64,000 bases of DNA from Burkholderia seminalis DSM 23518. Its GTDB lineage: Bacteria > Pseudomonadota > Gammaproteobacteria > Burkholderiales > Burkholderiaceae. Both the position numbers and the translations under genes were made by a program. The stretch is from positions 1 to 64,000 of the forward strand of contig NZ_CADFDK010000008.1 of assembly GCF_902832885.1 (NCBI RefSeq). The letters are read 5' to 3'. The notes below the pieces were generated by a model. The model ran no database searches. It had not been told where the DNA came from and saw only the letters and a list, made by a program, of their open reading frames with translations. Below, piece by piece: positions 1 to 64,000 of this stretch (positions within the stretch are counted from its first letter, which is position 1; each line of letters starts with the position of its first letter).

Positions 1-44
1 TGCCGCCAGCGTTCAATCTGAGCCAGGATCAAACTCTTCAGTTC
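1..44 (-). rRNA. rrs: 16S ribosomal RNA, 5' end only (partial)
   Basis: Read on the minus strand, this stretch contains the universal bacterial 16S start AGAGTTTGATCCTGGCTCAG followed by ATTGAACGCTGGCGGCA. Aligning with the E. coli mature 5' end puts the first mature base near position 44. The rest of the gene lies outside the window. Upstream come a boxA and two tandem promoters, so this is the head of an rRNA operon transcribed out of the window. Confidence 0.97.
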
Positions 45-219
45 AAACCTGTTACTGTTTTCGGTTCGGTTAAGAACCGGTCGCTCACTCAAAGCTGACA
101 GGAATATGAATCACTTCATAAACCTGACTTACTTTAGTGTGAGACTCTTGATACTTTCGCTATCTGATCCGAGGATCAGCTCGCTGTCATCAAGCGCCCA
201 CACTTATCGGCTGTTAATT

Positions 220-230
220 TTTAAAGAGCA
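220..230 (-). promoter_or_regulatory. boxA antitermination element in the rrn leader
   Basis: The minus strand reads TGCTCTTTAAA inside an AT-rich leader, between the proximal promoter and the 16S gene. This is the conserved boxA core recognised by NusB/NusE during rRNA antitermination. Its place in the leader fits that role. Confidence 0.85.
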
Positions 231-289
231 ATCTGCGAGGAACTTCGTGTTTCCCGGCAGCGCTGCGTTTTCAGCAGCAGAGAAGCGAG

Positions 290-318
290 ATTATCAACCG
301 TTTTTTGAGACTCGTCAA
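290..318 (-). promoter_or_regulatory. rrn promoter P2 (sigma70)
   Basis: The minus strand carries TTGACG (318-313), a 17-base spacer, and GATAAT (295-290), a near-consensus sigma70 promoter. AT-rich sequence immediately upstream may act as an UP element. Transcription would start near position 283, about 240 bases before the mature 16S end. Confidence 0.85.
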
Positions 319-453
319 CAACTTTTTTAACTACTTCGTTGCGACGACTGCGGTTTAATTTCGCGTGCGCTGGAATCGATAAAACCGACTTCAACAGCAC
401 CGCTTCCCTCTTCTTCCCCCGCGCCGTGTTTCGGTTAGCGCGAAAGAGGCGTG

Positions 454-482
454 ATTCTATGCATCTGCCCCGGTCTCCGCAA
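454..482 (-). promoter_or_regulatory. rrn promoter P1 (sigma70), distal
   Basis: The minus strand carries TTGCGG (482-477), exactly 17 bases, then TAGAAT (459-454). An A/T-rich tract at 483-505 could be an UP element. With the proximal promoter it forms a tandem P1/P2 arrangement typical of rRNA operons. I see no gene elsewhere in 45-619: the interval is leader, promoters and a short spacer before the b561 gene. Confidence 0.7.
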
Positions 483-619
483 CCCCTTTTGTGAAATATT
501 TTTGACATGCTAGGGCGGAGACCGCTCAGCCTTCCCGGTGCTCGTATACAGGCGACACGGCAGGCGCAGCCTCGGTCGCCCTTGAACAGCCCCGCCGCAT
601 CGAACGCAACTTCCGTCGA

Positions 620-1150
620 TTACCGCCCCACCATCGCCCTCACCACGCCGTCCCGCCGAATCAGCCCGTGATACAGCGCCGCGGCAAAGTGCGCGAGGAA
701 CGTCAGGAAGAACAGATACGCGAGCACGCGATGCGCGACCCGGAGCCACGCGAACGTCACCGGATCAGCCGACACCAGCGCCGGCAGCTGTACACCGCCG
801 CCCAGCGTCACCGGATACCCGCCCGCCGACAGCATCGCCCAGCCGATCAGCGGCATCGCGACCATCAGCGCATACAGCACGAGATGCGACCCGTGCGCGG
901 CCACCTTCTGCCACCACGGCAGATCCTCGGGCAACGCGGGCGGCTTCGACAGCACCCGCACCACGATCCGCACGCACACGAGCACCAGCACGGCCACACC
1001 CAGCGGCTTGTGAATCGCCACCAGGATCTCGTGCCGTTCGGAAACGGACGCCACCATCCCCACGCCGATGAACAGCATCGCGAGGATCATCGCGGCCATC
1101 ACCCAGTGCAGCAGCCGCGCCGGCAAACCAAACGTCGTAGAAGCCTTCAT
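620..1150 (-). CDS. cytochrome b561 family protein
   Basis: The product is about 176 residues with four predicted membrane helices, the layout of the small b561 family that uses membrane haem b to pass electrons from quinol. Histidines in the helices (LLHW near the N-terminus, AIHKP, HGSHLVLY and AHRVLAYLFF) are likely haem ligands. The ATG at 1150 overlaps the stop of the catalase-like gene upstream (TGATG); an in-frame GTG lies three bases earlier. The coupling suggests that this b561 feeds electrons to the membrane-anchored peroxidase encoded upstream (inference). Both genes sit behind an ECF-type promoter at 2284-2311. Confidence 0.9.
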   Translation of the reverse strand: MKASTTFGLPARLLHWVMAAMILAMLFIGVGMVASVSERHEILVAIHKPLGVAVLVLVCVRIVVRVLSKPPALPEDLPWWQKVAAHGSHLVLYALMVAMPLIGWAMLSAGGYPVTLGGGVQLPALVSADPVTFAWLRVAHRVLAYLFFLTFLAHFAAALYHGLIRRDGVVRAMVGR

Positions 1151-2244
1151 CACCGTCCCTCCGAACTCAACCTGGCCACGCCGGCCACCCCGGCCTCTTC
1201 ACTCGTGCGCCGCAGATACGAATCCGCATACGCCGCCGAGCGCGCCGCCAGCAGCGGATCGCCCGACACCTGGATCCCTTGCGGCAGCACCGTCGGGTCG
1301 TAATTCACGTCGCGGCACGGGCCGCTGTCCTGTGCCTCGACGCGGTCGAGCACGAGCGTGCCCGCGTCGATCGTCGTACGCTGCGCGGGCCAGACCTTCG
1401 TCGCGTCGTCCACCGGGTCGCCGGGCTCCGCCAGCGTGACCAGCAGCTTCCACTTCTGCGGGCCAGCCGCGATGCGCTGCGTCACGTCCTGCTGCAGGAC
1501 GTTCGGATCCGCGGCCGTCGCGACGTCGCCGGCGCCGGCCGTCTGCTCCGGCACGACGCGCCACCGCACCGCCTGGCGCTTGCCGGCCGCGTCGACGAAG
1601 TAGAACGCGTTCAATCCGTAATAGCTTTCGGTGACGTAGCTCGCGCTCGGCTTCGCACCCTTCACCCATTGCAGGAACGCGCCCGCCTCCGGATGCGCGC
1701 CAAAGAACGCCTTCACTTTCGCCGGATCGGGCTTGCCCGTCTTCGGATCAGGGCGGGTCGCGAGCGTCTGCTCATAGAATGCCTGCGGCGTCGCGACCGG
1801 AAACACCGGCATCGCGTTCATCCCGGTCCGCCATTGCTCGCCGTCCGGCGCGGTGAGCTTCAGCGCGAGGCTGCGGATCGGCACGCTGCTGTCGGGCGCG
1901 TACGGATTCCCGCCCGGCAGCGCGAAGCGCCCGACCACCGGCGTGCGCACCGCGTTGAAGAACGGCGCGACCGAATACGCGCTCGCGGCGCCGTTGCCCT
2001 CGAAGTAGCCGGTCACGCACACGCCCTTCGCGTGATTGCGCCGGAAGCCGGGATGGACGCCGCTGTTGGTCTGCAGCGCGTCGACGAGCCGCTGCGGGGT
2101 CAGACGGGCCGGTGCGAGCCAGCCGCCCGCATAACCGAACGCGACGGCCACGCCGGCCACCGCGCCGCCGATCACGGCCCAGCGCCACCACCCGCGCCCT
2201 CGCCCGGGCTCGCGCTGCGGCGAAGAAGAGGAAGATTGCTTCAT
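1150..2244 (-). CDS. catalase-family peroxidase, membrane-anchored (SrpA-like)
   Basis: The 364-residue product has an Arg/Gly-rich cytoplasmic start, one N-terminal membrane helix (residues about 20-42), then a compact catalase-fold domain. The motif HPGFRRNHAKG near residue 65 resembles the haem-side histidine region of minimal catalases, and GNPYAPDSSVPIRSLALK and ESYYGLNAFYFVD also fit the family. It is much shorter than classical catalases (480 or more), as expected for catalase-related peroxidases. Periplasmic peroxide detoxification is the likely role. It is co-transcribed with cytochrome b561 and divergent from an ECF sigma factor whose promoter motif is duplicated in front of this gene. 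Confidence 0.9.
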   Translation of the reverse strand: MKQSSSSSPQREPGRGRGWWRWAVIGGAVAGVAVAFGYAGGWLAPARLTPQRLVDALQTNSGVHPGFRRNHAKGVCVTGYFEGNGAASAYSVAPFFNAVRTPVVGRFALPGGNPYAPDSSVPIRSLALKLTAPDGEQWRTGMNAMPVFPVATPQAFYEQTLATRPDPKTGKPDPAKVKAFFGAHPEAGAFLQWVKGAKPSASYVTESYYGLNAFYFVDAAGKRQAVRWRVVPEQTAGAGDVATAADPNVLQQDVTQRIAAGPQKWKLLVTLAEPGDPVDDATKVWPAQRTTIDAGTLVLDRVEAQDSGPCRDVNYDPTVLPQGIQVSGDPLLAARSAAYADSYLRRTSEEAGVAGVARLSSEGR

Positions 2245-2283
2245 GAATGCGCTCCCGATCGTCAGATCATTGTCGAACCCGCT

Positions 2284-2311
2284 TAGGACGCCGCCCGCGC
2301 CGCTTTATTCC
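2284..2311 (-). promoter_or_regulatory. ECF-type promoter for the peroxidase/b561 operon
   Basis: The minus strand reads GGAATAA (2311-2305), 14 bases, then CGTCCTA (2290-2284). The same two blocks with the same 14-base spacing occur on the plus strand at 2338-2365 in front of the sigma factor gene. The predicted leader to the ATG at 2244 is about 33 bases. Confidence 0.75.
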
Positions 2312-2337
2312 CCGAAAAAATTTTTCCTATGCTGGAG

Positions 2338-2365
2338 GGAATAATCGATGCCGGCCGACGTCCTA
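2338..2365 (+). promoter_or_regulatory. ECF-type promoter for the sigma/anti-sigma operon
   Basis: GGAATAA (2338-2344), 14 bases, CGTCCTA (2359-2365). It matches the divergent copy at 2284-2311 in both hexamer-like blocks and in spacing. This implies that one sigma factor drives both arms and autoregulates. The leader to the ATG at 2403 would be about 31 bases. Confidence 0.75.
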
Positions 2366-2402
2366 CGCGGCATCCACGACCCTTTCGGCAACCGGCCCGG
2401 CC

Positions 2403-2924
2403 ATGCCCTCCACCGCCCTCGACGACGAAGCATTACGCGAACTCATCCCCAGGCTGCGACGCTTCGCGCTCTGGCTGGCGCGCGATGTCCATGCGGCCGA
2501 CGATCTCGTCCAGTCGACGCTCGAGCGCGCGCTATCGCGCTGGACGAGCCGTCGCGACGACGCATCGCTGCGCAGCTGGCTCTTCACGATCCTGTATCGG
2601 CAATTCCTCGACGGGAAACGCAGCGCGAAGCGCTACGCGTGGCTGCTCGGCCGCATCCAGGACGACGACGAAGCGCATTGGCCCTCCGCCGAACGCGAAT
2701 TCACGGCGCGCGCGACGCTCGAAGCGTTCGGCCGGCTCCCGGACGAGCAGCGCAGCCTGTTGCTGCTCGTCGCGGTCGAGGGCTTCACCTATCAGGAAGC
2801 CGCCGACCTGCTGGAGGTGCCGATCGGCACCGTGATGTCGCGGCTCTCCCGCGCGCGCCAGGCGCTGCGCCAGCTCAGCGACGGCGAGCTTCCCGCTCCC
2901 TCCTTGCGATTGATGAAGAAATGA
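2403..2924 (+). CDS. ECF RNA polymerase sigma factor
   Basis: The product is 173 residues with the two ECF regions. Region 2 includes LVQSTLERALSRW and SLRSWLFTILYRQFLDGKR; region 4 includes LPDEQRSLLLLVAVEGFTYQ, then EAADLLEVPIGTVMSRLSRA, a helix-turn-helix that reads the -35 element. The start at 2403 gives normal ECF length; the open frame runs further 5' but without family similarity. It overlaps the next gene by ATGA, which is typical for a sigma/anti-sigma pair. The duplicated GGAATAA/CGTCCTA promoters suggest that it controls itself and the divergent peroxidase operon. Confidence 0.93.
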   Translation: MPSTALDDEALRELIPRLRRFALWLARDVHAADDLVQSTLERALSRWTSRRDDASLRSWLFTILYRQFLDGKRSAKRYAWLLGRIQDDDEAHWPSAEREFTARATLEAFGRLPDEQRSLLLLVAVEGFTYQEAADLLEVPIGTVMSRLSRARQALRQLSDGELPAPSLRLMKK

Positions 2925-3679
2925 ACACGCCTCCGAACGAACACGACCTTCACGCCTATGTCGACGGCCAGCTCGACGACGACGCACGCGCCGCGGTCGA
3001 GCGCTATCTCGCGCTGCATCCGGAGCGCGCGGAACAGGTGAAGCAATGGCAGCAGGATGCGCAGCGGTTGCGGGCCGCGCTGGAAAGCGTGCGGATGCCG
3101 CCCGACAACCCCGCGCTGGATCCGGCGGCGATTCGCGGCCGGCGCGCGGAACGCTCGCGGATGCGGTTCGCGATGGCGGCTTCGTTCGTGTTCTGCGTCG
3201 GGCTCGGGACGTTCGGCGGATGGCAGGCGCGCGGGTGGAACGCGGCGCCGCCCATCGCGCCGATGAGCGATGCGGTCACGGCTTACCGGATGATGGTGGT
3301 CGATCAGACGGCCAAGGTCGACTACCGGCCGACCGGTGCGGGCGATTTGCAGGGATGGCTCACCAAAGGCGTGGGCGCATCGGCGAAGCTACCGGATTTG
3401 AGCGCGGCGGGGTTCCGGCCGGTCGGCGGGCGGTTGTTCACGACGGACAGCGGCGCCACGGCCGCGATGGTGCTCTATCAGGATGACGCCGGGCAGACGC
3501 TGAGCTTTTATCTCCGGCCGGCGGAATCGGAACATCGGCTGCTGCCGAATGGGCAACGCATGGATGGCGCGCTGCTGGCGCGGTATGGGTCGGTGAACGG
3601 GCTCAACTATGCGGTGGTCGGGCCGGCGGGGAGTCTCGGGGAAAAGGCGGTCGTGCAGGCGCTTGATCAGCAGACTTGA
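2921..3679 (+). CDS. membrane anti-sigma factor
   Basis: The product is 252 residues. The N-terminal cytoplasmic part (DLHAYVDGQLDDDARAAVERYL) is the helical anti-sigma domain seen in many ECF partners, but the HxxxCxxC zinc motif is absent, so it is not a classic ZAS protein. One membrane helix lies near residues 84-105, followed by a periplasmic domain of about 145 residues that could sense an extracytoplasmic signal. Translation is coupled to the sigma gene (ATGA overlap). It probably holds the sigma factor inactive until periplasmic stress (inference from family and context). Confidence 0.85.
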   Translation: MNTPPNEHDLHAYVDGQLDDDARAAVERYLALHPERAEQVKQWQQDAQRLRAALESVRMPPDNPALDPAAIRGRRAERSRMRFAMAASFVFCVGLGTFGGWQARGWNAAPPIAPMSDAVTAYRMMVVDQTAKVDYRPTGAGDLQGWLTKGVGASAKLPDLSAAGFRPVGGRLFTTDSGATAAMVLYQDDAGQTLSFYLRPAESEHRLLPNGQRMDGALLARYGSVNGLNYAVVGPAGSLGEKAVVQALDQQT

Positions 3680-3753
3680 AGTGGCCGGTTGGCGGTCAGC
3701 GGTGGCCGTCAGCGCCTTTTGCGGTCGGCCCGGCGGGCTTGAACGGGCGCACG

Positions 3754-3807
3754 CTCACCACTCCCTTGCACAGCGTTTCGACTGTCTTTCCCCGGTTGTT
3801 ATGCACA
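3754..3807 (-). repeat. DnaA-box-ended repeat, copy 1 of 6
   Basis: On the plus strand the copy reads CTCACC, then GCACAGCGTTTCGA, then 15 unconserved bases, ending in TTATGCACA, a full match to the DnaA box pattern TTATNCACA. The spacing between the blocks is the same as in the other copies. Confidence 0.6.
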
Positions 3808-3826
3808 TTGAGGCAACGTCGGCGCC

Positions 3827-3878
3827 CTCACCTTTGAAATCACAGGGTTTCGAGTCGCCGCGGAACAGGATGTCCACA
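3827..3878 (-). repeat. DnaA-box-ended repeat, copy 2 of 6
   Basis: CTCACC, then CACAGGGTTTCGA, 15 bases, then ATGTCCACA. The first spacer is one base shorter than in the other copies. It lies 19 bases after copy 1 in the same orientation. Confidence 0.6.
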
Positions 3879-3914
3879 TCGATCATGGGTAAGCGATCTG
3901 GCTTCCGAGGTGGA

Positions 3915-4526
3915 CTACGATCCTGTTCGTCCTGGTAGAACAGCCGCCGATATCTGGCTACCGGCAAGCATCTTGTTTGCTCGGCGCACAAACACCCAGT
4001 GCCAAACCCAGAGGAAAACCGCAACGCCGCCGGCGATGGCGCCCATGGTATTCGGTATCAACGAAACAACCTGCGCAAGACACCACCCGATGCCGCTGAT
4101 CCGGCCGAACGAGCGCAAACCCGACAGAGCGGGATTGATACGAGACTCCGCTTCCAGCGACTTCGCAACGTTGGAAATAATGAAGAAGTCCTCGATGAAG
4201 TTGTACGGCAAGAGGAACATGAGCCAGACGCTGTTAGGTTCGGCCGCACGCGATCCCTGGTTAACCGATTTCAGGGTAGTCCGGAGGTCGCTCGCGTAGG
4301 CATAGACCAGAGCCAGGAAAACCGTGATGGCGACGATGCCGCCGATTGTCCCAAGCCTATCCATTTCGCCGAGAATGCCTCCGTCTTCCGAGGGACGGAT
4401 AAGCGGATAGGCAAGCCCAAAGGCAATGGGGATGCTCAGAATGGCTTTGAGAACGGTCCGGGCAGTTGCGCTCATGTGTATCGGATCGATAGCTGCGTTG
4501 TCACCGGCAGCATAGCGAACGATCAT
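3915..4526 (-). CDS. hypothetical integral membrane protein
   Basis: The product is 203 residues with four likely membrane segments: TVLKAILSIPIAFGLAYPLI, GIVAITVFLALVYAYA, a loop with PNSVWLMFLLPYNFIEDFFI, and GAIAGGVAVFLWVWHWVFV. I do not recognise a family. An internal ATG at 4475 (MSATARTVL) is an alternative start; the upstream ATG has GCGAGG just before it, so I kept 4526. It sits alone, flanked by copies 2 and 3 of the repeat, in a patch that looks less GC-biased than its surroundings. Acquisition by transfer is possible but unproven. Confidence 0.6.
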   Translation of the reverse strand: MIVRYAAGDNAAIDPIHMSATARTVLKAILSIPIAFGLAYPLIRPSEDGGILGEMDRLGTIGGIVAITVFLALVYAYASDLRTTLKSVNQGSRAAEPNSVWLMFLLPYNFIEDFFIISNVAKSLEAESRINPALSGLRSFGRISGIGWCLAQVVSLIPNTMGAIAGGVAVFLWVWHWVFVRRANKMLAGSQISAAVLPGRTGS

Positions 4527-4665
4527 CCTCGCTAGGCGACTTTGTCCTGGTATATGCCGCCTTCTCTCGCGACGCTAGCCGAGTCGGTGTCTGAACCGCA
4601 CCGGGAATCGTGGAGGCCAGTTGGTTTAATCGTGGTGACGCTGCATGCGGATATCGTTCGGCTCG

Positions 4666-4718
4666 CTCACCTTGGGTCTGCACAGCGTTTCGAGTTGCAT
4701 GGAAGCGCGATATCCACA
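4666..4718 (-). repeat. DnaA-box-ended repeat, copy 3 of 6
   Basis: CTCACC, 8 bases, GCACAGCGTTTCGA, 15 bases, then GATATCCACA, which is one mismatch from the DnaA box TTATCCACA. Confidence 0.65.
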
Positions 4719-4760
4719 ACCCGTGAGGTGGTGCAAACATCCTCGCCGAATTCGCGTACC

Positions 4761-4813
4761 CTCACCCGTTGAATGCACAGGGTTTCGAGTGTCTTGGCTG
4801 CTCGATATCCACA
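4761..4813 (-). repeat. DnaA-box-ended repeat, copy 4 of 6
   Basis: CTCACC, 8 bases, GCACAGGGTTTCGA, 15 bases, GATATCCACA. Its final block is identical to that of copy 3. Confidence 0.65.
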
Positions 4814-4924
4814 CGGAATTCAACCACGGTGGATCGCGCGGAAACTACCGCATCATCGGCCCTGTTCCGGAAAGCCCTGCCAGACAGGGCATTCGGGCCG
4901 ATTCGTGTGGTTGAATGCAAGGCG

Positions 4925-4978
4925 CTCACCCGTTCGATGCACAGCGATTCGACTTGTTGGGTGTGCGAGTTGTCCACA
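4925..4978 (-). repeat. DnaA-box-ended repeat, copy 5 of 6
   Basis: CTCACC, 8 bases, GCACAGCGATTCGA, 15 bases, then TTGTCCACA. The interior 15 bases differ from the other copies while the spacing is unchanged. Confidence 0.6.
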
Positions 4979-5139
4979 TGCGGCTCGCCGGCAAGTGCAC
5001 GAACGTGATGCACCTTCCCCCGGCGTTCGCATCATGGAGCCGGCAGTTCTCCGCTCAGTCGTGCGCTCGCGCATCCGGATCGGCTTGTCACGGTCCGAAT
5101 TCGCCGGGATCCGCTCCCGACTTGCGATCCGGGTACATG

Positions 5140-5193
5140 CTCACCATTTACGCGCACAGCGTTTTGTGTCGTTTTGTGCGGCAGTTATCCACA
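5140..5193 (-). repeat. DnaA-box-ended repeat, copy 6 of 6
   Basis: CTCACC, 8 bases, GCACAGCGTTTTGT, 15 bases, ending in TTATCCACA, a perfect DnaA box. This copy lies just 3' of the frameshifted gene at 5227-5543. Confidence 0.55.
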
Positions 5194-5226
5194 CGCGAAG
5201 GTCGACCAACTTCACGGCATCCGCAG

Positions 5227-5543
5227 TCACTTGGTTCGATAAACCCCGAGAATTTCGCCGGTTTCCGGAGAAACGACATACTGGATCGACGTCCCAAGCG
5301 GACTCGCATTGCCGAGCCCACGCATGCCGGGCGGCATCTTCGCACGAACGTCACGCTGATGACGTGATCCTCGGGCGTTGGATGCGCCCTGGCTTCGCTT
5401 TCGTCTTCGATGCAGATCTCGAAGTTGTGCAGATCCTGCCCGGTCGTCGCGAAGTCGTCATAGGCGGCCTTCAGACCGAGCAGCGTCGCGGTATTGAGCC
5501 GGACGGAACAGCGATCGATCCTGCCGAAATTCAGCTTGCTCAT
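5227..5543 (-). pseudogene. small protein linked to the immunity gene, frameshifted
   Basis: The frame opens at 5543 (MSKLNFGRIDRCSV) and reads well to ISVTFVR. It then loses protein character and runs into the repeat region. Moving one frame at about 5340 restores a clean C-terminus (KMPPGMRGLGNASPLG, then QYVVSPETGEILGVYRTK) ending with TGA at 5229-5227. One extra A in the GAAGA run would join the two parts into about 105 residues. It starts 15 bases after the immunity-like gene, so the two form an operon. I do not recognise the family; a second immunity or accessory protein is a guess. A sequencing error is as likely as a true mutation. Confidence 0.6.
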
Positions 5544-5558
5544 GGTGTTCTCTGGATA

Positions 5559-6503
5559 TCACGGGTTCGGGCTCGTCTGCGACGCTTGCCGTAGCTCGAG
5601 GAAATACTGTGATTCGTCGTGGATGACGCCGTCCGCGTATCGCTTGTCTTCCCACAGCAGTCGCCAGCGTGTCTTGACGGACACTCTCGTGTCGTAATCT
5701 CTGAGGTTCGGCGCGCGTATATCGCGAATGAGGTAATTGAAACAGCCGTTGCCGTGCAGGCTGCGATCGCCGATCGGCACAATACCCAGCAATTTCGATT
5801 GCTCGACAGCAACCGGTTCCCAGATGCCGTCGCAAGGCACCTTCTCGCCCGTCTTGATCACCGTGCCGACTGGTTCCGGAACCTCGGGCAAGTCCTCCGG
5901 AAACACTGGATACGGAAGCGTGTAGAAGGTGTTCTCGTATGCCCTCGGAGACAACAGCAGCCCTACCGAGCGCAGTTGCGCCAGATCGCTGTTCAAACTC
6001 GACGGCTCGAACGGAGCACTCTCCATCTGGTATTCCGATGCGTGCAGCAGTTGGGCCAGCGCGTCAACCTTCGGCGGATAGGGGGCGAACTGCGTACCAC
6101 GCTCCCAGTAGTCGTAATGAGGGAAGAAATGCGCGTTCAAATAGTTAGACCGATCGACTGCGTATTGCAGGGGCTGGCCGCGCTGCCAGACAAACCGGTA
6201 CCCGCGAGCCAGTTCCGGTAATCCTCGATCGTAAGCGGCGAGTACTTCGAAGATGGTTGGCAGATGGTCTGCCGGCACGAGCTCCTGATCGTCTTCAGGC
6301 CAAGTCTTCACCGCGTTCTCGTATTCGTTCGCGAAGATCGCAAACGCATCGCGCTTCCGCTTCCAGAGCGAATAACTAGTCAGACGTTGCAGCAGCCAGA
6401 AAATCCTGCGCCGCGTCGCGTCATCCGCCATGTCGTACTGCTTGATCGTATCCGTCATCTCTGCCAGCTCTTTCATTCGGTTGCATCGCTCCGTTGAAAG
6501 CAT
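5559..6503 (-). CDS. putative Imm71/Imm72-like immunity protein
   Basis: The product is 314 residues, soluble and mostly helical, with no signal peptide. The N-terminal RRRIFWLLQRLTSYSLWKRK and the C-terminal GTVIKTGEKVPCDGIWEPV resemble, from memory, Imm71/Imm72 immunity proteins, which neutralise polymorphic or type VI toxins. No toxin gene lies in the window, so this may be an orphan immunity gene kept against neighbours. In-frame ATGs at 6476 and 6458 are alternative starts; none has a strong ribosome binding site. It heads a two-gene unit with the frameshifted 5227-5543 gene. The family call is moderate; a hypothetical protein is the fallback. Confidence 0.55.
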   Translation of the reverse strand: MLSTERCNRMKELAEMTDTIKQYDMADDATRRRIFWLLQRLTSYSLWKRKRDAFAIFANEYENAVKTWPEDDQELVPADHLPTIFEVLAAYDRGLPELARGYRFVWQRGQPLQYAVDRSNYLNAHFFPHYDYWERGTQFAPYPPKVDALAQLLHASEYQMESAPFEPSSLNSDLAQLRSVGLLLSPRAYENTFYTLPYPVFPEDLPEVPEPVGTVIKTGEKVPCDGIWEPVAVEQSKLLGIVPIGDRSLHGNGCFNYLIRDIRAPNLRDYDTRVSVKTRWRLLWEDKRYADGVIHDESQYFLELRQASQTSPNP

Positions 6504-6522
6504 CGATCAATCACGCACGGCA

Positions 6523-6799
6523 TCAATGCAGTTCGATGACGTACTGCCCCGGCTCGTGCGATGTAATCGAACGACGCCAGCGCCTCAGCGTAGTCAATGA
6601 TTCGATCATCTACCTGTGCCCCTCATCAGCCGGTTCATGCCGTCATGAATCGCTCGCCCTTGTAGCGGCAACACAGGACCTCCGCTTCCGGGATCGACAT
6701 GCGTTGCTCGAACACGATGTCGCCCGGGTGTTGCCGCATCCGATGCACGACTGCGTCGATATCGAGCGTGTCGAGCCCGGTCAACGAGGAATCGGTCAT
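6523..6799 (-). pseudogene. degraded small gene remnant
   Basis: From an ATG at 6799 the minus strand encodes MTDSSLTGLDTLDIDAVVHR onward to RYKGERFMTA and stops at 6635. A different frame shortly after gives LTTLRRWRRSITSHEPGQYV and ends at 6523-6525. The two pieces look like the body and tail of one protein broken by indels. The family is unknown. It lies upstream of the immunity-like gene and may be debris of another immunity gene. Confidence 0.3.
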
Positions 6800-6961
6800 G
6801 TGCCGTGAGCCTGGCCGTCGGGCCTTTGCATTCTGAATGCCCGCGATTCTACAGACATGGGGACTCACGCACTGCTCGGACGTATCACAGCCTTTCGCTT
6901 CGTTCCTCTGCCCGCCGCACGCAGTGCATATCCCGAGCAGATCACAGTCGGCGGACTGTGC

Positions 6962-7222
6962 TTATCCAAAGGTGTTAACAGGGTTCGTATATATACGTAG
7001 TGATAGTTAACAAGTCCTGTGGCCCACGGTGGATAACCTCCGTAACGCACTGAATCTTCGACATGAAGCGAAATGCATAACCCTGGGTGAGCGACGTGAA
7101 CAGCGCCCGGCAGCACAGAACAACTCTTCGTCGATTCGCCGCTTCGCCGACCTATCCTCAATCATTCCACTGTGAATCCAGAGGCTTGCCGGACGGTTAT
7201 CCAGAGGGCAATGTGGATAACA
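6962..7222 (+). repeat. DnaA-box-rich intergenic element, copy A
   Basis: In order the element holds TTATCCAAA (6962), an AT-rich core GTATATATACGTAGT (6987-7001), three bases, AGTTAACAA (7005-7013), the box GGTGGATAA (7029-7037), and an inverted pair GGTTATCCAG and GTGGATAACA (7195-7222, 8-base spacer). A diverged copy in the opposite orientation lies at 54424-54671. No gene is evident here. The rest of 6504-7386 contains only the remnant above and the tRNA promoter. Confidence 0.65.
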
Positions 7223-7345
7223 CCACAGCGCATCGACGCGTTTTGCTGTGACGCGAGCACGTGAAGCCAACGTTCCCGGCATCGCCAGACACCATCGATC
7301 GTCAGCATCCACACGCGCCGTTTCAAAAAATTTTCACGAAGGGGC

Positions 7346-7374
7346 TTGTGCTCCTCAAAAACCCTCTCTATAAT
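7346..7374 (+). promoter_or_regulatory. sigma70 promoter of tRNA-Val
   Basis: TTGTGC (7346-7351), a 17-base spacer, and a perfect TATAAT (7369-7374) ending 12 bases before the mature tRNA. The following GC-rich bases resemble a stringent discriminator. Confidence 0.85.
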
Positions 7375-7386
7375 TCGCGGCTTCTT

Positions 7387-7463
7387 AGGCTCGTAGCTCA
7401 GTTGGTTAGAGCACCACCTTGACATGGTGGGGGTCGTTGGTTCGAATCCAATCGAGCCTACCA
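7387..7463 (+). tRNA. tRNA-Val (GAC anticodon)
   Basis: The 77-base gene folds as a complete cloverleaf: acceptor AGGCTCG with CGAGCCT, a D arm with AGTTGGTTAGA, an anticodon stem CCACC/GGTGG around TTGACAT (anticodon GAC, valine), a T arm around TTCGAAT, and an encoded CCA end. It has its own promoter immediately upstream and a strong terminator about 65 bases downstream, so it is a single-gene unit. Confidence 0.96.
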
Positions 7464-7528
7464 ACGAACAAAATGAAGGGGTCCGGCAGCACAACTTGCC
7501 TACAGGCAACGCGGCTCGCCAAACATAC

Positions 7529-7566
7529 AAACGCCACGCGGCAACATCGCGTGGCGTTTTTCTTTT
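7529..7566 (+). terminator. intrinsic terminator after tRNA-Val
   Basis: A perfect 12-base-pair stem AAACGCCACGCG with CGCGTGGCGTTT, a 7-base loop, and a following T-rich tract. Confidence 0.85.
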
Positions 7567-7768
7567 CCGGTCCGAAACAACGCATGAAGCCCCGATGCGT
7601 TGCGCGAATCGCGGCATCGCATTCTCTCCGGCGTCCCGACCTGCCATGCAACGGTCGCTGCACGGCGCGTAGAATCGTCTGTGCATCGACGTGGCGGCTT
7701 CGCCCATCGCCCGATTTCCACCGCATCAGAACAACGACGCGCGCTCCGCGCGACTGAGAGCACACGAC

Positions 7769-8275
7769 ATGTCCGAGGTCACGACCGCCGCATCGTCCGC
7801 AAGCAACGACGAAATCGCCGCTTACGTCGGCAAGAAGGCCGCCTGGTTCGAGCGCAAATGGGCGATCGCCGAAGCGCGCAAGAGCCGGCAGTCATGGAAC
7901 TGGGCCGCGTGTTTCCTCGGCCCGGTCTGGATGGCGTATCGATGCATGTACTGGCAGGCGGCCGCCGTGCTCGCCGCCACGCTCGGCATCACGCTGGTCG
8001 AACTGCTATACGTCCCGACCTACTTCGTATCGAGCGCGCTCGACCCGGCCACGATTGCGATCGCGGTCTCGCTCGGCTGGTGCGGAAACAGCCTCTACAA
8101 GCGGCACGTGGAACGCCGGATCGAAAAACTGCGCCCGAGCGCGACATCCCGCGAATCGTTGCTCACGCTGCTCGAGGCGCAAGGTGGCACGAACTGGCTG
8201 GCGGCGGCCGGTTTCGCCGTCGCGACGCCGCTGCTCGGCCTGCTGATGTTCACCACCTTAGGCGCGATGTACTGA
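7769..8275 (+). CDS. DUF2628 family membrane protein
   Basis: The product is 168 residues. The block KSRQSWNWAACFLGPVWMAYRCMYWQAA, given here in outline only (about residues 37-64), is the hallmark of DUF2628: a short soluble head, then a Trp/Pro-rich segment leading into three or four membrane helices. The function of the family is unknown. The ATG at 7769 was chosen because GAGAG precedes it and the upstream extension lacks family similarity. It is a single gene, convergent with the ECF41 sigma gene. Confidence 0.8.
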   Translation: MSEVTTAASSASNDEIAAYVGKKAAWFERKWAIAEARKSRQSWNWAACFLGPVWMAYRCMYWQAAAVLAATLGITLVELLYVPTYFVSSALDPATIAIAVSLGWCGNSLYKRHVERRIEKLRPSATSRESLLTLLEAQGGTNWLAAAGFAVATPLLGLLMFTTLGAMY

Positions 8276-8370
8276 TTGCGCTAGCCGGCGATCGGCGAAG
8301 CAGAAAGAAGAGGGCGGATGGCGCCGTCGCCATGCATCCGCATGGCATGCGGCGCCGGCTCGCGTCACCT

Positions 8371-9252
8371 TCAGTGCAGATGCTTCAATTTGTCAGGATT
8401 CCGGACGACATAGATCGCGACGATCTTGCCGTCGTCGACCTCCAGCGCGGTAGTCTGCAGTTCGCCATCGGCTTCCAGCGTGACGAATCCCGGCAAGCCG
8501 TTGATGAACCCGGCCCGCACGAGCTTCGACGCCTGCGTCGCGAACAGCTCGGCCAGGTACGCGTGCACCCGCATCACGAGTTCGAAGCCGAACACCGGCT
8601 TGCCGGCCGCCGTGCGCTTGCCGCCGCCGTCGGAATGCAGGCTCACGTCCTCGGCGAGCATCGCACCGAGCGCACGCATGTCGCCGCTGCGCGATGCCGC
8701 GAAGAACGCCTCGGCCAGCGCGATCCCGCGCTGCTTCTCTACATGAAACCGCGGCCGCGCCTCGCGCACGTGCGCACGCGCTCGCGCGGCAAGTTGCCGG
8801 CACGCGGCAGCGTCGCGCTGGATCGTGGTCGCCACTTCGTCGAATTCGAGGCCGAACACGTCGTGCAGCAGGAACGCCGCGCGTTCGAGCGGCGACAGCC
8901 GTTCGAGCGCGAGCAGCAGCGGCAGCGTGACGTCTTCCTGTTCGTCTTCCTCGACGACCGGCTCGGGCAGCCACGGGCCGATGTAGGTCTCGCGCTGATG
9001 CCGCGCGGACTTCAGCTGGTCGAGGCACATGCGCATCACCATGCGGCGCAGGAACGCCTCGGGCACGCGCACCTCGGTACGGTCGACGTCCATCCAGCGG
9101 ATGAACGCGTCCTGCACCATGTCCTCGGCATCCGCGACGGAACCGAGCATCCGGTACGCGACGCGGATCAGCGTGCGGCGCAGCGGGTCGAAGCTCGCCG
9201 CCGCATCGGCCCGTGCTTCGGCGCTGCCCGTGGCCGGGGCGCGGTCCGTCAT
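8371..9252 (-). CDS. sigJ: ECF41-type sigma factor with C-terminal SnoaL-like domain
   Basis: The product is 293 residues. Residues about 20-90 carry sigma region 2 (RRTLIRVAYRMLGSVADAED, MVQDAFIRW) and residues about 115-170 carry region 4 (LSPLERAAFLLHDVFGLEFD). The remaining 120 residues form a SnoaL_2/NTF2-like tail ending with DGKIVAIYVVRNPDKLKHLH, close to the NPDKL motif known in ECF41 proteins. In that group the tail replaces an anti-sigma factor. The start overlaps the stop of the carboxymuconolactone decarboxylase gene (ATGA), the standard ECF41 gene order. Confidence 0.93.
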   Translation of the reverse strand: MTDRAPATGSAEARADAAASFDPLRRTLIRVAYRMLGSVADAEDMVQDAFIRWMDVDRTEVRVPEAFLRRMVMRMCLDQLKSARHQRETYIGPWLPEPVVEEDEQEDVTLPLLLALERLSPLERAAFLLHDVFGLEFDEVATTIQRDAAACRQLAARARAHVREARPRFHVEKQRGIALAEAFFAASRSGDMRALGAMLAEDVSLHSDGGGKRTAAGKPVFGFELVMRVHAYLAELFATQASKLVRAGFINGLPGFVTLEADGELQTTALEVDDGKIVAIYVVRNPDKLKHLH

Positions 9253-9728
9253 CAGGCCACCATCTTCGCGGCGGCGGCCTTCGCATCGGCCGGCTCGATC
9301 CACAGCCCGAAGCCGACGGCAAGCCGGTTCCAGCCGTTGATCACGTTGATCATCAGCGTGAGTTTCACCTGTTCCTCCTGGCTGAAATGATCGTTCAGCG
9401 CCGCATAGGCCGCTTCGTGCGCGGCGTGGCCCTCCGACAGCCGCGTGAGCGCCTCGGTCCAGCCAAGCGCCGCGCGTTCGCGGTCGGTGTAGCAGGGCGC
9501 TTCGCGCCACGCGGCAAGCAGGTAGATGCGCTGCTCGGTCTCGCCTTGCTCGCGCGCCTCGGCGGTGTGCATGTTAATGCAGTTCGCGCACGCGTTGATC
9601 TGCGAAGCGCGGATCTTGACCAGCTCGATCAGCGTCGGCTCGAGGCTTCCGGCAGCGGCGACCGATACGGCCATCCAGTTCTTCATCAGCGCGGGGGCGG
9701 CGGCAAACGGATTGAGTTTCGCAGTCAT
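9252..9728 (-). CDS. carboxymuconolactone decarboxylase / AhpD-like protein
   Basis: The product is 158 residues with the AhpD-type core INACANCINMHTAEAR near residue 46. It contains CxxC and a downstream histidine, typical of peroxidase-linked members of the CMD family. It is the usual partner and target of ECF41 sigma factors, suggesting redox or reactive-compound detoxification. The ATG at 9728 is preceded by a strong AGGAGAAGG ribosome binding site, and an ECF41 promoter lies just upstream. Confidence 0.9.
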   Translation of the reverse strand: MTAKLNPFAAAPALMKNWMAVSVAAAGSLEPTLIELVKIRASQINACANCINMHTAEAREQGETEQRIYLLAAWREAPCYTDRERAALGWTEALTRLSEGHAAHEAAYAALNDHFSQEEQVKLTLMINVINGWNRLAVGFGLWIEPADAKAAAAKMVA

Positions 9729-9763
9729 GGTTCCTTCTCCTTTCGTGTGGGTTCCGCTGACAT

Positions 9764-9791
9764 GACGAGCGAGCCCCCCGCGCGTGTGACA
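9764..9791 (-). promoter_or_regulatory. ECF41-type promoter
   Basis: The minus strand reads TGTCACA (9791-9785), 17 bases, CGTC (9767-9764). This matches the reported ECF41 promoter (TGTCACA, about 16 bases, CGTC). It lies about 36 bases from the CMD start codon, so the CMD-sigma operon should be autoregulated. Confidence 0.75.
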
Positions 9792-10253
9792 TCGACGCAA
9801 AAATTTTTCGAAACGCGCACGGGTGCGGATCGCAAGCGAAGGGCAGAGCGGTTCGACGCCGTGCCGATGAGCGCACACGACGGCGTTCGTCGGACAAACA
9901 CGCACGCCGCGCGGCTGTCATGGGCCGTCAGTAGCCGCCCGCGCAGGCCGGCATCCGGCAAAGCCCGTCCGGCCTGGCATTCCCGCGTCGTCGCGCCTCC
10001 GGCACACGTTCATCCAATGCTTTCATTTGTCTTTCTATCGCGTTTCACCGGCATCCCGATTCGCAGCATTCACATTTCTGGACCATACTGTTCTGCACGG
10101 GCAGATGAAGTGACGCCGCATCCGCGGCCCGGCGCGCGCGCCGGCTGCCCGACGACGCAGCAGCAGGTCGCACGTCAGCCGCGCGCATCATGCGCAAGGC
10201 TTTCCTTTTTCCGGCAACGCAACGCAGCGCATCGCGCCGTGGACGGTAAACCG
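9792..10253. other. intergenic region before egtB, nothing further recognised
   Basis: This spacer lies between the divergent CMD and egtB transcription units. It contains an A/T-rich stretch near 9800 and GC-rich spacer. I found no gene, repeat or clear sigma70 promoter for egtB. Confidence 0.4.
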
Positions 10254-11477
10254 ATGAGCCTCCTTGCCTCACAGCTTCAGCGCCGTTACCAGGACGTGCG
10301 CTCCCATAGCGTCGCACTGACCGCGACGCTGTCCGCCGAAGACCAGGCCGTGCAGTCGATGCCCGACGCGAGTCCGACGAAATGGCATCTCGCGCATACG
10401 ACCTGGTTCTTCGAAACCGTCGTGCTGATGCGCCGCGTGCCCGGCTACGCGCCGTTCGACGACGCGTTCCAGTTCCTCTTCAATTCCTATTACGAAGCGC
10501 TCGGCCCGCGCCATCCGCGGCCGCAGCGCGGGCTGCTCACGCGCCCGTCGCTCGACGAGGTGCACGCGTACCGGCAATACGTCGACGACGCGATGCTGCG
10601 CGCGCTGGCCGGCGCCGATGCGGCGCTGCTCGACGCGATCGCGCCCGAGGTCGTGCTCGGCCTGCATCATGAGCAGCAGCACCAGGAACTGATCGTCACC
10701 GACATGCTGCATGCGTTCTCGTGCAATCCGCTGAAGCCGGCGTTCCGGCCGCGCAACGGGATGGACGGCAGTGCGATGGCGACCGGCGACGCCGGCGCGC
10801 TGCGCTGGCTGCATCAGCCGGGCGGGCTCGTCGAGATCGGCCATGACGGCGACACGTTCTCGTTCGACAACGAACGGCCGCGCCACACGGCGCTCGTGCG
10901 ACCGTACGAAATCGCGAACCGTCTCGTGACGAATGCGGAGTTCGCGGCGTTCGTCGCCGATGGCGGTTACACACGCCCCGAGTTCTGGCTGTCCGACGGC
11001 TGGGCGACGGTGCAGCGGGAAGGATGGCAAGGGCCCGCGTACTGGATGCCCGACGACGACGATGCGGCCGCCACGCGCGTGCGGCGCACGTTCGGCCTGC
11101 ACGGCGTCGAGCCGCTCGCGCCGGACGCGCCGGTGTGTCACGTGAGCTTCTACGAAGCGGCCGCGTATGCGGAATGGGCCGGCGCGCGGCTGCCGACCGA
11201 ATTCGAATGGGAAGCCGCGTTTGCCGCCGAAGGCATCCGGCAGATGCTCGGGCACGTATGGCAGTGGACGCGCTCGTCCTACGAGCCGTATCCGGGCTTT
11301 CGGCCGCTCGCGGGTGTCGCGGCCGAATACAACGGCAAGTTCATGGTCGGCCAGCAGGTCCTGCGCGGCAGCAGCATCGCGACGCCGCCCGGGCACGAAC
11401 GGCCGACGTACCGCAATTTCTTTCCGCCGGCGGCACGCTGGCAATTCACGGGAGTGCGACTTGCGCGAGACGTCTGA
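10254..11477 (+). CDS. egtB: ergothioneine biosynthesis sulfoxide synthase EgtB
   Basis: The product is 407 residues. The N-terminal DinB-like domain carries iron-binding histidines in KWHLAHTTWFFE (about residue 42) and LHHEQQHQELIVTDM (about residue 140). The C-terminal FGE/sulfatase-modifying domain has CHVSFYEAAAYAEWAGARLP and ends with PPAARWQFTGVRLARD. EgtB uses oxygen and a non-haem iron to join trimethylhistidine (hercynine) to a cysteine-type thiol. It overlaps egtD by 17 bases. Ergothioneine is a thione antioxidant, consistent with the redox genes around it. Confidence 0.95.
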   Translation: MSLLASQLQRRYQDVRSHSVALTATLSAEDQAVQSMPDASPTKWHLAHTTWFFETVVLMRRVPGYAPFDDAFQFLFNSYYEALGPRHPRPQRGLLTRPSLDEVHAYRQYVDDAMLRALAGADAALLDAIAPEVVLGLHHEQQHQELIVTDMLHAFSCNPLKPAFRPRNGMDGSAMATGDAGALRWLHQPGGLVEIGHDGDTFSFDNERPRHTALVRPYEIANRLVTNAEFAAFVADGGYTRPEFWLSDGWATVQREGWQGPAYWMPDDDDAAATRVRRTFGLHGVEPLAPDAPVCHVSFYEAAAYAEWAGARLPTEFEWEAAFAAEGIRQMLGHVWQWTRSSYEPYPGFRPLAGVAAEYNGKFMVGQQVLRGSSIATPPGHERPTYRNFFPPAARWQFTGVRLARDV

Positions 11478-12474
11478 GCAGACGGCCACGAGCGGTGGCC
11501 AGCAACCCGCCCGCGATGCGCGGCCGAGCGCGTTCGAGCGCGACCTGATCGACGGACTGTCGCGCACGCCGCGCAGCATTTCGCCGAAATACTTCTACGA
11601 TGCGGCCGGCTCCGCGCTGTTCGACCGCATCTGCGAGCTGCCGGAGTACTACCCGACGCGCACCGAGCTCGGCATCCTGCGCGATCGCGCGACCGAGATC
11701 GTGCGGCGCGTCGGCCCGCATGCGGAACTCGTCGAATTCGGCGCCGGCTCGCTCGAGAAGATCCGCGTGCTGCTCGACGCGTTCGCGGGCAACTATGCGA
11801 ACGCGCCGGCACGCTATGTGCCGGTCGACATCTCGGCTGACTACCTGCATGGCGCGGCCGCGCGACTGCGGTCGGCCTATCCGTGGCTCGACGTCGCGCC
11901 GCTCGCGGCCGACTATACGAAGGCCGAGCAACTGGCCGCGCTGACCGCGACACCGGCGCGGCGCATCGGTTTCTTTCCCGGCTCGACGATCGGCAATTTC
12001 TCGCGGGAAGAAGCCGACGCGTTCCTGCGCGATGCCGCGCGGCTGCTGCGCGGTGGCGGCCTGCTGGTCGGGGTCGATCTCGTGAAGGACGAGCGCACGC
12101 TGCACGACGCGTACAACGACGCGCAGGGCGTGACCGCGCAGTTCAACCTGAACCTGCTGGTGCGCGCGAACGCGGAGCTCGGCGCGGACTTCGACATCGC
12201 TGCGTTCTCGCATTGCGCGTTCTACGACCGCGATCGGCAGCGCATCGAGATGCATCTCGTCAGCGACGTCGCGCAAACCGTGCACGTGCGCGGCCATGCG
12301 TTCCGCTTCGAAGCCGGCGAGCGCATCCATACGGAGAACTCGCACAAGTTCACGATCGACGGCTTCCAGGCGATCGCGCGCCGCGCCGGGTTCGAGCCCG
12401 ATACCGTGTGGACCGACGCGGACAACCTGTTCAGCGTGCACTGGCTGCGCAGCGTCGACGACATCCGCGCTTGA
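11461..12474 (+). CDS. egtD: L-histidine N-alpha-methyltransferase EgtD
   Basis: The product is about 337 residues. Family blocks are SISPKYFYDAAGSALFDRIC, LPEYYPTRTELGIL, VEFGAGSLEKIRVLLDA (SAM site), YVPVDIS, FFPGSTIGNF, and a C-terminal FTIDGFQAIARRAGF. EgtD trimethylates histidine to hercynine, the substrate of EgtB. I chose a TTG start at 11461 because GGGAG lies 6 bases upstream and no ATG or GTG fits near the egtB stop. The start lies inside the egtB end, so translation is coupled. A 9-bp hairpin without a T-tract follows at 12486-12521. Confidence 0.94.
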   Translation: MRETSEQTATSGGQQPARDARPSAFERDLIDGLSRTPRSISPKYFYDAAGSALFDRICELPEYYPTRTELGILRDRATEIVRRVGPHAELVEFGAGSLEKIRVLLDAFAGNYANAPARYVPVDISADYLHGAAARLRSAYPWLDVAPLAADYTKAEQLAALTATPARRIGFFPGSTIGNFSREEADAFLRDAARLLRGGGLLVGVDLVKDERTLHDAYNDAQGVTAQFNLNLLVRANAELGADFDIAAFSHCAFYDRDRQRIEMHLVSDVAQTVHVRGHAFRFEAGERIHTENSHKFTIDGFQAIARRAGFEPDTVWTDADNLFSVHWLRSVDDIRA

Positions 12475-12766
12475 CCCGCGCGTTAGCGAACCGCTCGCGC
12501 CGCGCGGTGCGGGCGGTTCGCATCCCGCGCACGCCGGCCGGCCCGATCGAATCGCCCGGTTTCGTGCCGAAACGCCCTTTTTACCGGTGCGATGCACCGT
12601 CGCAACGGTGTTTCGAGTGCGGCCTCCCCCTTGTCCCGCAAGGGTTTGCGGCTCTTCGTAAACGTCCGTTACCTGTCTCGCATACCCGTTTCACCTGTGT
12701 CCGTGTCCGGTGCCTAGACTCCGAACCGTATTCACATGACGCACGACACGTGCAGGGAGTCGCGAG

Positions 12767-13072
12767 ATGAGCAAGAAACTTATTCTCGGTGCAGTTCTCG
12801 GTGTAGCGGCGCTGGCAGCTTCGGGCGTCGCGTCGGCCCACGTCGACCTGTCGGTCGGCATCGGCGTGCCGGGCGTCTACGCGGCGCCGGCACCGGTCTA
12901 CGTCGCGCCGCCGCCGCCCGTCGTGTACGCGCCGGTCGGCTACCGCGATGACGGCTGGCGTGGCGATGGCTGGCGCCAGCGCGAATGGCGCGAACACGAG
13001 TGGCGCCGCCGTGAATGGCGCGAGCACGAGTGGCGTGACCGCGGCGGCTGGCGCGGCGGCCGCTGGGACTGA
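12767..13072 (+). CDS. small exported Trp/Arg-repeat protein
   Basis: The product is 101 residues. A signal peptide (residues 1-24, ending ASGVASA) is followed by a Pro/Val/Tyr segment (APAPVYVAPPPPVVYAP) and then a repeating tail of REWREHEWR units, rich in Trp, Arg and acidic residues. The protein is probably periplasmic or surface-located; its function is unknown. The upstream AGGGAG is a good ribosome binding site. It heads a run of three unrelated small exported proteins in the same orientation. Confidence 0.75.
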   Translation: MSKKLILGAVLGVAALAASGVASAHVDLSVGIGVPGVYAAPAPVYVAPPPPVVYAPVGYRDDGWRGDGWRQREWREHEWRRREWREHEWRDRGGWRGGRWD

Positions 13073-13109
13073 GCGGCCCGGTTGATTGCCACGAGAGGAG
13101 AGTGACAAC

Positions 13110-13364
13110 ATGAAACCCATTCGACACATCAGCGTGTATGCCGCGGCCGCTGCCGTAGCGCTCGCAACGATCGGCAACGCGCACGCGGCGGGCTGCATGA
13201 AGGGGGCGGTGGTCGGCGGGGTCGCCGGCCACTACGCGGGCCACCACGCGGTCGTCGGTGCGGTCGGCGGCTGTGTCGTCGGCCACCACATGGCGAAGAA
13301 GCAGGCGCAGGAGCAGGCCGCTCAGCACCGGGCGGCCGCGCAGGGCACGCAGCCGGCGCAATAA
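13110..13364 (+). CDS. small exported glycine-zipper-like protein
   Basis: The product is 84 residues with a signal peptide (to NAHA, about residue 26). A Gly/Ala/His-rich stretch (MKGAVVGGVAGHYAGHHAVV) then resembles the glycine-zipper segments of small outer-membrane-associated proteins. A hydrophilic Gln/Ala tail follows. GAGAGGAG upstream is a strong ribosome binding site. The histidines could bind metal, but this is only inference. Confidence 0.7.
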   Translation: MKPIRHISVYAAAAAVALATIGNAHAAGCMKGAVVGGVAGHYAGHHAVVGAVGGCVVGHHMAKKQAQEQAAQHRAAAQGTQPAQ

Positions 13365-13556
13365 GACTTCATCACCGGGGCGGCGCCGAGGCGCCGCCAC
13401 CGCCTGTTTCGTTTCCCGTTCACGCAGACCCGGATTGATCCGACGAATGCGCGCCACGCGCGCCGTTCGCCGTTACGATCATTTACAACGTCGTGCGGCG
13501 CGAATTTTGCGCGTTCATAGAATGCAGTCACACGAACGCGCTCCAGGGAGTACCAG

Positions 13557-13931
13557 ATGAAACAGCAACGATATCTGTCCGTATTGACGGCCGCGCTGCT
13601 CGCGCTCGGCTCGGTGTCCGCGTACGCGGCGGCCGGCGGCAATGGCGGTGGCAACGGCGGCGGTCATGGCGCAGGCGGCTCGGGCGGCAACGCGGGCGGC
13701 ATGTCCGGCGGCCACATGAGCGGTCAGGCGCTGAGCAACTCGAACGGCATGCGCGCGGGCGACCGCGACAAGGGCCTGTCGCGTGCAGCCGACCGCTCCG
13801 ACACGATCGCCGACCGCGCCGGCGTGCAGCCGGGCCGCGGTCATACGCACGGGCATGCGCCAGGCCATACCGCGCATGCGTCGACGTCCGCGCATCGTTC
13901 GCATCACAACGCATTCGGCCGCACGCTGTAA
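13557..13931 (+). CDS. small exported Gly/His-rich protein
   Basis: The product is 124 residues with a signal peptide ending AYA near residue 25. A low-complexity Gly/Asn/Met segment follows, then a His-rich tail (GRGHTHGHAPGHTAHASTSA, HRSHHN). The high histidine content suggests metal binding (inference). Ribosome binding site CAGGGAG precedes the ATG. An intrinsic terminator follows 30 bases after the stop, closing this group of three genes. Confidence 0.7.
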   Translation: MKQQRYLSVLTAALLALGSVSAYAAAGGNGGGNGGGHGAGGSGGNAGGMSGGHMSGQALSNSNGMRAGDRDKGLSRAADRSDTIADRAGVQPGRGHTHGHAPGHTAHASTSAHRSHHNAFGRTL

Positions 13932-13960
13932 GCACGGCGCACGCATGCGGGAAAAGGGAG

Positions 13961-13984
13961 AAGGGCGCTTCGGCGCCCTTTTTT
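13961..13984 (+). terminator. intrinsic terminator after the small exported proteins
   Basis: Stem AAGGGCGC with GCGCCCTT around a TTCG tetraloop, followed by a run of T. Confidence 0.85.
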
Positions 13985-14162
13985 CATGGCGGAAACGCAA
14001 CGCCCCTGTTGCGCCGGAAGCTTGAGCCGACCCGATTTGCAACCAGCCGTAACCGCATGGCGCGCAGGCGAGAATACGGATCGCCTTCAAGCGGTCGGCA
14101 AAAGCGGAATGGATACGCGGCGCGCGCGTCGCAACGGCACCCGGCACGATCGACCGACGCAG

Positions 14163-14187
14163 AAAAAAGGGCGGCTCGCCGCCGCCC
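14163..14187 (-). terminator. intrinsic terminator of the type III restriction operon
   Basis: On the minus strand a GGGCGGC/GCCGCCC stem with a 5-base loop is followed by six T. It starts 7 bases after the res stop codon. Confidence 0.85.
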
Positions 14188-14193
14188 TTCGTC

Positions 14194-17100
14194 TTACCGC
14201 CCGGCGCCCGCCGGCGGCACCGCAGGCTCGAACAACGCGTCGGCCTGCCGCACGCGCACGAAGCGCGCCGCGCCGTCGCCGTCCACCAGCGCGCGAAAAT
14301 GCGCTTCGCCGCACGCGAGCTTCGCGCGTTCGTGCTCGCTCGGCACCTGGCCGTCCGCATTCGGCGTATCGACGACGAAGTACAGCCGCTCGCCGCCGTC
14401 CTGTTCCGCGAGCACGGCCCAGTCGGGGTGATAGCTGCCGAGCGGTGTCTGCACGCGGAACCACGCGGGCAGCTTCGCGTACAGCTTCACGCCGTCGTGC
14501 GCCTCGAGCGCGTCGGCGAACGCGCGCTCCGCGTCCGTCTCGCACACGACCGCTTCGTGAATCGACTTCCGCGCATCGGGCCGCAGGTTGCGCAGATAAC
14601 CGGTCAGCGCCTCGCTCTCGAACGATTCGAGCGCATGCACGTGGCGCTCGCCGAGCTTGCGGTACGCGATGCCCGCGACGAGCGCGTGGCGCTTGCAGCG
14701 GTTGATCGCCTCGGCCGCGACCGCGATGAACTGCTGCGGATTCACGCGGAAATCGTCGAGCCGGCCGCTGTCGGCCAGGATCGTCGCGAGCGAACGGCGC
14801 GTGAGCTGCGTGCGGTCCTGCAGCTCGGTGAGCAGGTCGGGCAGCGGCAGCTCGCCTTCGTCGATCAGCACCGTGCCGGCGCCGGCCACCTCGATCGCCT
14901 CGATGCCGGCCTTGCCGATGTCGATCTCGGCCTTGCGCCACTGCAGCCGCGCACGCGCGATGTCCGGCGCATCGCGCAAGGCGGCCGCGCAGTCGCGCAC
15001 GAGTTTCGCGTTGTCGAACTCGACGCGGTACACGGTGCGATGGCGAATCCGGTCCCACAGCGACCGGAAATCCTCGCCGAACACGACGGCCTTGCCCGAC
15101 GCATCGCGCCGCAACGCGATCGCGCGGCGCTCGTCGGCGTTGCGCACCGTGAAGCGGCCCGACAACTTGCGCAGCGTCGCGACGATCGGCGCCCGCAGCC
15201 TCTCGAACGCCTCGGGCAGCACCAGCGCGCTCTGGCGCAGTGCATCCTTCAGCCGGTCGAGCACCTTGCCCTGCACGTCGACGTAGCCCTGCTCATGCAG
15301 GTGGTTCCACAGCACGCGCGACAGCTCGATGCCGAGCGCGTGCGCGGGCCCGTCGGCTTCCTGCACGGGCAGCGCCGCGAACTGGTGTTCCTCGACGATC
15401 CCGAAACGGATGCCCGTATCGGCCTCGATTTCCTTCTGCAGGTTTTCCGCGAACGACTCGTAGCGCTCGGTCGCGATCACGGTGAGCGTGTTCACGCCCG
15501 CGTCGCGCACGCGTTCGCCGTCCTGGTCGACCGCGAGGCGCAGCCCGCGGCCGAGCGTCTGGCGGCGCTCGCGCTCGGTCTGGATGTCGCGCAGCGTGCA
15601 GATCTGGAACACGTTCGGGTTGTCCCAGCCTTCCTTCAGCGCCGAGTGCGAGAAGATGAACTTCAGCGGCGTGTCGAACGACAGCAGCGCTTCCTTCTCG
15701 CGCATGATCAGGCCGTACGCGCGCTCCGCGTTCTCGCGCGCCGCCGCGCTGCTTTCGCTCGTGTCGGTCCAGCCGCCCTTGCGGTCGATCGAGAAGTAGC
15801 CGTTGTGCGCGCGCCCGACTTCGAGCGCGACGTCGACGCCGTCGAACAGCGCACGGTAGGCCGGCACGCGTGCCGCGCGCGCATATTCCTCCTCGAAGAT
15901 CAGCGCGTAGTCGCCCTTCACGGGCATCCCGTTCTCGTCGTAGCGGCGATAACGCTCGACCGAATCGACGAAGAACAGCGACAGCACCTTCACGCCGCGC
16001 TCCGCGAGGCGCAGCTCCTTGTCGAGATGCTCGCGGATCGTGCGGCGGATCATCTCGCGCTGCACGGCGAGCGTGTCGATGTCGCCGAACGCCTCGCCGA
16101 GCGACAGGAACGCCTCGCCTTCCGGATGGCGCAGCTCGACGTACTCGGCACCCTTTACCGCGTGCACTTCGCCGATCCGCAGCCCCGCATACAGCGCGCG
16201 CCGGGTCAGGCGTTCGAGATCGTCGCCGTCGGTGACCGTCACGATCTGGCGCTTCACGCCGGCCGCCGTCGCGACGTCGAGCTCGACGCGCGCGCTGATC
16301 GCGCCGCGCCGGTTCGACACGCCGACGAGCCGCACGTACGGCTTGTTGTGCGCATCCTCGACGATCGCCGACGCGATCTCGATCTGCTTGACGAGCTTGC
16401 GCTCGTACGCGTCGACCGCGTCGAGCCGGTACACCATGTGGTGACGGTCGACGTGCGTGGCCGAGTAGCGCAGCGTGCAGAGCGGCGCCATCGCGGCGAG
16501 CGCTTCGCGGCCGCGCCCTTCGAGCCCGCCGTCGACGCTCTGCGGCTCGTCGACGATCACGATCGGCCGCGTCGCGCGGATCAGGTCGATCGGCTTCTCG
16601 CCGCCGGTCTTCTCGCTGTCCTTGTAGAGGTTGTTGATTTCCTTCTTGTTGATCGCGGCAACCGTCATCACCATGATCTGGATCGCCGCGCTCGCCGCGA
16701 AGTGGCGCACCTGGCCGAGCTTCGCGGAGTCGTACAGGAAGTAGTCGTACGGCACGCCCGCGTACAGCGCGCGGAAGTGATCCTCGGTGATGGACAGCGT
16801 CTTGTGCACGCCTTCCTTGATCGCGATCGACGGCACGACGATCACGAACTTCGTGAAGCCGTAGCGGCGGTTCAGCTCGAAGATCGTGCGCAGGTACACG
16901 TAGGTCTTGCCGGTGCCGGTTTCCATCTCGACGGTGAAGTCGCGCGAGCCGGGCAGGGCGGACGGCGGCAGGCCGCCGCGCAGCTGCACGTCGGCGAGAT
17001 TGCGCGCGAGCGCGTCGTCGGTCAGCGACAGCCGGTTGCCAACCCCTTGCTCCGACACCGCGAAGCCGAGCGAGCCTTGCGCCGCGGCCGTCGTGCCGGG

Positions 17101-17220
17101 CGCGGCGTTCGCGAGCACGCTGAAGTCGCCGCGATACGATTCCTGGCCGCGAAACAGGTCGCAGACGGCGTCGATCGCCTCGCGCTGGTAGTCGAGATCC
17201 GCTTCGAAATGCAGCCGCAT
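14194..17220 (-). CDS. res: type III restriction enzyme, helicase/nuclease subunit (Res)
   Basis: The product is 1008 residues, normal for the family. Superfamily 2 motifs are intact: Walker A METGTGKTYVYLRT (near residue 97), IVIVDEPQSVDG (motif II), RYSATH (motif III) and QTLGRGLRL (motif VI). The C-terminal nuclease block reads YHPDWAVL, then LYFVVDTPNADGQ. The family usually has PD...(E/D)xK here (ETK in most I recall), so the lysine position is proline. ATP-driven translocation should work, but cleavage is doubtful. The ATG at 17220 overlaps the mod stop (TGATG). It partners with Mod in the Res2Mod2 type complex. Confidence 0.93.
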   Translation of the reverse strand: MRLHFEADLDYQREAIDAVCDLFRGQESYRGDFSVLANAAPGTTAAAQGSLGFAVSEQGVGNRLSLTDDALARNLADVQLRGGLPPSALPGSRDFTVEMETGTGKTYVYLRTIFELNRRYGFTKFVIVVPSIAIKEGVHKTLSITEDHFRALYAGVPYDYFLYDSAKLGQVRHFAASAAIQIMVMTVAAINKKEINNLYKDSEKTGGEKPIDLIRATRPIVIVDEPQSVDGGLEGRGREALAAMAPLCTLRYSATHVDRHHMVYRLDAVDAYERKLVKQIEIASAIVEDAHNKPYVRLVGVSNRRGAISARVELDVATAAGVKRQIVTVTDGDDLERLTRRALYAGLRIGEVHAVKGAEYVELRHPEGEAFLSLGEAFGDIDTLAVQREMIRRTIREHLDKELRLAERGVKVLSLFFVDSVERYRRYDENGMPVKGDYALIFEEEYARAARVPAYRALFDGVDVALEVGRAHNGYFSIDRKGGWTDTSESSAAARENAERAYGLIMREKEALLSFDTPLKFIFSHSALKEGWDNPNVFQICTLRDIQTERERRQTLGRGLRLAVDQDGERVRDAGVNTLTVIATERYESFAENLQKEIEADTGIRFGIVEEHQFAALPVQEADGPAHALGIELSRVLWNHLHEQGYVDVQGKVLDRLKDALRQSALVLPEAFERLRAPIVATLRKLSGRFTVRNADERRAIALRRDASGKAVVFGEDFRSLWDRIRHRTVYRVEFDNAKLVRDCAAALRDAPDIARARLQWRKAEIDIGKAGIEAIEVAGAGTVLIDEGELPLPDLLTELQDRTQLTRRSLATILADSGRLDDFRVNPQQFIAVAAEAINRCKRHALVAGIAYRKLGERHVHALESFESEALTGYLRNLRPDARKSIHEAVVCETDAERAFADALEAHDGVKLYAKLPAWFRVQTPLGSYHPDWAVLAEQDGGERLYFVVDTPNADGQVPSEHERAKLACGEAHFRALVDGDGAARFVRVRQADALFEPAVPPAGAGR

Positions 17221-19238
17221 CACAGGCTCCGCACGCGCTTCACGCCGTGCTGTTCGAGCAGCGCGGCGAGATTGAGCTTCGCGACGTCGTCGACGAAGCC
17301 GCTGTCGCGGAACAGGCACGTGACGTCGCGCGTCGCGCCGGTTGCGTCGAGCAGGTCGACGATGCCGTCGGCGAGCGGGCCCGCGTCGTCGCGCGCGATG
17401 CGCGCATCGAAGCACGCGACGATCGCGCGGCCGATCAGGTGCACGGTCTTGCCCGCCACCTGGTGATGCTCGACCGGCGTGCACAGGTCGAGGCCGAGCT
17501 TCAGCGTCAGCTCGGCGAGCAGGTCGTCCTCGGTGCGGCCGGTCTTCACGTGCTCGACGGATGCGAAAAGGGCGTGGTCGAAATCGTCGCGGCGCGGATC
17601 CCACTCGATCACGTTGGTGGTGTCGAGCCGGTACACGCGAAAGCCCAGGTCGCCATAACTTTCCGGATAGTCGCGCGCGACCTGCTGCGCGGCGCGGCGC
17701 AGGCGCTCCTTGGTCACTTCGGCGAGCGTCAGCGGCTTTTTCAGCTTCGCGCAGAAATCGGCGGCCGCCTGCTGCGTCTTGTCGCGGCGGTCGAGCGCCT
17801 CGGGCAGCTGCACGAGGATGTAGCGGCGCGCGCCGCCGTCGGTGGCGTTCACCTGCATCACCGCGTGGCCGGTCGAGCCGGAGCCCGCGAAGCAGTCGAG
17901 CACGATGTCGTCGCCGCGCGTGCACCAGCCGATCACGGCCGCCGCGAAATCGACCGGCTTCGGCAGGTCGAACGGGATGCCGAGCGTCTTCAGGAGCGCG
18001 TCGTCGGAGCCGGCGAACGGCAGCACCGACGGCACGTTCTCGTACATGTTCTCGTCGAGGTAGTAGATCCGCTGCGGCTGCGTGGTCTCGTCCGCGCCGA
18101 ATTCGATCTGGCCGCGCTCGATCAGCGCCTGCATCGTCGCGGGCGGGTTGCGCCAGCCGCGCGCGGGCATCGCGCACGGCTTGCCGGTGACCGGATGGAT
18201 CAGCGGCGTGAAATACTCTTCCGGCGCCTTCTTCTTGTTCGGCCAGGCCATCGACACGAGGCGGTACACGCGGCCTTCCTCCGACAGCCGGTCATACATC
18301 ACTTCGCCGCCGGACAGGTTGGTCTGCGCCTTCATCCACGCGCGATACGCCTTCTGCGCGTCCTTCGCGTTGCCGCTGCGGTACATGGCGTCGTGCGCGG
18401 CATCGAGCATGCGCTGGGCGTTGCGCTTCGGGCGCTTGAGCGGCGCGCGTTCGAGCAGCGTCTCGGCGTTGCGCGCGAACAGCACCAGCGATTCGTGCTG
18501 GTATGCGACGCCGCGCGCGTCGCCCTTCGGATTGCGCTTGTCCCACACGGCCACGCCGAGCTCGTTCTCCTCGCCGAAGATCTCGCGCAGCATCAGCACG
18601 AGCGCATGCACTTCATGCTCGTCGATGTGCACCGCGATCAGCCCTTCGTCGGACAGCAGCGCGTGCGCGAGCTTCAGGCGCGGATACATCATGTTCAGCC
18701 AGTCGGTGTGGAACCGGCCGTTCGCCTCGGTGTTGGTGCTGCGCTTCACGCCGCCCTGGGTCTGCCCGGTCATCGCCAGGTAGTGGCGGATGCTGTCGCT
18801 GAAGTCGTCCGGATAGACGAAATCGCTGCCGGTGTTGTACGGCGGGTCGATGTAGACGAGCTTCACCTTGCCGGCATAACTCTTGTGCAGCAGCTTCATC
18901 ACGTCGAGGTTGTCGCCCTCGATCACGAGGTGGCGCGTGTCGTCCCACGCGACGCTGTCGTCGGGGCAGGGCCGCAGCGTGCCGGTCGACGGCGTGAGCG
19001 CGGCCTGGCGCGCGCCGCGCTTGCCGTGCCAGTGGAAGCCGTAGCGCTCGTCGGCGTCGCCGACCGTGCGTTCGCCGACCAGCGCCTTGAGCACGTCGAC
19101 GTCGACCGACGCGCCGTCCGGCCCTTCGGTCACGAGTTCGGGGAACAGCGCCTTCAGGCGCGCGACGTTGTCGGCGGTGAAATCCGTCGACATCGCCTGC
19201 GGGCTGGCCGCATCGAGTTTCTGCATCGTCTTTTCCAT
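17220..19238 (-). CDS. mod: type III DNA methyltransferase, modification subunit (Mod)
   Basis: The product is 672 residues. Motif IV (YIDPPYNTGSDFVYPDDF, about residue 130) comes before motif I (DCFAGSGSTGHAVM, about residue 450), the beta-class order of N6-adenine Mod proteins. The region between them is the target recognition domain. Mod methylates one strand of an asymmetric site and also guides Res. ATG at 19238 was used; a second ATG lies at 19226. No simple-sequence repeat that would indicate phase variation is visible in the 5' part. Confidence 0.94.
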   Translation of the reverse strand: MEKTMQKLDAASPQAMSTDFTADNVARLKALFPELVTEGPDGASVDVDVLKALVGERTVGDADERYGFHWHGKRGARQAALTPSTGTLRPCPDDSVAWDDTRHLVIEGDNLDVMKLLHKSYAGKVKLVYIDPPYNTGSDFVYPDDFSDSIRHYLAMTGQTQGGVKRSTNTEANGRFHTDWLNMMYPRLKLAHALLSDEGLIAVHIDEHEVHALVLMLREIFGEENELGVAVWDKRNPKGDARGVAYQHESLVLFARNAETLLERAPLKRPKRNAQRMLDAAHDAMYRSGNAKDAQKAYRAWMKAQTNLSGGEVMYDRLSEEGRVYRLVSMAWPNKKKAPEEYFTPLIHPVTGKPCAMPARGWRNPPATMQALIERGQIEFGADETTQPQRIYYLDENMYENVPSVLPFAGSDDALLKTLGIPFDLPKPVDFAAAVIGWCTRGDDIVLDCFAGSGSTGHAVMQVNATDGGARRYILVQLPEALDRRDKTQQAAADFCAKLKKPLTLAEVTKERLRRAAQQVARDYPESYGDLGFRVYRLDTTNVIEWDPRRDDFDHALFASVEHVKTGRTEDDLLAELTLKLGLDLCTPVEHHQVAGKTVHLIGRAIVACFDARIARDDAGPLADGIVDLLDATGATRDVTCLFRDSGFVDDVAKLNLAALLEQHGVKRVRSL

Positions 19239-19480
19239 CGGAGCCCGGCCGCGCGCGCCAGGACGTCGGGCGCGCTCACGGCACCGGCGGCAATGGCCAC
19301 CCGGGCAAACCCGAAACGCTAGCGAGTCGGTCGGCGCAGGTCAAGCGCCGATGTGGGCCGAGCGCGCGGGCATCGGCCGCGATCGCCCGCCGGACGGGCC
19401 GCCAGCGGATTCGGGCCGGTTGTCGCACGCAGCGGCCGGCGGCCGTGCCGCGGGCGTTCAGCGGCGCGCTGGAAAGCACG
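19239..19480. other. GC-rich spacer between mod and the porin terminator
   Basis: The gap between the mod start and the porin stop is 350 bases in total. Apart from the porin terminator at its far end, I see no gene, repeat or clear promoter. Confidence 0.4.
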
Positions 19481-19519
19481 AAAAAAAGGGCACGGTTGGC
19501 GTCTGGCGCCGGCGTGCCC
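19481..19519 (-). terminator. intrinsic terminator of the porin gene
   Basis: The minus strand carries a GGGCACG/CGTGCCC stem around a longer GC-rich inner loop, followed by seven T. It lies about 70 bases after the porin stop. Confidence 0.75.
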
Positions 19520-19588
19520 GCATGGAGAATCCCGGATGGAGGGTGCGGCGGGGCCCGGCAGGCCCCGCCCGGATGGCCGGCGCTCCGA

Positions 19589-20719
19589 TCAGAAGCGCGT
19601 GCGGATGCCCGACGTCAGTTCGAGCTGGTTCTTCGCGCCGAACGTCGACGACACCGTGTAGCCGCCGTGCAGCTTCATGTAGTCGCCGGCCAGGTACACC
19701 TCGGTGCGCTTGCTCAGGTGATAGAACACCGACCCGTAGATCGTCTCCTTGAAGCCGTTGGCGACGCCGTTGGTCAGGCTGAACGCGCCGAGGTTCGCGT
19801 TCGGCGTGAAGCCGTCCGCGTTGTTCGCGGCATTCTTGACGCGCATCTGCTGGTAGCCGAGCTCGTAGTCGAGCGCGCCCGGCGGCGCCACCTTCACCGA
19901 CACCGTCCACGAATCGTCGTGGCGCTGGCCGAGCGAGCCCTGGTCGCCGTTGTAGCGGAAGTAGCCGGCATTCAGGCGCACGATGCTGAACGTGTAGTTG
20001 CCGCCGACCGAGAACGTCTGGTTCCGGAAGCCGTTGTGGTTCACGTGGTTGTAGAAGCCCGACACGTTAAACGGCCCGCCGTTGTAGCCGAGCGCGGCCT
20101 GGTACGCGGAGCCGGTCGCGAACGAGGTCGAGTTGCTGAACTGGTAGCCGGCGCTCGCGAAGATGCCGTTGCTGAACAGCTTCTTCCACGCGATGCCGTT
20201 GTTGTAGCGCGTACCGGTCGGGCCGGCCGCGTAGAAGATCATCTGCTTGAAGTTGTTCGAGTTGGTCCAGCCGCCTTCCTCGGTCGACAGCTTCGCGGAG
20301 CCGTACGGGTCGCCGTAGATCGCGGCCGAATCGCGCGCGATCGTGTTCTGGAAGCCGGCCGTCAGCTTGCCGAAGCGCTCGTCCTCGACACCCACCCATG
20401 CGTCGCGGTCGAAAATCTGGCCTTCGTCTTCCATCTGGCCGTTCGCGACCACGAATTCGCTTTCGAGGCGGAAGATGACCTTGGTGCCGCCGCCGATGTC
20501 TTCGGCGCCGCGCAGGCCCCAGCGGCTGCCGCTGAACCAAGGCTCGCCTTCGTTGCCCATCCCGATCACGTGATTGCCGTTCGCGTCGGCGTGGGTCCGG
20601 TAGGTCGGAAAGCTCAGGTCCATCAGCCCGTAGAGCTGCACGCTCGACTGCGCATGCGCCTGGGTGCCGGCGCACAGGCCGGCCGCCGCGATGGAAAGGG
20701 CAAGGGTTTTTCGTTTCAA
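19589..20719 (-). CDS. general (OmpC-type) porin
   Basis: The product is 376 residues with a signal peptide (ending THAHAQ-like, about residue 23). It has the Burkholderia porin start SSVQLYGLMDLSF, loop motif SRWGLRGAEDIGGGTKVIF, a constriction loop region with GFQNTIARD, and a C-terminal strand ending in Phe (ELTSGIRTRF), the outer-membrane insertion signal. The start is TTG at 20719: GGAGGAG lies 6 bases upstream and the signal peptide begins there. It should be a trimeric 16-strand channel for small solutes. It is a single gene with its own terminator. Confidence 0.93.
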   Translation of the reverse strand: MKRKTLALSIAAAGLCAGTQAHAQSSVQLYGLMDLSFPTYRTHADANGNHVIGMGNEGEPWFSGSRWGLRGAEDIGGGTKVIFRLESEFVVANGQMEDEGQIFDRDAWVGVEDERFGKLTAGFQNTIARDSAAIYGDPYGSAKLSTEEGGWTNSNNFKQMIFYAAGPTGTRYNNGIAWKKLFSNGIFASAGYQFSNSTSFATGSAYQAALGYNGGPFNVSGFYNHVNHNGFRNQTFSVGGNYTFSIVRLNAGYFRYNGDQGSLGQRHDDSWTVSVKVAPPGALDYELGYQQMRVKNAANNADGFTPNANLGAFSLTNGVANGFKETIYGSVFYHLSKRTEVYLAGDYMKLHGGYTVSSTFGAKNQLELTSGIRTRF

Positions 20720-21006
20720 GATCGTCTCCTCCGAGCTGCCGCATTGAAATCTGGTCGTTGGCAGTACGTAATGTATGCCTATGCCGACTCTTGCCGGCCA
20801 CAGCGAGAGGGCCGACGCGTAGCATCGTAGAGCGTGCAATCCTTCACGACGCTTTCCCGGACGCAACAATCGGATCGGTGAAAACACCGAACGCGCGACC
20901 ATCACGGATCGGGCGGGCGCGCGCAAGCGGGCCTGCCGGGCATCCGGCTGGCCTGGTCAACCTTTCGTGCTACGAATCGACGTTTCGTGCGACGGGAGCG
21001 CGCCCG

Positions 21007-21684
21007 TCAGTCCTGCGTGCTCTTCATGCGCAGGATGTAACCGAGCCCGCGCAACGTGATGATTTCGGCCGTGCTGCCCGCGAGATGCTTGCGCAGCCGG
21101 TGGATGTAGATGTCGATCGCGTCGGCGCTCGGCTCGTCGTCGAGCGCGAACACGCTGTCCATCAGCCGCGCCTTCGACACCGTCTTGTTCTGCTGCAGCA
21201 TCAGCGTTTCGAGGATCGCATGCTCGCGGCGGCGCAGCGCCAGCACCGTTTCGCCGCAGCGGAATTCGCGCGTGCCGAATGCGTAGACGAGGTCGCCGCA
21301 CACGAGCTGCGTCGTGCCGACGCCGGCCTGCCGGCGGATCAGCGCGCGGATTCTCGCGACGAGTTCGCGCGACTCGAACGGCTTCACGACGTAATCGTCG
21401 GCGCCCGCGCCGAAGCAGTCGACCTTGTCGTCGACCGAACCGTGCGCGGTCAGCATCAGCACCGGCACGTTGTCGTTGCGGCGCCGCAGCCGCGCGAGCA
21501 CCTCCTTGCCGCTGATGCCGGGCAGCCGCATGTCGAGCAGCACGGCGTCGTAGCGTTCGGTCTTCAGCACGGTGTCCGCGCGTTCGCCGTCGCCGACGCA
21601 GTCGACCGCGAAATCCTCGCCGCGCAGCAGGTTCACGATCCAGTGCGCGAGTTCGGCGTTGTCTTCGACCAGCAGGAGTTTCAT
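21007..21684 (-). CDS. OmpR-family response regulator (TctD-like)
   Basis: The product is 225 residues. The receiver domain has acidic EDN near residue 7, the phospho-acceptor in AVLLDMRLPG (about residue 51) and the conserved lysine in YVVKPFE. A winged-helix output domain follows, ending with RLRKHLAGSTAEIITLRGLG. It is the last gene of an operon with a histidine kinase and an NMT1-type ABC transporter. It probably controls that operon or a related uptake function in response to a periplasmic ligand (inference). Confidence 0.92.
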   Translation of the reverse strand: MKLLLVEDNAELAHWIVNLLRGEDFAVDCVGDGERADTVLKTERYDAVLLDMRLPGISGKEVLARLRRRNDNVPVLMLTAHGSVDDKVDCFGAGADDYVVKPFESRELVARIRALIRRQAGVGTTQLVCGDLVYAFGTREFRCGETVLALRRREHAILETLMLQQNKTVSKARLMDSVFALDDEPSADAIDIYIHRLRKHLAGSTAEIITLRGLGYILRMKSTQD

Positions 21685-21697
21685 GACGGCTTTCTCT

Positions 21698-23131
21698 TCA
21701 ATCGTAGGCGGGCAGCCGTACGGTCACGACGATACCGCGATTGCCGGGCCCCGGCGCAAGCGACGCGCTGCCGCCGTGCGCCTGCGCGATCTCGCGCACG
21801 ATCGCGAGGCCGAGGCCCGAGCCCTCGGTGTCGGCCGACACGCGGTAGAACCGCTTGAACACGTGCGGCCGCGCTTCGGCCGGGATGCCGGGGCCGTTGT
21901 CGACCACGTCGAGCACGACCGCGTCGCCGTCGCGCCGCGCGCAGACGGTCACGCAGCCGCCCGGCTGCGTGTAGCGCACCGCGTTGTCGACGAGGTTCAT
22001 CACCAGCGCGGTCAGCAGGCTGTCGCTGCCGGCGACGTCGAGCCGCTCGCCGAGATCGGCGCCGAGGTCGATGTCGCGCCGCTGCGCAAGCACGATCGTC
22101 TCTTCCAGCACGCTCGACACCACGGCCGCGAGATCGACGCGATGGGTCAGGAGCGTCGACGGCGTCGCTTCCGCATGCGCGAGCAGCAGCAGCTTGTCGG
22201 TCACGTCGGCCATCTTGCGGCTGCTGCGCTGCATGCTGTCGAGCACCGCCGCCAGCTCAGGATCGTCGTGCCCGCGCTGCTGCGCATACTGGATCTGCGT
22301 ATCGAGCACCGCGATCGGCGTGCGCAGCTGGTGCGCCGCATCCGCGATGAAGCGGCGCTGCGTGGCGGTGTGCATGTTGAGCCGCGCGATGCACTGGTTG
22401 ATCGCGTCGACGATCGGCCGCAGTTCGTGCTGCAGCCGCTCGGGGCGGATCGGCTCCAGCTCCATCGGCCCGCGGTCGGCCACGTCGTCCTTCAGCTTCA
22501 TCAGCGGACGCAGCTCGAACGTGAGGCCGAGAGTCACGAGCACCACCGCGAGCACCAGCATCAGCGACAGCCGCACGAGCTGCGGCCGCCAGATCGTCGC
22601 GACCATCGCGCCGTGCGAGCGCGTCGTCTTCGCGACGACCACCGTGACCGTCTCGACCTGTCCCTCGTCGTACAGCTGGCGATCGTAGGCCACCGCGCGC
22701 AGCGGCACGCCATCGAGCGACGTGTCGTACAGCGTCGGCTCGACGCCGTGCCGCGCGGGCAGCTCGAGCGCCGGATTGCCGGCGAGCAGGCGCTCGTGGC
22801 CGTCGATCACCTTGTAGAACACCGAATCGCCCGACGGCGACTCGAAGATCTCCAGCGCGGCCGGCGGCACGTCGGCCATCGGCCGTCCGTTGCGCCATTC
22901 GACGTCCTCGCCGATCGTGCGCGCCGATGCGACGAGCGCGCTGTCCTGCACGAGCCCGGCCGTGGTCCGCGCGGTGTCGTACGACATCGCGCCCGCGATC
23001 AGCACGAACACCGCGAGCGGCAGCAGCAGCCACCACAGCAGCCGCCCGCGCAGGCTGTGCGCCATCCCGTTGTGCTCCTTCTCCGCAATGCCGAACCGCG
23101 CCGGGGTCGCCGGCGCGGTCGGAAGTGTCAT
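21698..23131 (-). CDS. sensor histidine kinase (TctE-like)
   Basis: The product is up to 477 residues. A first membrane helix (LLWWLLLPLAVFVLIAGAM), a periplasmic 2CSK_N/TctE sensor domain, a second helix near residue 195 and a HAMP-like linker come before the H box FIADAAHQLRTPIAVLDT, then N box NLVDNAVRYT and G boxes DNGPGI and GSGLGLAIV. An ATG at 23065 (MAHSLRGRLL) has a better ribosome binding site (AAGGAG) and may be the true start. It lies 22 bases after the permease gene, so the ABC transporter and kinase are probably co-transcribed. Confidence 0.92.
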   Translation of the reverse strand: MTLPTAPATPARFGIAEKEHNGMAHSLRGRLLWWLLLPLAVFVLIAGAMSYDTARTTAGLVQDSALVASARTIGEDVEWRNGRPMADVPPAALEIFESPSGDSVFYKVIDGHERLLAGNPALELPARHGVEPTLYDTSLDGVPLRAVAYDRQLYDEGQVETVTVVVAKTTRSHGAMVATIWRPQLVRLSLMLVLAVVLVTLGLTFELRPLMKLKDDVADRGPMELEPIRPERLQHELRPIVDAINQCIARLNMHTATQRRFIADAAHQLRTPIAVLDTQIQYAQQRGHDDPELAAVLDSMQRSSRKMADVTDKLLLLAHAEATPSTLLTHRVDLAAVVSSVLEETIVLAQRRDIDLGADLGERLDVAGSDSLLTALVMNLVDNAVRYTQPGGCVTVCARRDGDAVVLDVVDNGPGIPAEARPHVFKRFYRVSADTEGSGLGLAIVREIAQAHGGSASLAPGPGNRGIVVTVRLPAYD

Positions 23132-23153
23132 GTCAGGCGTGCACCGGCGGCGT

Positions 23154-24011
23154 TCAGAACGCCGCGGGCCGCCACTTCAACAGCCGCTTCTCGAGCCAGG
23201 TCAGCAGGTAGTCGGCGGCCAGCGCGACCACGGCCAGCACGATCATCGCCGCGAACACGCCGCTCGCGTTGAACGCGCCCTGGGCGGTGGAGATTAGCAG
23301 CCCGATGCCCTGCTTGGAACCCAGGAATTCGCCGACCACCGCGCCGACCAGCGCGAAGCCGAAACTCACGTGCAGGCTCGCGAGAATCCAGCTCAGCGCG
23401 GACGGGATCACGACGGCCGTGGTGATCTGCCGGCGCGACGCACCGAGGATCTGCGCATTCGCGATCAGGTAGCGGTCGGCTTCGCGCACGCCCTGGAACG
23501 CGTTGCCGAACACGACGAAGAACACCATCACGACGGCCAGCGCGATCTTCGACGCCATCCCGAGGCCGAGCGCGATCACGAAGATCGAGCCGAGCACGAC
23601 GCGCGGAATCGAGTTCGCGATCTGGATGTACAGGCCGAACACGTCGGCCATCAGCTTGTTGCGGCCGAGCACGATCCCGCAGATCACGCCGGCGACCGAG
23701 CCGATCACGAAGCCGATCCCGGTTTCCTCGAGCGTGACCCATACCTGCGTGAGCAGCGGGCCCTGCGACGTGCCGTTCACGAACCAGTCGCGGATCTGCT
23801 CGAAGATCAGCGACGGCATCGAGAAGAAGAACGGATCGATCCACTTGAGCCGCGCGGCGAGTTCCCACCCGCCCAGCACGACGACCAGCACGGCGATCCG
23901 CAGCGTGACGATCAGGTTGCGCCGGCGTCGCAGCCGGCGTTGCGCGGCGCGCTCGTCGTCCTCGAGCGTCGTCGCCGGAATGGCGGTGGGGGGAAGCGTC
24001 ATGTCGGTCAT
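23154..24011 (-). CDS. ABC transporter permease (SsuC/TauC type)
   Basis: The product is 285 residues with six membrane helices. The family EAA-type loop is ANAQILGASRRQITTAVVIP. It belongs to the permeases of nitrate, sulfonate, taurine or pyrimidine-precursor uptake systems. The operon order is substrate-binding protein, ATPase, permease, kinase, regulator, all on the minus strand. The substrate cannot be read from the sequence. Confidence 0.9.
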   Translation of the reverse strand: MTDMTLPPTAIPATTLEDDERAAQRRLRRRRNLIVTLRIAVLVVVLGGWELAARLKWIDPFFFSMPSLIFEQIRDWFVNGTSQGPLLTQVWVTLEETGIGFVIGSVAGVICGIVLGRNKLMADVFGLYIQIANSIPRVVLGSIFVIALGLGMASKIALAVVMVFFVVFGNAFQGVREADRYLIANAQILGASRRQITTAVVIPSALSWILASLHVSFGFALVGAVVGEFLGSKQGIGLLISTAQGAFNASGVFAAMIVLAVVALAADYLLTWLEKRLLKWRPAAF

Positions 24012-24049
24012 GCTCCTGTCCTTGCTGTCCTTGCCGTGCGGCGTATGCG

Positions 24050-24847
24050 TCAGCCGATCTGCACTTCTTCGCGCAGGTCGTGCCAGATGTCCTTGGAAAT
24101 TTCGATGAAGCGCGTGTCGTAGCGGATCTCCGACGTGACGCGCGGGCGCGGCAGGTCGATCTCGTACACGCGCTTGAGCGTCGCGGGGCGCGCGGTCAGC
24201 ACGAACACGCGGTCGGCGAGCGCGATCGCCTCTTCGAGATCGTGCGTGACGAACACGACCGAGCCCTTGTTCGCGGACCAGAGCTGCAGCAGCTCGTCCT
24301 GCATCAGCGTGCGCGTCTGCATGTCGAGCGCGGAGAACGGCTCGTCCATCAGCAGGATTTCCGGCTGGTTGATGAAGGTCTGCGCGAGCGCGACGCGCTT
24401 CCTCATCCCGCCGGACAACTGGTGCGGGTAGTGCTTCGTGAACTTGTCGAGGCCGACCTTGCGGATCCATTCCTCGGCCTGCGCATACGCGACGTCCTTC
24501 GAGCGGCCGCGAAACAGCGGGCCCGCCGCGACGTTGTCGATCACGTTGCGCCACGGGAACACCGCGTCGGCCTGGAACACGAAGCCGATGCGCGGATCGA
24601 TCCCGTCGACCGGACGGCCCATCACGCGCACTTCGCCCGACACGGGCTTGAGCAGCCCGGTGATCAGGTTCAGCGTCGTGGACTTGCCGCAGCCGGTCGG
24701 CCCGACGATCGCGATGAACTCGCCGCGCGCGACGCTCATGCTGAAGTCGCGCAGCGCGACGGTGGCCTTGCCTTCCGGCGAAATGAAGCGGCACGACACG
24801 TTGCGAAACTCGATCGCCGGTGTGCTCGGGGAGACTGCCTGGTTCAT
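24050..24847 (-). CDS. ABC transporter ATP-binding protein (SsuB/TauB type)
   Basis: The product is 265 residues. It has Walker A GPTGCGKST (about residue 44), signature LSGGMRKRVALAQ, Walker B ILLMDEPFSALD and the switch histidine in VFVTHDLEEAI. These are the complete elements of an importer ATPase. The gene follows the binding-protein gene by about 110 bases and precedes the permease by 38. Confidence 0.92.
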   Translation of the reverse strand: MNQAVSPSTPAIEFRNVSCRFISPEGKATVALRDFSMSVARGEFIAIVGPTGCGKSTTLNLITGLLKPVSGEVRVMGRPVDGIDPRIGFVFQADAVFPWRNVIDNVAAGPLFRGRSKDVAYAQAEEWIRKVGLDKFTKHYPHQLSGGMRKRVALAQTFINQPEILLMDEPFSALDMQTRTLMQDELLQLWSANKGSVVFVTHDLEEAIALADRVFVLTARPATLKRVYEIDLPRPRVTSEIRYDTRFIEISKDIWHDLREEVQIG

Positions 24848-24958
24848 CGCATTCGTCCTGCGGGTGAAGAGGGCGTCGCAGCGTGGCGACGCCGGGCCGG
24901 CCAGCCGACCGGAACGGGGAGCGCACGGCGGCGGGATCGCCGCCGCCGGCGCCGCGCG

Positions 24959-25963
24959 TTACTTCGCGTTCACGAAATCGTTCGTGAAAGTGCGCGCGAG
25001 GTCGATGTGCTTGCCCTTCACCGACGGGTTGAACGCGGACAGCACCTTCAGCACGGTCGCCGGGCCGTCGGCCGGCATCCTGCCGTCGGCCGTATACATC
25101 GGCAGCGACGCCTTCAGCGCGGACACGTACAGCGCCTTGTCCTTCTGGTAGTCGGCCGGCATCTTCGCGGCGATGTCCTCGGCGCTGTGCGTGTGGATGA
25201 ACTGCATCGTCTTCGCGAACGCGTGCGCGAGCTTGGTCGCTTCCGCCTTGTGCGCATCGGCCCACGCGGACTGCACGTACAGGCTCGCGGCCGGGTAGGT
25301 GCCGCCGAGCGCGGCGCGCGTGCCTTCCAGCGTGCGCAGGTCGACCAGCACCTTCGCGTCGCCCATCTTCTCGAGCGCGGACACCGTCGGCTCGGTCGTC
25401 ATGCCGGCATCGATGCGGCCCTGCTTGATCGCGGCGATGAAGCTCGCGTCGGCGCCGACCGGCAGCATCGTGTACTGCGTCGACGGCACGCCGTGCTGCA
25501 GTGCAAGGTATTGCGTGAGGAAGCTCGTCGACGAGCCGAGGCCCGTCACGCCGAGCGTCTTGCCCTTCGCGTCGGCCATCGACTTGAACGTCGGCGCGGC
25601 CTTGGTCGACACCATCTCGACTTCGCCCGGCACCTGGCCGAACACGGCGATCGCCTTCACGTCCTTGCCCTTGCTCTGCAGGTCGATCGTGTGGTCGTAG
25701 AAGCCGACGACGCCCTGTACGGCGCCCGCCAGCAGCTCGTTCTCGGCGTCGACGCCGGCCGGCTGCGACAGCAGCTCGACATCGAGCCCTTCGGCCTTGA
25801 AGTAGCCGAGCTCCTGCGTGAGCCGCGCGGGCAGGTAGATCAGCTTCGCGATCCCGCCGACCATGATCGTGATCTTGCCGCCGTCGTCGGCGAAAGCGGG
25901 GTGAGCGGCAAGCGCGCAGCTCAGGCTGGCTGCCACGGCGAGGGTGCGCAGGATGGGTCGCAT
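24959..25963 (-). CDS. ABC transporter periplasmic substrate-binding protein (NMT1/SsuA-like)
   Basis: The product is 334 residues with a signal peptide (LAVAASLSCALAAHPAFA). The fold of the NMT1/SsuA group shows in KITIMVGGIAKLIYLPARLT, YFKAEGLDVEL, GKTLGVTGLGSSTSF and GRIDAGMTTEP. The start at 25963 has CGGAGACG upstream; an ATG 18 codons earlier lacks a signal-peptide-like beginning. Ligands in this group include sulfonates, nitrate, taurine and thiamine precursors; I cannot decide among them. It is the first gene of the five-gene operon. Confidence 0.9.
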   Translation of the reverse strand: MRPILRTLAVAASLSCALAAHPAFADDGGKITIMVGGIAKLIYLPARLTQELGYFKAEGLDVELLSQPAGVDAENELLAGAVQGVVGFYDHTIDLQSKGKDVKAIAVFGQVPGEVEMVSTKAAPTFKSMADAKGKTLGVTGLGSSTSFLTQYLALQHGVPSTQYTMLPVGADASFIAAIKQGRIDAGMTTEPTVSALEKMGDAKVLVDLRTLEGTRAALGGTYPAASLYVQSAWADAHKAEATKLAHAFAKTMQFIHTHSAEDIAAKMPADYQKDKALYVSALKASLPMYTADGRMPADGPATVLKVLSAFNPSVKGKHIDLARTFTNDFVNAK

Positions 25964-26105
25964 CGGGTCGTCTCCGTTCGTTGTATTCGTCTGGCGCGAT
26001 GCGTGCTGCATCGTCACGACGAGTATAGGGACGCGAAACCTTCCGCTACCTTTCGCGGGCCGGCGATTCCTTTAGGGGTTTTCCAGCAACGGGGGCCGGA
26101 TGCGG

Positions 26106-26888
26106 CTAGCGCCAGCCGGTCAGCGTCCGCCCCATCGCATCGAGCCCCATGTCGAACAGGTGCGACACGAACGGCACGAGGTTCGGGATCATCAGTTGCA
26201 CGAGCAACAGCCCGACGAGCATCGTGACGGGGAAGCCGACCTGGAATACGCCGATCTGCGGCGCCGCGCGGTTCAGGATGCCGAGCGCGAGGTTCGCGAT
26301 CAGCAGCGCGGTGACGACCGGCAGCGCGAGCAGCAGCCCCATCTCGAACACGGTCGCGCCGAACGCGGCGAGCGTGCGCCAGCCTGGCGCGTGCAGCAGG
26401 TCGGCCGACACCGGCAGCGACTGGAACGATGCGGCGAGCGCCGCGAACACCTGCAGGTGGCCGTCCACCGCGAGGAACGCGAGCATCGCGATCGCGTTCA
26501 GGAAGCGGCCCAGCACCGGTGTCGCCCCGTTCGAATGCGGATCGAAGAAAGTCGCGAAACCGAGCCCCATCGACAGCCCGATGAAGTCGCCGGCCGCCTC
26601 GACGGCCGCGAACACGAGCTGCATCGTGAAGCCCATCGCGATGCCGATCAGGAACTGCGTGACGACGATCCAGATGCCCTGCGCGGAGAACACGGTGACG
26701 TCCGGCATCGCGCCGAGCGTCGGCGCGACGACCAGCGCCATGAACGCGGCAATGCCGATCTTCACGCGCACGGGCACCGACGCGTGGCCGACGACGGGCG
26801 CCGTCGCGACGAGCGCGAGCATCCGCACGAACGGCCACAGGAAGGCGGTGAGCCAGCCGTTGAGCTGCGCGTAGGTAACCGAGAACAT
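26106..26888 (-). CDS. fliR: flagellar export gate protein FliR
   Basis: The product is 260 residues, polytopic, with the family start MFSVTYAQLNGWLTAFLWPF, the central GFTMQLVFAAVEAAGDFIG and LPVVTALLIANLALGILNR. With FliP and FliQ it forms the core channel of the flagellar type III secretion gate. The start codon gives standard length. It is the last gene of the fliLMNOPQR run, 23 bases after fliQ. Confidence 0.95.
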   Translation of the reverse strand: MFSVTYAQLNGWLTAFLWPFVRMLALVATAPVVGHASVPVRVKIGIAAFMALVVAPTLGAMPDVTVFSAQGIWIVVTQFLIGIAMGFTMQLVFAAVEAAGDFIGLSMGLGFATFFDPHSNGATPVLGRFLNAIAMLAFLAVDGHLQVFAALAASFQSLPVSADLLHAPGWRTLAAFGATVFEMGLLLALPVVTALLIANLALGILNRAAPQIGVFQVGFPVTMLVGLLLVQLMIPNLVPFVSHLFDMGLDAMGRTLTGWR

Positions 26889-26911
26889 GGCCGCCGGGCG
26901 GTGCGCGCGGC

Positions 26912-27184
26912 TCAGCCGGCGCCGAGCGTCGCGACGTGCAGCAGCGTCTGGCGCAGGTAGTCGAGCATCGTCGTCAGCATCCACGGGCCGGCGATCACGA
27001 GCGTCGCGGCGACCGCGAGCAGCTTCGGGATGAACGACAGCGTCGATTCGTTGATCTGCGTCGCGGCCTGGAACAGGCTCACGACGAGGCCGACCACGAG
27101 CGCGACCAGCAGCAGCGGGGCCGCGAGCAGCAGGCCGATCATCATCGCCTGGTGCGCGAGGGTCATCACTTGTTCGGGCGTCAT
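26912..27184 (-). CDS. fliQ: flagellar export gate protein FliQ
   Basis: The product is 90 residues with two membrane helices. Typical sequence: MTPEQVMTLAHQAMMIGLLL, then FQAATQINESTLSFIPK. Four FliQ subunits pack against FliP5R1 in the export gate. It is placed between fliP and fliR as in other Burkholderia. Confidence 0.95.
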   Translation of the reverse strand: MTPEQVMTLAHQAMMIGLLLAAPLLLVALVVGLVVSLFQAATQINESTLSFIPKLLAVAATLVIAGPWMLTTMLDYLRQTLLHVATLGAG

Positions 27185-27203
27185 CGCGCGAATCCTCCGC
27201 CGC

Positions 27204-27965
27204 TTACGTGAAGCTCTGCGCGAGCGAGCCGATCAGCAGCTGCCAGCCGTCGACCAGCACGAACAGCATCAGCTTGAACGGCAGCGACACGGTGGACGGC
27301 GACACCATCATCATCCCCATCGACATCAGCACGCTCGCGACGACCATGTCGATGATCAGGAACGGGATGAAGACCGTGAAGCCGATCTGGAAGCCGGTCT
27401 TCAGTTCGCTCGTGACGAACGCGGGCACCAGCAGCGACAGCGGCACGTCCTCGGGGCCCTGCATCGGCGCGGCCTTCGAGATCTTCGCGAACAGCGCGAG
27501 ATCGGTCTCGCGGGTCTGCTTCAGCATGAAGGTCTTGAACGGCGCGACGCCGCGCTGCACGGCCTGCTCCATCGGCATCGAGCCGTCGGAGAACGGCTTG
27601 TAGCCGTCGTTGTACGCACGGTCGAGCACCGGCGACATCACGAAGAAGGTGAGGAACATCGCGAGGCCGACGAGCACCTGGTTCGGCGGCGTCGTCGCGG
27701 TGCCGAGCGCCTGGCGCAGCAGCGACAGCACGATGATGATGCGCGTGAAGCTCGTCATCATCAGCAGCATCGCCGGCAGGAACGACAGCATCGTGAGCAG
27801 CAGCATCGTCTGCACGCTCAGCGAATAGGTGGTGCCGCCGTGCGGGCCCGGGCTCGCGTTGAACGCGGGCAGGCCGTTCGCCTGCGCGCAGGCGAGCGCC
27901 GGGGCGAGGCAGAGGATCAGCACGGGCGCGACGCGCGCCGCGCGACGCAGGAATGCGTGTTTCAT
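27204..27965 (-). CDS. fliP: flagellar export gate protein FliP
   Basis: The product is 253 residues with a cleavable signal peptide (ending LACAQA), as known for FliP. Signature stretches are [30 protein letters not shown] and [20 protein letters not shown]. It forms the pentameric core of the flagellar export gate. It lies 36 bases after fliO. Confidence 0.96.
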
Positions 27966-28001
27966 CGGAATGCGGAGACGGAAAGAGGGCGCGGCGCCAT
28001 G

Positions 28002-28574
28002 TCAGCGGTCCTTGCCGCGACCGAGGCGCTTCACGGCTTCGCCCGCGAGCGCGTCGCGGAACCGCGAGCCGAACGTGCCGGGCAGGCCGCCGTCGGACGG
28101 GTTGCCGCTGGCGGGCGCGTCGGCCGAAGCCGGCGCCGCTGCAGTGGCCGAAGCCGAGCCGGCCGGCAGCGTATGCAGCAGGCGCACGCTGCCCGGCGCG
28201 ACGCCGAGCACGAGCCAGGTGTCGCCGATCTCGACGATCGTCGCGTTTTCCTTCGCGCCGACCGCGACGCTCGACACGACTTTCAGCGGGCCGCCGCGCC
28301 GCGCGGGCTGGAAGCCGAAGCGGCGCGCGAGCCACGCGCATGCGAACACGAGGCCGATCACGACCGCGAGCCCGACGAGCGTCTGCAGCACCGCGCCGAT
28401 GCCGAGCGACGGCGCGGCCGAGCCGACCATCACGCTCGATGCGATCGAGCCGGCATGGTTCACCGCGTTCATGTCGGCGGCCCCGGCCGGCGTGCACGCG
28501 AGCGATGCGGCGACGGCAGGCGCCGCCGCTGCAATCGCGTTGCGCACGCGGCGGCCGGGCTTCACGACGGTCAT
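28002..28574 (-). CDS. fliO: flagellar biosynthesis protein FliO
   Basis: The product is 190 residues. An N-terminal signal-like segment is followed by one membrane helix (VLQTLVGLAVVIGLVFACAW) and a small FliO domain (LKVVSSVAVGAKENATIVEI, GDTWLVLGVAPGSVRLLH). It acts as a chaperone for FliP assembly. The start codon overlaps the fliN stop (ATGA). The C-terminal region is longer and more disordered than in enteric FliO. Confidence 0.9.
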   Translation of the reverse strand: MTVVKPGRRVRNAIAAAAPAVAASLACTPAGAADMNAVNHAGSIASSVMVGSAAPSLGIGAVLQTLVGLAVVIGLVFACAWLARRFGFQPARRGGPLKVVSSVAVGAKENATIVEIGDTWLVLGVAPGSVRLLHTLPAGSASATAAAPASADAPASGNPSDGGLPGTFGSRFRDALAGEAVKRLGRGKDR

Positions 28575-29062
28575 CGATTCAGCTTCCGGATGCGTTCGGC
28601 CGGCGTGATGATGTCGGTCAGGCGGATGCCGAACTTGTCGTTGACGACCACGACCTCGCCCTGCGCGATCAGGCAGCCGTTCACGAGCACGTCCATCGGC
28701 TCGCCGGCGAGGCCGTCGAGCTCGACGACGGAACCCTGCGCGAGCTGCAGCAGGTTGCGGATCGCGATCTTCGTGCGGCCGAGCTCCACGGTCATCTTGA
28801 CCGGGATGTCGAGGATCATCTCGATGTCGTTGTGCGTCGAGCTCGCGGCGGCCTTCGACAGCGGCTGGAACACGCCGGCGCCCGTCGCGCCCGCCTGCAC
28901 CGGCTGCTGGTTCTGCTCGGCGAGTGCGGCCGCCCAGTCGTCCAGGCCGGGATCTTCCTCCGCCGCGGCCGGGGCCGCCTGCGCGTCGCCGGCCGAAGCC
29001 GCGAGGGCCGCGTCGGCCATCGCCTGGATGTCGTCGTCGGGCGTCTGGTTCAGCTCACTCAT
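28571..29062 (-). CDS. fliN: flagellar motor switch protein FliN
   Basis: The product is 163 residues. A variable Ala/Pro-rich N-terminal half leads into the SpoA/C-ring domain (ILDIPVKMTVELGRTKIAIR, LLQLAQGSVVELDGLAGEPM, VNGCLIAQGEVVVVNDKFGI). The ATG at 29062 was preferred over an upstream GTG because AGGAAGG sits correctly before it; it overlaps the fliM end by 8 bases. It is part of the switch complex that sets rotation direction. Confidence 0.95.
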   Translation of the reverse strand: MSELNQTPDDDIQAMADAALAASAGDAQAAPAAAEEDPGLDDWAAALAEQNQQPVQAGATGAGVFQPLSKAAASSTHNDIEMILDIPVKMTVELGRTKIAIRNLLQLAQGSVVELDGLAGEPMDVLVNGCLIAQGEVVVVNDKFGIRLTDIITPAERIRKLNR

Positions 29063-30053
29063 ATCCACCTTCCTTCATCGTATCGCCCGCGCTGATCATC
29101 TTCTGCACGCGCAATGCGTATTGACCATTGAAAATTCCGTAGCCGCATTCCATCACCGGCACGCCGTCGACCTTCGCGGTGATCGTGTCCTCGATCTCCA
29201 GCGGCAGCACGTCGCCCGCGCGCAGGTTCAGGATCTTCTCGAAGGTCGACGAGATCTCGGCGAGATTCGCGGTCAGCTCGACCTCGGCGGCCTGCACCTG
29301 CTGCGACAGCACGCGCACCCAGCGGCGGTCGACTTCGAGCGCCTCGCCCTGGATCGGCGACGCGAGCACGTCGCGGATCGGCTCGACCATCGAATACGGC
29401 ATGCAGATGTGCAGCGTGCCGCCCGTCGGCCCGAACTCGATCGAGAACTGCGTGACGATCACGATCTCGTTCGGCGTCGCGACGTTCGCGAACTGCGTGT
29501 GCATTTCCGAGCGCACGAATTCGAACTGCAGCGGCCGCACGCTCTTCCATGCGGTCGTGTAGTGCTCGAACACGAGGTTCAGCAGCTTGCCGATGATCCG
29601 CTGCTCGGTGGCCGTGAAATCGCGGCCCTCGACGCGCGTGTGGAAGCGCCCGTCGCCGCCGAACAGGTTGTCGACGACGAAGAACACGAGGTTCGGGTCG
29701 AACACGAACAGCGACGTGCCGCGCAGCGGCTTCACGTGCACCAGGTTCAGGTTCGTCGGGATCGGCAGGTTGCGGGTGAACTCGCTGTACTTCTGCACCT
29801 TCACCTGGCTGACGGAGATTTCCGCCGTGCGCCGCATGAAGTTGAAGATGCCGATCCGCAGCAGGCGCGCGAAGCGGTCGTTGATGATCTCGAGGCCGGG
29901 CATCCGGCCGCGGACGATCCGCTCCTGCGTCGCGATGTTGTAGGGGCGGACGCCCGATGTGTCGCGCTGCTCGTCGACCGAATCGGCTTCGCCCGTGACG
30001 CCCTTGAGGAGGGCATCGACCTCCTCCTGGGACATGAACTCCTGGTGACCCAT
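29055..30053 (-). CDS. fliM: flagellar motor switch protein FliM
   Basis: The product is 332 residues. The conserved CheY-binding peptide at the start reads FMSQEEVDALLKGVTGE; the middle domain has VHVKPLRGTSLFVFDPNLVF and FFVVDNLFGGDG, and the C-terminal SpoA domain has LNLRAGDVLPLEI. It binds CheY-P and links to FliG and FliN. ATG at 30053 has AAAGGAG upstream; an internal ATG at 30035 is possible. Confidence 0.96.
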   Translation of the reverse strand: MGHQEFMSQEEVDALLKGVTGEADSVDEQRDTSGVRPYNIATQERIVRGRMPGLEIINDRFARLLRIGIFNFMRRTAEISVSQVKVQKYSEFTRNLPIPTNLNLVHVKPLRGTSLFVFDPNLVFFVVDNLFGGDGRFHTRVEGRDFTATEQRIIGKLLNLVFEHYTTAWKSVRPLQFEFVRSEMHTQFANVATPNEIVIVTQFSIEFGPTGGTLHICMPYSMVEPIRDVLASPIQGEALEVDRRWVRVLSQQVQAAEVELTANLAEISSTFEKILNLRAGDVLPLEIEDTITAKVDGVPVMECGYGIFNGQYALRVQKMISAGDTMKEGGYE

Positions 30054-30075
30054 ACGCGCTCCTTTGGCGGCCGCG

Positions 30076-30579
30076 TTACTGGACGACGAATTCGGTGAAC
30101 AGCACGTCGTCGACCTTCGCGCGCTGGTTGCCCGGCTGCGTCGGCTGCTCGATCAGGTCCCGCAGTTCCTTCGCGAGCGAGCGTTTGCCGTCCGGCGTCG
30201 CGAGTTCCTCGGGATGCTTGTTCGACAGCGCGAGCAGGATCCGGCTGCGGATCTCCGGCATCCGCGCGGTCAGTTGCTCCTGCGCCTTCGGATCGGTGAG
30301 CTTCAGCGACAGGCCGACGCGCAGGTAGTGCTGCATGCCGTCGTCGGACTGCAGGTTCACGGTCAGCGGGTCGAGCGGGAAGAACACCGGCGCGGCCAGC
30401 GGCGGCGGCTCGGCCGGCGCGCTCGCATGGCCGACGCCCGCCTTGCTCAGGAACACGTACATGCCGCCGGCGGCGGCGGCAGCCGCGCCCAGCGCGATGA
30501 CGGCGATGAGCGCGATGCGCTTGAACTTGCCGGACGAAGCCGGCTTGTCGGCGGTCGGGTTTGCAGTCGTGGAGGCCAT
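30076..30579 (-). CDS. fliL: flagellar basal body-associated protein FliL
   Basis: The product is 167 residues. A short cytoplasmic head, one membrane helix (IALIAVIALGAAAAAAGGMY), a Pro-rich linker, and a periplasmic domain with FFPLDPLTVNLQSDDGMQHY that ends with VLFTEFVVQ, as is typical. FliL supports the stator. It is the first gene of the fliLMNOPQR operon. An ATG 11 codons upstream is less likely. Confidence 0.95.
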   Translation of the reverse strand: MASTTANPTADKPASSGKFKRIALIAVIALGAAAAAAGGMYVFLSKAGVGHASAPAEPPPLAAPVFFPLDPLTVNLQSDDGMQHYLRVGLSLKLTDPKAQEQLTARMPEIRSRILLALSNKHPEELATPDGKRSLAKELRDLIEQPTQPGNQRAKVDDVLFTEFVVQ

Positions 30580-30763
30580 GTGAATGCGTGCGTGATGTCT
30601 CGTAGCATGCATTGTTCGGCATCCGGGCCGAGCCCGATGGGCGGAAAAGAGGGGGGATTTGCGGCTATCTCAGCCGATTGTCGGCCGGATGCTGGGCAGC
30701 GGGGCCGGCGGAGCGCGGCGGGACGGCGCGCCGGGCGGGCGTCGGCCGGCCGGCGCGGGGGTG

Positions 30764-31486
30764 TCAGATCGGCAGCAGCGTGAGCAGCGGCGCGATCAGC
30801 ACCATCGCGACGCCCGCGATCATCATCGTCAGGCTCGACACGACGCCTTCCTCGCTGCCGATCTCGCGCGCCTTCGCGGTGCCCACGCCGTGGGCGGCCG
30901 CGCCGAACAGCGCGCCGCGCGCGAGCCGGGTGCGCATCGGCACGAGTGCGAGCACGAGCTCGCCGAGCAGCATCCCGCAGAGGCCGGTCGCGATCACGAA
31001 GAGGGCCGTGAGGTCCTTCGGCGCGTGGATCTTGTCCGACACGGCGAGCGCGAACGGCGTCGACACCGAGCGCGTCATCAGCGAGCGCTGCAGCTCGGGC
31101 GACAGGTGCAGCAGCTTCGCGAGCAGCAGCGACCCGCATACGCCCGCGGTGATCCCGACCGCGACGCCGACCGACAGCGACAGCCAGTGGCGGCGGATCA
31201 GGTCGCGATATTCATAGATCGGCACCGCGAACGCGATCGTCGCCGGGCCGAGCAGCCACATCAGCCAGCGCGTATCGCGGAAGTAGACCGAATACGGGAT
31301 GCCGGTCAGCAGCACCAGCAGCACCAGCACGCCCGGCACGAACACGAGCGGCGAGAACAGCAGCGTCTTCTTGTACGCATAGAGCCGCTTCGACACGAAG
31401 TACAGCACGACCGTCAGCACGAAGCAGCCGAGGGAGATCGCGGTGTTCACGCGGTCGGCGGGCAGGTTCGATAGCGCGGCGAGCAT
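30764..31486 (-). CDS. lrgB: LrgB/CidB family membrane protein
   Basis: The product is 240 residues with multiple helices. Family blocks: MTRSVSTPFALAVSDKI, FVIATGLCGMLLGELVL, ARGALFGAAAHGVGTAKARE. LrgB and CidB proteins work with small holin-like LrgA/CidA proteins to control murein hydrolase activity or export overflow metabolites such as pyruvate. It follows lrgA by 13 bases; the divergent LysR gene is the likely regulator. Confidence 0.92.
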   Translation of the reverse strand: MLAALSNLPADRVNTAISLGCFVLTVVLYFVSKRLYAYKKTLLFSPLVFVPGVLVLLVLLTGIPYSVYFRDTRWLMWLLGPATIAFAVPIYEYRDLIRRHWLSLSVGVAVGITAGVCGSLLLAKLLHLSPELQRSLMTRSVSTPFALAVSDKIHAPKDLTALFVIATGLCGMLLGELVLALVPMRTRLARGALFGAAAHGVGTAKAREIGSEEGVVSSLTMMIAGVAMVLIAPLLTLLPI

Positions 31487-31499
31487 GGTCGGCTCCGGC

Positions 31500-31976
31500 T
31501 CAGTGCGCGGACACGGCGCTCAGGCGCGCGCGGCGGCGTTCGGCGAACACGCGCTGCGCGGCGAACCGGCGTTCGAGCTTCGCGGCGAGATCGACCGCGA
31601 CGGCCACCGCCACCATCACGAACGCGGTGCCGGCGAGCATCACCAGCGCGATGCGCCAGCCGTCCTCGCGGAACAGCCCGCCGTACTGCACGGCCGCGAC
31701 GGCGGCCGGCACGAAGAACAGCAGCATGTCGGACAGCAGCCAGTTCGCGCCGTCCTTCACCCACGCGGGCGCGACGCGGCCCGAGAACAGCAGCACGAGG
31801 AGCACCGCGAGGCCGATCACGCCGGACGGAATCGGCAGGCCGATCTTGCGCACGGCCCAGTCGACGGCCATCCACAGCGCGCCGAGCGCGGCGGCCTGCA
31901 GCGCAATCCGGCCCGTATGCGCAAGGCTGCCCGAAGCGGCAGGGCGGGCGGCGGCAGCGGCGATCGGCTTGGTCAT
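31500..31976 (-). CDS. lrgA: CidA/LrgA holin-like protein
   Basis: The product is about 158 residues with four helices. It has LPIPSGVIGLAVLLVLLFSG and WLLSDMLLFFVPAAVAAVQY, the family core. The ATG at 31976 has GGAG 7 bases upstream; an ATG four codons earlier is also open. The C-terminal Arg-rich tail (RRRARLSAVSAH) is longer than in most homologues. First gene of the lrgAB pair, divergent from the LysR gene. Confidence 0.9.
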   Translation of the reverse strand: MTKPIAAAAARPAASGSLAHTGRIALQAAALGALWMAVDWAVRKIGLPIPSGVIGLAVLLVLLFSGRVAPAWVKDGANWLLSDMLLFFVPAAVAAVQYGGLFREDGWRIALVMLAGTAFVMVAVAVAVDLAAKLERRFAAQRVFAERRRARLSAVSAH

Positions 31977-32117
31977 GGCGGGCTCCATACGGAATAGTGC
32001 GTCGATGGTGTGAGTATAGGGTTTCCCCTAACCATAAATAAAATGACTTGTCTCTATCCTTATCATTCCAATTCGGAATTCGGTTTGGGCTTTCCGCACC
32101 AATTTGGGGAGATATCG

Positions 32118-33044
32118 ATGGAATTGCGCGCGCTGCGGTACTTCGTCGAGGTGGTTCGCCAGCAGAGCTTCACGGCGGCGGCCGACAAGCTGTTCGTCAC
32201 GCAGCCGACCATCAGCAAGATGGTGAAGGCGCTCGAGGACGAGATCGGTTCGCCGCTGCTGCTGCGCGACGGCCGCCAGATGGTGCTGACCGATGCGGGG
32301 CGGATCGTGTTCCAGCGCGGCCAGGACGTGCTCGCCGCGCAGGCGCAGCTGCAGTCGGAGCTGAACGATCTCGGCACGCTCGGCCGCGGCGAGCTGACGA
32401 TCGGCATCCCGCCGCTCGGCGGCTCGCTGTTCACGCCGATCATCGCCGCATACAAGCAGCGCTATCCGAACATCGAGCTGAAGCTGTTCGAACAGGGCGC
32501 ACGGATGATCGAGGCCGCGCTGACGTCGGGCGAGCTGGAGCTCGGCGGGTTGCTGGAGCCGGTCGATCCCGGCACGTTCGAGCGGCTGCCGATGGTGCGC
32601 GCGCCGCTGTGGCTCGTCGCGCCGCGCGAGTCGCGCTGGGAGGACCACGCGGCCGTGCCGCTCGCCGACCTGGCGCGCGAGTCGTTCGTGTTCTATGCGG
32701 AGAGCCTCGCGCTGCACGACGCGGTGCTCGATGCGTGCCGGCAGGCGGGCTTCACGCCGTCGATCGTGAGCCGCAGCGGCCACTGGGATTTCATGGCCGC
32801 GCTCGTGCATGCGGGCGTCGGCATCGCGCTGCTGCCCGAGCCGTATTGCCGGCGGCTCGACGTGGGCCAGTTCACGTGCCGGCCGATCGTCGAGCCGGAA
32901 ATCACGTGGGCGATCGCGCTCGGCTGGCTGAAGAAGGGCTACCTGTCGCACGCGGCGCGTGCGTGGCTCGACGTCGCGCGGGCGACGCTGCCGATCGCGC
33001 CCGGCGACGATCTGGCGTTCGGCGGGCTGCGGGCGCGGGAGTGA
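32118..33044 (+). CDS. LysR-family transcriptional regulator (CidR-like)
   Basis: The product is 308 residues. The winged HTH is at residues 1-60 (RYFVEVVRQQSFTAAADKLF, VTQPTISKMVKALEDEIGSP) and a periplasmic-binding-like effector domain follows (GELTIGIPPLGGSLFTPIIA). The ATG at 32118 has GGGGAG upstream. It is divergent from lrgAB with a 141-base A/T-rich spacer. LysR proteins beside cid/lrg genes usually activate them in response to weak-acid metabolites; the same role is inferred here. Confidence 0.92.
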   Translation: MELRALRYFVEVVRQQSFTAAADKLFVTQPTISKMVKALEDEIGSPLLLRDGRQMVLTDAGRIVFQRGQDVLAAQAQLQSELNDLGTLGRGELTIGIPPLGGSLFTPIIAAYKQRYPNIELKLFEQGARMIEAALTSGELELGGLLEPVDPGTFERLPMVRAPLWLVAPRESRWEDHAAVPLADLARESFVFYAESLALHDAVLDACRQAGFTPSIVSRSGHWDFMAALVHAGVGIALLPEPYCRRLDVGQFTCRPIVEPEITWAIALGWLKKGYLSHAARAWLDVARATLPIAPGDDLAFGGLRARE

Positions 33045-33188
33045 CGGCCGGCCCTGCGTGCGGCGCGATCAGACGTGTCGAATCGGACCCGGATACCGGG
33101 CCACCGTGGGGTCGTGCGTGAGTGGCGTGATGCCTTCCGACGTCACCTGGGCAACCAGCAGCCGGTCGAACGGGTCGCGATGCCGCCC

Positions 33189-34751
33189 TCAGTGCCCCAT
33201 CGCCGGCCCCGCGCCCTTCCTCGGTTTCGTGATCCACACGAGCGCCGCCAGCGCGATGAACATCACCGCCGACAGGTGGAAGAAGTCGTTGGTGGCCATC
33301 ATGAAGCCCTGCTGCGTGACGAGCTGGTTGAGCTGCGCGTTGGCCGTCTGCCCGACGATGCCGAGCTGCGCGAGCGCGCCCTGGTAGTCGGTCGTGTTCT
33401 GCGCGTAGATGCTCACCGATTCCGACAGCCGCGCATGATGGTAGATCGCGTCGTTCTCCCAGAACGTCGAGCTGGCCGCGGTGCCGATCGCGCCGGACAG
33501 CGTGCGCAGGAAGTTCGACAGCCCCGACGCGCTCGCGAGCCGCTCGTCGGAGATGCTCGACAGCGTGATCGTCGTCATCGGCACGAAGAAGCACGCGACG
33601 CCGATCCCCTGCACGAGCCGCGGCAGGATCACGTGGTTGAACGGCACGTCGAGCGTGAACGTCGCGTTCCACAGCGACACGCCCGCGAACACGATGAACG
33701 CGAAGCTCGCGACCATCCGCAGGTCGAGCCGGTGCATGTTGCGGCCGATCAGCGGCGACAGCACGAGCGCGAGCAGCCCGACGGGCGCGGTCGCGAGGCC
33801 GGCCTTGCCGGCCGTGTAGCCCATCACGGTCTGCAGCCACAGCGGGAAGATCACGACCGAGCCGAAGAACGCCATGAAGCCGAACGAGATGATCAGCGCG
33901 CCGAGCGCGAAGTTGCGGTCCTTGAAGAGCGACAGGTCGACCACCGGCTCCTTCTCGGTCGCCTCCCACACGAGCATGAACGCGAGCGACACGACCGCGA
34001 TCAGCGCGAGCGCGACGATGAACGACGAGTTGAACCAGTCGCGGTCCTTGCCGAGGTCGAGCATCATCTGCAGGCACGACACGCCGATCACGAGCAGCGC
34101 GAGGCCGATCGCGTCGATCCGCTGCTTCGACGTCTTCGTCTCGCGGCCGCGCAGCAGGAAATACGCGCAGGCCGCGGAGAAGACGCCGATCGGCAGGTTG
34201 ATGTAGAAGATCCACGGCCACGTGTAGTTGTCGCTGATCCAGCCGCCCAGCAACGGGCCGAAGATCGGCGCGACGATCACCGTCATCGCCCATAACCCGA
34301 GCGCGAGCCCGCGCTTCGCGGGCGGATAGCTGCGCATCAGGATCGTCTGCGACAGCGGCACCATCGGCCCCGACACGAGGCCCTGCAGCAGCCGGAACGC
34401 GATCAGCGTCTCGAAGTTGGTCGCGAAGCCGCACAGCGCCGACGCGATCGTGAACGCGAGCACCGACAGCGTGAACAGCCGCACCTCGCCGACCCGCCGC
34501 GCGAGCCAGCCGGTGAGCGGCACCGCGATCGCGGACGCGACCGAATACGACGAGATCACCCACGTGCCTTCGCTGGTCGCGACACCGAGGCTGCCCGAGA
34601 TGGTCGGCACCGCGACGTTCGCGATCGACGTGTCGAGCACTTCCATGAAGGTGCCGAGCGCGAGCCCGATGGTGAGCAGCGCGAGCGTCCCGCCGGACAG
34701 CGGCGCGGGTTCGGCGGCGGGGGAGGCGGCGGATGCCGTGGTGGCGGACAT
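33189..34751 (-). CDS. EmrB/QacA-type MFS drug exporter (DHA2, 14 helices)
   Basis: The product is 520 residues. The DHA2 signature is LDTSIANVAVPTISGSLGVA (motif D1, about residue 39). Motif A is GWLARRVGEVRLF, and motif C-like GPLLGGWISDNYTWPWIFYI follows. Fourteen helices are predicted. It probably exports hydrophobic drugs or uncouplers by proton antiport. No membrane-fusion EmrA partner is adjacent. It follows a MarR gene in the same direction, and its leader contains a sequence like the one at the marR promoter. Confidence 0.92.
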   Translation of the reverse strand: MSATTASAASPAAEPAPLSGGTLALLTIGLALGTFMEVLDTSIANVAVPTISGSLGVATSEGTWVISSYSVASAIAVPLTGWLARRVGEVRLFTLSVLAFTIASALCGFATNFETLIAFRLLQGLVSGPMVPLSQTILMRSYPPAKRGLALGLWAMTVIVAPIFGPLLGGWISDNYTWPWIFYINLPIGVFSAACAYFLLRGRETKTSKQRIDAIGLALLVIGVSCLQMMLDLGKDRDWFNSSFIVALALIAVVSLAFMLVWEATEKEPVVDLSLFKDRNFALGALIISFGFMAFFGSVVIFPLWLQTVMGYTAGKAGLATAPVGLLALVLSPLIGRNMHRLDLRMVASFAFIVFAGVSLWNATFTLDVPFNHVILPRLVQGIGVACFFVPMTTITLSSISDERLASASGLSNFLRTLSGAIGTAASSTFWENDAIYHHARLSESVSIYAQNTTDYQGALAQLGIVGQTANAQLNQLVTQQGFMMATNDFFHLSAVMFIALAALVWITKPRKGAGPAMGH

Positions 34752-34894
34752 CGGAATCTCCTAGAGGCGGCGCGCACGACGCGCCGGCACAACGCACGGG
34801 CGTGCGACGCAGCGCAACCCGGCCGGGTGGAACGAAAAAGGGGAAAAGCGCAGCGCGTGTCCTGTCATCTTCTGCCCAGACAGAGAAATAAGCG

Positions 34895-34911
34895 AATGAT
34901 TAACCTAGACA
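34895..34911 (-). promoter_or_regulatory. candidate MarR operator before the EmrB-type exporter
   Basis: Minus strand TGTCTAGGTTAATCATT resembles TTGACTAAGCAATCATT at the marR promoter (35473-35489), with one gap and a few mismatches. Both lie in front of the two genes expected to be co-regulated. Confidence 0.4.
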
Positions 34912-34928
34912 TGGGGCCTCCGCGCGCG

Positions 34929-35414
34929 TCAGGCGTCTTCGTCGGGTTTCGGGCAGCCGGTCGAGCCGGGCCCGTTGGCGATGAAGCGCTGCAGCAGGCC
35001 GGTGAGCGTCGCGAGTTCGTCGGCCGAGAAGCCGTCGAGCTGCGCGTTGAGCACGGTCGCGACCAGCGACGGCAGCGCGCGGGCCGCGTCGGCGCCGCGC
35101 TCGGTCAGCGTCAGCTCGATCATCCGGCGATCCTGCTCGCTGCGCGAGCGGGCGATCAGCCCCTTGCGTTCGAGCCGGTCGAGCATGCGCGTCATCGAGC
35201 CGCTGTCGTACGACATCTTGCGCGACAGCTCGAACGGCGTGCGCGCATAACCGCGCGACAGCAGCAGGATCACGCCGATCTGCTGCGCGGTGAGGTCGAG
35301 CGGCTCGAGCGCGCGATCCATCCGCTCGACGAGCGCCTGCTTCGCCTTCGACAGGTAATAGCCGAGGCTCGTTTCCAGCGCGATGTTCTCGGGATCGTAG
35401 AGGCCGCCGGTCAT
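34929..35414 (-). CDS. MarR-family transcriptional regulator
   Basis: The product is 161 residues. It has the winged helix core LTAQQIGVILLLSRGYARTP, then SYDSGSMTRMLDRLERKGLI and a wing with RSEQDRRMIELTLTERG. It lies upstream of the drug exporter in the same direction, the common emrR/emrB arrangement, so it is the likely repressor of both itself and the exporter. A near-consensus promoter overlapping an operator-like sequence lies upstream at 35461-35489. Confidence 0.92.
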   Translation of the reverse strand: MTGGLYDPENIALETSLGYYLSKAKQALVERMDRALEPLDLTAQQIGVILLLSRGYARTPFELSRKMSYDSGSMTRMLDRLERKGLIARSRSEQDRRMIELTLTERGADAARALPSLVATVLNAQLDGFSADELATLTGLLQRFIANGPGSTGCPKPDEDA

Positions 35415-35460
35415 ACGATTGCGCGCGCAGCAATAGTGCGTTTCAGGTTAAAACGCGCCC

Positions 35461-35489
35461 AGTATCTTGAAAAATGATTGCTTAGTCAA
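35461..35489 (-). promoter_or_regulatory. marR promoter with overlapping operator-like sequence
   Basis: The minus strand reads TTGACT (35489-35484), 17 bases, GATACT (35466-35461). The -35 box is inside TTGACTAAGCAATCATT, which has an imperfect ATTG/CAAT inverted repeat and reappears before the exporter gene. Confidence 0.6.
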
Positions 35490-35588
35490 TATTATTTGAG
35501 GCAACCAGTTACGACGTGCATGTTGCACTGCCGGAGACTATGTTCTGACCGATGCGCCCGCGCTGCCGGGCACCCGAGGATGTTCGCG

Positions 35589-35873
35589 ATGCTGTTCCTG
35601 AAAAATGCCGCCGGCGCGCTGCGCCGCAACCTGACCGATACCGCTCATCATGTGTTTTCCGGGCCGCACCGCGGCTGGAAGATCGCGCTGTACGTGACGA
35701 TGCTGGTCGTGCCGGGCGGCTCGCTCGCGGCGCTCGGGTTCGCCTGGTTCGATCATCGCCGGCAGCGCAACGCGAAGGGCGGCGCCCGCCGCACGAGCCA
35801 GCCGGCCGCCACGGAGCCGTCGACATGGCGCGCCGCCGCCGAGCCCATCCCGGTGCCGGCGCGCTGCCACTGA
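35589..35873 (+). CDS. hypothetical small membrane protein
   Basis: The product is 94 residues with one membrane helix (IALYVTMLVVPGGSLAALGF) and a charged, disordered C-terminal part. GAGG lies 9 bases before the ATG at 35589; an ATG at 35580 is an alternative. No family recognised. It sits alone between the marR promoter and the efflux channel gene. Coding is plausible from the start, helix and codon bias but not certain. Confidence 0.5.
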   Translation: MLFLKNAAGALRRNLTDTAHHVFSGPHRGWKIALYVTMLVVPGGSLAALGFAWFDHRRQRNAKGGARRTSQPAATEPSTWRAAAEPIPVPARCH

Positions 35874-36142
35874 CGTCGCCCCGCCACCGTTTTCCCGTCT
35901 GATCCGGCCGGGCGCCCGCCGCGCCACGCGTGGCCGGCGCCGCACGCCCGTCTTCCCGCAAGCGATCCGTAATGGCCGGTAAACCGGCCGGCCGCGCCGG
36001 TAACACAATCCGGCCCGCGCGCACCGTACCCTTAGGGCTGCGCGGCTTCCCCGCCGTCAGTTACCATTTGTCCGCCAGCGGCATGACGACCGCATCGCGC
36101 GACGCCGCTCGCCGGCCGTCACGCCCAGACAGGAAAACCACC

Positions 36143-37684
36143 ATGCCGTACGCCTCCCTCCCGCGCGCCCTTCGCCCGCTGAGCGCCGCCGTCGCCGTCG
36201 CGACGGCCGTGCTGCTCGCCGGCTGCGCCGTCGGGCCCGACTACCACCGGCCCGACACGTCGATTCCCGCAGCCTTCAAGGAAGCGCCGGCCGGCTGGAA
36301 GGTCGCGCAACCGGCCGACCGCACCGACCGCGGCCCGTGGTGGACGGTCTACAACGATCCGCAGCTCGACGCGCTGATCGGCAAGCTCAACGCCTCGAAC
36401 CAGACCATCGCGCAATCGGCGGCCGCCTACCGGCAGGCACGCGCGCTCGTCACCGAAGCCCGCGCCGCGTATTTCCCGACGGTCGGGCTGACCGCGTCGG
36501 GCTCGCGCGCCCGCACGCCGCGCACGTCGGTGTCGTCGGGCTCGTCGAGTTTCGGCAGCGGGTCGTCCGGGTCGATCAACAACAGCTACAGCGTCGGCCT
36601 CGATGCGAGCTGGGAGCCCGACCTGTGGGGCAAGGTGAGCCGCACCGTCAGCGCGCAGCGCGCCGGCGAAGCGGCGGCGGCGGCCGATCTCGCGAACGCG
36701 CGGCTGTCGCAGCAGGCGCTGCTCGCGCAGACCTATTTCCAGCTGCGCACGTCCGACGCGCTGCAAAAGCTGCTCGACGACACCGTGAAGTCGTACGAAC
36801 AGTCGCTGAAGCTCACGCAGAACCAGTACGCGCAGGGCGTCGCCGCGCGCGCGGACGTGATCCAGGCGCAGACGCAGCTGCAGAGCGCGCAGGCCGCGCA
36901 GATCGACAATGGCGTCGCACGCGCGCAGTACGAGCACGCGATCGCGACGCTGATCGGCGAACCGGCGTCGACCTTCTCGCTGCCGCCGAACCCGCTCGCG
37001 GCCGAACCGCCGATCACGCCGGTCGACGTGCCGTCCACGATCCTCGAACGCCGGCCGGACATCGCGGCGGCCGAACGCCGCGCGGCGGCCGCGAACGAGC
37101 AGATCGGCGTCGCGATCGCGGCGTTCTTCCCCACGCTCACGCTGTCGGCCACCGGCGGCTTCCAGAGCTCGGTGTGGTCGCAGCTGTTCACGCTGCCGGC
37201 GCGTTTCTGGACGGTCGGCCCGCAGCTCGCGGCCACGCTGTTCGATGCCGGGCTGCGCGCCGCGCAGACCGATGCCGCGCGCGCGACCTACGACCAGGAT
37301 GTCGCCGCGTATCGCCTCGCGGTGCTCACCGCCTTCCAGGACGTCGAGGACAACCTCGCGTCGCAGCGCATCCTCGCGCAGGAAATCGACGTGCAGCGGC
37401 AGGCCGTCGACAGCGCCGAACACTCGCTCGCGATCGTCACGAACCAGTACAAGGCCGGCACGGTCGCGTACCTGAACGTGCTGACCGCGCAGACCACCGC
37501 GTTCACCGCGCAGCAGAAGCTCGCGACGATCGCCGGCCAGCGGATGGTGTCGTCGGTCGGGCTCGTGAAGGCGCTCGGCGGCGGTTGGGACGTGTCGGAC
37601 CTCGCGCGCGAGAACGGCGGCATGGCGGCGCCGGCCCCCCTGCCGGCATCCGGCGCGGCCGCGACGCCGCTCGCGCAGAAGTAA
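36143..37684 (+). CDS. RND efflux outer membrane lipoprotein (NodT/OprM family)
   Basis: The product is 513 residues with a lipoprotein signal peptide (lipobox LLAGC, Cys near residue 28) and then VGPDYHRPDT, the standard NodT start. Two OEP repeats follow, each with long coiled helices and the motif ILERRPDIAAAERRAAAANE. An Ala/Ser/Gly-rich insertion lies near residue 130. It is the TolC-like channel of a tripartite pump, but no RND or fusion protein is adjacent. AGGA precedes the ATG. Confidence 0.93.
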   Translation: MPYASLPRALRPLSAAVAVATAVLLAGCAVGPDYHRPDTSIPAAFKEAPAGWKVAQPADRTDRGPWWTVYNDPQLDALIGKLNASNQTIAQSAAAYRQARALVTEARAAYFPTVGLTASGSRARTPRTSVSSGSSSFGSGSSGSINNSYSVGLDASWEPDLWGKVSRTVSAQRAGEAAAAADLANARLSQQALLAQTYFQLRTSDALQKLLDDTVKSYEQSLKLTQNQYAQGVAARADVIQAQTQLQSAQAAQIDNGVARAQYEHAIATLIGEPASTFSLPPNPLAAEPPITPVDVPSTILERRPDIAAAERRAAAANEQIGVAIAAFFPTLTLSATGGFQSSVWSQLFTLPARFWTVGPQLAATLFDAGLRAAQTDAARATYDQDVAAYRLAVLTAFQDVEDNLASQRILAQEIDVQRQAVDSAEHSLAIVTNQYKAGTVAYLNVLTAQTTAFTAQQKLATIAGQRMVSSVGLVKALGGGWDVSDLARENGGMAAPAPLPASGAAATPLAQK

Positions 37685-37705
37685 GGGCAGCGGGCGACGC
37701 GCGGG

Positions 37706-38494
37706 TCAGCGCTGCGCGTCGCCGAAGATCAGCGACACCGCGTTGTTGCCGATCGGGTGGCCGAGCAGGTTCAGCAGCCCGGCGAGGTTCGCCTGCTGCT
37801 CGGGCGCCGCATGCGCGGTGCCGCGGAACGATCCCTGGCCGGGGCCGAAGCTGCCGTGGCCGTCGAGAAACAGCGGGCCCTGCGTCGTCGACAGGTCGAG
37901 ATCGGCGCCCGCGCCCTTCGCCTGCAGCACCGCGCGGTACGAACCGAGCGGCTTCACGCGCGACACGCGCGAACTCATCGAGTCGATCGTCACCGTCAGC
38001 TGGCCGAACGCGTTGCTGCCGAACAGGCGCCAGTCGCTCCAGCCGATCCGCACGTCGCCCTGCAGGTCGAGCGTGTTGAACGGCGTGCCGAGCCCCGCGA
38101 GCAGCGATGCGGGCACGGCCATCGTGCCCGCCGACAGCACCGCGCCGCGCCATGTCGCATCGAGCGTCACGGCATCGGGCATCGCCTCGGTCTGCCGCAT
38201 GCGCATCTGCACGCGCCCCGTCAGCAGCGGCCAGAAGCGCGTGGTCCATTCGACCCGGCCCGGCAGCAGCGTCGCCGCGCTCTGGTCGGCGCCCGGCGCG
38301 AGCATCAGCGTGCCCGAGCCGTGCCACAGCGACCCGTCCGGGTCGACGAGATTCACGTGTCCGCCGGTCGCGCGCGCGAACTGCGGCGCGATCCATGCCG
38401 CCGGCGCGAGCGCGACGAGCGTCACCGCCGTCGCCAACCCGCCCGCCAGTGCCCACGGCAATACGGCGGCGAGCCGCCTCATCCCCGGCCTCAT
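37706..38494 (-). CDS. gspN: type II secretion protein GspN
   Basis: The product is about 262 residues. An N-terminal membrane helix (LPWALAGGLATAVTLVALAP) anchors a periplasmic domain with DGSLWHGSGTLMLAPGADQS and TTRFWPLLTGRVQMRM, like GspN proteins. GspN is an accessory inner-membrane component, absent from many systems. It is the last gene of the gspG-N arm, 35 bases after gspM. Confidence 0.85.
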   Translation of the reverse strand: MRPGMRRLAAVLPWALAGGLATAVTLVALAPAAWIAPQFARATGGHVNLVDPDGSLWHGSGTLMLAPGADQSAATLLPGRVEWTTRFWPLLTGRVQMRMRQTEAMPDAVTLDATWRGAVLSAGTMAVPASLLAGLGTPFNTLDLQGDVRIGWSDWRLFGSNAFGQLTVTIDSMSSRVSRVKPLGSYRAVLQAKGAGADLDLSTTQGPLFLDGHGSFGPGQGSFRGTAHAAPEQQANLAGLLNLLGHPIGNNAVSLIFGDAQR

Positions 38495-38529
38495 CGGCCG
38501 ACCGCCGCTTGCGTCATCCACTGCGTCAT

Positions 38530-39036
38530 TTATTTCTGTACGGAAGGTTGCATCACGGCCGTCAGGTCGACCTGGCCGTCGTCCTTCAGCGCGGTCGCGT
38601 GCGCCTCGCCGACCTGCACCTTGAACTGCCGGCGCGCATCGTCGAGCCACTGCGTCCACGCCGGGAACGACACGTTCTTCATCTGCACCTGCACGCCGTT
38701 GCCGACGATCTGCACCTGCGCCCCCTGCAGCCCGTGATCGGACAACGACGCGGTCAGCGCGTCCTTCAGCGCGAGGCCGGTCGGCGCGACGCCCTGCGCG
38801 GCGGCCGCCAGCGACTTCGCCTCGTTCGCCTGCGCGGTCATCTGCGCGAGTTCGTGACGCATCGCCGGCAGCTCCCGCTGGATTCGTGCGCGGCCTTCCT
38901 GCGCGGGCGACCACAGCACCGAATACGCGATCGCAACGGCCAGCACGGCGCCGCCCCAGCCGAGCAGCATCTTCTCGCGCGGCGAGCGCTCACCCCAGAA
39001 CTGGGCCAGCGTCTGGTTCAGTTGTTCGGTTTTCAT
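38530..39036 (-). CDS. gspM: type II secretion protein GspM
   Basis: The product is 168 residues: short cytoplasmic start, one helix (LLGWGGAVLAVAIAYSVLW), coiled coil, then a ferredoxin-like periplasmic domain. The ATG at 39036 overlaps the gspL stop (ATGA) with GGAG upstream; an ATG seven codons earlier is possible. GspM partners with GspL in the inner-membrane platform. Confidence 0.9.
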   Translation of the reverse strand: MKTEQLNQTLAQFWGERSPREKMLLGWGGAVLAVAIAYSVLWSPAQEGRARIQRELPAMRHELAQMTAQANEAKSLAAAAQGVAPTGLALKDALTASLSDHGLQGAQVQIVGNGVQVQMKNVSFPAWTQWLDDARRQFKVQVGEAHATALKDDGQVDLTAVMQPSVQK

Positions 39037-40391
39037 GAGCGGCTCCGGATCGTCCATTTGCCCGTGTTGCTGTCGACTTCGCCGGACAGTCCGTTGCGCG
39101 CGAGGCGCTGCGTGAAATCGGGATCGACCTTGACCTCAGGCTTGAAGCCGACGTCGAGCCGCCGGTCGTGATAGTCGAGCGACGCGATGCCGTTCAGCGG
39201 CAGCGCGCCCATCGAACGCGACAGCCCGCTCGCCAGCGCGAGGAAATCGTTCGGCGACAGCTCGCCGGCCGCCAGGCGAAGCTGGTCGAGCTGGCGCTGC
39301 ATCTGCGCGGGCGGATCGAGCACCGTCGTCGTCTTCGGGAACGCGGACAGCAGCGTTTCGGTGATCTGCGCGGACAGCGCATCGCGCTCGCGCGACAGCT
39401 TCCACCAGTGCAGGTTCATGCCGATCACCGCGACGCCGAGCGTCACCGCGAGGAGCGCGAGCGGCACGCGCAGCCGCTTCACCGTCGCGCGGTCGAAGCG
39501 CCACGGCTGCGACTCGAATTCGAACTGGCACAGATCGAACTTCTCGGTGAGCGCGCGGCGCGCGAACGTGTCGAACGGCAGCGGGGCGGCGCCCGGCAGC
39601 AGCGCCGCGTCGGACCGGCCGACCGACGCGAGCCGCGGTTCCGCACCCGGTTCGCCGAGTTCGTACAGTTCGACGTCGCCGCCGCGGGCGAGCGCGGCCA
39701 GCGTGCCGGCCGCGCGCGCCGCGGGCGCCGCGAAGCCTTCGCCGAGTGCGCCGCGCGCCACCGCGAGTTCCAGGCGCGGCGCACCGGCCGCGGCCGGCTG
39801 CGCGCCGGCTTCGACGAGCACCGGTTCGACCGACGTCGCGAGTCCGAGCACCGCGGCAACCGTCGCCGGACGGGCGACCGGCTCGAGCGCCTCCGTGGCG
39901 AGCGCGGCGGCATCGGCCGGCGCGACCGGTGCCGGTTCGGCCGACGCGCGCGGCGCCGGCAGGCAGCGCGTCGCGGGCACCGCGCTCAGGTGCCGGTGGC
40001 CGGCCGCCGTGAACGCTTCGCAGATCGTGCGGAACCACGCGCGATCGACGACGGCCAGCACGCGGCGCCCGTCGGGCAGCGCGACCGGATCGAGCGCGAT
40101 GTGGCAGCCGAGCGGATCCTGGATCAGCTGATCCTCGACGATGTTGGGCAGCGCCTGGCGCAGCTTCGGCCCCTTCAGCGGCGGCACGGCCGTGGCCAGC
40201 AGCAGCACGTCGCGCGCGGCGACGATCAGCACCGTCGCGTTCGCGCGCGGCAGCAGCGCGAGCGCGGCACGTCCGGCGCGCTGCACCTGGCCGGCCTTGT
40301 CGACGAGCGTGAACGGCAGTTCGGGCCACTGCCATTCCTGCAACGGCACGGCAGGCTCGCGCGGCGGCAAAGAAACAATCAACGTGCTCAC
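39033..40391 (-). CDS. gspL: type II secretion protein GspL
   Basis: The product is 452 residues with a cytoplasmic actin-like half, a single helix near residue 323 (LALLAVTLGVAVIGMNLHWW) and a periplasmic domain. It begins with GTG (40391) behind GAGGAGCT. It links the GspE ATPase to GspM and the pseudopilus. The middle has Ala/Pro-rich insertions. Confidence 0.9.
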   Translation of the reverse strand: MSTLIVSLPPREPAVPLQEWQWPELPFTLVDKAGQVQRAGRAALALLPRANATVLIVAARDVLLLATAVPPLKGPKLRQALPNIVEDQLIQDPLGCHIALDPVALPDGRRVLAVVDRAWFRTICEAFTAAGHRHLSAVPATRCLPAPRASAEPAPVAPADAAALATEALEPVARPATVAAVLGLATSVEPVLVEAGAQPAAAGAPRLELAVARGALGEGFAAPAARAAGTLAALARGGDVELYELGEPGAEPRLASVGRSDAALLPGAAPLPFDTFARRALTEKFDLCQFEFESQPWRFDRATVKRLRVPLALLAVTLGVAVIGMNLHWWKLSRERDALSAQITETLLSAFPKTTTVLDPPAQMQRQLDQLRLAAGELSPNDFLALASGLSRSMGALPLNGIASLDYHDRRLDVGFKPEVKVDPDFTQRLARNGLSGEVDSNTGKWTIRSRS

Positions 40392-40417
40392 AAGAGCTCC
40401 TCTCCCGATTGGCGTCG

Positions 40418-41563
40418 TTATAGCTGGTCGCGGATACGCACGACCCGCGTCGAGTGCGTGGTCGGATCACGATACACGAGCGAGGTGCGGTCGACCTCCG
40501 CCCGGTCGTGCTGGATCCGGCCATGCACGATGAAATAACTCGAATTGACGTCGACGAGGCTCGAGTCGATCGTCACGTTCGGCGCGCCGGCGCCGCGCAG
40601 CGCAAGCTGCACGTCGCCGACGTTCCGGAAAAACACGGTCTCGCGGCGCGACACGAGCGCCTGCGCGGACGACACGCTCATCCCCGGCACCAGCGACGCG
40701 ATCACTTCGGCCGGCGCGGTGTTCATGTTCACCGGTGTCGTGGTCGGCAGCACGGTGACGAACGGGCGCAGCCGCGCGACCATCTCGGGCGTCACGCCGT
40801 CGACGTCGAGCAGACTGTCGACGCTCGTCATCATCAGCGGCGCCGGCCCGCGGTCGCCGCCGGCCATACCGGGATCGTCGGTGAAGCCGCCGCCGCCCTG
40901 GTCGGTCGTGACCGGCGCGGTCACGGCGTTCGCCGCGGTATCGCCGCCACCGGGCAGGTTCGGCATCTGGAAGCGCGTCGCCGAATGCAGCAGGCCCGCG
41001 CGCACCTGCAGCGCGATGCGCTTCGCGAATGCGCCGTCGTAGCCGAGCGTCGTCAGGAGGCGCTGGAAGGCCTGGAGCTGCGTGACGTTCAGTTGCAGCA
41101 CGCCGGGCGCCGGCGACGACACGAGGTTGCGCAAGTTGAACTTCGCCTGCGCGTCCTCGATCGAGCCGGAGATATAGGTGTCTTCGCCGCCGCTGTCGTT
41201 GGGCGCGCCGATCCTGCCGAGGAAATCCGACAGCTTCGTCTTCGCGATCGGCACGCCCCAGATCCCGCCGAGATAGGTGATGCCGGGCGCCGTGTCGCCT
41301 TCGGAGCGCAGGATCATCCGCGTCCAGTCGAGCGCGCCGCGCGCGACCCACTGCGCCTGCGCGATCACCCGCTGGTTCTCGATGCGGCGGATCTGCACCT
41401 GCTGGCGCCACAGCATTCCCGAGACGAGGATCGCGGACAGCGCGACGACGAGCAGCGCCGTGATGATCGCCGCGCCGCGCTCGCGGCGGGCACGCGTGCG
41501 ACCGGCGGCGGGGTTGCCGCGGTTGCGGAAGGGCGGACGTGAGCGGCGCGCGCGCATCGTCAT
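40418..41563 (-). CDS. gspK: type II secretion minor pseudopilin GspK
   Basis: The product is 381 residues. A basic leader ends at RRERG followed by AAIITALLVVALSAILVSGM, a prepilin-type helix. A large globular domain with a saposin-like insertion follows. It caps the pseudopilus tip with GspI and GspJ. The start overlaps the gspJ stop. Confidence 0.92.
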   Translation of the reverse strand: MTMRARRSRPPFRNRGNPAAGRTRARRERGAAIITALLVVALSAILVSGMLWRQQVQIRRIENQRVIAQAQWVARGALDWTRMILRSEGDTAPGITYLGGIWGVPIAKTKLSDFLGRIGAPNDSGGEDTYISGSIEDAQAKFNLRNLVSSPAPGVLQLNVTQLQAFQRLLTTLGYDGAFAKRIALQVRAGLLHSATRFQMPNLPGGGDTAANAVTAPVTTDQGGGGFTDDPGMAGGDRGPAPLMMTSVDSLLDVDGVTPEMVARLRPFVTVLPTTTPVNMNTAPAEVIASLVPGMSVSSAQALVSRRETVFFRNVGDVQLALRGAGAPNVTIDSSLVDVNSSYFIVHGRIQHDRAEVDRTSLVYRDPTTHSTRVVRIRDQL

Positions 41564-42249
41564 TCCCCGACGAGGAAGATGCGCGTGACGGGCACGCGCA
41601 GCGACGTCGCGCCGATGCTGACCTGCAGCCCCGTCACCGCGCGCGTCGGCGGCGCGTTGCCGATCTGCGGCACCTTGAGCGCGTCGTTGTTCTGCGCGAG
41701 CGCGTCGTCGGCCGTCTGCAGGTTGGTGGTCCAGCCCACGCGCGGCACGTACAGTTTCGCGTCGATCGCGCCGACGCCGCCCATCAGCGCGACCCAGCTC
41801 CAGCCTTCGACGCTGCTGTCCTTCAGCATCGTGCGCAGCCGGTTCGCGTCGTCGATCGGCGGCGACACATAGCGCACGACGCGCCCGCCGGCGATCCGGT
41901 AGCGGACCACCTGCAGCCGCGGCGCGGCGCCCGGCACCTCGAGTTCGCGCACGATCTGCAGCGTGTTGCCGGCGACGCCGATCGCCGGCTGGCCGGCTTC
42001 GTCGTCGGTCGCGGCGAGCCGCGCGTCGATGCGCATCTGGTCGAACATCTGCGCGAACACGCGCTCGTCTTCCATCGCGGCCGCGACCTTGTCGCGGCCG
42101 CGCATGATCTGGTCGAGCCCGCGCCACGCGAGGATCGCGACCACCGCGAGGATCGCGATCGCGATCATCAGCTCGATCAGCGTGAAGCCGCGGACGCGGC
42201 GGGCGGACGGGCGGCGCATCGGCGCGTCAGAGCGGACGGCTGGTTTCAT
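41560..42249 (-). CDS. gspJ: type II secretion minor pseudopilin GspJ
   Basis: The product is up to 229 residues. The prepilin site is RRVRG/FTLIELMIAIAILAVVA. The start at 42249 overlaps gspI by 23 bases; an ATG at 42219 gives a shorter leader and is also plausible. The body has WRGLDQIMRGRDKVAAAMED, typical of GspJ. Confidence 0.92.
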   Translation of the reverse strand: MKPAVRSDAPMRRPSARRVRGFTLIELMIAIAILAVVAILAWRGLDQIMRGRDKVAAAMEDERVFAQMFDQMRIDARLAATDDEAGQPAIGVAGNTLQIVRELEVPGAAPRLQVVRYRIAGGRVVRYVSPPIDDANRLRTMLKDSSVEGWSWVALMGGVGAIDAKLYVPRVGWTTNLQTADDALAQNNDALKVPQIGNAPPTRAVTGLQVSIGATSLRVPVTRIFLVGE

Positions 42250-42634
42250 TCGCGACCACCGTCACCATCTGCGCGAGCACGCCGGATTGGCCGGGCATGC
42301 TCACCGAAATCCGGACGCGCCGGAACACCGGGTTCGGCGTCGTGCTCACACGCTGCGTGCAGACGAGCTGCACGTTGCCTTGCGAGCAGTCGAAGCTCTG
42401 CTCGCCGACCTCCGGCCATGCGTGCGTGAGCCGCAACTGCGCGAGCGCGTTGTCGGCGCTCCAGCCGGCCAGCAGCCGGCGATGCAGGTCGGACGCGTTG
42501 GTCGCCATCGTGCCGACCGCACGGATCGACGCGGCGAGCGCGACCGCGATGATCGCGAGGGCGACGAGCACCTCGATCATCGTGAAACCGCGCGATGAAG
42601 AAACGGAACAGGGCAGGCGACGACGCATCGTCAT
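42227..42634 (-). CDS. gspI: type II secretion minor pseudopilin GspI
   Basis: The product is 135 residues with prepilin site SSSRG/FTMIEVLVALAIIAVALAA and a small globular domain. The ATG at 42634 overlaps the gspH stop (ATGA). It nucleates the pseudopilus tip with GspJ and GspK. Confidence 0.92.
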   Translation of the reverse strand: MTMRRRLPCSVSSSRGFTMIEVLVALAIIAVALAASIRAVGTMATNASDLHRRLLAGWSADNALAQLRLTHAWPEVGEQSFDCSQGNVQLVCTQRVSTTPNPVFRRVRISVSMPGQSGVLAQMVTVVANETSRPL

Positions 42635-43200
42635 TGCACCTCGTAGCGGCCGTTGCCGGTGCCGACGATCGTCGCGCTGCCGGCGGCCGAATGCAGCGTC
42701 ACGCGCACCGGCGTGTCGATGCTCTCGGTGCCGAACACGACGCGGCTCGCCTGCGTGTCGGAGCCCGGATAGTCGATCTCGGCGCCGGTGACACCGCCAT
42801 CCCAGTCGCGCGGGCGCAGCAGGTCGTCGCGCAGCGTGCGCCAGCCGTCGGGCGAACTCACGTCGAAACGGAAACCGTGCTCGGTCGGCTGCCACGCGAT
42901 CGGCCGCGCGCGCACCTGCGCTTCGTCGCCGGCCGTCTCGAACAGCAGCGCGACGCGCTGCGCTTCTTCACGCAGGTCGGTGCGCGGATTGCGCGTCAGC
43001 GACAGCGACGCGAGCGACACCAGCAGCCCCGCGATCACCAGCACGACCAGCATTTCGAGCAGCGTGAAGCCGCGCGTGCGACGACGCGGCGCGCGGTGGT
43101 TCACCGGCCCGCCGCCAGCACGCGCCGGTACGGCCGACACCGCGCCGCGACGCGCACGGCGATCGCGACCGCAGCGGGAGGTCGTGCGAATGGCGGGCAT
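42631..43200 (-). CDS. gspH: type II secretion minor pseudopilin GspH
   Basis: The product is up to 189 residues with prepilin site RRRTRG/FTLLEMLVVLVIAG. From the ATG at 43200 the leader would be over 40 residues, long for this family. A GTG at 43104 would give an 11-residue leader and is a credible alternative start. GspH is the minor pseudopilin just below the tip. Confidence 0.88.
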   Translation of the reverse strand: MPAIRTTSRCGRDRRARRGAVSAVPARAGGGPVNHRAPRRRTRGFTLLEMLVVLVIAGLLVSLASLSLTRNPRTDLREEAQRVALLFETAGDEAQVRARPIAWQPTEHGFRFDVSSPDGWRTLRDDLLRPRDWDGGVTGAEIDYPGSDTQASRVVFGTESIDTPVRVTLHSAAGSATIVGTGNGRYEVQ

Positions 43201-43239
43201 GAAGAACGGGAGTGAAACGCCGGGCCGGTCAGTGCCGGC

Positions 43240-43692
43240 TTATTGCCACGAACCGATGTCGGTATCGTTGCCTTCGCCGCCTTCCTTGCCGTCGGCGCCG
43301 TAGCTGAACACGTCGATCTCGCCGTGCACGCCCGGGTTCAGGTACTTGTAGCCGTTGCCCCACGGGTCGTTCGGCAGGCGCTCCAGGTAGCCGCCGTCCT
43401 TCCAGTTGTTCGGGATCGGATCGGTGGTCGGCTTCTGGATCAGCGAGTTCAGGCCCTGCTCCTGGGTCGGATAACGGCCGTTGTCGAGCCGGTACAGCTT
43501 GAGCGCCTGCATGATCGTGCCGATGTCCTGCTTCGCGGCGATGCGGCGGGCCTCGTCCGGGCGGCTCATGATCTTCGGCACGATCAGCGCCGCCAGGATC
43601 CCGAGGATCGCGACCACCACCATGATCTCGATCAGCGTGAAACCGCGCTGACGACGCACGGCCGCGTTGCGGCGAGTGATCCACGTTTGCAT
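43240..43692 (-). CDS. gspG: type II secretion major pseudopilin GspG
   Basis: The product is 150 residues with prepilin site [19 protein letters not shown] and the conserved GspG body ([33 protein letters not shown]), whose C-terminal acidic loop binds calcium. It is the main subunit of the pseudopilus. First gene of the gspG-N arm and divergent from gspC. Confidence 0.96.
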
Positions 43693-43866
43693 GACTGACT
43701 ACCTCTTCCAAAAAATGTCGTCGATTGAGTGACGCACCCCGCGCACCGGACGATTGCCTGACAGCAAGCTTCCGGTCCCGCGGGCGCGGAGCACGCATTG
43801 TAAGGCGCGCATCGTCGAGGGCTTTCACCCAACGCAAATTTCATATACATCCGTACAATAGCGCGC

Positions 43867-44277
43867 ATGAACGCGCTCTCGATCCGGATCCTTTCCCTCG
43901 CCCTCTTCGCGGGTTTGTGCGCGACGGCCACCTACTGGGTCGTCACGCTGTCGGCCCGCGAAGCGCCGTTGCCCGCCGCCGCCGCGCGGCTGCCGATCCG
44001 CACCGAGGACGCCGCGGCGCTCTTCGGCGGCCAGCTCGACAAGAATCCCGTCCAGGATATCCACCTGTTCGGCATTCTCGCGCTCGACCATGGCGGTGCC
44101 GCGATCGTCGGCGTCGGCGGCGAACCGCCGCGCGCCGTGTCGCTCGGCGCGGACGTCACGCCGGGCGCGAAGCTCGCCGAGGTCCGCCCGCGCTCGATCA
44201 TCGTCGACCGCAACGGCGCCCGCGCCGAAATCCAACTCCCGGCGAACACGCCGTCCCCCGCGATCTACATGCGCTGA
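43867..44277 (+). CDS. gspC: type II secretion protein GspC, short form
   Basis: The product is 136 residues: one N-terminal helix (ILSLALFAGLCATATYWVVT) and a homology region (AAALFGGQLDKNPVQDIHLF), but no PDZ or coiled-coil end, unlike the ~270-residue enteric GspC. It lies in the opposite orientation between gspG and gspF. A TACAAT hexamer ends only 7 bases before the ATG, so the message may be nearly leaderless. GspC links the inner platform to the GspD secretin. Confidence 0.85.
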   Translation: MNALSIRILSLALFAGLCATATYWVVTLSAREAPLPAAAARLPIRTEDAAALFGGQLDKNPVQDIHLFGILALDHGGAAIVGVGGEPPRAVSLGADVTPGAKLAEVRPRSIIVDRNGARAEIQLPANTPSPAIYMR

Positions 44278-44308
44278 ACGGCGACGGCCTGACCGTCAGG
44301 CCGCCACG

Positions 44309-45526
44309 TCACTGCACCATGTTGTTCAGCTCGATGATCGGCAGCATCACCGCCAGCACGATCACGAGCACGATGCCGCCCATCGCCAGGATCAGGAGCG
44401 GCTCCAGCAGGCTCGTCAGGAACATCGTGCGGCGTTCGAGCTCGCGCGCCTCGCCTTCGGCCGCGCGATCCAGCATCGTCGTCACGTCGCCCGTCGCTTC
44501 GCCGGAACGGATCAGGTGCACGAGCACCGGCGGAAACGTCTTCACGTTGTTCAGCGCCCGCGACAGCGCGGAGCCCTCGCGCACGCGCACGATCGCATCG
44601 TCGATGTTCGCGCGCATCGCGCGGTTCGACAGCGTCTCGCCGGCCGCCTGCAGCGCGCGCAGGATCGGCACGCCGGCCGCGGTGAGAATGCCGAGCGTGC
44701 TCGCGAAGCGCACCGTGTTGTAGCCGCGCACGAGCTTGCCCGCGAGCGGTGCGGTCAGCACCCAGCGGTCGAACGCGAGCCTCGGCCCGTCGCGCGACAG
44801 CGTCGCCTTCACGAACCACACGACCAGCACGACAGCGATCAGGATTGCCCACCACCAGTGCCGCACGAAATCCGACAGCGCCATCATCACGACCGTGAGG
44901 ATCGGCAGTTGCTGTTTCGTGCTCGCGAACACGTTGACGACCTGCGGGACGACGTAACTCAGCAGGAACGTGACGATGCCGAACGCGATCAGCGTGACGA
45001 TCCCCGGATAGGTGAAGGCCAGCAGGATCTTCTGCTTCAGCGCGTTGCTCTGCTCGATGTAGTCGGCCAGACGCGACAGCACGATGCCGAGCTTGCCGGT
45101 GTGTTCGCCGGCCGCGACGAGCGCGCGATAGATTTCCGGAAAATCGCGCGGGTGCTGGCCCAGCGCATTGGCGAGCGAATGGCCGCCGAGCACCTCGGCG
45201 CGGATCGCGGCCATCAGTTCGCGGATGTAGTCGCGCTCGGCCTGCTCGGTCAACACGCCGAGCGCCTCGTCGAGCGGCAGCCCGGCGATCAGCAGGCTCG
45301 CAAGCTGGCGCGTGAGGATCGCCTGTTCGCGCTGCGACAGCTTGCGGCCGAACGCGAGCCGCTGCGAACGCGCCCCGCGCGTCGCGCTGGCGGCCGGCTC
45401 GACGACGAGCGGGGTGAGCCCCTGCGTGCGCAGCTGGCCGCGCGCAGCACGTGCGCTGTCGGCGTCGATGACGCCTTTCTGCGCACGTCCCGCCGCATCG
45501 ATTGCTTCGAAACGGAATGCCGGCAT
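44309..45526 (-). CDS. gspF: type II secretion inner membrane protein GspF
   Basis: The product is 405 residues with two repeated GspF domains and three membrane segments. Conserved blocks are LTRQLASLLIAGLPLDEALG, PRDFPEIYRALVAAGEHTGKL and HLIRSGEATGDVTTMLDRAA. It is the polytopic core of the platform, contacting the GspE ATPase. It follows gspE by 4 bases. Confidence 0.95.
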   Translation of the reverse strand: MPAFRFEAIDAAGRAQKGVIDADSARAARGQLRTQGLTPLVVEPAASATRGARSQRLAFGRKLSQREQAILTRQLASLLIAGLPLDEALGVLTEQAERDYIRELMAAIRAEVLGGHSLANALGQHPRDFPEIYRALVAAGEHTGKLGIVLSRLADYIEQSNALKQKILLAFTYPGIVTLIAFGIVTFLLSYVVPQVVNVFASTKQQLPILTVVMMALSDFVRHWWWAILIAVVLVVWFVKATLSRDGPRLAFDRWVLTAPLAGKLVRGYNTVRFASTLGILTAAGVPILRALQAAGETLSNRAMRANIDDAIVRVREGSALSRALNNVKTFPPVLVHLIRSGEATGDVTTMLDRAAEGEARELERRTMFLTSLLEPLLILAMGGIVLVIVLAVMLPIIELNNMVQ

Positions 45527-45530
45527 CGCG

Positions 45531-47030
45531 CTATGCGCCTCCCGTCACGCGCAGCACTTCCTCGAGCGACGTCGCCCCCGACGCGAGCCAGCGCTCGGCG
45601 TCGTCGCGCAGCGTGCGCATTCCTTCCGCGCGGCCGGCGGCGAGAATCTCGGCATCGGCCGCGTTGCGGTGGATCAGCGAGCGGATCGATTCGTCGACCA
45701 GCAGCAGTTCGTATACGCCGCGCCGGCCCGCGTAACCCGAATGCCCGCACTTGTCGCAGCCGACCGGATGCCACACGGTGCGGCCGTCCTCGTGCCGCTC
45801 TTCCTTGCAGACGGGGCAGAGCTGGCGCACGAGACGCTGCGCGAGCACGCCGAGCAGCGACGACGCGAGCAGGTAGGGCTCGACGCCCATGTCGGTCAGG
45901 CGCGTGACGGCGGACGCCGCATCGTTCGTGTGCAGCGTCGCGAGCACCAGGTGGCCCGTCAGCGATGCCTGCACCGCGATCTGCGCGGTTTCGAGGTCGC
46001 GGATTTCGCCGATCATGATCACGTCCGGGTCCTGGCGCAGGATCGAGCGCAGCGCACGGGCAAAGGTCATCCCGATCCGCTCGTTCACCTGCGTCTGGCC
46101 GATGCCGCCGAGGTCGTATTCGATCGGGTCCTCGACGGTCATGATGTTGGTCGTCGCGGTTTCGAGCCGCGACATCGACGCATACAGCGTGGTCGTCTTG
46201 CCCGAGCCGGTCGGACCCGTGACGAGCACGATGCCGTGCGGGCGGGCGATCAGCTTGTCGAACTGCACGAGCGTGTCGCGGCCCATCCCGAGTGCCTCGA
46301 GGTTCAGGCGCTGCGCATCCTTTTCCAGCAGACGCAGCACCGCGCGCTCGCCATGCCCGGTCGGCAGCGTCGACACGCGCACGTCGACCGGCCGGCCGCC
46401 GACGCGCAGCGTGATGCGGCCGTCCTGCGGCAGGCGTTTCTCCGCGATGTCGAGCTGCGCCATGATCTTGATCCGCGAGATCAGCGCGCCGTGCAGCGCC
46501 TTCTTCGGACGGACGACGTCGCGCAGCGTGCCGTCGACGCGAAAGCGCACGACCGACGCATTCTCGAACGGCTCGATGTGGATGTCCGACGCCTGTTCGC
46601 GCGCCGCTTGCGTGAGCAGCGCGTTGATCATCCGGATGATCGGCGCATCGTCTTCCGACTCGAGCAGATCCTCCACTTCGGGGATGTCCTGCATCAGCCG
46701 CGACAGGTCGACTTCGCCTTCGACCTCGCCGACCACCTGCGCGGCGCTGCCGTCCTGGCGCGCGTACGCCTGGTTGATCGCCTGCGCGAGCTCGTCGGCC
46801 GGCACGTGGTGCACGGCAATCGAGCCGAAGTTGCGCGCGATCTCCGCGAGCGCGGCATCGCTCGTGCGTTCGCTGATCCACACCTCGAGCGTGTCGTCGA
46901 GCTGGTGCGCGATCAGCACCTGGCCGCTCTTCGCGAAGCCGTACGGCAACAGCCGCGCGGCGAGCGGCGACGGCGGCTGGCGTTCGCCCGGCGCGCCGTC
47001 GTGGGCGGAAGACGCGAGCACGTCGCTCAC
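45531..47030 (-). CDS. gspE: type II secretion ATPase GspE
   Basis: The product is 499 residues. It has a degenerate N1/N2 domain, Walker A GPTGSGKTTTLYA (about residue 255), Walker B DVIMIGEIRDLETAQ, His box TLHTNDAASAV, and a four-cysteine zinc element (LCPVCKEE, CDKCGHSGYAG). The GTG start at 47030 overlaps the gspD stop (GTGA). It powers the pseudopilus. Confidence 0.95.
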   Translation of the reverse strand: MSDVLASSAHDGAPGERQPPSPLAARLLPYGFAKSGQVLIAHQLDDTLEVWISERTSDAALAEIARNFGSIAVHHVPADELAQAINQAYARQDGSAAQVVGEVEGEVDLSRLMQDIPEVEDLLESEDDAPIIRMINALLTQAAREQASDIHIEPFENASVVRFRVDGTLRDVVRPKKALHGALISRIKIMAQLDIAEKRLPQDGRITLRVGGRPVDVRVSTLPTGHGERAVLRLLEKDAQRLNLEALGMGRDTLVQFDKLIARPHGIVLVTGPTGSGKTTTLYASMSRLETATTNIMTVEDPIEYDLGGIGQTQVNERIGMTFARALRSILRQDPDVIMIGEIRDLETAQIAVQASLTGHLVLATLHTNDAASAVTRLTDMGVEPYLLASSLLGVLAQRLVRQLCPVCKEERHEDGRTVWHPVGCDKCGHSGYAGRRGVYELLLVDESIRSLIHRNAADAEILAAGRAEGMRTLRDDAERWLASGATSLEEVLRVTGGA

Positions 47031-49366
47031 TGCGAGGCTCCCGGCGTGGCGGTCAGCGGCTGTTGCGGCACGGCCTGCTGCGGCACGCTCTGCGGCTGCG
47101 CGGGCGTCGCCTCGGGCAACGGCTGGGCCGGCACCGGCACCACCTGGCGCTGTACCTGCTGGCGACGCATCTTGTCGAGATCGAACAGGTTGCCCGCGGC
47201 CGTGCCGCCCTGGCTCGGTCCGATCGGCATCGGCGGGACAACCGGATCGTCCTTGTCGCGGATCACGTTGTTGTCCGACTTGTACGCGCCCGTCACGCCC
47301 TGGATGTAGTCGTAACGATTGGCCGTGACTTCCTGCGCGGTGCTGCGATCGGAAATGATAACCGGGCGCAGGAACACCATCAGGTTGGTTTTCGCGCGCA
47401 CCTTCGATTCGGAACGGAACAGCTGGCCGATCCACGGGATGTCGCCGAGCAGCGGCACCTTGCTGTTCGACACCTGGTAGTTGTCCTGCATCAAGCCGCC
47501 GAGCACGATGATCTCGCCGTTGTCGGCCAGGATCGTCGACTGGATCGAGCGTTTCGTGAAGGTCGGGCCGGTCTGCGCGCTGGTCGTGCCGGCGACGACC
47601 GCCGAATCCTCGGTATAGAGCTGCAGCTTCAGGATCCCGCCGTCGGTGATCTGCGGCTTCACGTGCAGCGTCAGGCCGACGTCGCGGCGGTCGTACGTAT
47701 TGAACGCATTGCTCGTCGTGCCGCTCGTCAGGTTCGAATACGAACCCGTCGCGATCGGCACGTTCTGGCCGACGACGATCTTCGCTTCCTCGTTGTCGAG
47801 CGTGATCAGGTTCGGCGTCGACAGCACGTTCGCGTCGCTCACGCCCGCGAAATACTGCAGCAGCGCGCCGAGCCCCTGCACGCCGAACATGTTGTGCAGC
47901 CAGCCGATGTTGAGCCCTTGGGACAACTGCCCGAGATTGGAGGCCAGGCCGCCGCCGGTGATCCCGCCGGCGGCGTTGGTCAAACCGCCGGCCGTCAGGT
48001 TGACGATGCTGTTGCCCAGGCCCAGCCCGGGGTTCAGGTTCGTGCCGCCGAGAAACTGGCCGCTCGCCACCTGCCACTGGATGCCGAGGTTGCCCTGCGT
48101 CGTCGAGTTCAGCTCGACGATCAGCGCTTCGATGTAGACCTGCGCACGCCGCGCGTCGAGCTGGTCGATCACCGAGCGCAGGTTGCGGTAAACCGGATCG
48201 GACGCGGTGATGATCAGCGAGTTGGTCGCCGCGTCGGCCTGGATCATCCCGCCCGGCTGGTTGTCGTCGCCCTTGTCCTTGTCGCCGCCGAGCAGGCCGC
48301 CCGTGCCGAGACCGCCGCCGCCGGACGAGCCGCCGTACGACGAGGACGAAGACGAACCGCCGAGGCCGCCCGACGGCAGCGGCGGGGTACCGGACGTGCC
48401 GGTCGAGAAGTTGCCGCTCGACGACGAGCCGCCGTTCTGGTTGAAGCTGTTCGCGTCGTTGGACGAAGCGGACGAGCCGCTGTCGTTGCCGCCCTTGCCG
48501 AGCATCCCGCGCAGCGTCTTCGCGAGCTTCACCGCATCCGCGTTGCGCAGCGGCACGACGTGCATGTTGCCGGGCACCGCGCTCGGCGCGTCGAGCTGCT
48601 GCACGAGGCGCTTCGCGGCCGCGAGGCGCGAGGCGTTCGACGCACGCAGCAGCAATGCATTGGTCCGCGGGTCGGCCGTGACCGACACCTTCAGCGTGGC
48701 GTCGCTGTTGCCGATCGCGCCCGGATCGAGCATTTTCTGCAGCTGCGCGGCGAGGTCGATCGCGTTCGCGTTGCGCAGCGGCACGACCTGCACCTGCGCG
48801 CCCGCGGCGCTGTCGATGCCGGAGATGATCTGCGCGATGCGGCGCACGTTGTCCGCATAGTCGGTCACGACGATCGTGTTGTTCGCCGGGTAGGCCGTCA
48901 CCGTGTTGTTCGGCGAGATCAGCGGGCGCAGCACGGGCAGCAGGTTGTTCGCCGATTCGTTGTGCAGTTCGAACACCTGCGTGATCACCTGGTCGCCGCG
49001 GGCCTGCGGCACATTGCCGACATAGGTCGGCACGCCCTGCAGCTTCGCGTCGGCTTCCGGCACGACCTTCAGCACGCCGTGATCCTGCACGAGCGCGAAG
49101 CCCTGCATGCGCAGCGCCGACTGCAGCGTCTTCAGCGCCTGGTCTTCCGGTACCGGCCGTTCGGCCACGAGGTTGAGCTGCCCCTTCACGCGGGGGTCGA
49201 CGATGATGGTCTTGCCGGTCGCGGCGCCGATCGCTTTCGCGACCTGGTCGATATCCGCATTCACGAAATTGAGCGTGACCTGAGCGTAGGCGGCCTGCGA
49301 GACGATGATGCCGGCGACGAGGAGGGTCGTGGCAATGCGCCGCATAACGAAGCGATTTCTTGTCAT
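47027..49366 (-). CDS. gspD: type II secretion secretin GspD
   Basis: The product is 779 residues with a signal peptide (ending AAYA). N0-N3 domains follow (VNADIDQVAKAIGAATGKTI, NTIVVTDYADNVRRIAQIIS), then a long Ser/Gly/Asn-rich insertion around residues 295-350, then the secretin core (VPLLGDIPWIGQLFRSESKV, NLMVFLRP). A Gln/Pro-rich C-terminal tail is present. It forms the outer membrane channel. First gene of the gspDEF arm. Confidence 0.95.
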   Translation of the reverse strand: MTRNRFVMRRIATTLLVAGIIVSQAAYAQVTLNFVNADIDQVAKAIGAATGKTIIVDPRVKGQLNLVAERPVPEDQALKTLQSALRMQGFALVQDHGVLKVVPEADAKLQGVPTYVGNVPQARGDQVITQVFELHNESANNLLPVLRPLISPNNTVTAYPANNTIVVTDYADNVRRIAQIISGIDSAAGAQVQVVPLRNANAIDLAAQLQKMLDPGAIGNSDATLKVSVTADPRTNALLLRASNASRLAAAKRLVQQLDAPSAVPGNMHVVPLRNADAVKLAKTLRGMLGKGGNDSGSSASSNDANSFNQNGGSSSSGNFSTGTSGTPPLPSGGLGGSSSSSSYGGSSGGGGLGTGGLLGGDKDKGDDNQPGGMIQADAATNSLIITASDPVYRNLRSVIDQLDARRAQVYIEALIVELNSTTQGNLGIQWQVASGQFLGGTNLNPGLGLGNSIVNLTAGGLTNAAGGITGGGLASNLGQLSQGLNIGWLHNMFGVQGLGALLQYFAGVSDANVLSTPNLITLDNEEAKIVVGQNVPIATGSYSNLTSGTTSNAFNTYDRRDVGLTLHVKPQITDGGILKLQLYTEDSAVVAGTTSAQTGPTFTKRSIQSTILADNGEIIVLGGLMQDNYQVSNSKVPLLGDIPWIGQLFRSESKVRAKTNLMVFLRPVIISDRSTAQEVTANRYDYIQGVTGAYKSDNNVIRDKDDPVVPPMPIGPSQGGTAAGNLFDLDKMRRQQVQRQVVPVPAQPLPEATPAQPQSVPQQAVPQQPLTATPGASQ

Positions 49367-49732
49367 GGATGAATGGGTCGATGCCGGCTCAGGCCACTTC
49401 CGGCGGTAGTGCTGGGATCCAAGTCCGAAAGAGGCGACATTAGCAGTTTTTCATGTCCGAAATATCACATTGATCCGAGGACTGTCTCACATACGACAGG
49501 GATCCGGCGAATCGTATGCAATATGTAAGGATGGGGCGGCCCGCCGCATGCCGGCCATCGCCCCCGATTCGCGACGAACCGACACGAAAATGCGGTATAA
49601 CCGGGCTGCCGTATTCCTGCATGTCGCAATCTGACGGTCTGCCGGTATGATACGGTCGGCGCGTTTCTCGTCGCACTAATAACAGGCACGGGTTTTCCCG
49701 ACCTTCGCGCAATTCCTTTTCGTTTTCGCACG
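49367..49732. other. divergent intergenic region between gspD and the transglycosylase gene
   Basis: No gene is evident. The region is richer in A/T than its neighbours and must hold the gspD and transglycosylase promoters. An inverted repeat CTGTC and GACAG (8-base loop) lies near 49485-49502. I could not assign clear -35 and -10 boxes. Confidence 0.4.
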
Positions 49733-50185
49733 ATGAACAGACGACGGTTCGCTTCGATCGCGTTGATCGCCGCTGGCGCGTGGTTCGCCAGCGCAAACGC
49801 TCGTGCGGATTGTTTCGACGAAGCGGCCAGATACCAGCAGGTCAATCCGCTGATCCTGCGCGCGATCGCGTGGCAGGAATCGCGCAACCGCCCCGGCGCG
49901 CTGAACAAGAATACGAACGGCTCGGTCGACTACGGCCTGATGCAGATCAATTCGATTCACCTGCCCGCGCTGTCGCGCTACGGCATCGGCCGCGACACGC
50001 TGATGGAACCGTGCAAGAACGTCTACATCGCCGCATGGCATCTGAAGCAGAAGATGAACCGTTACGGCAACACGTGGCAGGCCGTCGGCGCCTATCATTC
50101 GGAAACCCCGTCGCTGCGCGACAAGTATGCGCGGCAGATCGCCGGCATCCTGTCGCAGTGGAAGCTGCTGCCGCCCGTGCAATGA
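49733..50185 (+). CDS. lytic transglycosylase, IpgF/BapC-like
   Basis: The product is 150 residues with a signal peptide (ending NARA). The SLT domain has the catalytic Glu in AIAWQESRNRPGALNKNTNG, then SVDYGLMQINSIHLPAL and GAYHSETPSLRDKYARQI. Small exported transglycosylases of this type cut peptidoglycan for secretion machines or pili; the neighbouring gspD suggests, but does not prove, a link with type II secretion. Confidence 0.9.
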   Translation: MNRRRFASIALIAAGAWFASANARADCFDEAARYQQVNPLILRAIAWQESRNRPGALNKNTNGSVDYGLMQINSIHLPALSRYGIGRDTLMEPCKNVYIAAWHLKQKMNRYGNTWQAVGAYHSETPSLRDKYARQIAGILSQWKLLPPVQ

Positions 50186-50344
50186 CGTGGCGCCGCGTCG
50201 CGGCCCGACCCGGTGCCGGCCGGCCGGCGCCCGTTTGATGCACAATGCGGATCTCGCGCCGCAACTTCGCCCGTCCGCGGGCCGATCGCGCCCCGGAAGG
50301 GCGCCGCGGCCGCTTTTTCATCTTTTCCGTTGGTGCATATCATC

Positions 50345-51658
50345 ATGAATCCGGCAATGAACCAGCCGTTGCCCGTCACCGTGCTGTCCGGCTTCCTCGG
50401 CGCCGGCAAGACCACGTTGCTCAATCACGTCCTCGCGAACCGCGCGGGCCTGAAAGTCGCGGTGATCGTCAACGATCTCGCGGCGGTCAACATCGATGCG
50501 TCGCTCGTGCGCGATGCGCAGGCGCTGTCGCACGTCGAGGAGCGCCTCGTCGAAATGTCGAACGGCTGCATCTGCTGCACGCTGCGCGACGACCTGCTCG
50601 TCGAAATCCGCAACCTTGCATCCGAAGGCCGCTTCGACGCGATCATGATCGAATCGACCGGTATCGCGGAGCCGATGCCGATCGCCGAAACGTTCACGTT
50701 CGTCGACGACGACGGAGCGTCGCTGTCGTCGATCGCGCGGCTCGACACGCTCGTCACCGTGGTCGACGCCTACAACTTCCTGCGCGACTACGGCTCCGAC
50801 GACGCGCTCGCGACGCGCGGCATCGCCGCGTCGGAAGACGACGACCGCACGCTCGTCGAGCTGCTGATCGAGCAGATCGAATTCTGCGACGTGCTGGTGA
50901 TCAACAAGGCGGACCTCGTCGGCGCCGACGATCTCGCCCGCCTGCAGCACATTCTCGCGCGGCTCAATCCACGCGCGCACCAGGTCGTGTCGACGTTCGG
51001 CAACGTGCCGCTCGACGAAGTGCTGAACACGGGCCGATTCGATTTCGACGAAGCGGCGAACGCGCCCGGCTGGCTCGCATCGCTCGATCACGATCACACG
51101 CAGTGCGACGACCCCGACTGCCATGACGCACATCATGCGCACGTGCACGGCGAAGCCGACGAATTCGGCATCGGTAATTTTGTTTACCGCGCGCGCCGGC
51201 CGTTTCACCCGGCCCGCCTCTGGGCGCTGCTGCATCAGGAGTGGCCGGGCGTGCTGCGCAGCAAGGGCTTCTTCTGGCTCGCGACGCGCAACGACATCGC
51301 CGGTTCGCTGTCGCAGGCTGGCGGCGTCTGCCGGCATGGGCCGGCCGGGCTGTGGTGGGCCGCGCAGGATCGCGCGGAATGGCCGGACGATGACGAATTG
51401 CTCGGCGAAATCCGCGCCGAATGGCTGGGCGATCTCGACGATCGCGCGGTCGGCGATCGCCGGCAGGAACTGGTGCTGATCGGCATCGCGCTCGACGCCG
51501 ATGCGTGGCGCGCGAAACTCGACGCGTGCCTGCTGACCGATGCGGAGTTCGCGGTCGGCGCGGCGGGTTGGGTCGCGTTCGACGATCCGTTCCCGGCATG
51601 GGACGTCGATTCGCACGACGACGACGATCACGGCAACACGCAGATCGTGCACGACTGA
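50345..51658 (+). CDS. COG0523 (CobW-type) GTPase, putative metallochaperone
   Basis: The product is 437 residues. It has Walker A SGFLGAGKTTLLNHVL, the metal-binding CxCC site in SNGCICCTLRDDLL, the guanine motif INKAD, and a His/Asp/Cys-rich loop (DHDHTQCDDPDCHDAHHAHV) before the CobW C-terminal domain. Such proteins deliver zinc or cobalt. No clear Zur box is visible upstream. ATG at 50345 was used; 50357 is possible. Single gene ending at a shared terminator. Confidence 0.92.
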   Translation: MNPAMNQPLPVTVLSGFLGAGKTTLLNHVLANRAGLKVAVIVNDLAAVNIDASLVRDAQALSHVEERLVEMSNGCICCTLRDDLLVEIRNLASEGRFDAIMIESTGIAEPMPIAETFTFVDDDGASLSSIARLDTLVTVVDAYNFLRDYGSDDALATRGIAASEDDDRTLVELLIEQIEFCDVLVINKADLVGADDLARLQHILARLNPRAHQVVSTFGNVPLDEVLNTGRFDFDEAANAPGWLASLDHDHTQCDDPDCHDAHHAHVHGEADEFGIGNFVYRARRPFHPARLWALLHQEWPGVLRSKGFFWLATRNDIAGSLSQAGGVCRHGPAGLWWAAQDRAEWPDDDELLGEIRAEWLGDLDDRAVGDRRQELVLIGIALDADAWRAKLDACLLTDAEFAVGAAGWVAFDDPFPAWDVDSHDDDDHGNTQIVHD

Positions 51659-51742
51659 CCGCGTCGTAACGGCTTGTAAAAGTAACCGTTAACTTTTGCA
51701 AGAGCGGCGCGGACTGTGGCGAAAATGCCGCGCGCGCCCAAC

Positions 51743-51769
51743 AAAAAACCCGCCGAAAGGCGGGTTTTT
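51743..51769. terminator. bidirectional intrinsic terminator
   Basis: Stem ACCCGCC/GGCGGGT with a GAAA loop, flanked by A-run and T-run. It serves both the COG0523 gene (+) and hupB (-), which converge here. Confidence 0.85.
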
Positions 51770-51787
51770 CTTGGAACAGGCGCGGGT

Positions 51788-52066
51788 TTAACGCTTGTTG
51801 ACGGCGTCCTTGAACGCCTTGCCAGCCGTGAACTTGACCGTCTTGGCTGCCGGGATCTTGATGGTTTCGCCCGTCTTCGGGTTGCGGCCCGTACGTGCTG
51901 CGCGCTTGCCCGAACCGAAGCTGCCGAAGCCGATCAGCTGAACCGCATCACCCTTCGACACGGCCTTCTTGATGACTTCGAGCAGCGTGTCCAGCGTTTC
52001 GCCGGTTTGAGCCTTGCTGGCGCCCGTTTGGGCGGCGACGGCGTCGATCAGTTCCTGTTTGTTCAT
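51788..52066 (-). CDS. hupB: HU DNA-binding protein
   Basis: The product is 92 residues and matches HU closely: [60 protein letters not shown]. It is a nucleoid protein that bends DNA. Ribosome binding site AAGGAA; the likely promoter has TATAAT on the minus strand at 52121-52116. Distinct from IHF by length and sequence. Confidence 0.96.
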
Positions 52067-52115
52067 TAAGGTTCCTTTATCAGGTTAGGTTGACACGAAC
52101 AGCGCGAACGCGCCG

Positions 52116-52121
52116 ATTATA
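52116..52121 (-). promoter_or_regulatory. -10 box of the hupB promoter
   Basis: Perfect TATAAT on the minus strand, about 50 bases before the hupB start. The -35 region is weak (TCGACG at 16-base spacing). The rest of 52067-52454 holds no gene; a TATGAT at 52232-52237 might serve mnmC. Confidence 0.55.
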
Positions 52122-52454
52122 CGTGCGCGAACCGTGCCGTCGAGAGTCAGACTCCGACGGCACAGCGCCGAATCCTGGCCCGCGCGACGCGCCCTCCGGC
52201 TTGCCGGCGGCCACCCCGCGGTACGGCGTTGCTATGATAGCGCAGCGCAAACCCAATAACGACAAGGGTTTCAAAGATTTTCATCGGTATTTCGCCGAAT
52301 GAATCGTCGATTGCCCGTTTTTTGACCTGCGCCAACCGGACAGGATACGCAGCGCGGTCCGCCCGTGCGCCGCCCCGTTGCCCTTTTCCAACGGCCGGTC
52401 GGACGGCTCCGCGCAATCCCTTGCCAGGCTTGGCTGCCACGTTTTTTGTTTCGC

Positions 52455-54380
52455 ATGCCCGACCGACTTGTACCCGCCACGCTCGCGCCTCGCGACGACG
52501 GCACGCTCGTCTCGCCCGAGTTCGGCGAGCTCCATCGCAGTGCGTCAGGCGCGCTCGCGCATCACGCGTTCATCGCGGAAAACGGGCTGCCGGCACGCTG
52601 GCGACAGCGTCGCACCTTCACGATCGTCGCGACGGAATTCGGCACGGGCGCCGGCTTCCTCGCGACCTGGGTCGCGTGGCGCGACGATCCGTCGCGCTGC
52701 GAGCGGCTCCATTTCGTCGCGGTCGAACCGCATCCGTTTTCGCGCGAAGACCTGCGTCGCGCGGTTTCCCATATCGTTGCGAACACAACCATATCCGCGG
52801 ATGCCGATGCATTGATCGACGCATGGCCGATGCTCGTGCCCGGCCTGCACCGGCTCGAATTCGACGAAGGGCGCGTGGTGCTCACGCTCGCCTTCGGCGA
52901 TACGGCCGACATGCTGAAGAAGCTGGTCGTGCGGGCCGACGCGTTCTATCTCGACGGCGCCGCATCATCGACCGACGTGATCCGCGCGCTCGCGAAGATG
53001 GCCGGCGACGCCGCGACGTTTGCAACGCGTGCACGTTCCGACGAGATGAAGCACGCACTCGGCGAAACAGGTTTCATCTTTCGCGAAGTCGACGATCGGC
53101 TCGTCGGCGATTATGCGCCGCGCTGGCGCTCGCGCCGGCACGAACCGCCGCGCGCGCTGACGGTTGCCACGCGTCGCGCGCTGGTGATCGGCGCGGGCCT
53201 GGCCGGTTGCGCGGTCGTCGAACGCCTGGCCGCGCGCGGCTGGGACGTCACGCTGATCGAGCGGCACGAACGGATCGCGAGCGAAGCATCGGGCAATCCG
53301 GCCGGCGTATTCCATCCGCTGATGACGCGCGACGACAACGTCGCGAGCCGCCTCACGCGCAGCGGCTTCCTGCACGCGATCGCACGCTGGCGCGCACTCG
53401 AACGCGCGGGTCATGCGTTCGCGCGCAGCACGCACGGCATGATTCATCTCGCCGAATCGGCCCACGACTTCGCGCGGATGCGCGACGCATTCGACGCGTT
53501 CGGCGCGCCGTCCGACTATGTGACGCTGCTCGATGCCGACGCCGCGCGTGCGCATCTGAACCTGCCGGTCGCACATGGCGGCCTGCTGTTTCCGCACGGC
53601 GGCGCCGTCTGGCCGGCCGCGCTGTGCGCGGCGCAGTACGCGGCGGCCGGCGAGCGCGTACGCCTGCTTGCCTCCACCGGCGTCGCGCGGCTCGAGCGGC
53701 ACGGCGATGCATGGCACGCGCTCGACGATACGGGTGCGACGCTCGCCGAAGCGCCCGTCGTCGTGCTCGCGAACGCGGGCGACGCCGCGCGTCTTGCCGG
53801 GCTGCAGCATGTCGCGCTGCAGCCGGTACGCGGCCAGCTCACGCTGCTGCCGCCGGGCACCGCGGCGCCGCTGCCGTGCCCGACGATCGGCGACGGATAT
53901 GCGGTGCCGCTCGACGACGGCACGCTGCTGATCGGCGCCACGTTCGAGCCCGACGACGTCGATCCGGCGATGCGCGCGGCCGGCCACGTTGAAAACCTCG
54001 ATCGTGTGCGGCACCTGCTGCCCGGCCTGATCGGCGAGCTGCCGGATCCCGCCACGCTGCGCGGCCGCGTCGCATTCCGCTGGGTCGTCGGGGACCGCCT
54101 GCCGCTCTTCGGCCCGCTGGCCGACGAAACGCGAGCGCTCGCGAACGCCCGCGCGCTGGGCGGTGCGCAGGCACGCGATTTGCCGCGTACGCCCGGCCTC
54201 TACGGCGCATTCGGCTTCGGCTCGCGCGGCCTCGTGTGGGCCGCGCTCGGTGCCGAACTGATCGCATCGCAACTCGAAGGCGAACCCTGGCCGCTCGAGC
54301 GCGAACTCGCCGACGCCGTCGACCCCGCACGCTTCCTGATCCGCGCACTGCGCGCACGCCGCGTCGGCTCCGCCGGCTGA
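52455..54380 (+). CDS. mnmC: bifunctional tRNA mnm5s2U34 synthesis protein MnmC
   Basis: The product is 641 residues. The N-terminal methyltransferase domain (residues 1-240) has FTIVATEFGTGAGFLATWVA and DAFYLDGAAS. The C-terminal FAD oxidoreductase has RALVIGAGLAGCAVVERLAA, NPAGVFHPLMTRDDN and GAFGFGSRGLVWAALGAELI. The enzyme converts cmnm5s2U to mnm5s2U in the wobble position of some tRNAs. The SAM motif EFGTGAGF is slightly diverged from the usual FGTGLNF but looks functional. ATG at 52455 chosen by similarity; upstream signal is weak. Confidence 0.93.
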   Translation: MPDRLVPATLAPRDDGTLVSPEFGELHRSASGALAHHAFIAENGLPARWRQRRTFTIVATEFGTGAGFLATWVAWRDDPSRCERLHFVAVEPHPFSREDLRRAVSHIVANTTISADADALIDAWPMLVPGLHRLEFDEGRVVLTLAFGDTADMLKKLVVRADAFYLDGAASSTDVIRALAKMAGDAATFATRARSDEMKHALGETGFIFREVDDRLVGDYAPRWRSRRHEPPRALTVATRRALVIGAGLAGCAVVERLAARGWDVTLIERHERIASEASGNPAGVFHPLMTRDDNVASRLTRSGFLHAIARWRALERAGHAFARSTHGMIHLAESAHDFARMRDAFDAFGAPSDYVTLLDADAARAHLNLPVAHGGLLFPHGGAVWPAALCAAQYAAAGERVRLLASTGVARLERHGDAWHALDDTGATLAEAPVVVLANAGDAARLAGLQHVALQPVRGQLTLLPPGTAAPLPCPTIGDGYAVPLDDGTLLIGATFEPDDVDPAMRAAGHVENLDRVRHLLPGLIGELPDPATLRGRVAFRWVVGDRLPLFGPLADETRALANARALGGAQARDLPRTPGLYGAFGFGSRGLVWAALGAELIASQLEGEPWPLERELADAVDPARFLIRALRARRVGSAG

Positions 54381-54423
54381 CCGGCACGCGAATCGCGCAC
54401 AGTCTCCCGATTTTTTCGCGCAA

Positions 54424-54671
54424 GGTTATCCACGCCACGCTGTGGATAACCGCGCGGAATCCGCACGCACTTCGTGTGTAATCACAGTGGACGTAAACTG
54501 GGCAACTCCGCACAGCTGTGCAACGGCCCGAAAGTTGCTCAACTCAAACGACTGTGCACGAACAGCCTGTGCAACCGGTTATGGTTTCGCCAACGCCTTG
54601 ATCCGTCAGCGTAAACCGAAGTTATCCACAGAACTGTGCGTCCTTTGTTAACTTCTACTACGTATATATAC
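54424..54671 (-). repeat. DnaA-box-rich intergenic element, copy B (inverted relative to copy A)
   Basis: On the minus strand, in order: GTATATATACGTAGT (54671-54657), three bases, AGTTAACAA (54653-54645), perfect box TGTGGATAA (54630-54622), and an inverted pair GGTTATCCAC/GTGGATAACC (54451-54424, 8-base spacer). The order and most spacings match copy A at 6962-7222. It lies just after mnmC. No gene is evident. Confidence 0.65.
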
Positions 54672-57396
<2,725 letters not shown>

Positions 57397-57903
57397 AAAA
57401 ATGTTTTGCAGATTGCAGGCTCGACCGCGTCGCGATTCGCTGAATGACGGTTGGCGCCATGTCCGGCCGAAATCGGTGCCGGTCGTCCTGAAAATCTGTG
57501 GATAACCTAATATTCCGCTGCAAAGTCAATGATCTGTGCGCGGGATAACCCGGTGGATCAATGCCATTCGACCGATGGCCGATCCGAACAGGAAAATGCT
57601 GGCGCGCCCCGTTGCGCGGGCGCGCGGCATTGCGGGCACAACGAAAAATTTCAGTTATCCAGTGATTTTCCACAGAATGCAGGGGATAACTTAGCTGTGC
57701 GATTTTCCGCTCTCGCTTAGAATGTCGGCTTTGCGGACACCGGAACGGCGTGTGTCATTCCGGTCGCCGCGAACGCGACCGCCGCGTGTGCCTCGTGACG
57801 GCCGTGATGACGCACTCGAGAGAGCGCGTTTGTTTTGAGATAGACATTCGATCTCCACACTACGGCCGCTCGGCAATCCGGGCGGCGGCAAAGCGAAAAG
57901 ACT
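57397..57903. other. intergenic region with scattered DnaA-like boxes
   Basis: A perfect TGTGGATAA lies at 57497-57505. Near-matches (GTTATCCAG, TTTTCCACA, GGGGATAAC) fall between 57650 and 57690. It lacks the GTATATATAC core of copies A and B. A TAGAAT at 57718-57723 could be the -10 box for the MarR gene. No gene seen. Confidence 0.45.
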
Positions 57904-58542
57904 ATGAGCGAAGGCGTTTACGGGAACCAGGCTTCGGGACGTGTGACCCACAGCCTGCTGCGGTTGAGCACGGCCATGCGGAGCCAGGCATGGGATTGGG
58001 CGGAAGGCGCTGGCCTCACGCCGACGCAGGGCGAGATTCTCGTGCTGCTGCTGCAGCGCAAGGGCCCGATGCGGCTCGGCGAGATCGCGCGCGAGACGCA
58101 GCTCACCGCGGCGACCACGAGCGATGCGGTCAGCACGCTCGAGACGAAGGGGCTCGTCGAGAAGCGCCGTGCGCTGGACGACGGCCGTGCACCGGCCGTG
58201 CGCCTGTCGGCGCGTGGCCGTACGGCCGCGAAGAAGGCGCTGCAATGGCCTGAATTTCTGACGAAAGCGGTCGGCAAGCTCGGCGCGGACGAGCAGGGCA
58301 CGCTGTACCGCGCGCTGCTGAAGACGCTGCGCGAGCTGCAGGTGGCCGGTGCGACGCCGCCGCAGCGCATGTGCCTGACGTGCGCGCATTTCCAGCCGGG
58401 CAAGCTGTCGAAGAAGACCGTGCATCACTGCGCGGCGCTCGACATCTCGATGTCGGACAGCGATCTGCGTCTCGACTGCTCGGTGCAGGAAGAAGCCGAC
58501 GCGGCGACGCAGAAGAAGACCTGGAAGATTTTCGCAGGCTGA
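57904..58542 (+). CDS. MarR-family regulator with C-terminal Cys/His cluster
   Basis: The product is 212 residues. The winged helix (GLTPTQGEILVLLLQRKGPM, QLTAATTSDAVSTLETKGLV) is followed by a tail unusual for MarR proteins: CLTCAHFQPG, HHCAALDISM, then a last Cys in RLDCSVQ, giving four Cys and several His as a probable metal or Fe-S site. The regulator may sense metal or redox state. The 510-base upstream region is long. The amidotransferase gene follows 25 bases later, so they may form an operon. Confidence 0.85.
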   Translation: MSEGVYGNQASGRVTHSLLRLSTAMRSQAWDWAEGAGLTPTQGEILVLLLQRKGPMRLGEIARETQLTAATTSDAVSTLETKGLVEKRRALDDGRAPAVRLSARGRTAAKKALQWPEFLTKAVGKLGADEQGTLYRALLKTLRELQVAGATPPQRMCLTCAHFQPGKLSKKTVHHCAALDISMSDSDLRLDCSVQEEADAATQKKTWKIFAG

Positions 58543-58567
58543 CGTCCGTCGATCGACCGGGAGGCCG

Positions 58568-59281
58568 ATGATGAACGCTGAAGTCGTGGCGATCCGCCAT
58601 GTGCATTTCGAGGATCTCGGGAGCTTCGAGCAGGTGCTCGGCGAACGGGGGCGGCGGGTGCGTTATGTCGACGTCGGATCGTCGCGGGTCGAGGTGCTCA
58701 ACGTGCTGGAGCCGTCGCTGTTGGTCGTGCTCGGCGGGCCGATCAGCGTGTACGACGATGCGCAGTATCCGTCGATCGCGCCGCTCCTGGCGCTCGTCCG
58801 GCAGCGCATCGACGCGGGGCTGCCGATCCTCGGCATCTGCCTCGGCGCGCAGTTCATCGCGCGGGCGCTCGGCGCACGTGTCTATCCGGCCGCGCAGCAC
58901 GAACTCGGCTGGGCGCCGCTGGCGCTCACCGATGCCGGCCGCGCGTCGCCGCTGCGTCACCTCGATGGCGCGGCGACGTCGATGCTCCATTGGCACGGCG
59001 ATACGTTCGACCTGCCGGGCGGGGCAATCCATCTCGCGTCGACACCGGCGTGCCGCCACCAGGCATTCGCGTGGGGGCAGCACGTGCTGGCGCTGCAATG
59101 CCACCCGGAAATCCGCACCGACCGCTTCGAACCCTGGCTGATTGCGAACGCCGGTGAAATCGCGGCGACGCCCGGCATCGACGCGCGCCGGTTGCGTGCC
59201 GATACGGTGCAGCACGGCCCCGTGCTCGAAACGGCCGCGCGGCGCATGTTCGCGGAGTGGCTCGACAGCGTCGGGCTATAG
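58568..59281 (+). CDS. class I glutamine amidotransferase-like protein
   Basis: The product is 237 residues with the catalytic triad: Cys in ILGICLGAQFIARALG, His and Glu in LQCHPEIRTDRFE. It resembles stand-alone GMP synthase-like amidotransferases (GuaA-N type) that hydrolyse glutamine or gamma-glutamyl compounds. Substrate unknown. GGGAGG is a good ribosome binding site. Same direction as and close to the MarR gene. Confidence 0.88.
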   Translation: MMNAEVVAIRHVHFEDLGSFEQVLGERGRRVRYVDVGSSRVEVLNVLEPSLLVVLGGPISVYDDAQYPSIAPLLALVRQRIDAGLPILGICLGAQFIARALGARVYPAAQHELGWAPLALTDAGRASPLRHLDGAATSMLHWHGDTFDLPGGAIHLASTPACRHQAFAWGQHVLALQCHPEIRTDRFEPWLIANAGEIAATPGIDARRLRADTVQHGPVLETAARRMFAEWLDSVGL

Positions 59282-59494
59282 CGCCGCGGGCGGCTCCGCC
59301 CGCCGCGAAGGTCTGGCCCGGCCCGCATCCGTCGCAGGCCGGCGCAGTGCCGTACGCCCCGCATTTTCCGCATCGCCGGCACGCTGCTGCCGGCCGTACC
59401 TGACCATCCGCTTACTGCCGGTTGCGCCGTCTGCACGCTTCCAGCCTGCGTGCTACGCTCGTCCGCTCTTTCCCTTTCCTGGCGAGCGGCTTCC

Positions 59495-60607
59495 ATGACT
59501 GCGCTGTTTTCTCCGTTCACGCTGCGCGGCGTGACCCTTCCGAACCGGATCGTGATCTCCCCGATGTGCCAGTACTCGGCCGAACGCGGCGAAGCGACCG
59601 ACTGGCACATGATTCACCTCGGCCATCTCGCGCTGTCGGGCGCCGGGCTGCTCTGCATCGAGGCGACCGCGGTCGAACCCGACGGGCGCATCACGCACGC
59701 TGACCTCGGCCTCTGGGACGACGTGACCGAAGCCGCGCTGAAACCGGTACTGGCCGCGATCCGCAAGCATTCGCCGGTGCGCATCGCGATGCAGTTGTCG
59801 CATGCGGGACGCAAGGCGTCGAGCGCGGTGCCGTGGGAGGGCGGGCAACTGGTATCGGTCGCCGACGGCGGCTGGTTGCCGCACGGCCCGTCGGCCGTGC
59901 CGCACAAGGACGGCGAGACGCCGCCGCTCGCGCTCGATGCCGCGGGCCTGAACCGCATCCGCGAGGCCTTCGCCGCGTCGGCGAAGCGTGCGGCGCGGCT
60001 CGGCATCGACGCGATCGAAGTGCATGCGGCGCATGGCTACCTGCTGCACCAGTTTCTGTCGCCGCTCGCGAACCGGCGTACCGACGAATACGGCGGCTCG
60101 CTCGAAAACCGGATGCGTTTTCCGCTCGAGATCTTCGAGATCGTGCGTGCCGCGTTTCCGGAGGACCGGCCGGTCGGCGTACGCGTGTCCGCGACCGACT
60201 GGGTCGAAGGCGGCTGGGAGCTCGACGATACGATCGCGTTCGCCCACGCGCTGAAACAGCGCGGCTGCGACTGGATCGACGTGTCGTCCGGCGGCGTGTC
60301 GCCGCTGCAGAAGATCCCGCTGTCGCCCGGTTACCAGGTGCCGTTCGCGCAGGCGGTGAAGCGCGCGGTCGGCATGCCGACGATAGCGGTGGGCCTGATC
60401 AACGAGCCCGAGCATGCGAACCGGTTGATCGAGGCCGGCGATGCCGACCTCGTCGCGATGGCGCGCGCGATGCTGTACGACCCGCGCTGGCCGTGGCATG
60501 CGGCGGCCGAGCTCGGCGCGCAGGTGACGGCGCCGCCGCAATACTGGCGTTCGCAGCCGCGCGAGCACAAGGCGTTGTTCGGCGACATCGCATTCGGCCA
60601 GCGTTGA
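59495..60607 (+). CDS. NADH:flavin oxidoreductase, Old Yellow Enzyme (YqjM/XenA type)
   Basis: The product is 370 residues. It has the OYE start LFSPFTLRGVTLPNRIVISP, MCQYSAERGEATDWH (YqjM-type Cys), substrate-binding QLSHAGRKAS, active HAAHGYLLHQFLSPLANRRT and the FMN phosphate site. These enzymes reduce activated alkenes, nitro-esters and quinones with NAD(P)H. The start at 59495 was chosen by similarity; no strong ribosome binding site is visible. Single gene. Confidence 0.93.
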   Translation: MTALFSPFTLRGVTLPNRIVISPMCQYSAERGEATDWHMIHLGHLALSGAGLLCIEATAVEPDGRITHADLGLWDDVTEAALKPVLAAIRKHSPVRIAMQLSHAGRKASSAVPWEGGQLVSVADGGWLPHGPSAVPHKDGETPPLALDAAGLNRIREAFAASAKRAARLGIDAIEVHAAHGYLLHQFLSPLANRRTDEYGGSLENRMRFPLEIFEIVRAAFPEDRPVGVRVSATDWVEGGWELDDTIAFAHALKQRGCDWIDVSSGGVSPLQKIPLSPGYQVPFAQAVKRAVGMPTIAVGLINEPEHANRLIEAGDADLVAMARAMLYDPRWPWHAAAELGAQVTAPPQYWRSQPREHKALFGDIAFGQR

Positions 60608-60786
60608 GCATCCCGCATGCAATATTGCGTGCGATGTTGAACGAAGCAATCGTGAACGTGTAGGATGCGGGTGATCCGCCGCATGCCCCGACGCGGCACC
60701 ACCCGGTGCCGCGTTTTCGTTTGGCGCGACGCCGGGCCGCGATCGCGGCCGCTTCCATTCAAGTCGTCTTCACAAGGATTCGTTCG

Positions 60787-61317
60787 ATGAGTTCACGCAG
60801 GATCGCGGTGCGCCGCTCGGGAGTACACGGCAAGGGCGTGTTCGCCGTGGCGCCGATCAAGGCCGGCGAGCGCGTAGTGGAATACAAGGGCGAGCGAATC
60901 TCGTGGAAGGAAGCGCTGCGCCGCCACCCGCACGACCCGAGCGAGCCGAACCATACGTTCTACTTCGCACTCGACGAAGGCGGCGTGATCGACGGCAAGA
61001 TCGACGGCAACAGCGCGCGCTGGATCAACCATTCGTGCGCGCCGAACTGCGAGGCCGAGGAAGTCAAAGGGCGCGTGTTCATTCACGCGCTGCGCGACAT
61101 CGGGCCGGAAGAGGAGCTGTTCTACGACTACGGCCTCGTGATCGATGCGAAGCTGACGAAGAAGCTCAAGCGCGAATACGCGTGCCACTGCGGCGCGGTG
61201 TCATGTCGCGGCACGCTGCTCGCGACGTCGGACGAAGGCGGGAAGAAGAAAAAGAAGAAGGACAGGAAGGACGGCAAGTCCGAATCGAAGCCGAAGGACA
61301 AGAAGAGCAAGAAGTAA
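60787..61317 (+). CDS. SET-domain protein (putative protein lysine methyltransferase)
   Basis: The product is 176 residues. SET motifs are complete: SGVHGKGVFAVAPIKAGE, RWINHSCAPNCEAEE (NHSCxPN), EELFYDYGLVIDAKL, and a post-SET zinc motif with three Cys (ACHCGAVSCRGTL). A Lys-rich tail (over 20 Lys in the last 40 residues) follows. Eukaryotic-like SET proteins in bacteria may methylate host histones or a bacterial protein such as HU; neither is shown here. No signal peptide or secretion motif is visible. Confidence 0.9.
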   Translation: MSSRRIAVRRSGVHGKGVFAVAPIKAGERVVEYKGERISWKEALRRHPHDPSEPNHTFYFALDEGGVIDGKIDGNSARWINHSCAPNCEAEEVKGRVFIHALRDIGPEEELFYDYGLVIDAKLTKKLKREYACHCGAVSCRGTLLATSDEGGKKKKKKDRKDGKSESKPKDKKSKK

Positions 61318-61351
61318 GACAGGCGGCGGCGTACCTTGCGCCGCCGCTGTC
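61318..61351. terminator. GC-rich hairpin between convergent genes
   Basis: Stem GACAG, one bulged G, CGGCGGCG pairs with CGCCGCCGCTGTC around a short loop. No T-run follows on either strand, so an intrinsic terminator role is uncertain. Confidence 0.35.
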
Positions 61352-61391
61352 GTTCGGGCCCCGGGGCGGCGGGTCGCTCGCCGCGAATCGC

Positions 61392-62876
61392 TCAGTGCGT
61401 CGAGGCCGCCGCCGGCGTTTCGCTGGCCGGCTTCTCCGGATGCGCGGCGAGCGGCACCCTCACCACGAAGCGCGAACCGCCGTCGGGCGCATCCTCGTAC
61501 GACACGGTGCCGCCATGCATCGCGATGATGTCGTGCACGATCGCGAGCCCAAGCCCGGCACCTGTCTCGACGCCGTTGCCGCTTTGCGCGTCGCCGCGGA
61601 AGAAGCGCTTGAACAGGTCGGCCTGCTGGTTCGCGGGCACGCCGGGGCCGTTGTCTTCCACGACGATCTCGGCGGCCGGCTGGCCGTCCTCGAGCGCGCT
61701 GCGCGCGACGTTCACCGTGATCCGCGCACCGTCCGGCCGGGCAAGCGGCACGTATTTCAGCGCATTGTCGAGCAGGTTCGCGATCACCTCGCGCAGCAGC
61801 ACGGGGTTGCCGCGCACGGTCAGCTTCTCGTCGTCGTCCGCGCCGTCGGCGCGCTGGAAACCGAGATCGACGTGCGACGCGAGGGCACGCGGCACCCATT
61901 CGGCACCCGTCTCGAACGCCATCGCCGCGAGGTCGACATCGACGAAGCGTGCGGCCTGCTCACCCGGTTCCGCGCGGGCAAGCGACAGCAACTGGTTGGA
62001 CAGTCGCACCGCACGGTCGGCGGCCGCACGCAGTTCGCGTACCGCCGCATAGGTCTGGTGCGGATCGCGCGCGACGGCGGCCTGTTCCGCATGCAGCTTC
62101 ACGGCCGTGAGCGGCGTGCGCAACTGGTGCGCGGCGTCGGCGATGAACTTGCGCTGCGCGTCCAGCGCGGTCTTCAGGCGGCCGAGCAGCGCGTTCATCG
62201 CGCTCGTCAGCGGCCGGATCTCCAGCGGCACCTCGGTTTCGTCGACCGGTTCCAGCGACGTGTGGGTCTGCCGGTTCAGCGAATCGGCGAGATGCGTGAG
62301 CGGGCCCAGCTGCTGGTTCACGACGCGCCACACGATGCCCCAGCCCGCGAGCAGCAGCAGCAACAGGGGCATCATGATCGCGACGAGGAATTCGGCCGCG
62401 ATCCGGTAGCGGTGCCGCACCGGCTGCGCGACTTCGACGACCATCGGCTTGCCGCCCTCGACGTTGTCGACACGCACCTGTGCGACGCGCACCGCGCGGT
62501 TGTCGTACTCCGCCTCGAACACGTACGCGTGGTGCATGCGGCGCACGTTGATGCCCTGCAGCGGCAGTTTCGGATCGCCGGCGAGTTCCTGCTCGCCGTC
62601 GCTGATCCGGTAGATCAGCGCTTCGGCGGGATCGGAGAACATCGCCTGCGCGAGCGGCGGCACCGTGAACGGCGCGTCGGGGCCGGCGATCTGGATCTGT
62701 TTGGAGATGGCGGTGGCGAGATCGGCGAGCGAGCGGTCGATCACATGCTGCGTGTACTGCCACGCGAGCCAGTAGGCGATCAGGCCGCTCATCAGCGCGA
62801 GCATCGACAGCGGGGCGGCGAGGCGCCGGAGCAGCGAACGGCGCAGGCTGGTGGTCACAGCCGGATCAGGAGACAT
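61392..62876 (-). CDS. sensor histidine kinase (TctE-like)
   Basis: The product is 494 residues with two helices around a 2CSK_N sensor domain, HAMP, H box KFIADAAHQLRTPLTAVKLH, N box NLLDNALKYV, G boxes EDNGPGVP and GAGLGLAIVHDI. A TTG four codons upstream is also open, but the ATG at 62876 is preferred. It is the second such kinase in the window. The gap of 120 bases after the regulator gene suggests an operon. Confidence 0.92.
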   Translation of the reverse strand: MSPDPAVTTSLRRSLLRRLAAPLSMLALMSGLIAYWLAWQYTQHVIDRSLADLATAISKQIQIAGPDAPFTVPPLAQAMFSDPAEALIYRISDGEQELAGDPKLPLQGINVRRMHHAYVFEAEYDNRAVRVAQVRVDNVEGGKPMVVEVAQPVRHRYRIAAEFLVAIMMPLLLLLLAGWGIVWRVVNQQLGPLTHLADSLNRQTHTSLEPVDETEVPLEIRPLTSAMNALLGRLKTALDAQRKFIADAAHQLRTPLTAVKLHAEQAAVARDPHQTYAAVRELRAAADRAVRLSNQLLSLARAEPGEQAARFVDVDLAAMAFETGAEWVPRALASHVDLGFQRADGADDDEKLTVRGNPVLLREVIANLLDNALKYVPLARPDGARITVNVARSALEDGQPAAEIVVEDNGPGVPANQQADLFKRFFRGDAQSGNGVETGAGLGLAIVHDIIAMHGGTVSYEDAPDGGSRFVVRVPLAAHPEKPASETPAAASTH

Positions 62877-62996
62877 TTCGACGGGCAAATGGATAAGCGC
62901 CGCTCACGGGGAGCGGCGCGGTCGTACGCCGGGCGGCGCAACGGAGCGGGCGGCGCACACGCCGGCGGCACCTGGCCGGCCGGCATGCGGCGCCGC

Positions 62997-63689
62997 TCAG
63001 ACGCTCGCCGTCTGGCGGATTTCCTGCAGCAGGTAGCCGAAGCCGCGCACCGTGACGATTTCGACACGGCACTGCTCGAGTTTCTTGCGCACCCGGTGCA
63101 CGTAGACTTCGATCGCGGTGTCGCCGAGATCGCCGCCGAAGTGCGTGAGGTGATCTTGCAGCTGGGCCTTGCTGACGACGCGGCCGTGGCGCAGCAACAG
63201 CATCTCGAGCACCGCGAATTCGCGCGGCGACAGCTCGAGCGGCTTGTCGTCGTTGAAGATGCGGCGGTCGACGCCCGACAGGCGGACGCCGCCGAGCGAC
63301 ACTTCCGGCCGCGGCATGTCGCTGTGCGGGCCGCTGCGGCGCATCACCGCGCGGATGCGCGCCTCGAGCTCGGCCGGCTCGAACGGCTTGAGCATGTAGT
63401 CGTCGGCGCCCGAGTTCAGGCCCTGGATCCGGTCGTTCAGCTCGTCGCGTGCGGTCAGCACGATCACGGGCGTGTGGCGGTTGGTCTGGCGGAAACGCGT
63501 GAGCAGCGTCATCCCGTCGATGCCCGGCAGGCCGAGGTCGAGGATCACGAGTTCGTGGCGGTTCTGTGCCAGCGCCTGTTCGGCAAAGATGCCGTCATGC
63601 ACCATGTCGACGGTGAAGCCAGCCTGCTCGAGGCTGCTCTGGATGCCGCGTGCGATGGGGCGGTCGTCTTCGATCAGAAGGAGTCGCAT
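62997..63689 (-). CDS. OmpR-family response regulator (TctD-like)
   Basis: The product is 230 residues. It has acidic pocket EDD near residue 7, phospho-Asp in LVILDLGLPGIDGMTLL, Lys in YMLKPFEPAELE and a winged helix ending with RVRKKLEQCRVEIVTVRGFG. It is transcribed ahead of its kinase. Target unknown; the adjacent DUF3717 gene is divergent. Confidence 0.93.
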   Translation of the reverse strand: MRLLLIEDDRPIARGIQSSLEQAGFTVDMVHDGIFAEQALAQNRHELVILDLGLPGIDGMTLLTRFRQTNRHTPVIVLTARDELNDRIQGLNSGADDYMLKPFEPAELEARIRAVMRRSGPHSDMPRPEVSLGGVRLSGVDRRIFNDDKPLELSPREFAVLEMLLLRHGRVVSKAQLQDHLTHFGGDLGDTAIEVYVHRVRKKLEQCRVEIVTVRGFGYLLQEIRQTASV

Positions 63690-63812
63690 GAAGTTCGCTC
63701 AAGTACAATGGGTTGGCGGTTCAGGCACGCGGACAGCACGACGCCGTTTCCACAGGGGCGCCGCCTTACCTGACAATCAAGCATGGCGGCCAGCGAACGA
63801 TTAAATCCAATC

Positions 63813-64000
63813 ATGTCCGATATTTCGATCCACGACCTAGAAGCCGCGATCAATTTCTGGCGCGCCCGCTCGCCGTCGAGCGGCGACGAACTCAAACTCT
63901 GCGAAGAGGCCAGCGCGCTCTCCAAGCCGTATGCGCTGCTGATTGTACAGCGCGAAAGCGCGTTGCAACTGGAAGGTTTGGACCCCAAGGCACGGAAAGC
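63813..64000 (+). CDS. DUF3717 family protein, 3' end outside the window
   Basis: At least 62 residues are visible: MSDISIHDLEAAINFWRARS, then EASALSKPYALLIV. This is the DUF3717 start found in Burkholderia and relatives; function unknown. The frame stays open to the window end. Its leader is divergent from the response regulator gene. Confidence 0.75.
   Translation, partial: MSDISIHDLEAAINFWRARSPSSGDELKLCEEASALSKPYALLIVQRESALQLEGLDPKARK

Follow-up and report, generated by a model that had tools for sequence, protein, structure and literature searches.

A repeated DnaA-box and AT-core module on chromosome 1 of Burkholderia seminalis: a very probable oriC1 and an outlying copy

In Burkholderia seminalis DSM 23518, an origin-like intergenic element is found twice, 47 kb apart, within a stretch of 64,000 nucleotides that is here called the window, and the question is which of the copies, if either, marks the start of replication and what the other may do. 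A first-pass annotation had described the copy next to a tRNA-Val gene (6962..7222) as origin-like or DnaA-reactivating, and had noted that neither copy is near dnaA or parAB. An origin-like module that is present twice near a replication start is a good test of how strictly a single start site is kept, and multiple origins in bacteria are treated as an open question, with no evidence seen, in the available part of a 2015 opinion paper (PMC4403523). For chromosome 1 of Burkholderia cenocepacia, the available text of Du et al. (2016) gives an Ori-finder call first and names a cluster near nucleotide 1 only as a possibility, leaving the exact origin open (PMC4948915); the present analysis supplies base-pair origin candidates and a module of fixed geometry for this chromosome. 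A search of the open literature, with subscription papers and supplementary files outside its scope, returned no paper describing the repeated modules reported here.

Parts and geometry of the module

The core of the element was searched with the pattern GTATATATACGTAGTnnnAGTTAACAA, which has 24 fixed letters and three free positions, allowing up to 3 mismatches. It matches the window with 0 mismatches at 6987-7013 (+), copy A, and at 54645-54671 (-), copy B, while 100 dinucleotide shuffles of the window gave 0 core matches. Dozens of unrelated copies would have weakened the first reading of the element; A and B are the sole core matches genome-wide (7,974,784 bases searched), and their pairwise alignment places the parts in identical order, which confirms the duplication. 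In both copies an AT-rich GTATATATAC is followed by TAG-like triplets, by GTTAACAA, by 14 nt and then by a DnaA box in TGTGGATAA orientation, and an inverted pair of DnaA boxes lies about 160-170 bp past this proximal box, with 6 bp between its boxes. The proximal box and the inverted pair had been correctly recognized at A; the gap to the core, given as 15 bases, is 14 nt, and the spacer of the pair, given as 8 bases, is 6 (7197-7205 / 7212-7220; B likewise).

Copy A has a far-side DnaA box, TTATCCAAA, with 1 mismatch (6962..6970, +; box search), followed by GTTAAC, a GTWWAC methylation-type motif (6974..6979, +; motif search). Its core (6987..7013, +) is formed by the AT-rich segment, the trio-like TAG TGA TAG (6998-7006) and GTTAACAA, and the proximal, R1-like box TTATCCACC follows after 14 nt (7028..7036, -). 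The distal inverted pair is made of TTATCCAGA (7197..7205, +) and TTATCCACA (7212..7220, -), and the neighbour beyond it is tRNA-Val(GAC) (7387..7463, +). On the opposite side, A adjoins a gene for an immunity-type protein with Imm72 and Imm71 matches (5559-6503, -), which suggests a variable island on that side. Beyond the A core as seen from B, at a distance of 1.8-2.3 kb, repeat and box searches also found an array of four degenerate ~40-bp repeats with a GCACAG start and a DnaA-box-like end (4680..5193, +), three of which have the 7-mer TGCACAG at their start. The relatives G026, G008 and G035 have 2, 3 and 5 such repeats, respectively, at 1.4-3.6 kb from A, the own genome has four, and 0 were found near A in G063.

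Copy B lies between mnmC (52365..54380, +; NF002480, 720.7 bits), its conserved left neighbour, also by synteny in other genera, and a sodium/hydrogen exchanger family gene (54911..56266, +; PF00999, E 2.2e-28). Its distal inverted pair, with the outer box TTATCCACG (54426..54434, +) and the inner box TTATCCACA (54441..54449, -), is at the same place in 20/20 B regions. The proximal, R1-like box is again TTATCCACA (54622..54630, +), and the core (54645..54671, -), which carries GTATATATAC, the trios TAG TAG AAG (54652-54660) and GTTAACAA, marks the window's peak of AT content over 60 bp. A third site, C, is located at 57497-57674, 2.9 kb from B and facing it, between the gene of a YbdK-family carboxylate-amine ligase (56278..57396, +; NF010040, 633.9 bits), which follows the exchanger gene between B and C, and that of a MarR-family regulator (57904..58542, +; PF12802 / PF01047), the conserved right neighbour of C by synteny. 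Site C has a proximal DnaA box (57497..57505, -), before which the core present in other lineages is gone here, and a distal DnaA box TTTTCCACA (57666..57674, +), the two being spaced by 169 bp as they are in A and C modules that are intact.

DnaA boxes, searched as TTATCCACA with up to 1 mismatch, number 17 in the window against 2.27 expected, and no shuffle reached 17. Five of them are in B and C and nine at 3799-7220. The B-C region thus combines two features of an oriC, a DnaA-box cluster above chance and an AT-rich unwinding element next to the boxes, and A with its array at 4680-5193 is a DnaA-box cluster outside this region, as datA and DARS sites are. A further pair of DnaA boxes about 0.73 kb apart was seen 45 kb right of B (contig C8, ~100.04-100.80 kb), and the same pair is conserved in G026 (639467, 640204) and G063 (2365970, 2366704).

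Both CACAG and GTWWAC carry methylation in B. cenocepacia and occur in origins (PMC7364216, as far as its text was available). Four GTWWAC motifs, at 54493, 54611, 54647 and 54674, cluster at B (54493..54679), and stretches with at least three within 250 bp are found only at B in the own genome (164 kb), G026 and G063 (400 kb each), and only at B and C in G021 (400 kb), while A has a close GTWWAC pair in all four stretches. In 50 runs of a first-order Markov control of the window, no GTWWAC cluster exceeded two. The densest CACAG stretch of the window is at B and the second at A.

Spread and descent of A, B and C

The module is widespread among relatives. At least one core with up to 3 mismatches is present in 65/65 Burkholderia genomes, of which 56 have two, 3 have three and 6 have one; among the 56, the two cores are convergent on one contig and 40.9-67.2 kb apart in 42, form instead a 2.85-kb pair in 2, and are on different contigs in 12 (the counts 42, 12, 2, 3 and 6 were tallied by eye from the match table). 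Family-wide, 170/299 genomes and 9/24 genera have core matches, with Burkholderia, Paraburkholderia, Caballeronia, Trinickia, Mycetohabitans, Robbsia and Pandoraea as named carriers among the matches listed. A contig labelled as an Acidobacteriaceae metagenome-assembled genome carries a Paraburkholderia-type module and is perhaps mis-binned. In the wider group the element seen twice in the window is one of up to four modules: genomes of another genus, g19, have up to four, namely B, C and two outlying A-type modules, 59-286 kb away where the contig is shared; G021 has four by profile, one of them degenerate, between gyrB and B. Each of five genomes of genus g10, probably Pandoraea, has a single core.

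The geometry is nearly invariant. Among 187 core matches in relatives' loci, 180 of them distinct and all required to contain TTAACAA, the proximal box TGTGGATAA (up to 1 mismatch) is exactly 14 nt after the core in 175/180, and the distal boxes are mostly at +183/+198 (A, C) or +195/+210 (B). The constancy of GTTAAC in the core is partly a selection effect, as TTAACAA was required both in this set and in the set used for triplets and tree. The three free core positions are not random and read as triplets TAG, TNN, NAG; the middle A of the second triplet is kept in 204/234 distinct modules, and the 30 exceptions are all of class A and read TGA. This retention of the middle A fits DnaA-trios, whose central adenine is conserved (PMC8287927, in the part available). 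The A copy of the window is one of the weakened ones: it reads TGA in the second triplet and carries one mismatch in the proximal box, both of which are intact in B. TAG TAG TAG is kept in some other Burkholderia A copies. The module recurs across nine genera with its spacing fixed.

B and C keep their surroundings. In the named loci of several genera (80 of at least 119 core loci, the set in which synteny was compared), B adjoins mnmC and C adjoins marR; the ybdK stretch was queried in this comparison via an antisense open frame, the gene itself being identified by NF010040. Other genera often have both B and C complete, 3.0-3.3 kb apart and at the same gene positions, as judged from the family matches listed and from the named-locus and g19-g10 comparisons, and three Pandoraea loci have a core at the C position. 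In Robbsia andropogonis, two tandem module cores are found at the B position, 496 bp apart (888 and 1384 of the locus). In Burkholderia, B is complete in 20/20 fetched B-C regions, while C has its proximal box in 20/20, its distal box in 19/20 and an intact core in 4/20, with a proximal-distal distance of 168-169 bp, as in intact modules. Where the C core is gone, the bins at its place are 0.52-0.76 identical against 1.00 for the proximal box (17 loci).

Copy A is less fixed in place. tRNA-Val adjoins it in 16/20 fetched Burkholderia A regions, while A-type modules elsewhere are next to gyrB or an amino-acid permease (g19), a glmS-like gene (g9) or others, where gyrB was named by similarity and the permease and glmS-like genes from their sequence starts; a single conserved locus for A across genera was accordingly rejected. 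Loss of A in the one-core genomes was also rejected, because a profile search found an A-type module in 3/3 examined (G014, G015, G052), its proximal box being perfect in each and its trios TAG TAG TAG in two; of the other three of these six genomes, G050 was read over 10 kb, and G025 and G028 were left out.

In its sequence, A is evidently under constraint. Across 17 A loci, identity in its 10-bp bins is 0.80-0.99 where they cover the core, the proximal box or the distal pair and 0.93-0.95 at the far-side box (6962..6970), but only 0.35-0.65 between -130 and -80 and between +270 and +330. For the AT core with GTTAACAA, conservation is 0.86-0.95 in A and 0.88-0.97 in B, whose flanks are more generally conserved than those of A. 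In a midpoint-rooted tree of 234 modules, 88/88 B modules form one clade (support 0.894), and 91/96 A and 24/31 C modules group together apart from it (support 0.859), with 4 A modules and 1 C module on the B side. Module classes and tree were drawn from the same stretch and are not independent; 20-kb loci and matches near a locus end were omitted, and 19/234 modules were unclassed by distal box. Given this grouping of A with C, apart from the B clade, A probably arose long ago by duplication of a C-type module.

Position of the replication start

Within the window, neither copy is indeed near dnaA or parAB, but the same contig carries mnmG, a parA-like gene (its best NCBIfam match is below the cut-off) and parB at 81.3-85.7 kb, which is 27-31 kb from B. 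dnaA is on another contig of the B. seminalis assembly. In 9/11 relatives searched, dnaA is 27-52 kb away from A, with A between it and B, and both copies lie between dnaA and mnmG, so that the puzzle about dnaA and parAB mostly disappears. The exceptions are G036, where A lies on the opposite arm, and G058, where dnaA is found past mnmG, 634 kb from A in the opposite direction.

Strand asymmetry points to the B-C region. In segments of 120-400 kb, the cumulative GC-skew minimum falls beside C in 6/9 genomes, its distance from the B core being 2584-2673 bp in 5/5 genomes (own, G026, G063, G008, G035) and 2524 bp in G021; the own-genome minimum, at ~57318, coincides with the 3' end of the ybdK gene. 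The B-C region therefore has a strand-asymmetry switch in the own genome and five others, and copy A has none in these six. Skew is negative on both sides of A in 5/5 genomes, only 7 kb left of A being covered in the own genome, and beside the right-arm A of G021 it is +0.0248 and +0.0253, with the sign kept across A.

In the remaining three genomes, the raw minima are left of B by 31.9 kb (G014), 34.4 kb (G015) and 38.6 kb (G052), where A is 34.7, 31.6 and 49.1 kb left of B, so that in G014 and G015 the minimum is less than 2.9 kb away from A, and that of G052 falls in the A-B interval. A third-position skew fit with segment and strand terms was made for nine genomes, the G021 interval starting at the degenerate left module, and gave a strong coding-strand bias, of -0.076 in G014, -0.061 in G015 and -0.036 in G052. 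Among the shared A-B genes, 15 on the minus strand shift up and only 4 on the plus strand shift down in third-position skew in these three genomes, which makes coding-strand bias the likelier cause of the raw minima, and a move of the origin to A in these genomes was rejected. Right of C the bias pattern holds in G014, weakly in G015 and not in the plus-strand genes of G052. Paired gene tests of the A-B interval against the window gave p 0.10 for G015, 0.19 for G014 and 0.17 for G052; they showed A-B slightly more negative in G026 (p 0.034) and G035 (p 0.028), and the right arm lower in G014 (p 0.004). The minima of G014, G015 and G052 call for caution in origin calling by skew alone.

After correction for the bias, A-B skew is -0.042 to +0.007, negative in 8/9 genomes with a 95% interval that includes zero in 8/9, and it is below that of the right arm (+0.036 to +0.067) in 9/9 point estimates; between these two segments, the 95% intervals are separate in 6/9 genomes and overlap in 3. 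KOPS-type octamers (GGGNAGGG) disagree with the skew-based origin, as the A-B interval of five genomes has 16 forward and 1 reverse, which point away from A as if the interval were right of an origin. Left of A they are mixed in the five genomes (3/6, 6/5, 2/2, 4/1, 0/0), and for this reason KOPS were not relied on as a pointer.

Published placements differ. A Caballeronia Tn-seq paper has the origin locus at rpmH-dnaA-gyrB (PMC10809759), which is against a placement at B-C, and in a 2026 paper DnaA of B. pseudomallei bound an amplicon that lies near the skew switch and carries DnaA boxes as an opposed pair (PMC12914326), each as given in the part of the text available. Weighing these data, B-C is very probably oriC1 of chromosome 1. 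As the skew minima lie beside C in 6/9 genomes and the corrected A-B skew is below that of the right arm, we conclude that A would not be a habitual origin. The description of the element as origin-like thus holds up, strongly so for B, which has the skew switch of the own genome within 2.7 kb and a complete module of boxes, trios and AT core.

Roles of A and comparison with known systems

From parts, spacing, conservation, synteny and skew, all read directly in the sequence, we infer DnaA binding, unwinding and a role for A. At B, DnaA bound to the proximal box and the distal inverted pair would extend as a filament onto the single-stranded TAG trios, and the AT core would open. C would be a second module facing B, which has kept its DnaA boxes and lost its unwinding core in the B. 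seminalis lineage. A would present DnaA with a B-like, weakened geometry, at a place that has an extra box array alongside and no strand-asymmetry switch in the own genome; it most likely loads or titrates DnaA soon after initiation and may have at most a dormant ability to open. Titration would suit A because a conserved reservoir of boxes doubles soon after initiation. The whole reading, with B-C as oriC1 and A as an accessory DnaA-loading or titrating module, perhaps a dormant origin, seems to us evenly balanced between right and wrong. Counted against it were the minima of G014, G015 and G052, the overlap of A-B with the right arm in 3/9 genomes, the KOPS, the published placements and the 21-nt distance between box and trio described below. 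Both this reading and the datA-like one were marked down, because intervals are apart in only 6/9 genomes, one paper places the origin at dnaA and the rival readings overlap.

It is unlikely that A is a second working or backup origin, which fires in some cells or takes over from a failing B-C, with the main start at B-C. The presence at A of B's parts with little change in spacing, the A-type module in each of the three one-core genomes examined and the 16 to 1 polarity of KOPS speak for such an origin, as does an A-B skew that is weaker than that of the left arm in 8/9 fits, three of these left arms resting on 2-8 genes. The skew sign kept across A in five genomes and across the right-arm A of G021 argues against it, as do the TGA second trio and mismatched proximal box of the window's copy and the strand of the genes, since 24/30 scored A-B genes are on the minus strand, head-on to forks going from A towards B.

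The E. coli sites datA, DARS1 and DARS2 are DnaA-box clusters outside oriC, with a tRNA gene near datA, and datA and DARS sites are not known to have an unwinding core. A site of this kind at A, which inactivates, reactivates or only titrates DnaA and has no unwinding role, its core serving a DNA-bending protein or methylation, is a doubtful explanation. It would account for the 9/17 window boxes at 3799-7220, the array at 4680-5193 included; E. coli, too, has its DnaA boxes concentrated around oriC, in keeping with titration (PMC12371093), and tRNA transcription touches datA too (PMC10950094), both as stated in the available portions. Against it, the AT core with GTTAACAA is conserved in A as in B, beyond the need of a pure box cluster. 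The DnaA-reactivating locus proposed in the first-pass annotation keeps some plausibility for A in this form, but the unwinding core of A is unlike datA and DARS. As a whole, the observation made there is confirmed and its interpretation was partly right.

Rather speculatively, chromosome 1 of Burkholderia and its sister genera might be a natural multi-origin chromosome, with two to four modules over some 50-350 kb, a default pair, outliers that are able to fire and a usage that shifts by lineage; we think this improbable. If the outlying modules are active, chromosome 1 would be a naturally occurring example of a bacterial chromosome with more than one origin, and if they only titrate DnaA, they would amount to a datA-like system assembled from the parts of an origin. 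That A is the principal origin and B-C accessory is very improbable: the raw minima near or towards A in G014, G015 and G052 and the KOPS polarity would agree with it, while the minimum beside C in 6/9 genomes, the step of the third-position fit at B-C in 9/9 point estimates and the variable place and orientation of A between lineages, where B and C keep their neighbours, argue against it. A checkpoint on chromosome 1 for the timing of the secondary chromosomes, comparable to crtS in Vibrio, is hardly credible for A, even with A 41-67 kb from B in 42/65 genomes of a multi-chromosome genus and a single core in each of the five g10 genomes, since the taxonomic contrast is a single one, A shows no link to a Rep protein, and the two core matches genome-wide leave no core common to secondary origins.

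Among the closest known arrangements to copy B is the BUS or DnaA-trio module, which is found in incC of Bacillus subtilis and predicted broadly in bacteria (PMC8287927, PMC6669920), and for which the available text gives a box-to-trio distance of up to 16 bp, with a peak at 10-13 (PMC8287927). B resembles it in having AT-rich DNA, three NAN trios reading 3'-GAT-5' and then a DnaA box. A run of at least three NAN trios, as in BUS, is present in B (TAG TAG AAG) and absent from A (TAG TGA TAG), whose second triplet has no middle A. The modules differ from BUS in the GTTAAC of the spacer, in their number, several per chromosome, and in the distance, since a box 14 nt after AGTTAACAA is 21 nt from the nearest trio in 175/180 copies, beyond the 16 bp of the published rule. 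By that rule the module would not be a standard BUS, although layout and orientation agree.

B and C together are like the bipartite oriC of Helicobacter pylori and B. subtilis, as far as described in the part of PMC8235120 available, with two DnaA-box clusters around genes, one of which, here C, possibly has no unwinding element; they differ in that the genes between them are not dnaA, that both have cores in other lineages and that a further module lies tens of kb away. The available part of Gao (2015) describes putative double origins, for example in Ralstonia pickettii 12D, from box density and Z-curves in single genomes (PMC4403523), and these share with the present case more than one oriC-like locus per chromosome, unlike it in that the module described here has fixed spacing in nine genera. 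Neither the module structure nor a copy 47 kb away is described in the available text of Du et al. (2016) (PMC4948915). As in E. coli datA and DARS, DnaA boxes cluster at copy A outside the probable oriC, and a tRNA gene is close by, as it is at datA; the AT core with trio-like repeats sets A apart from these sites.
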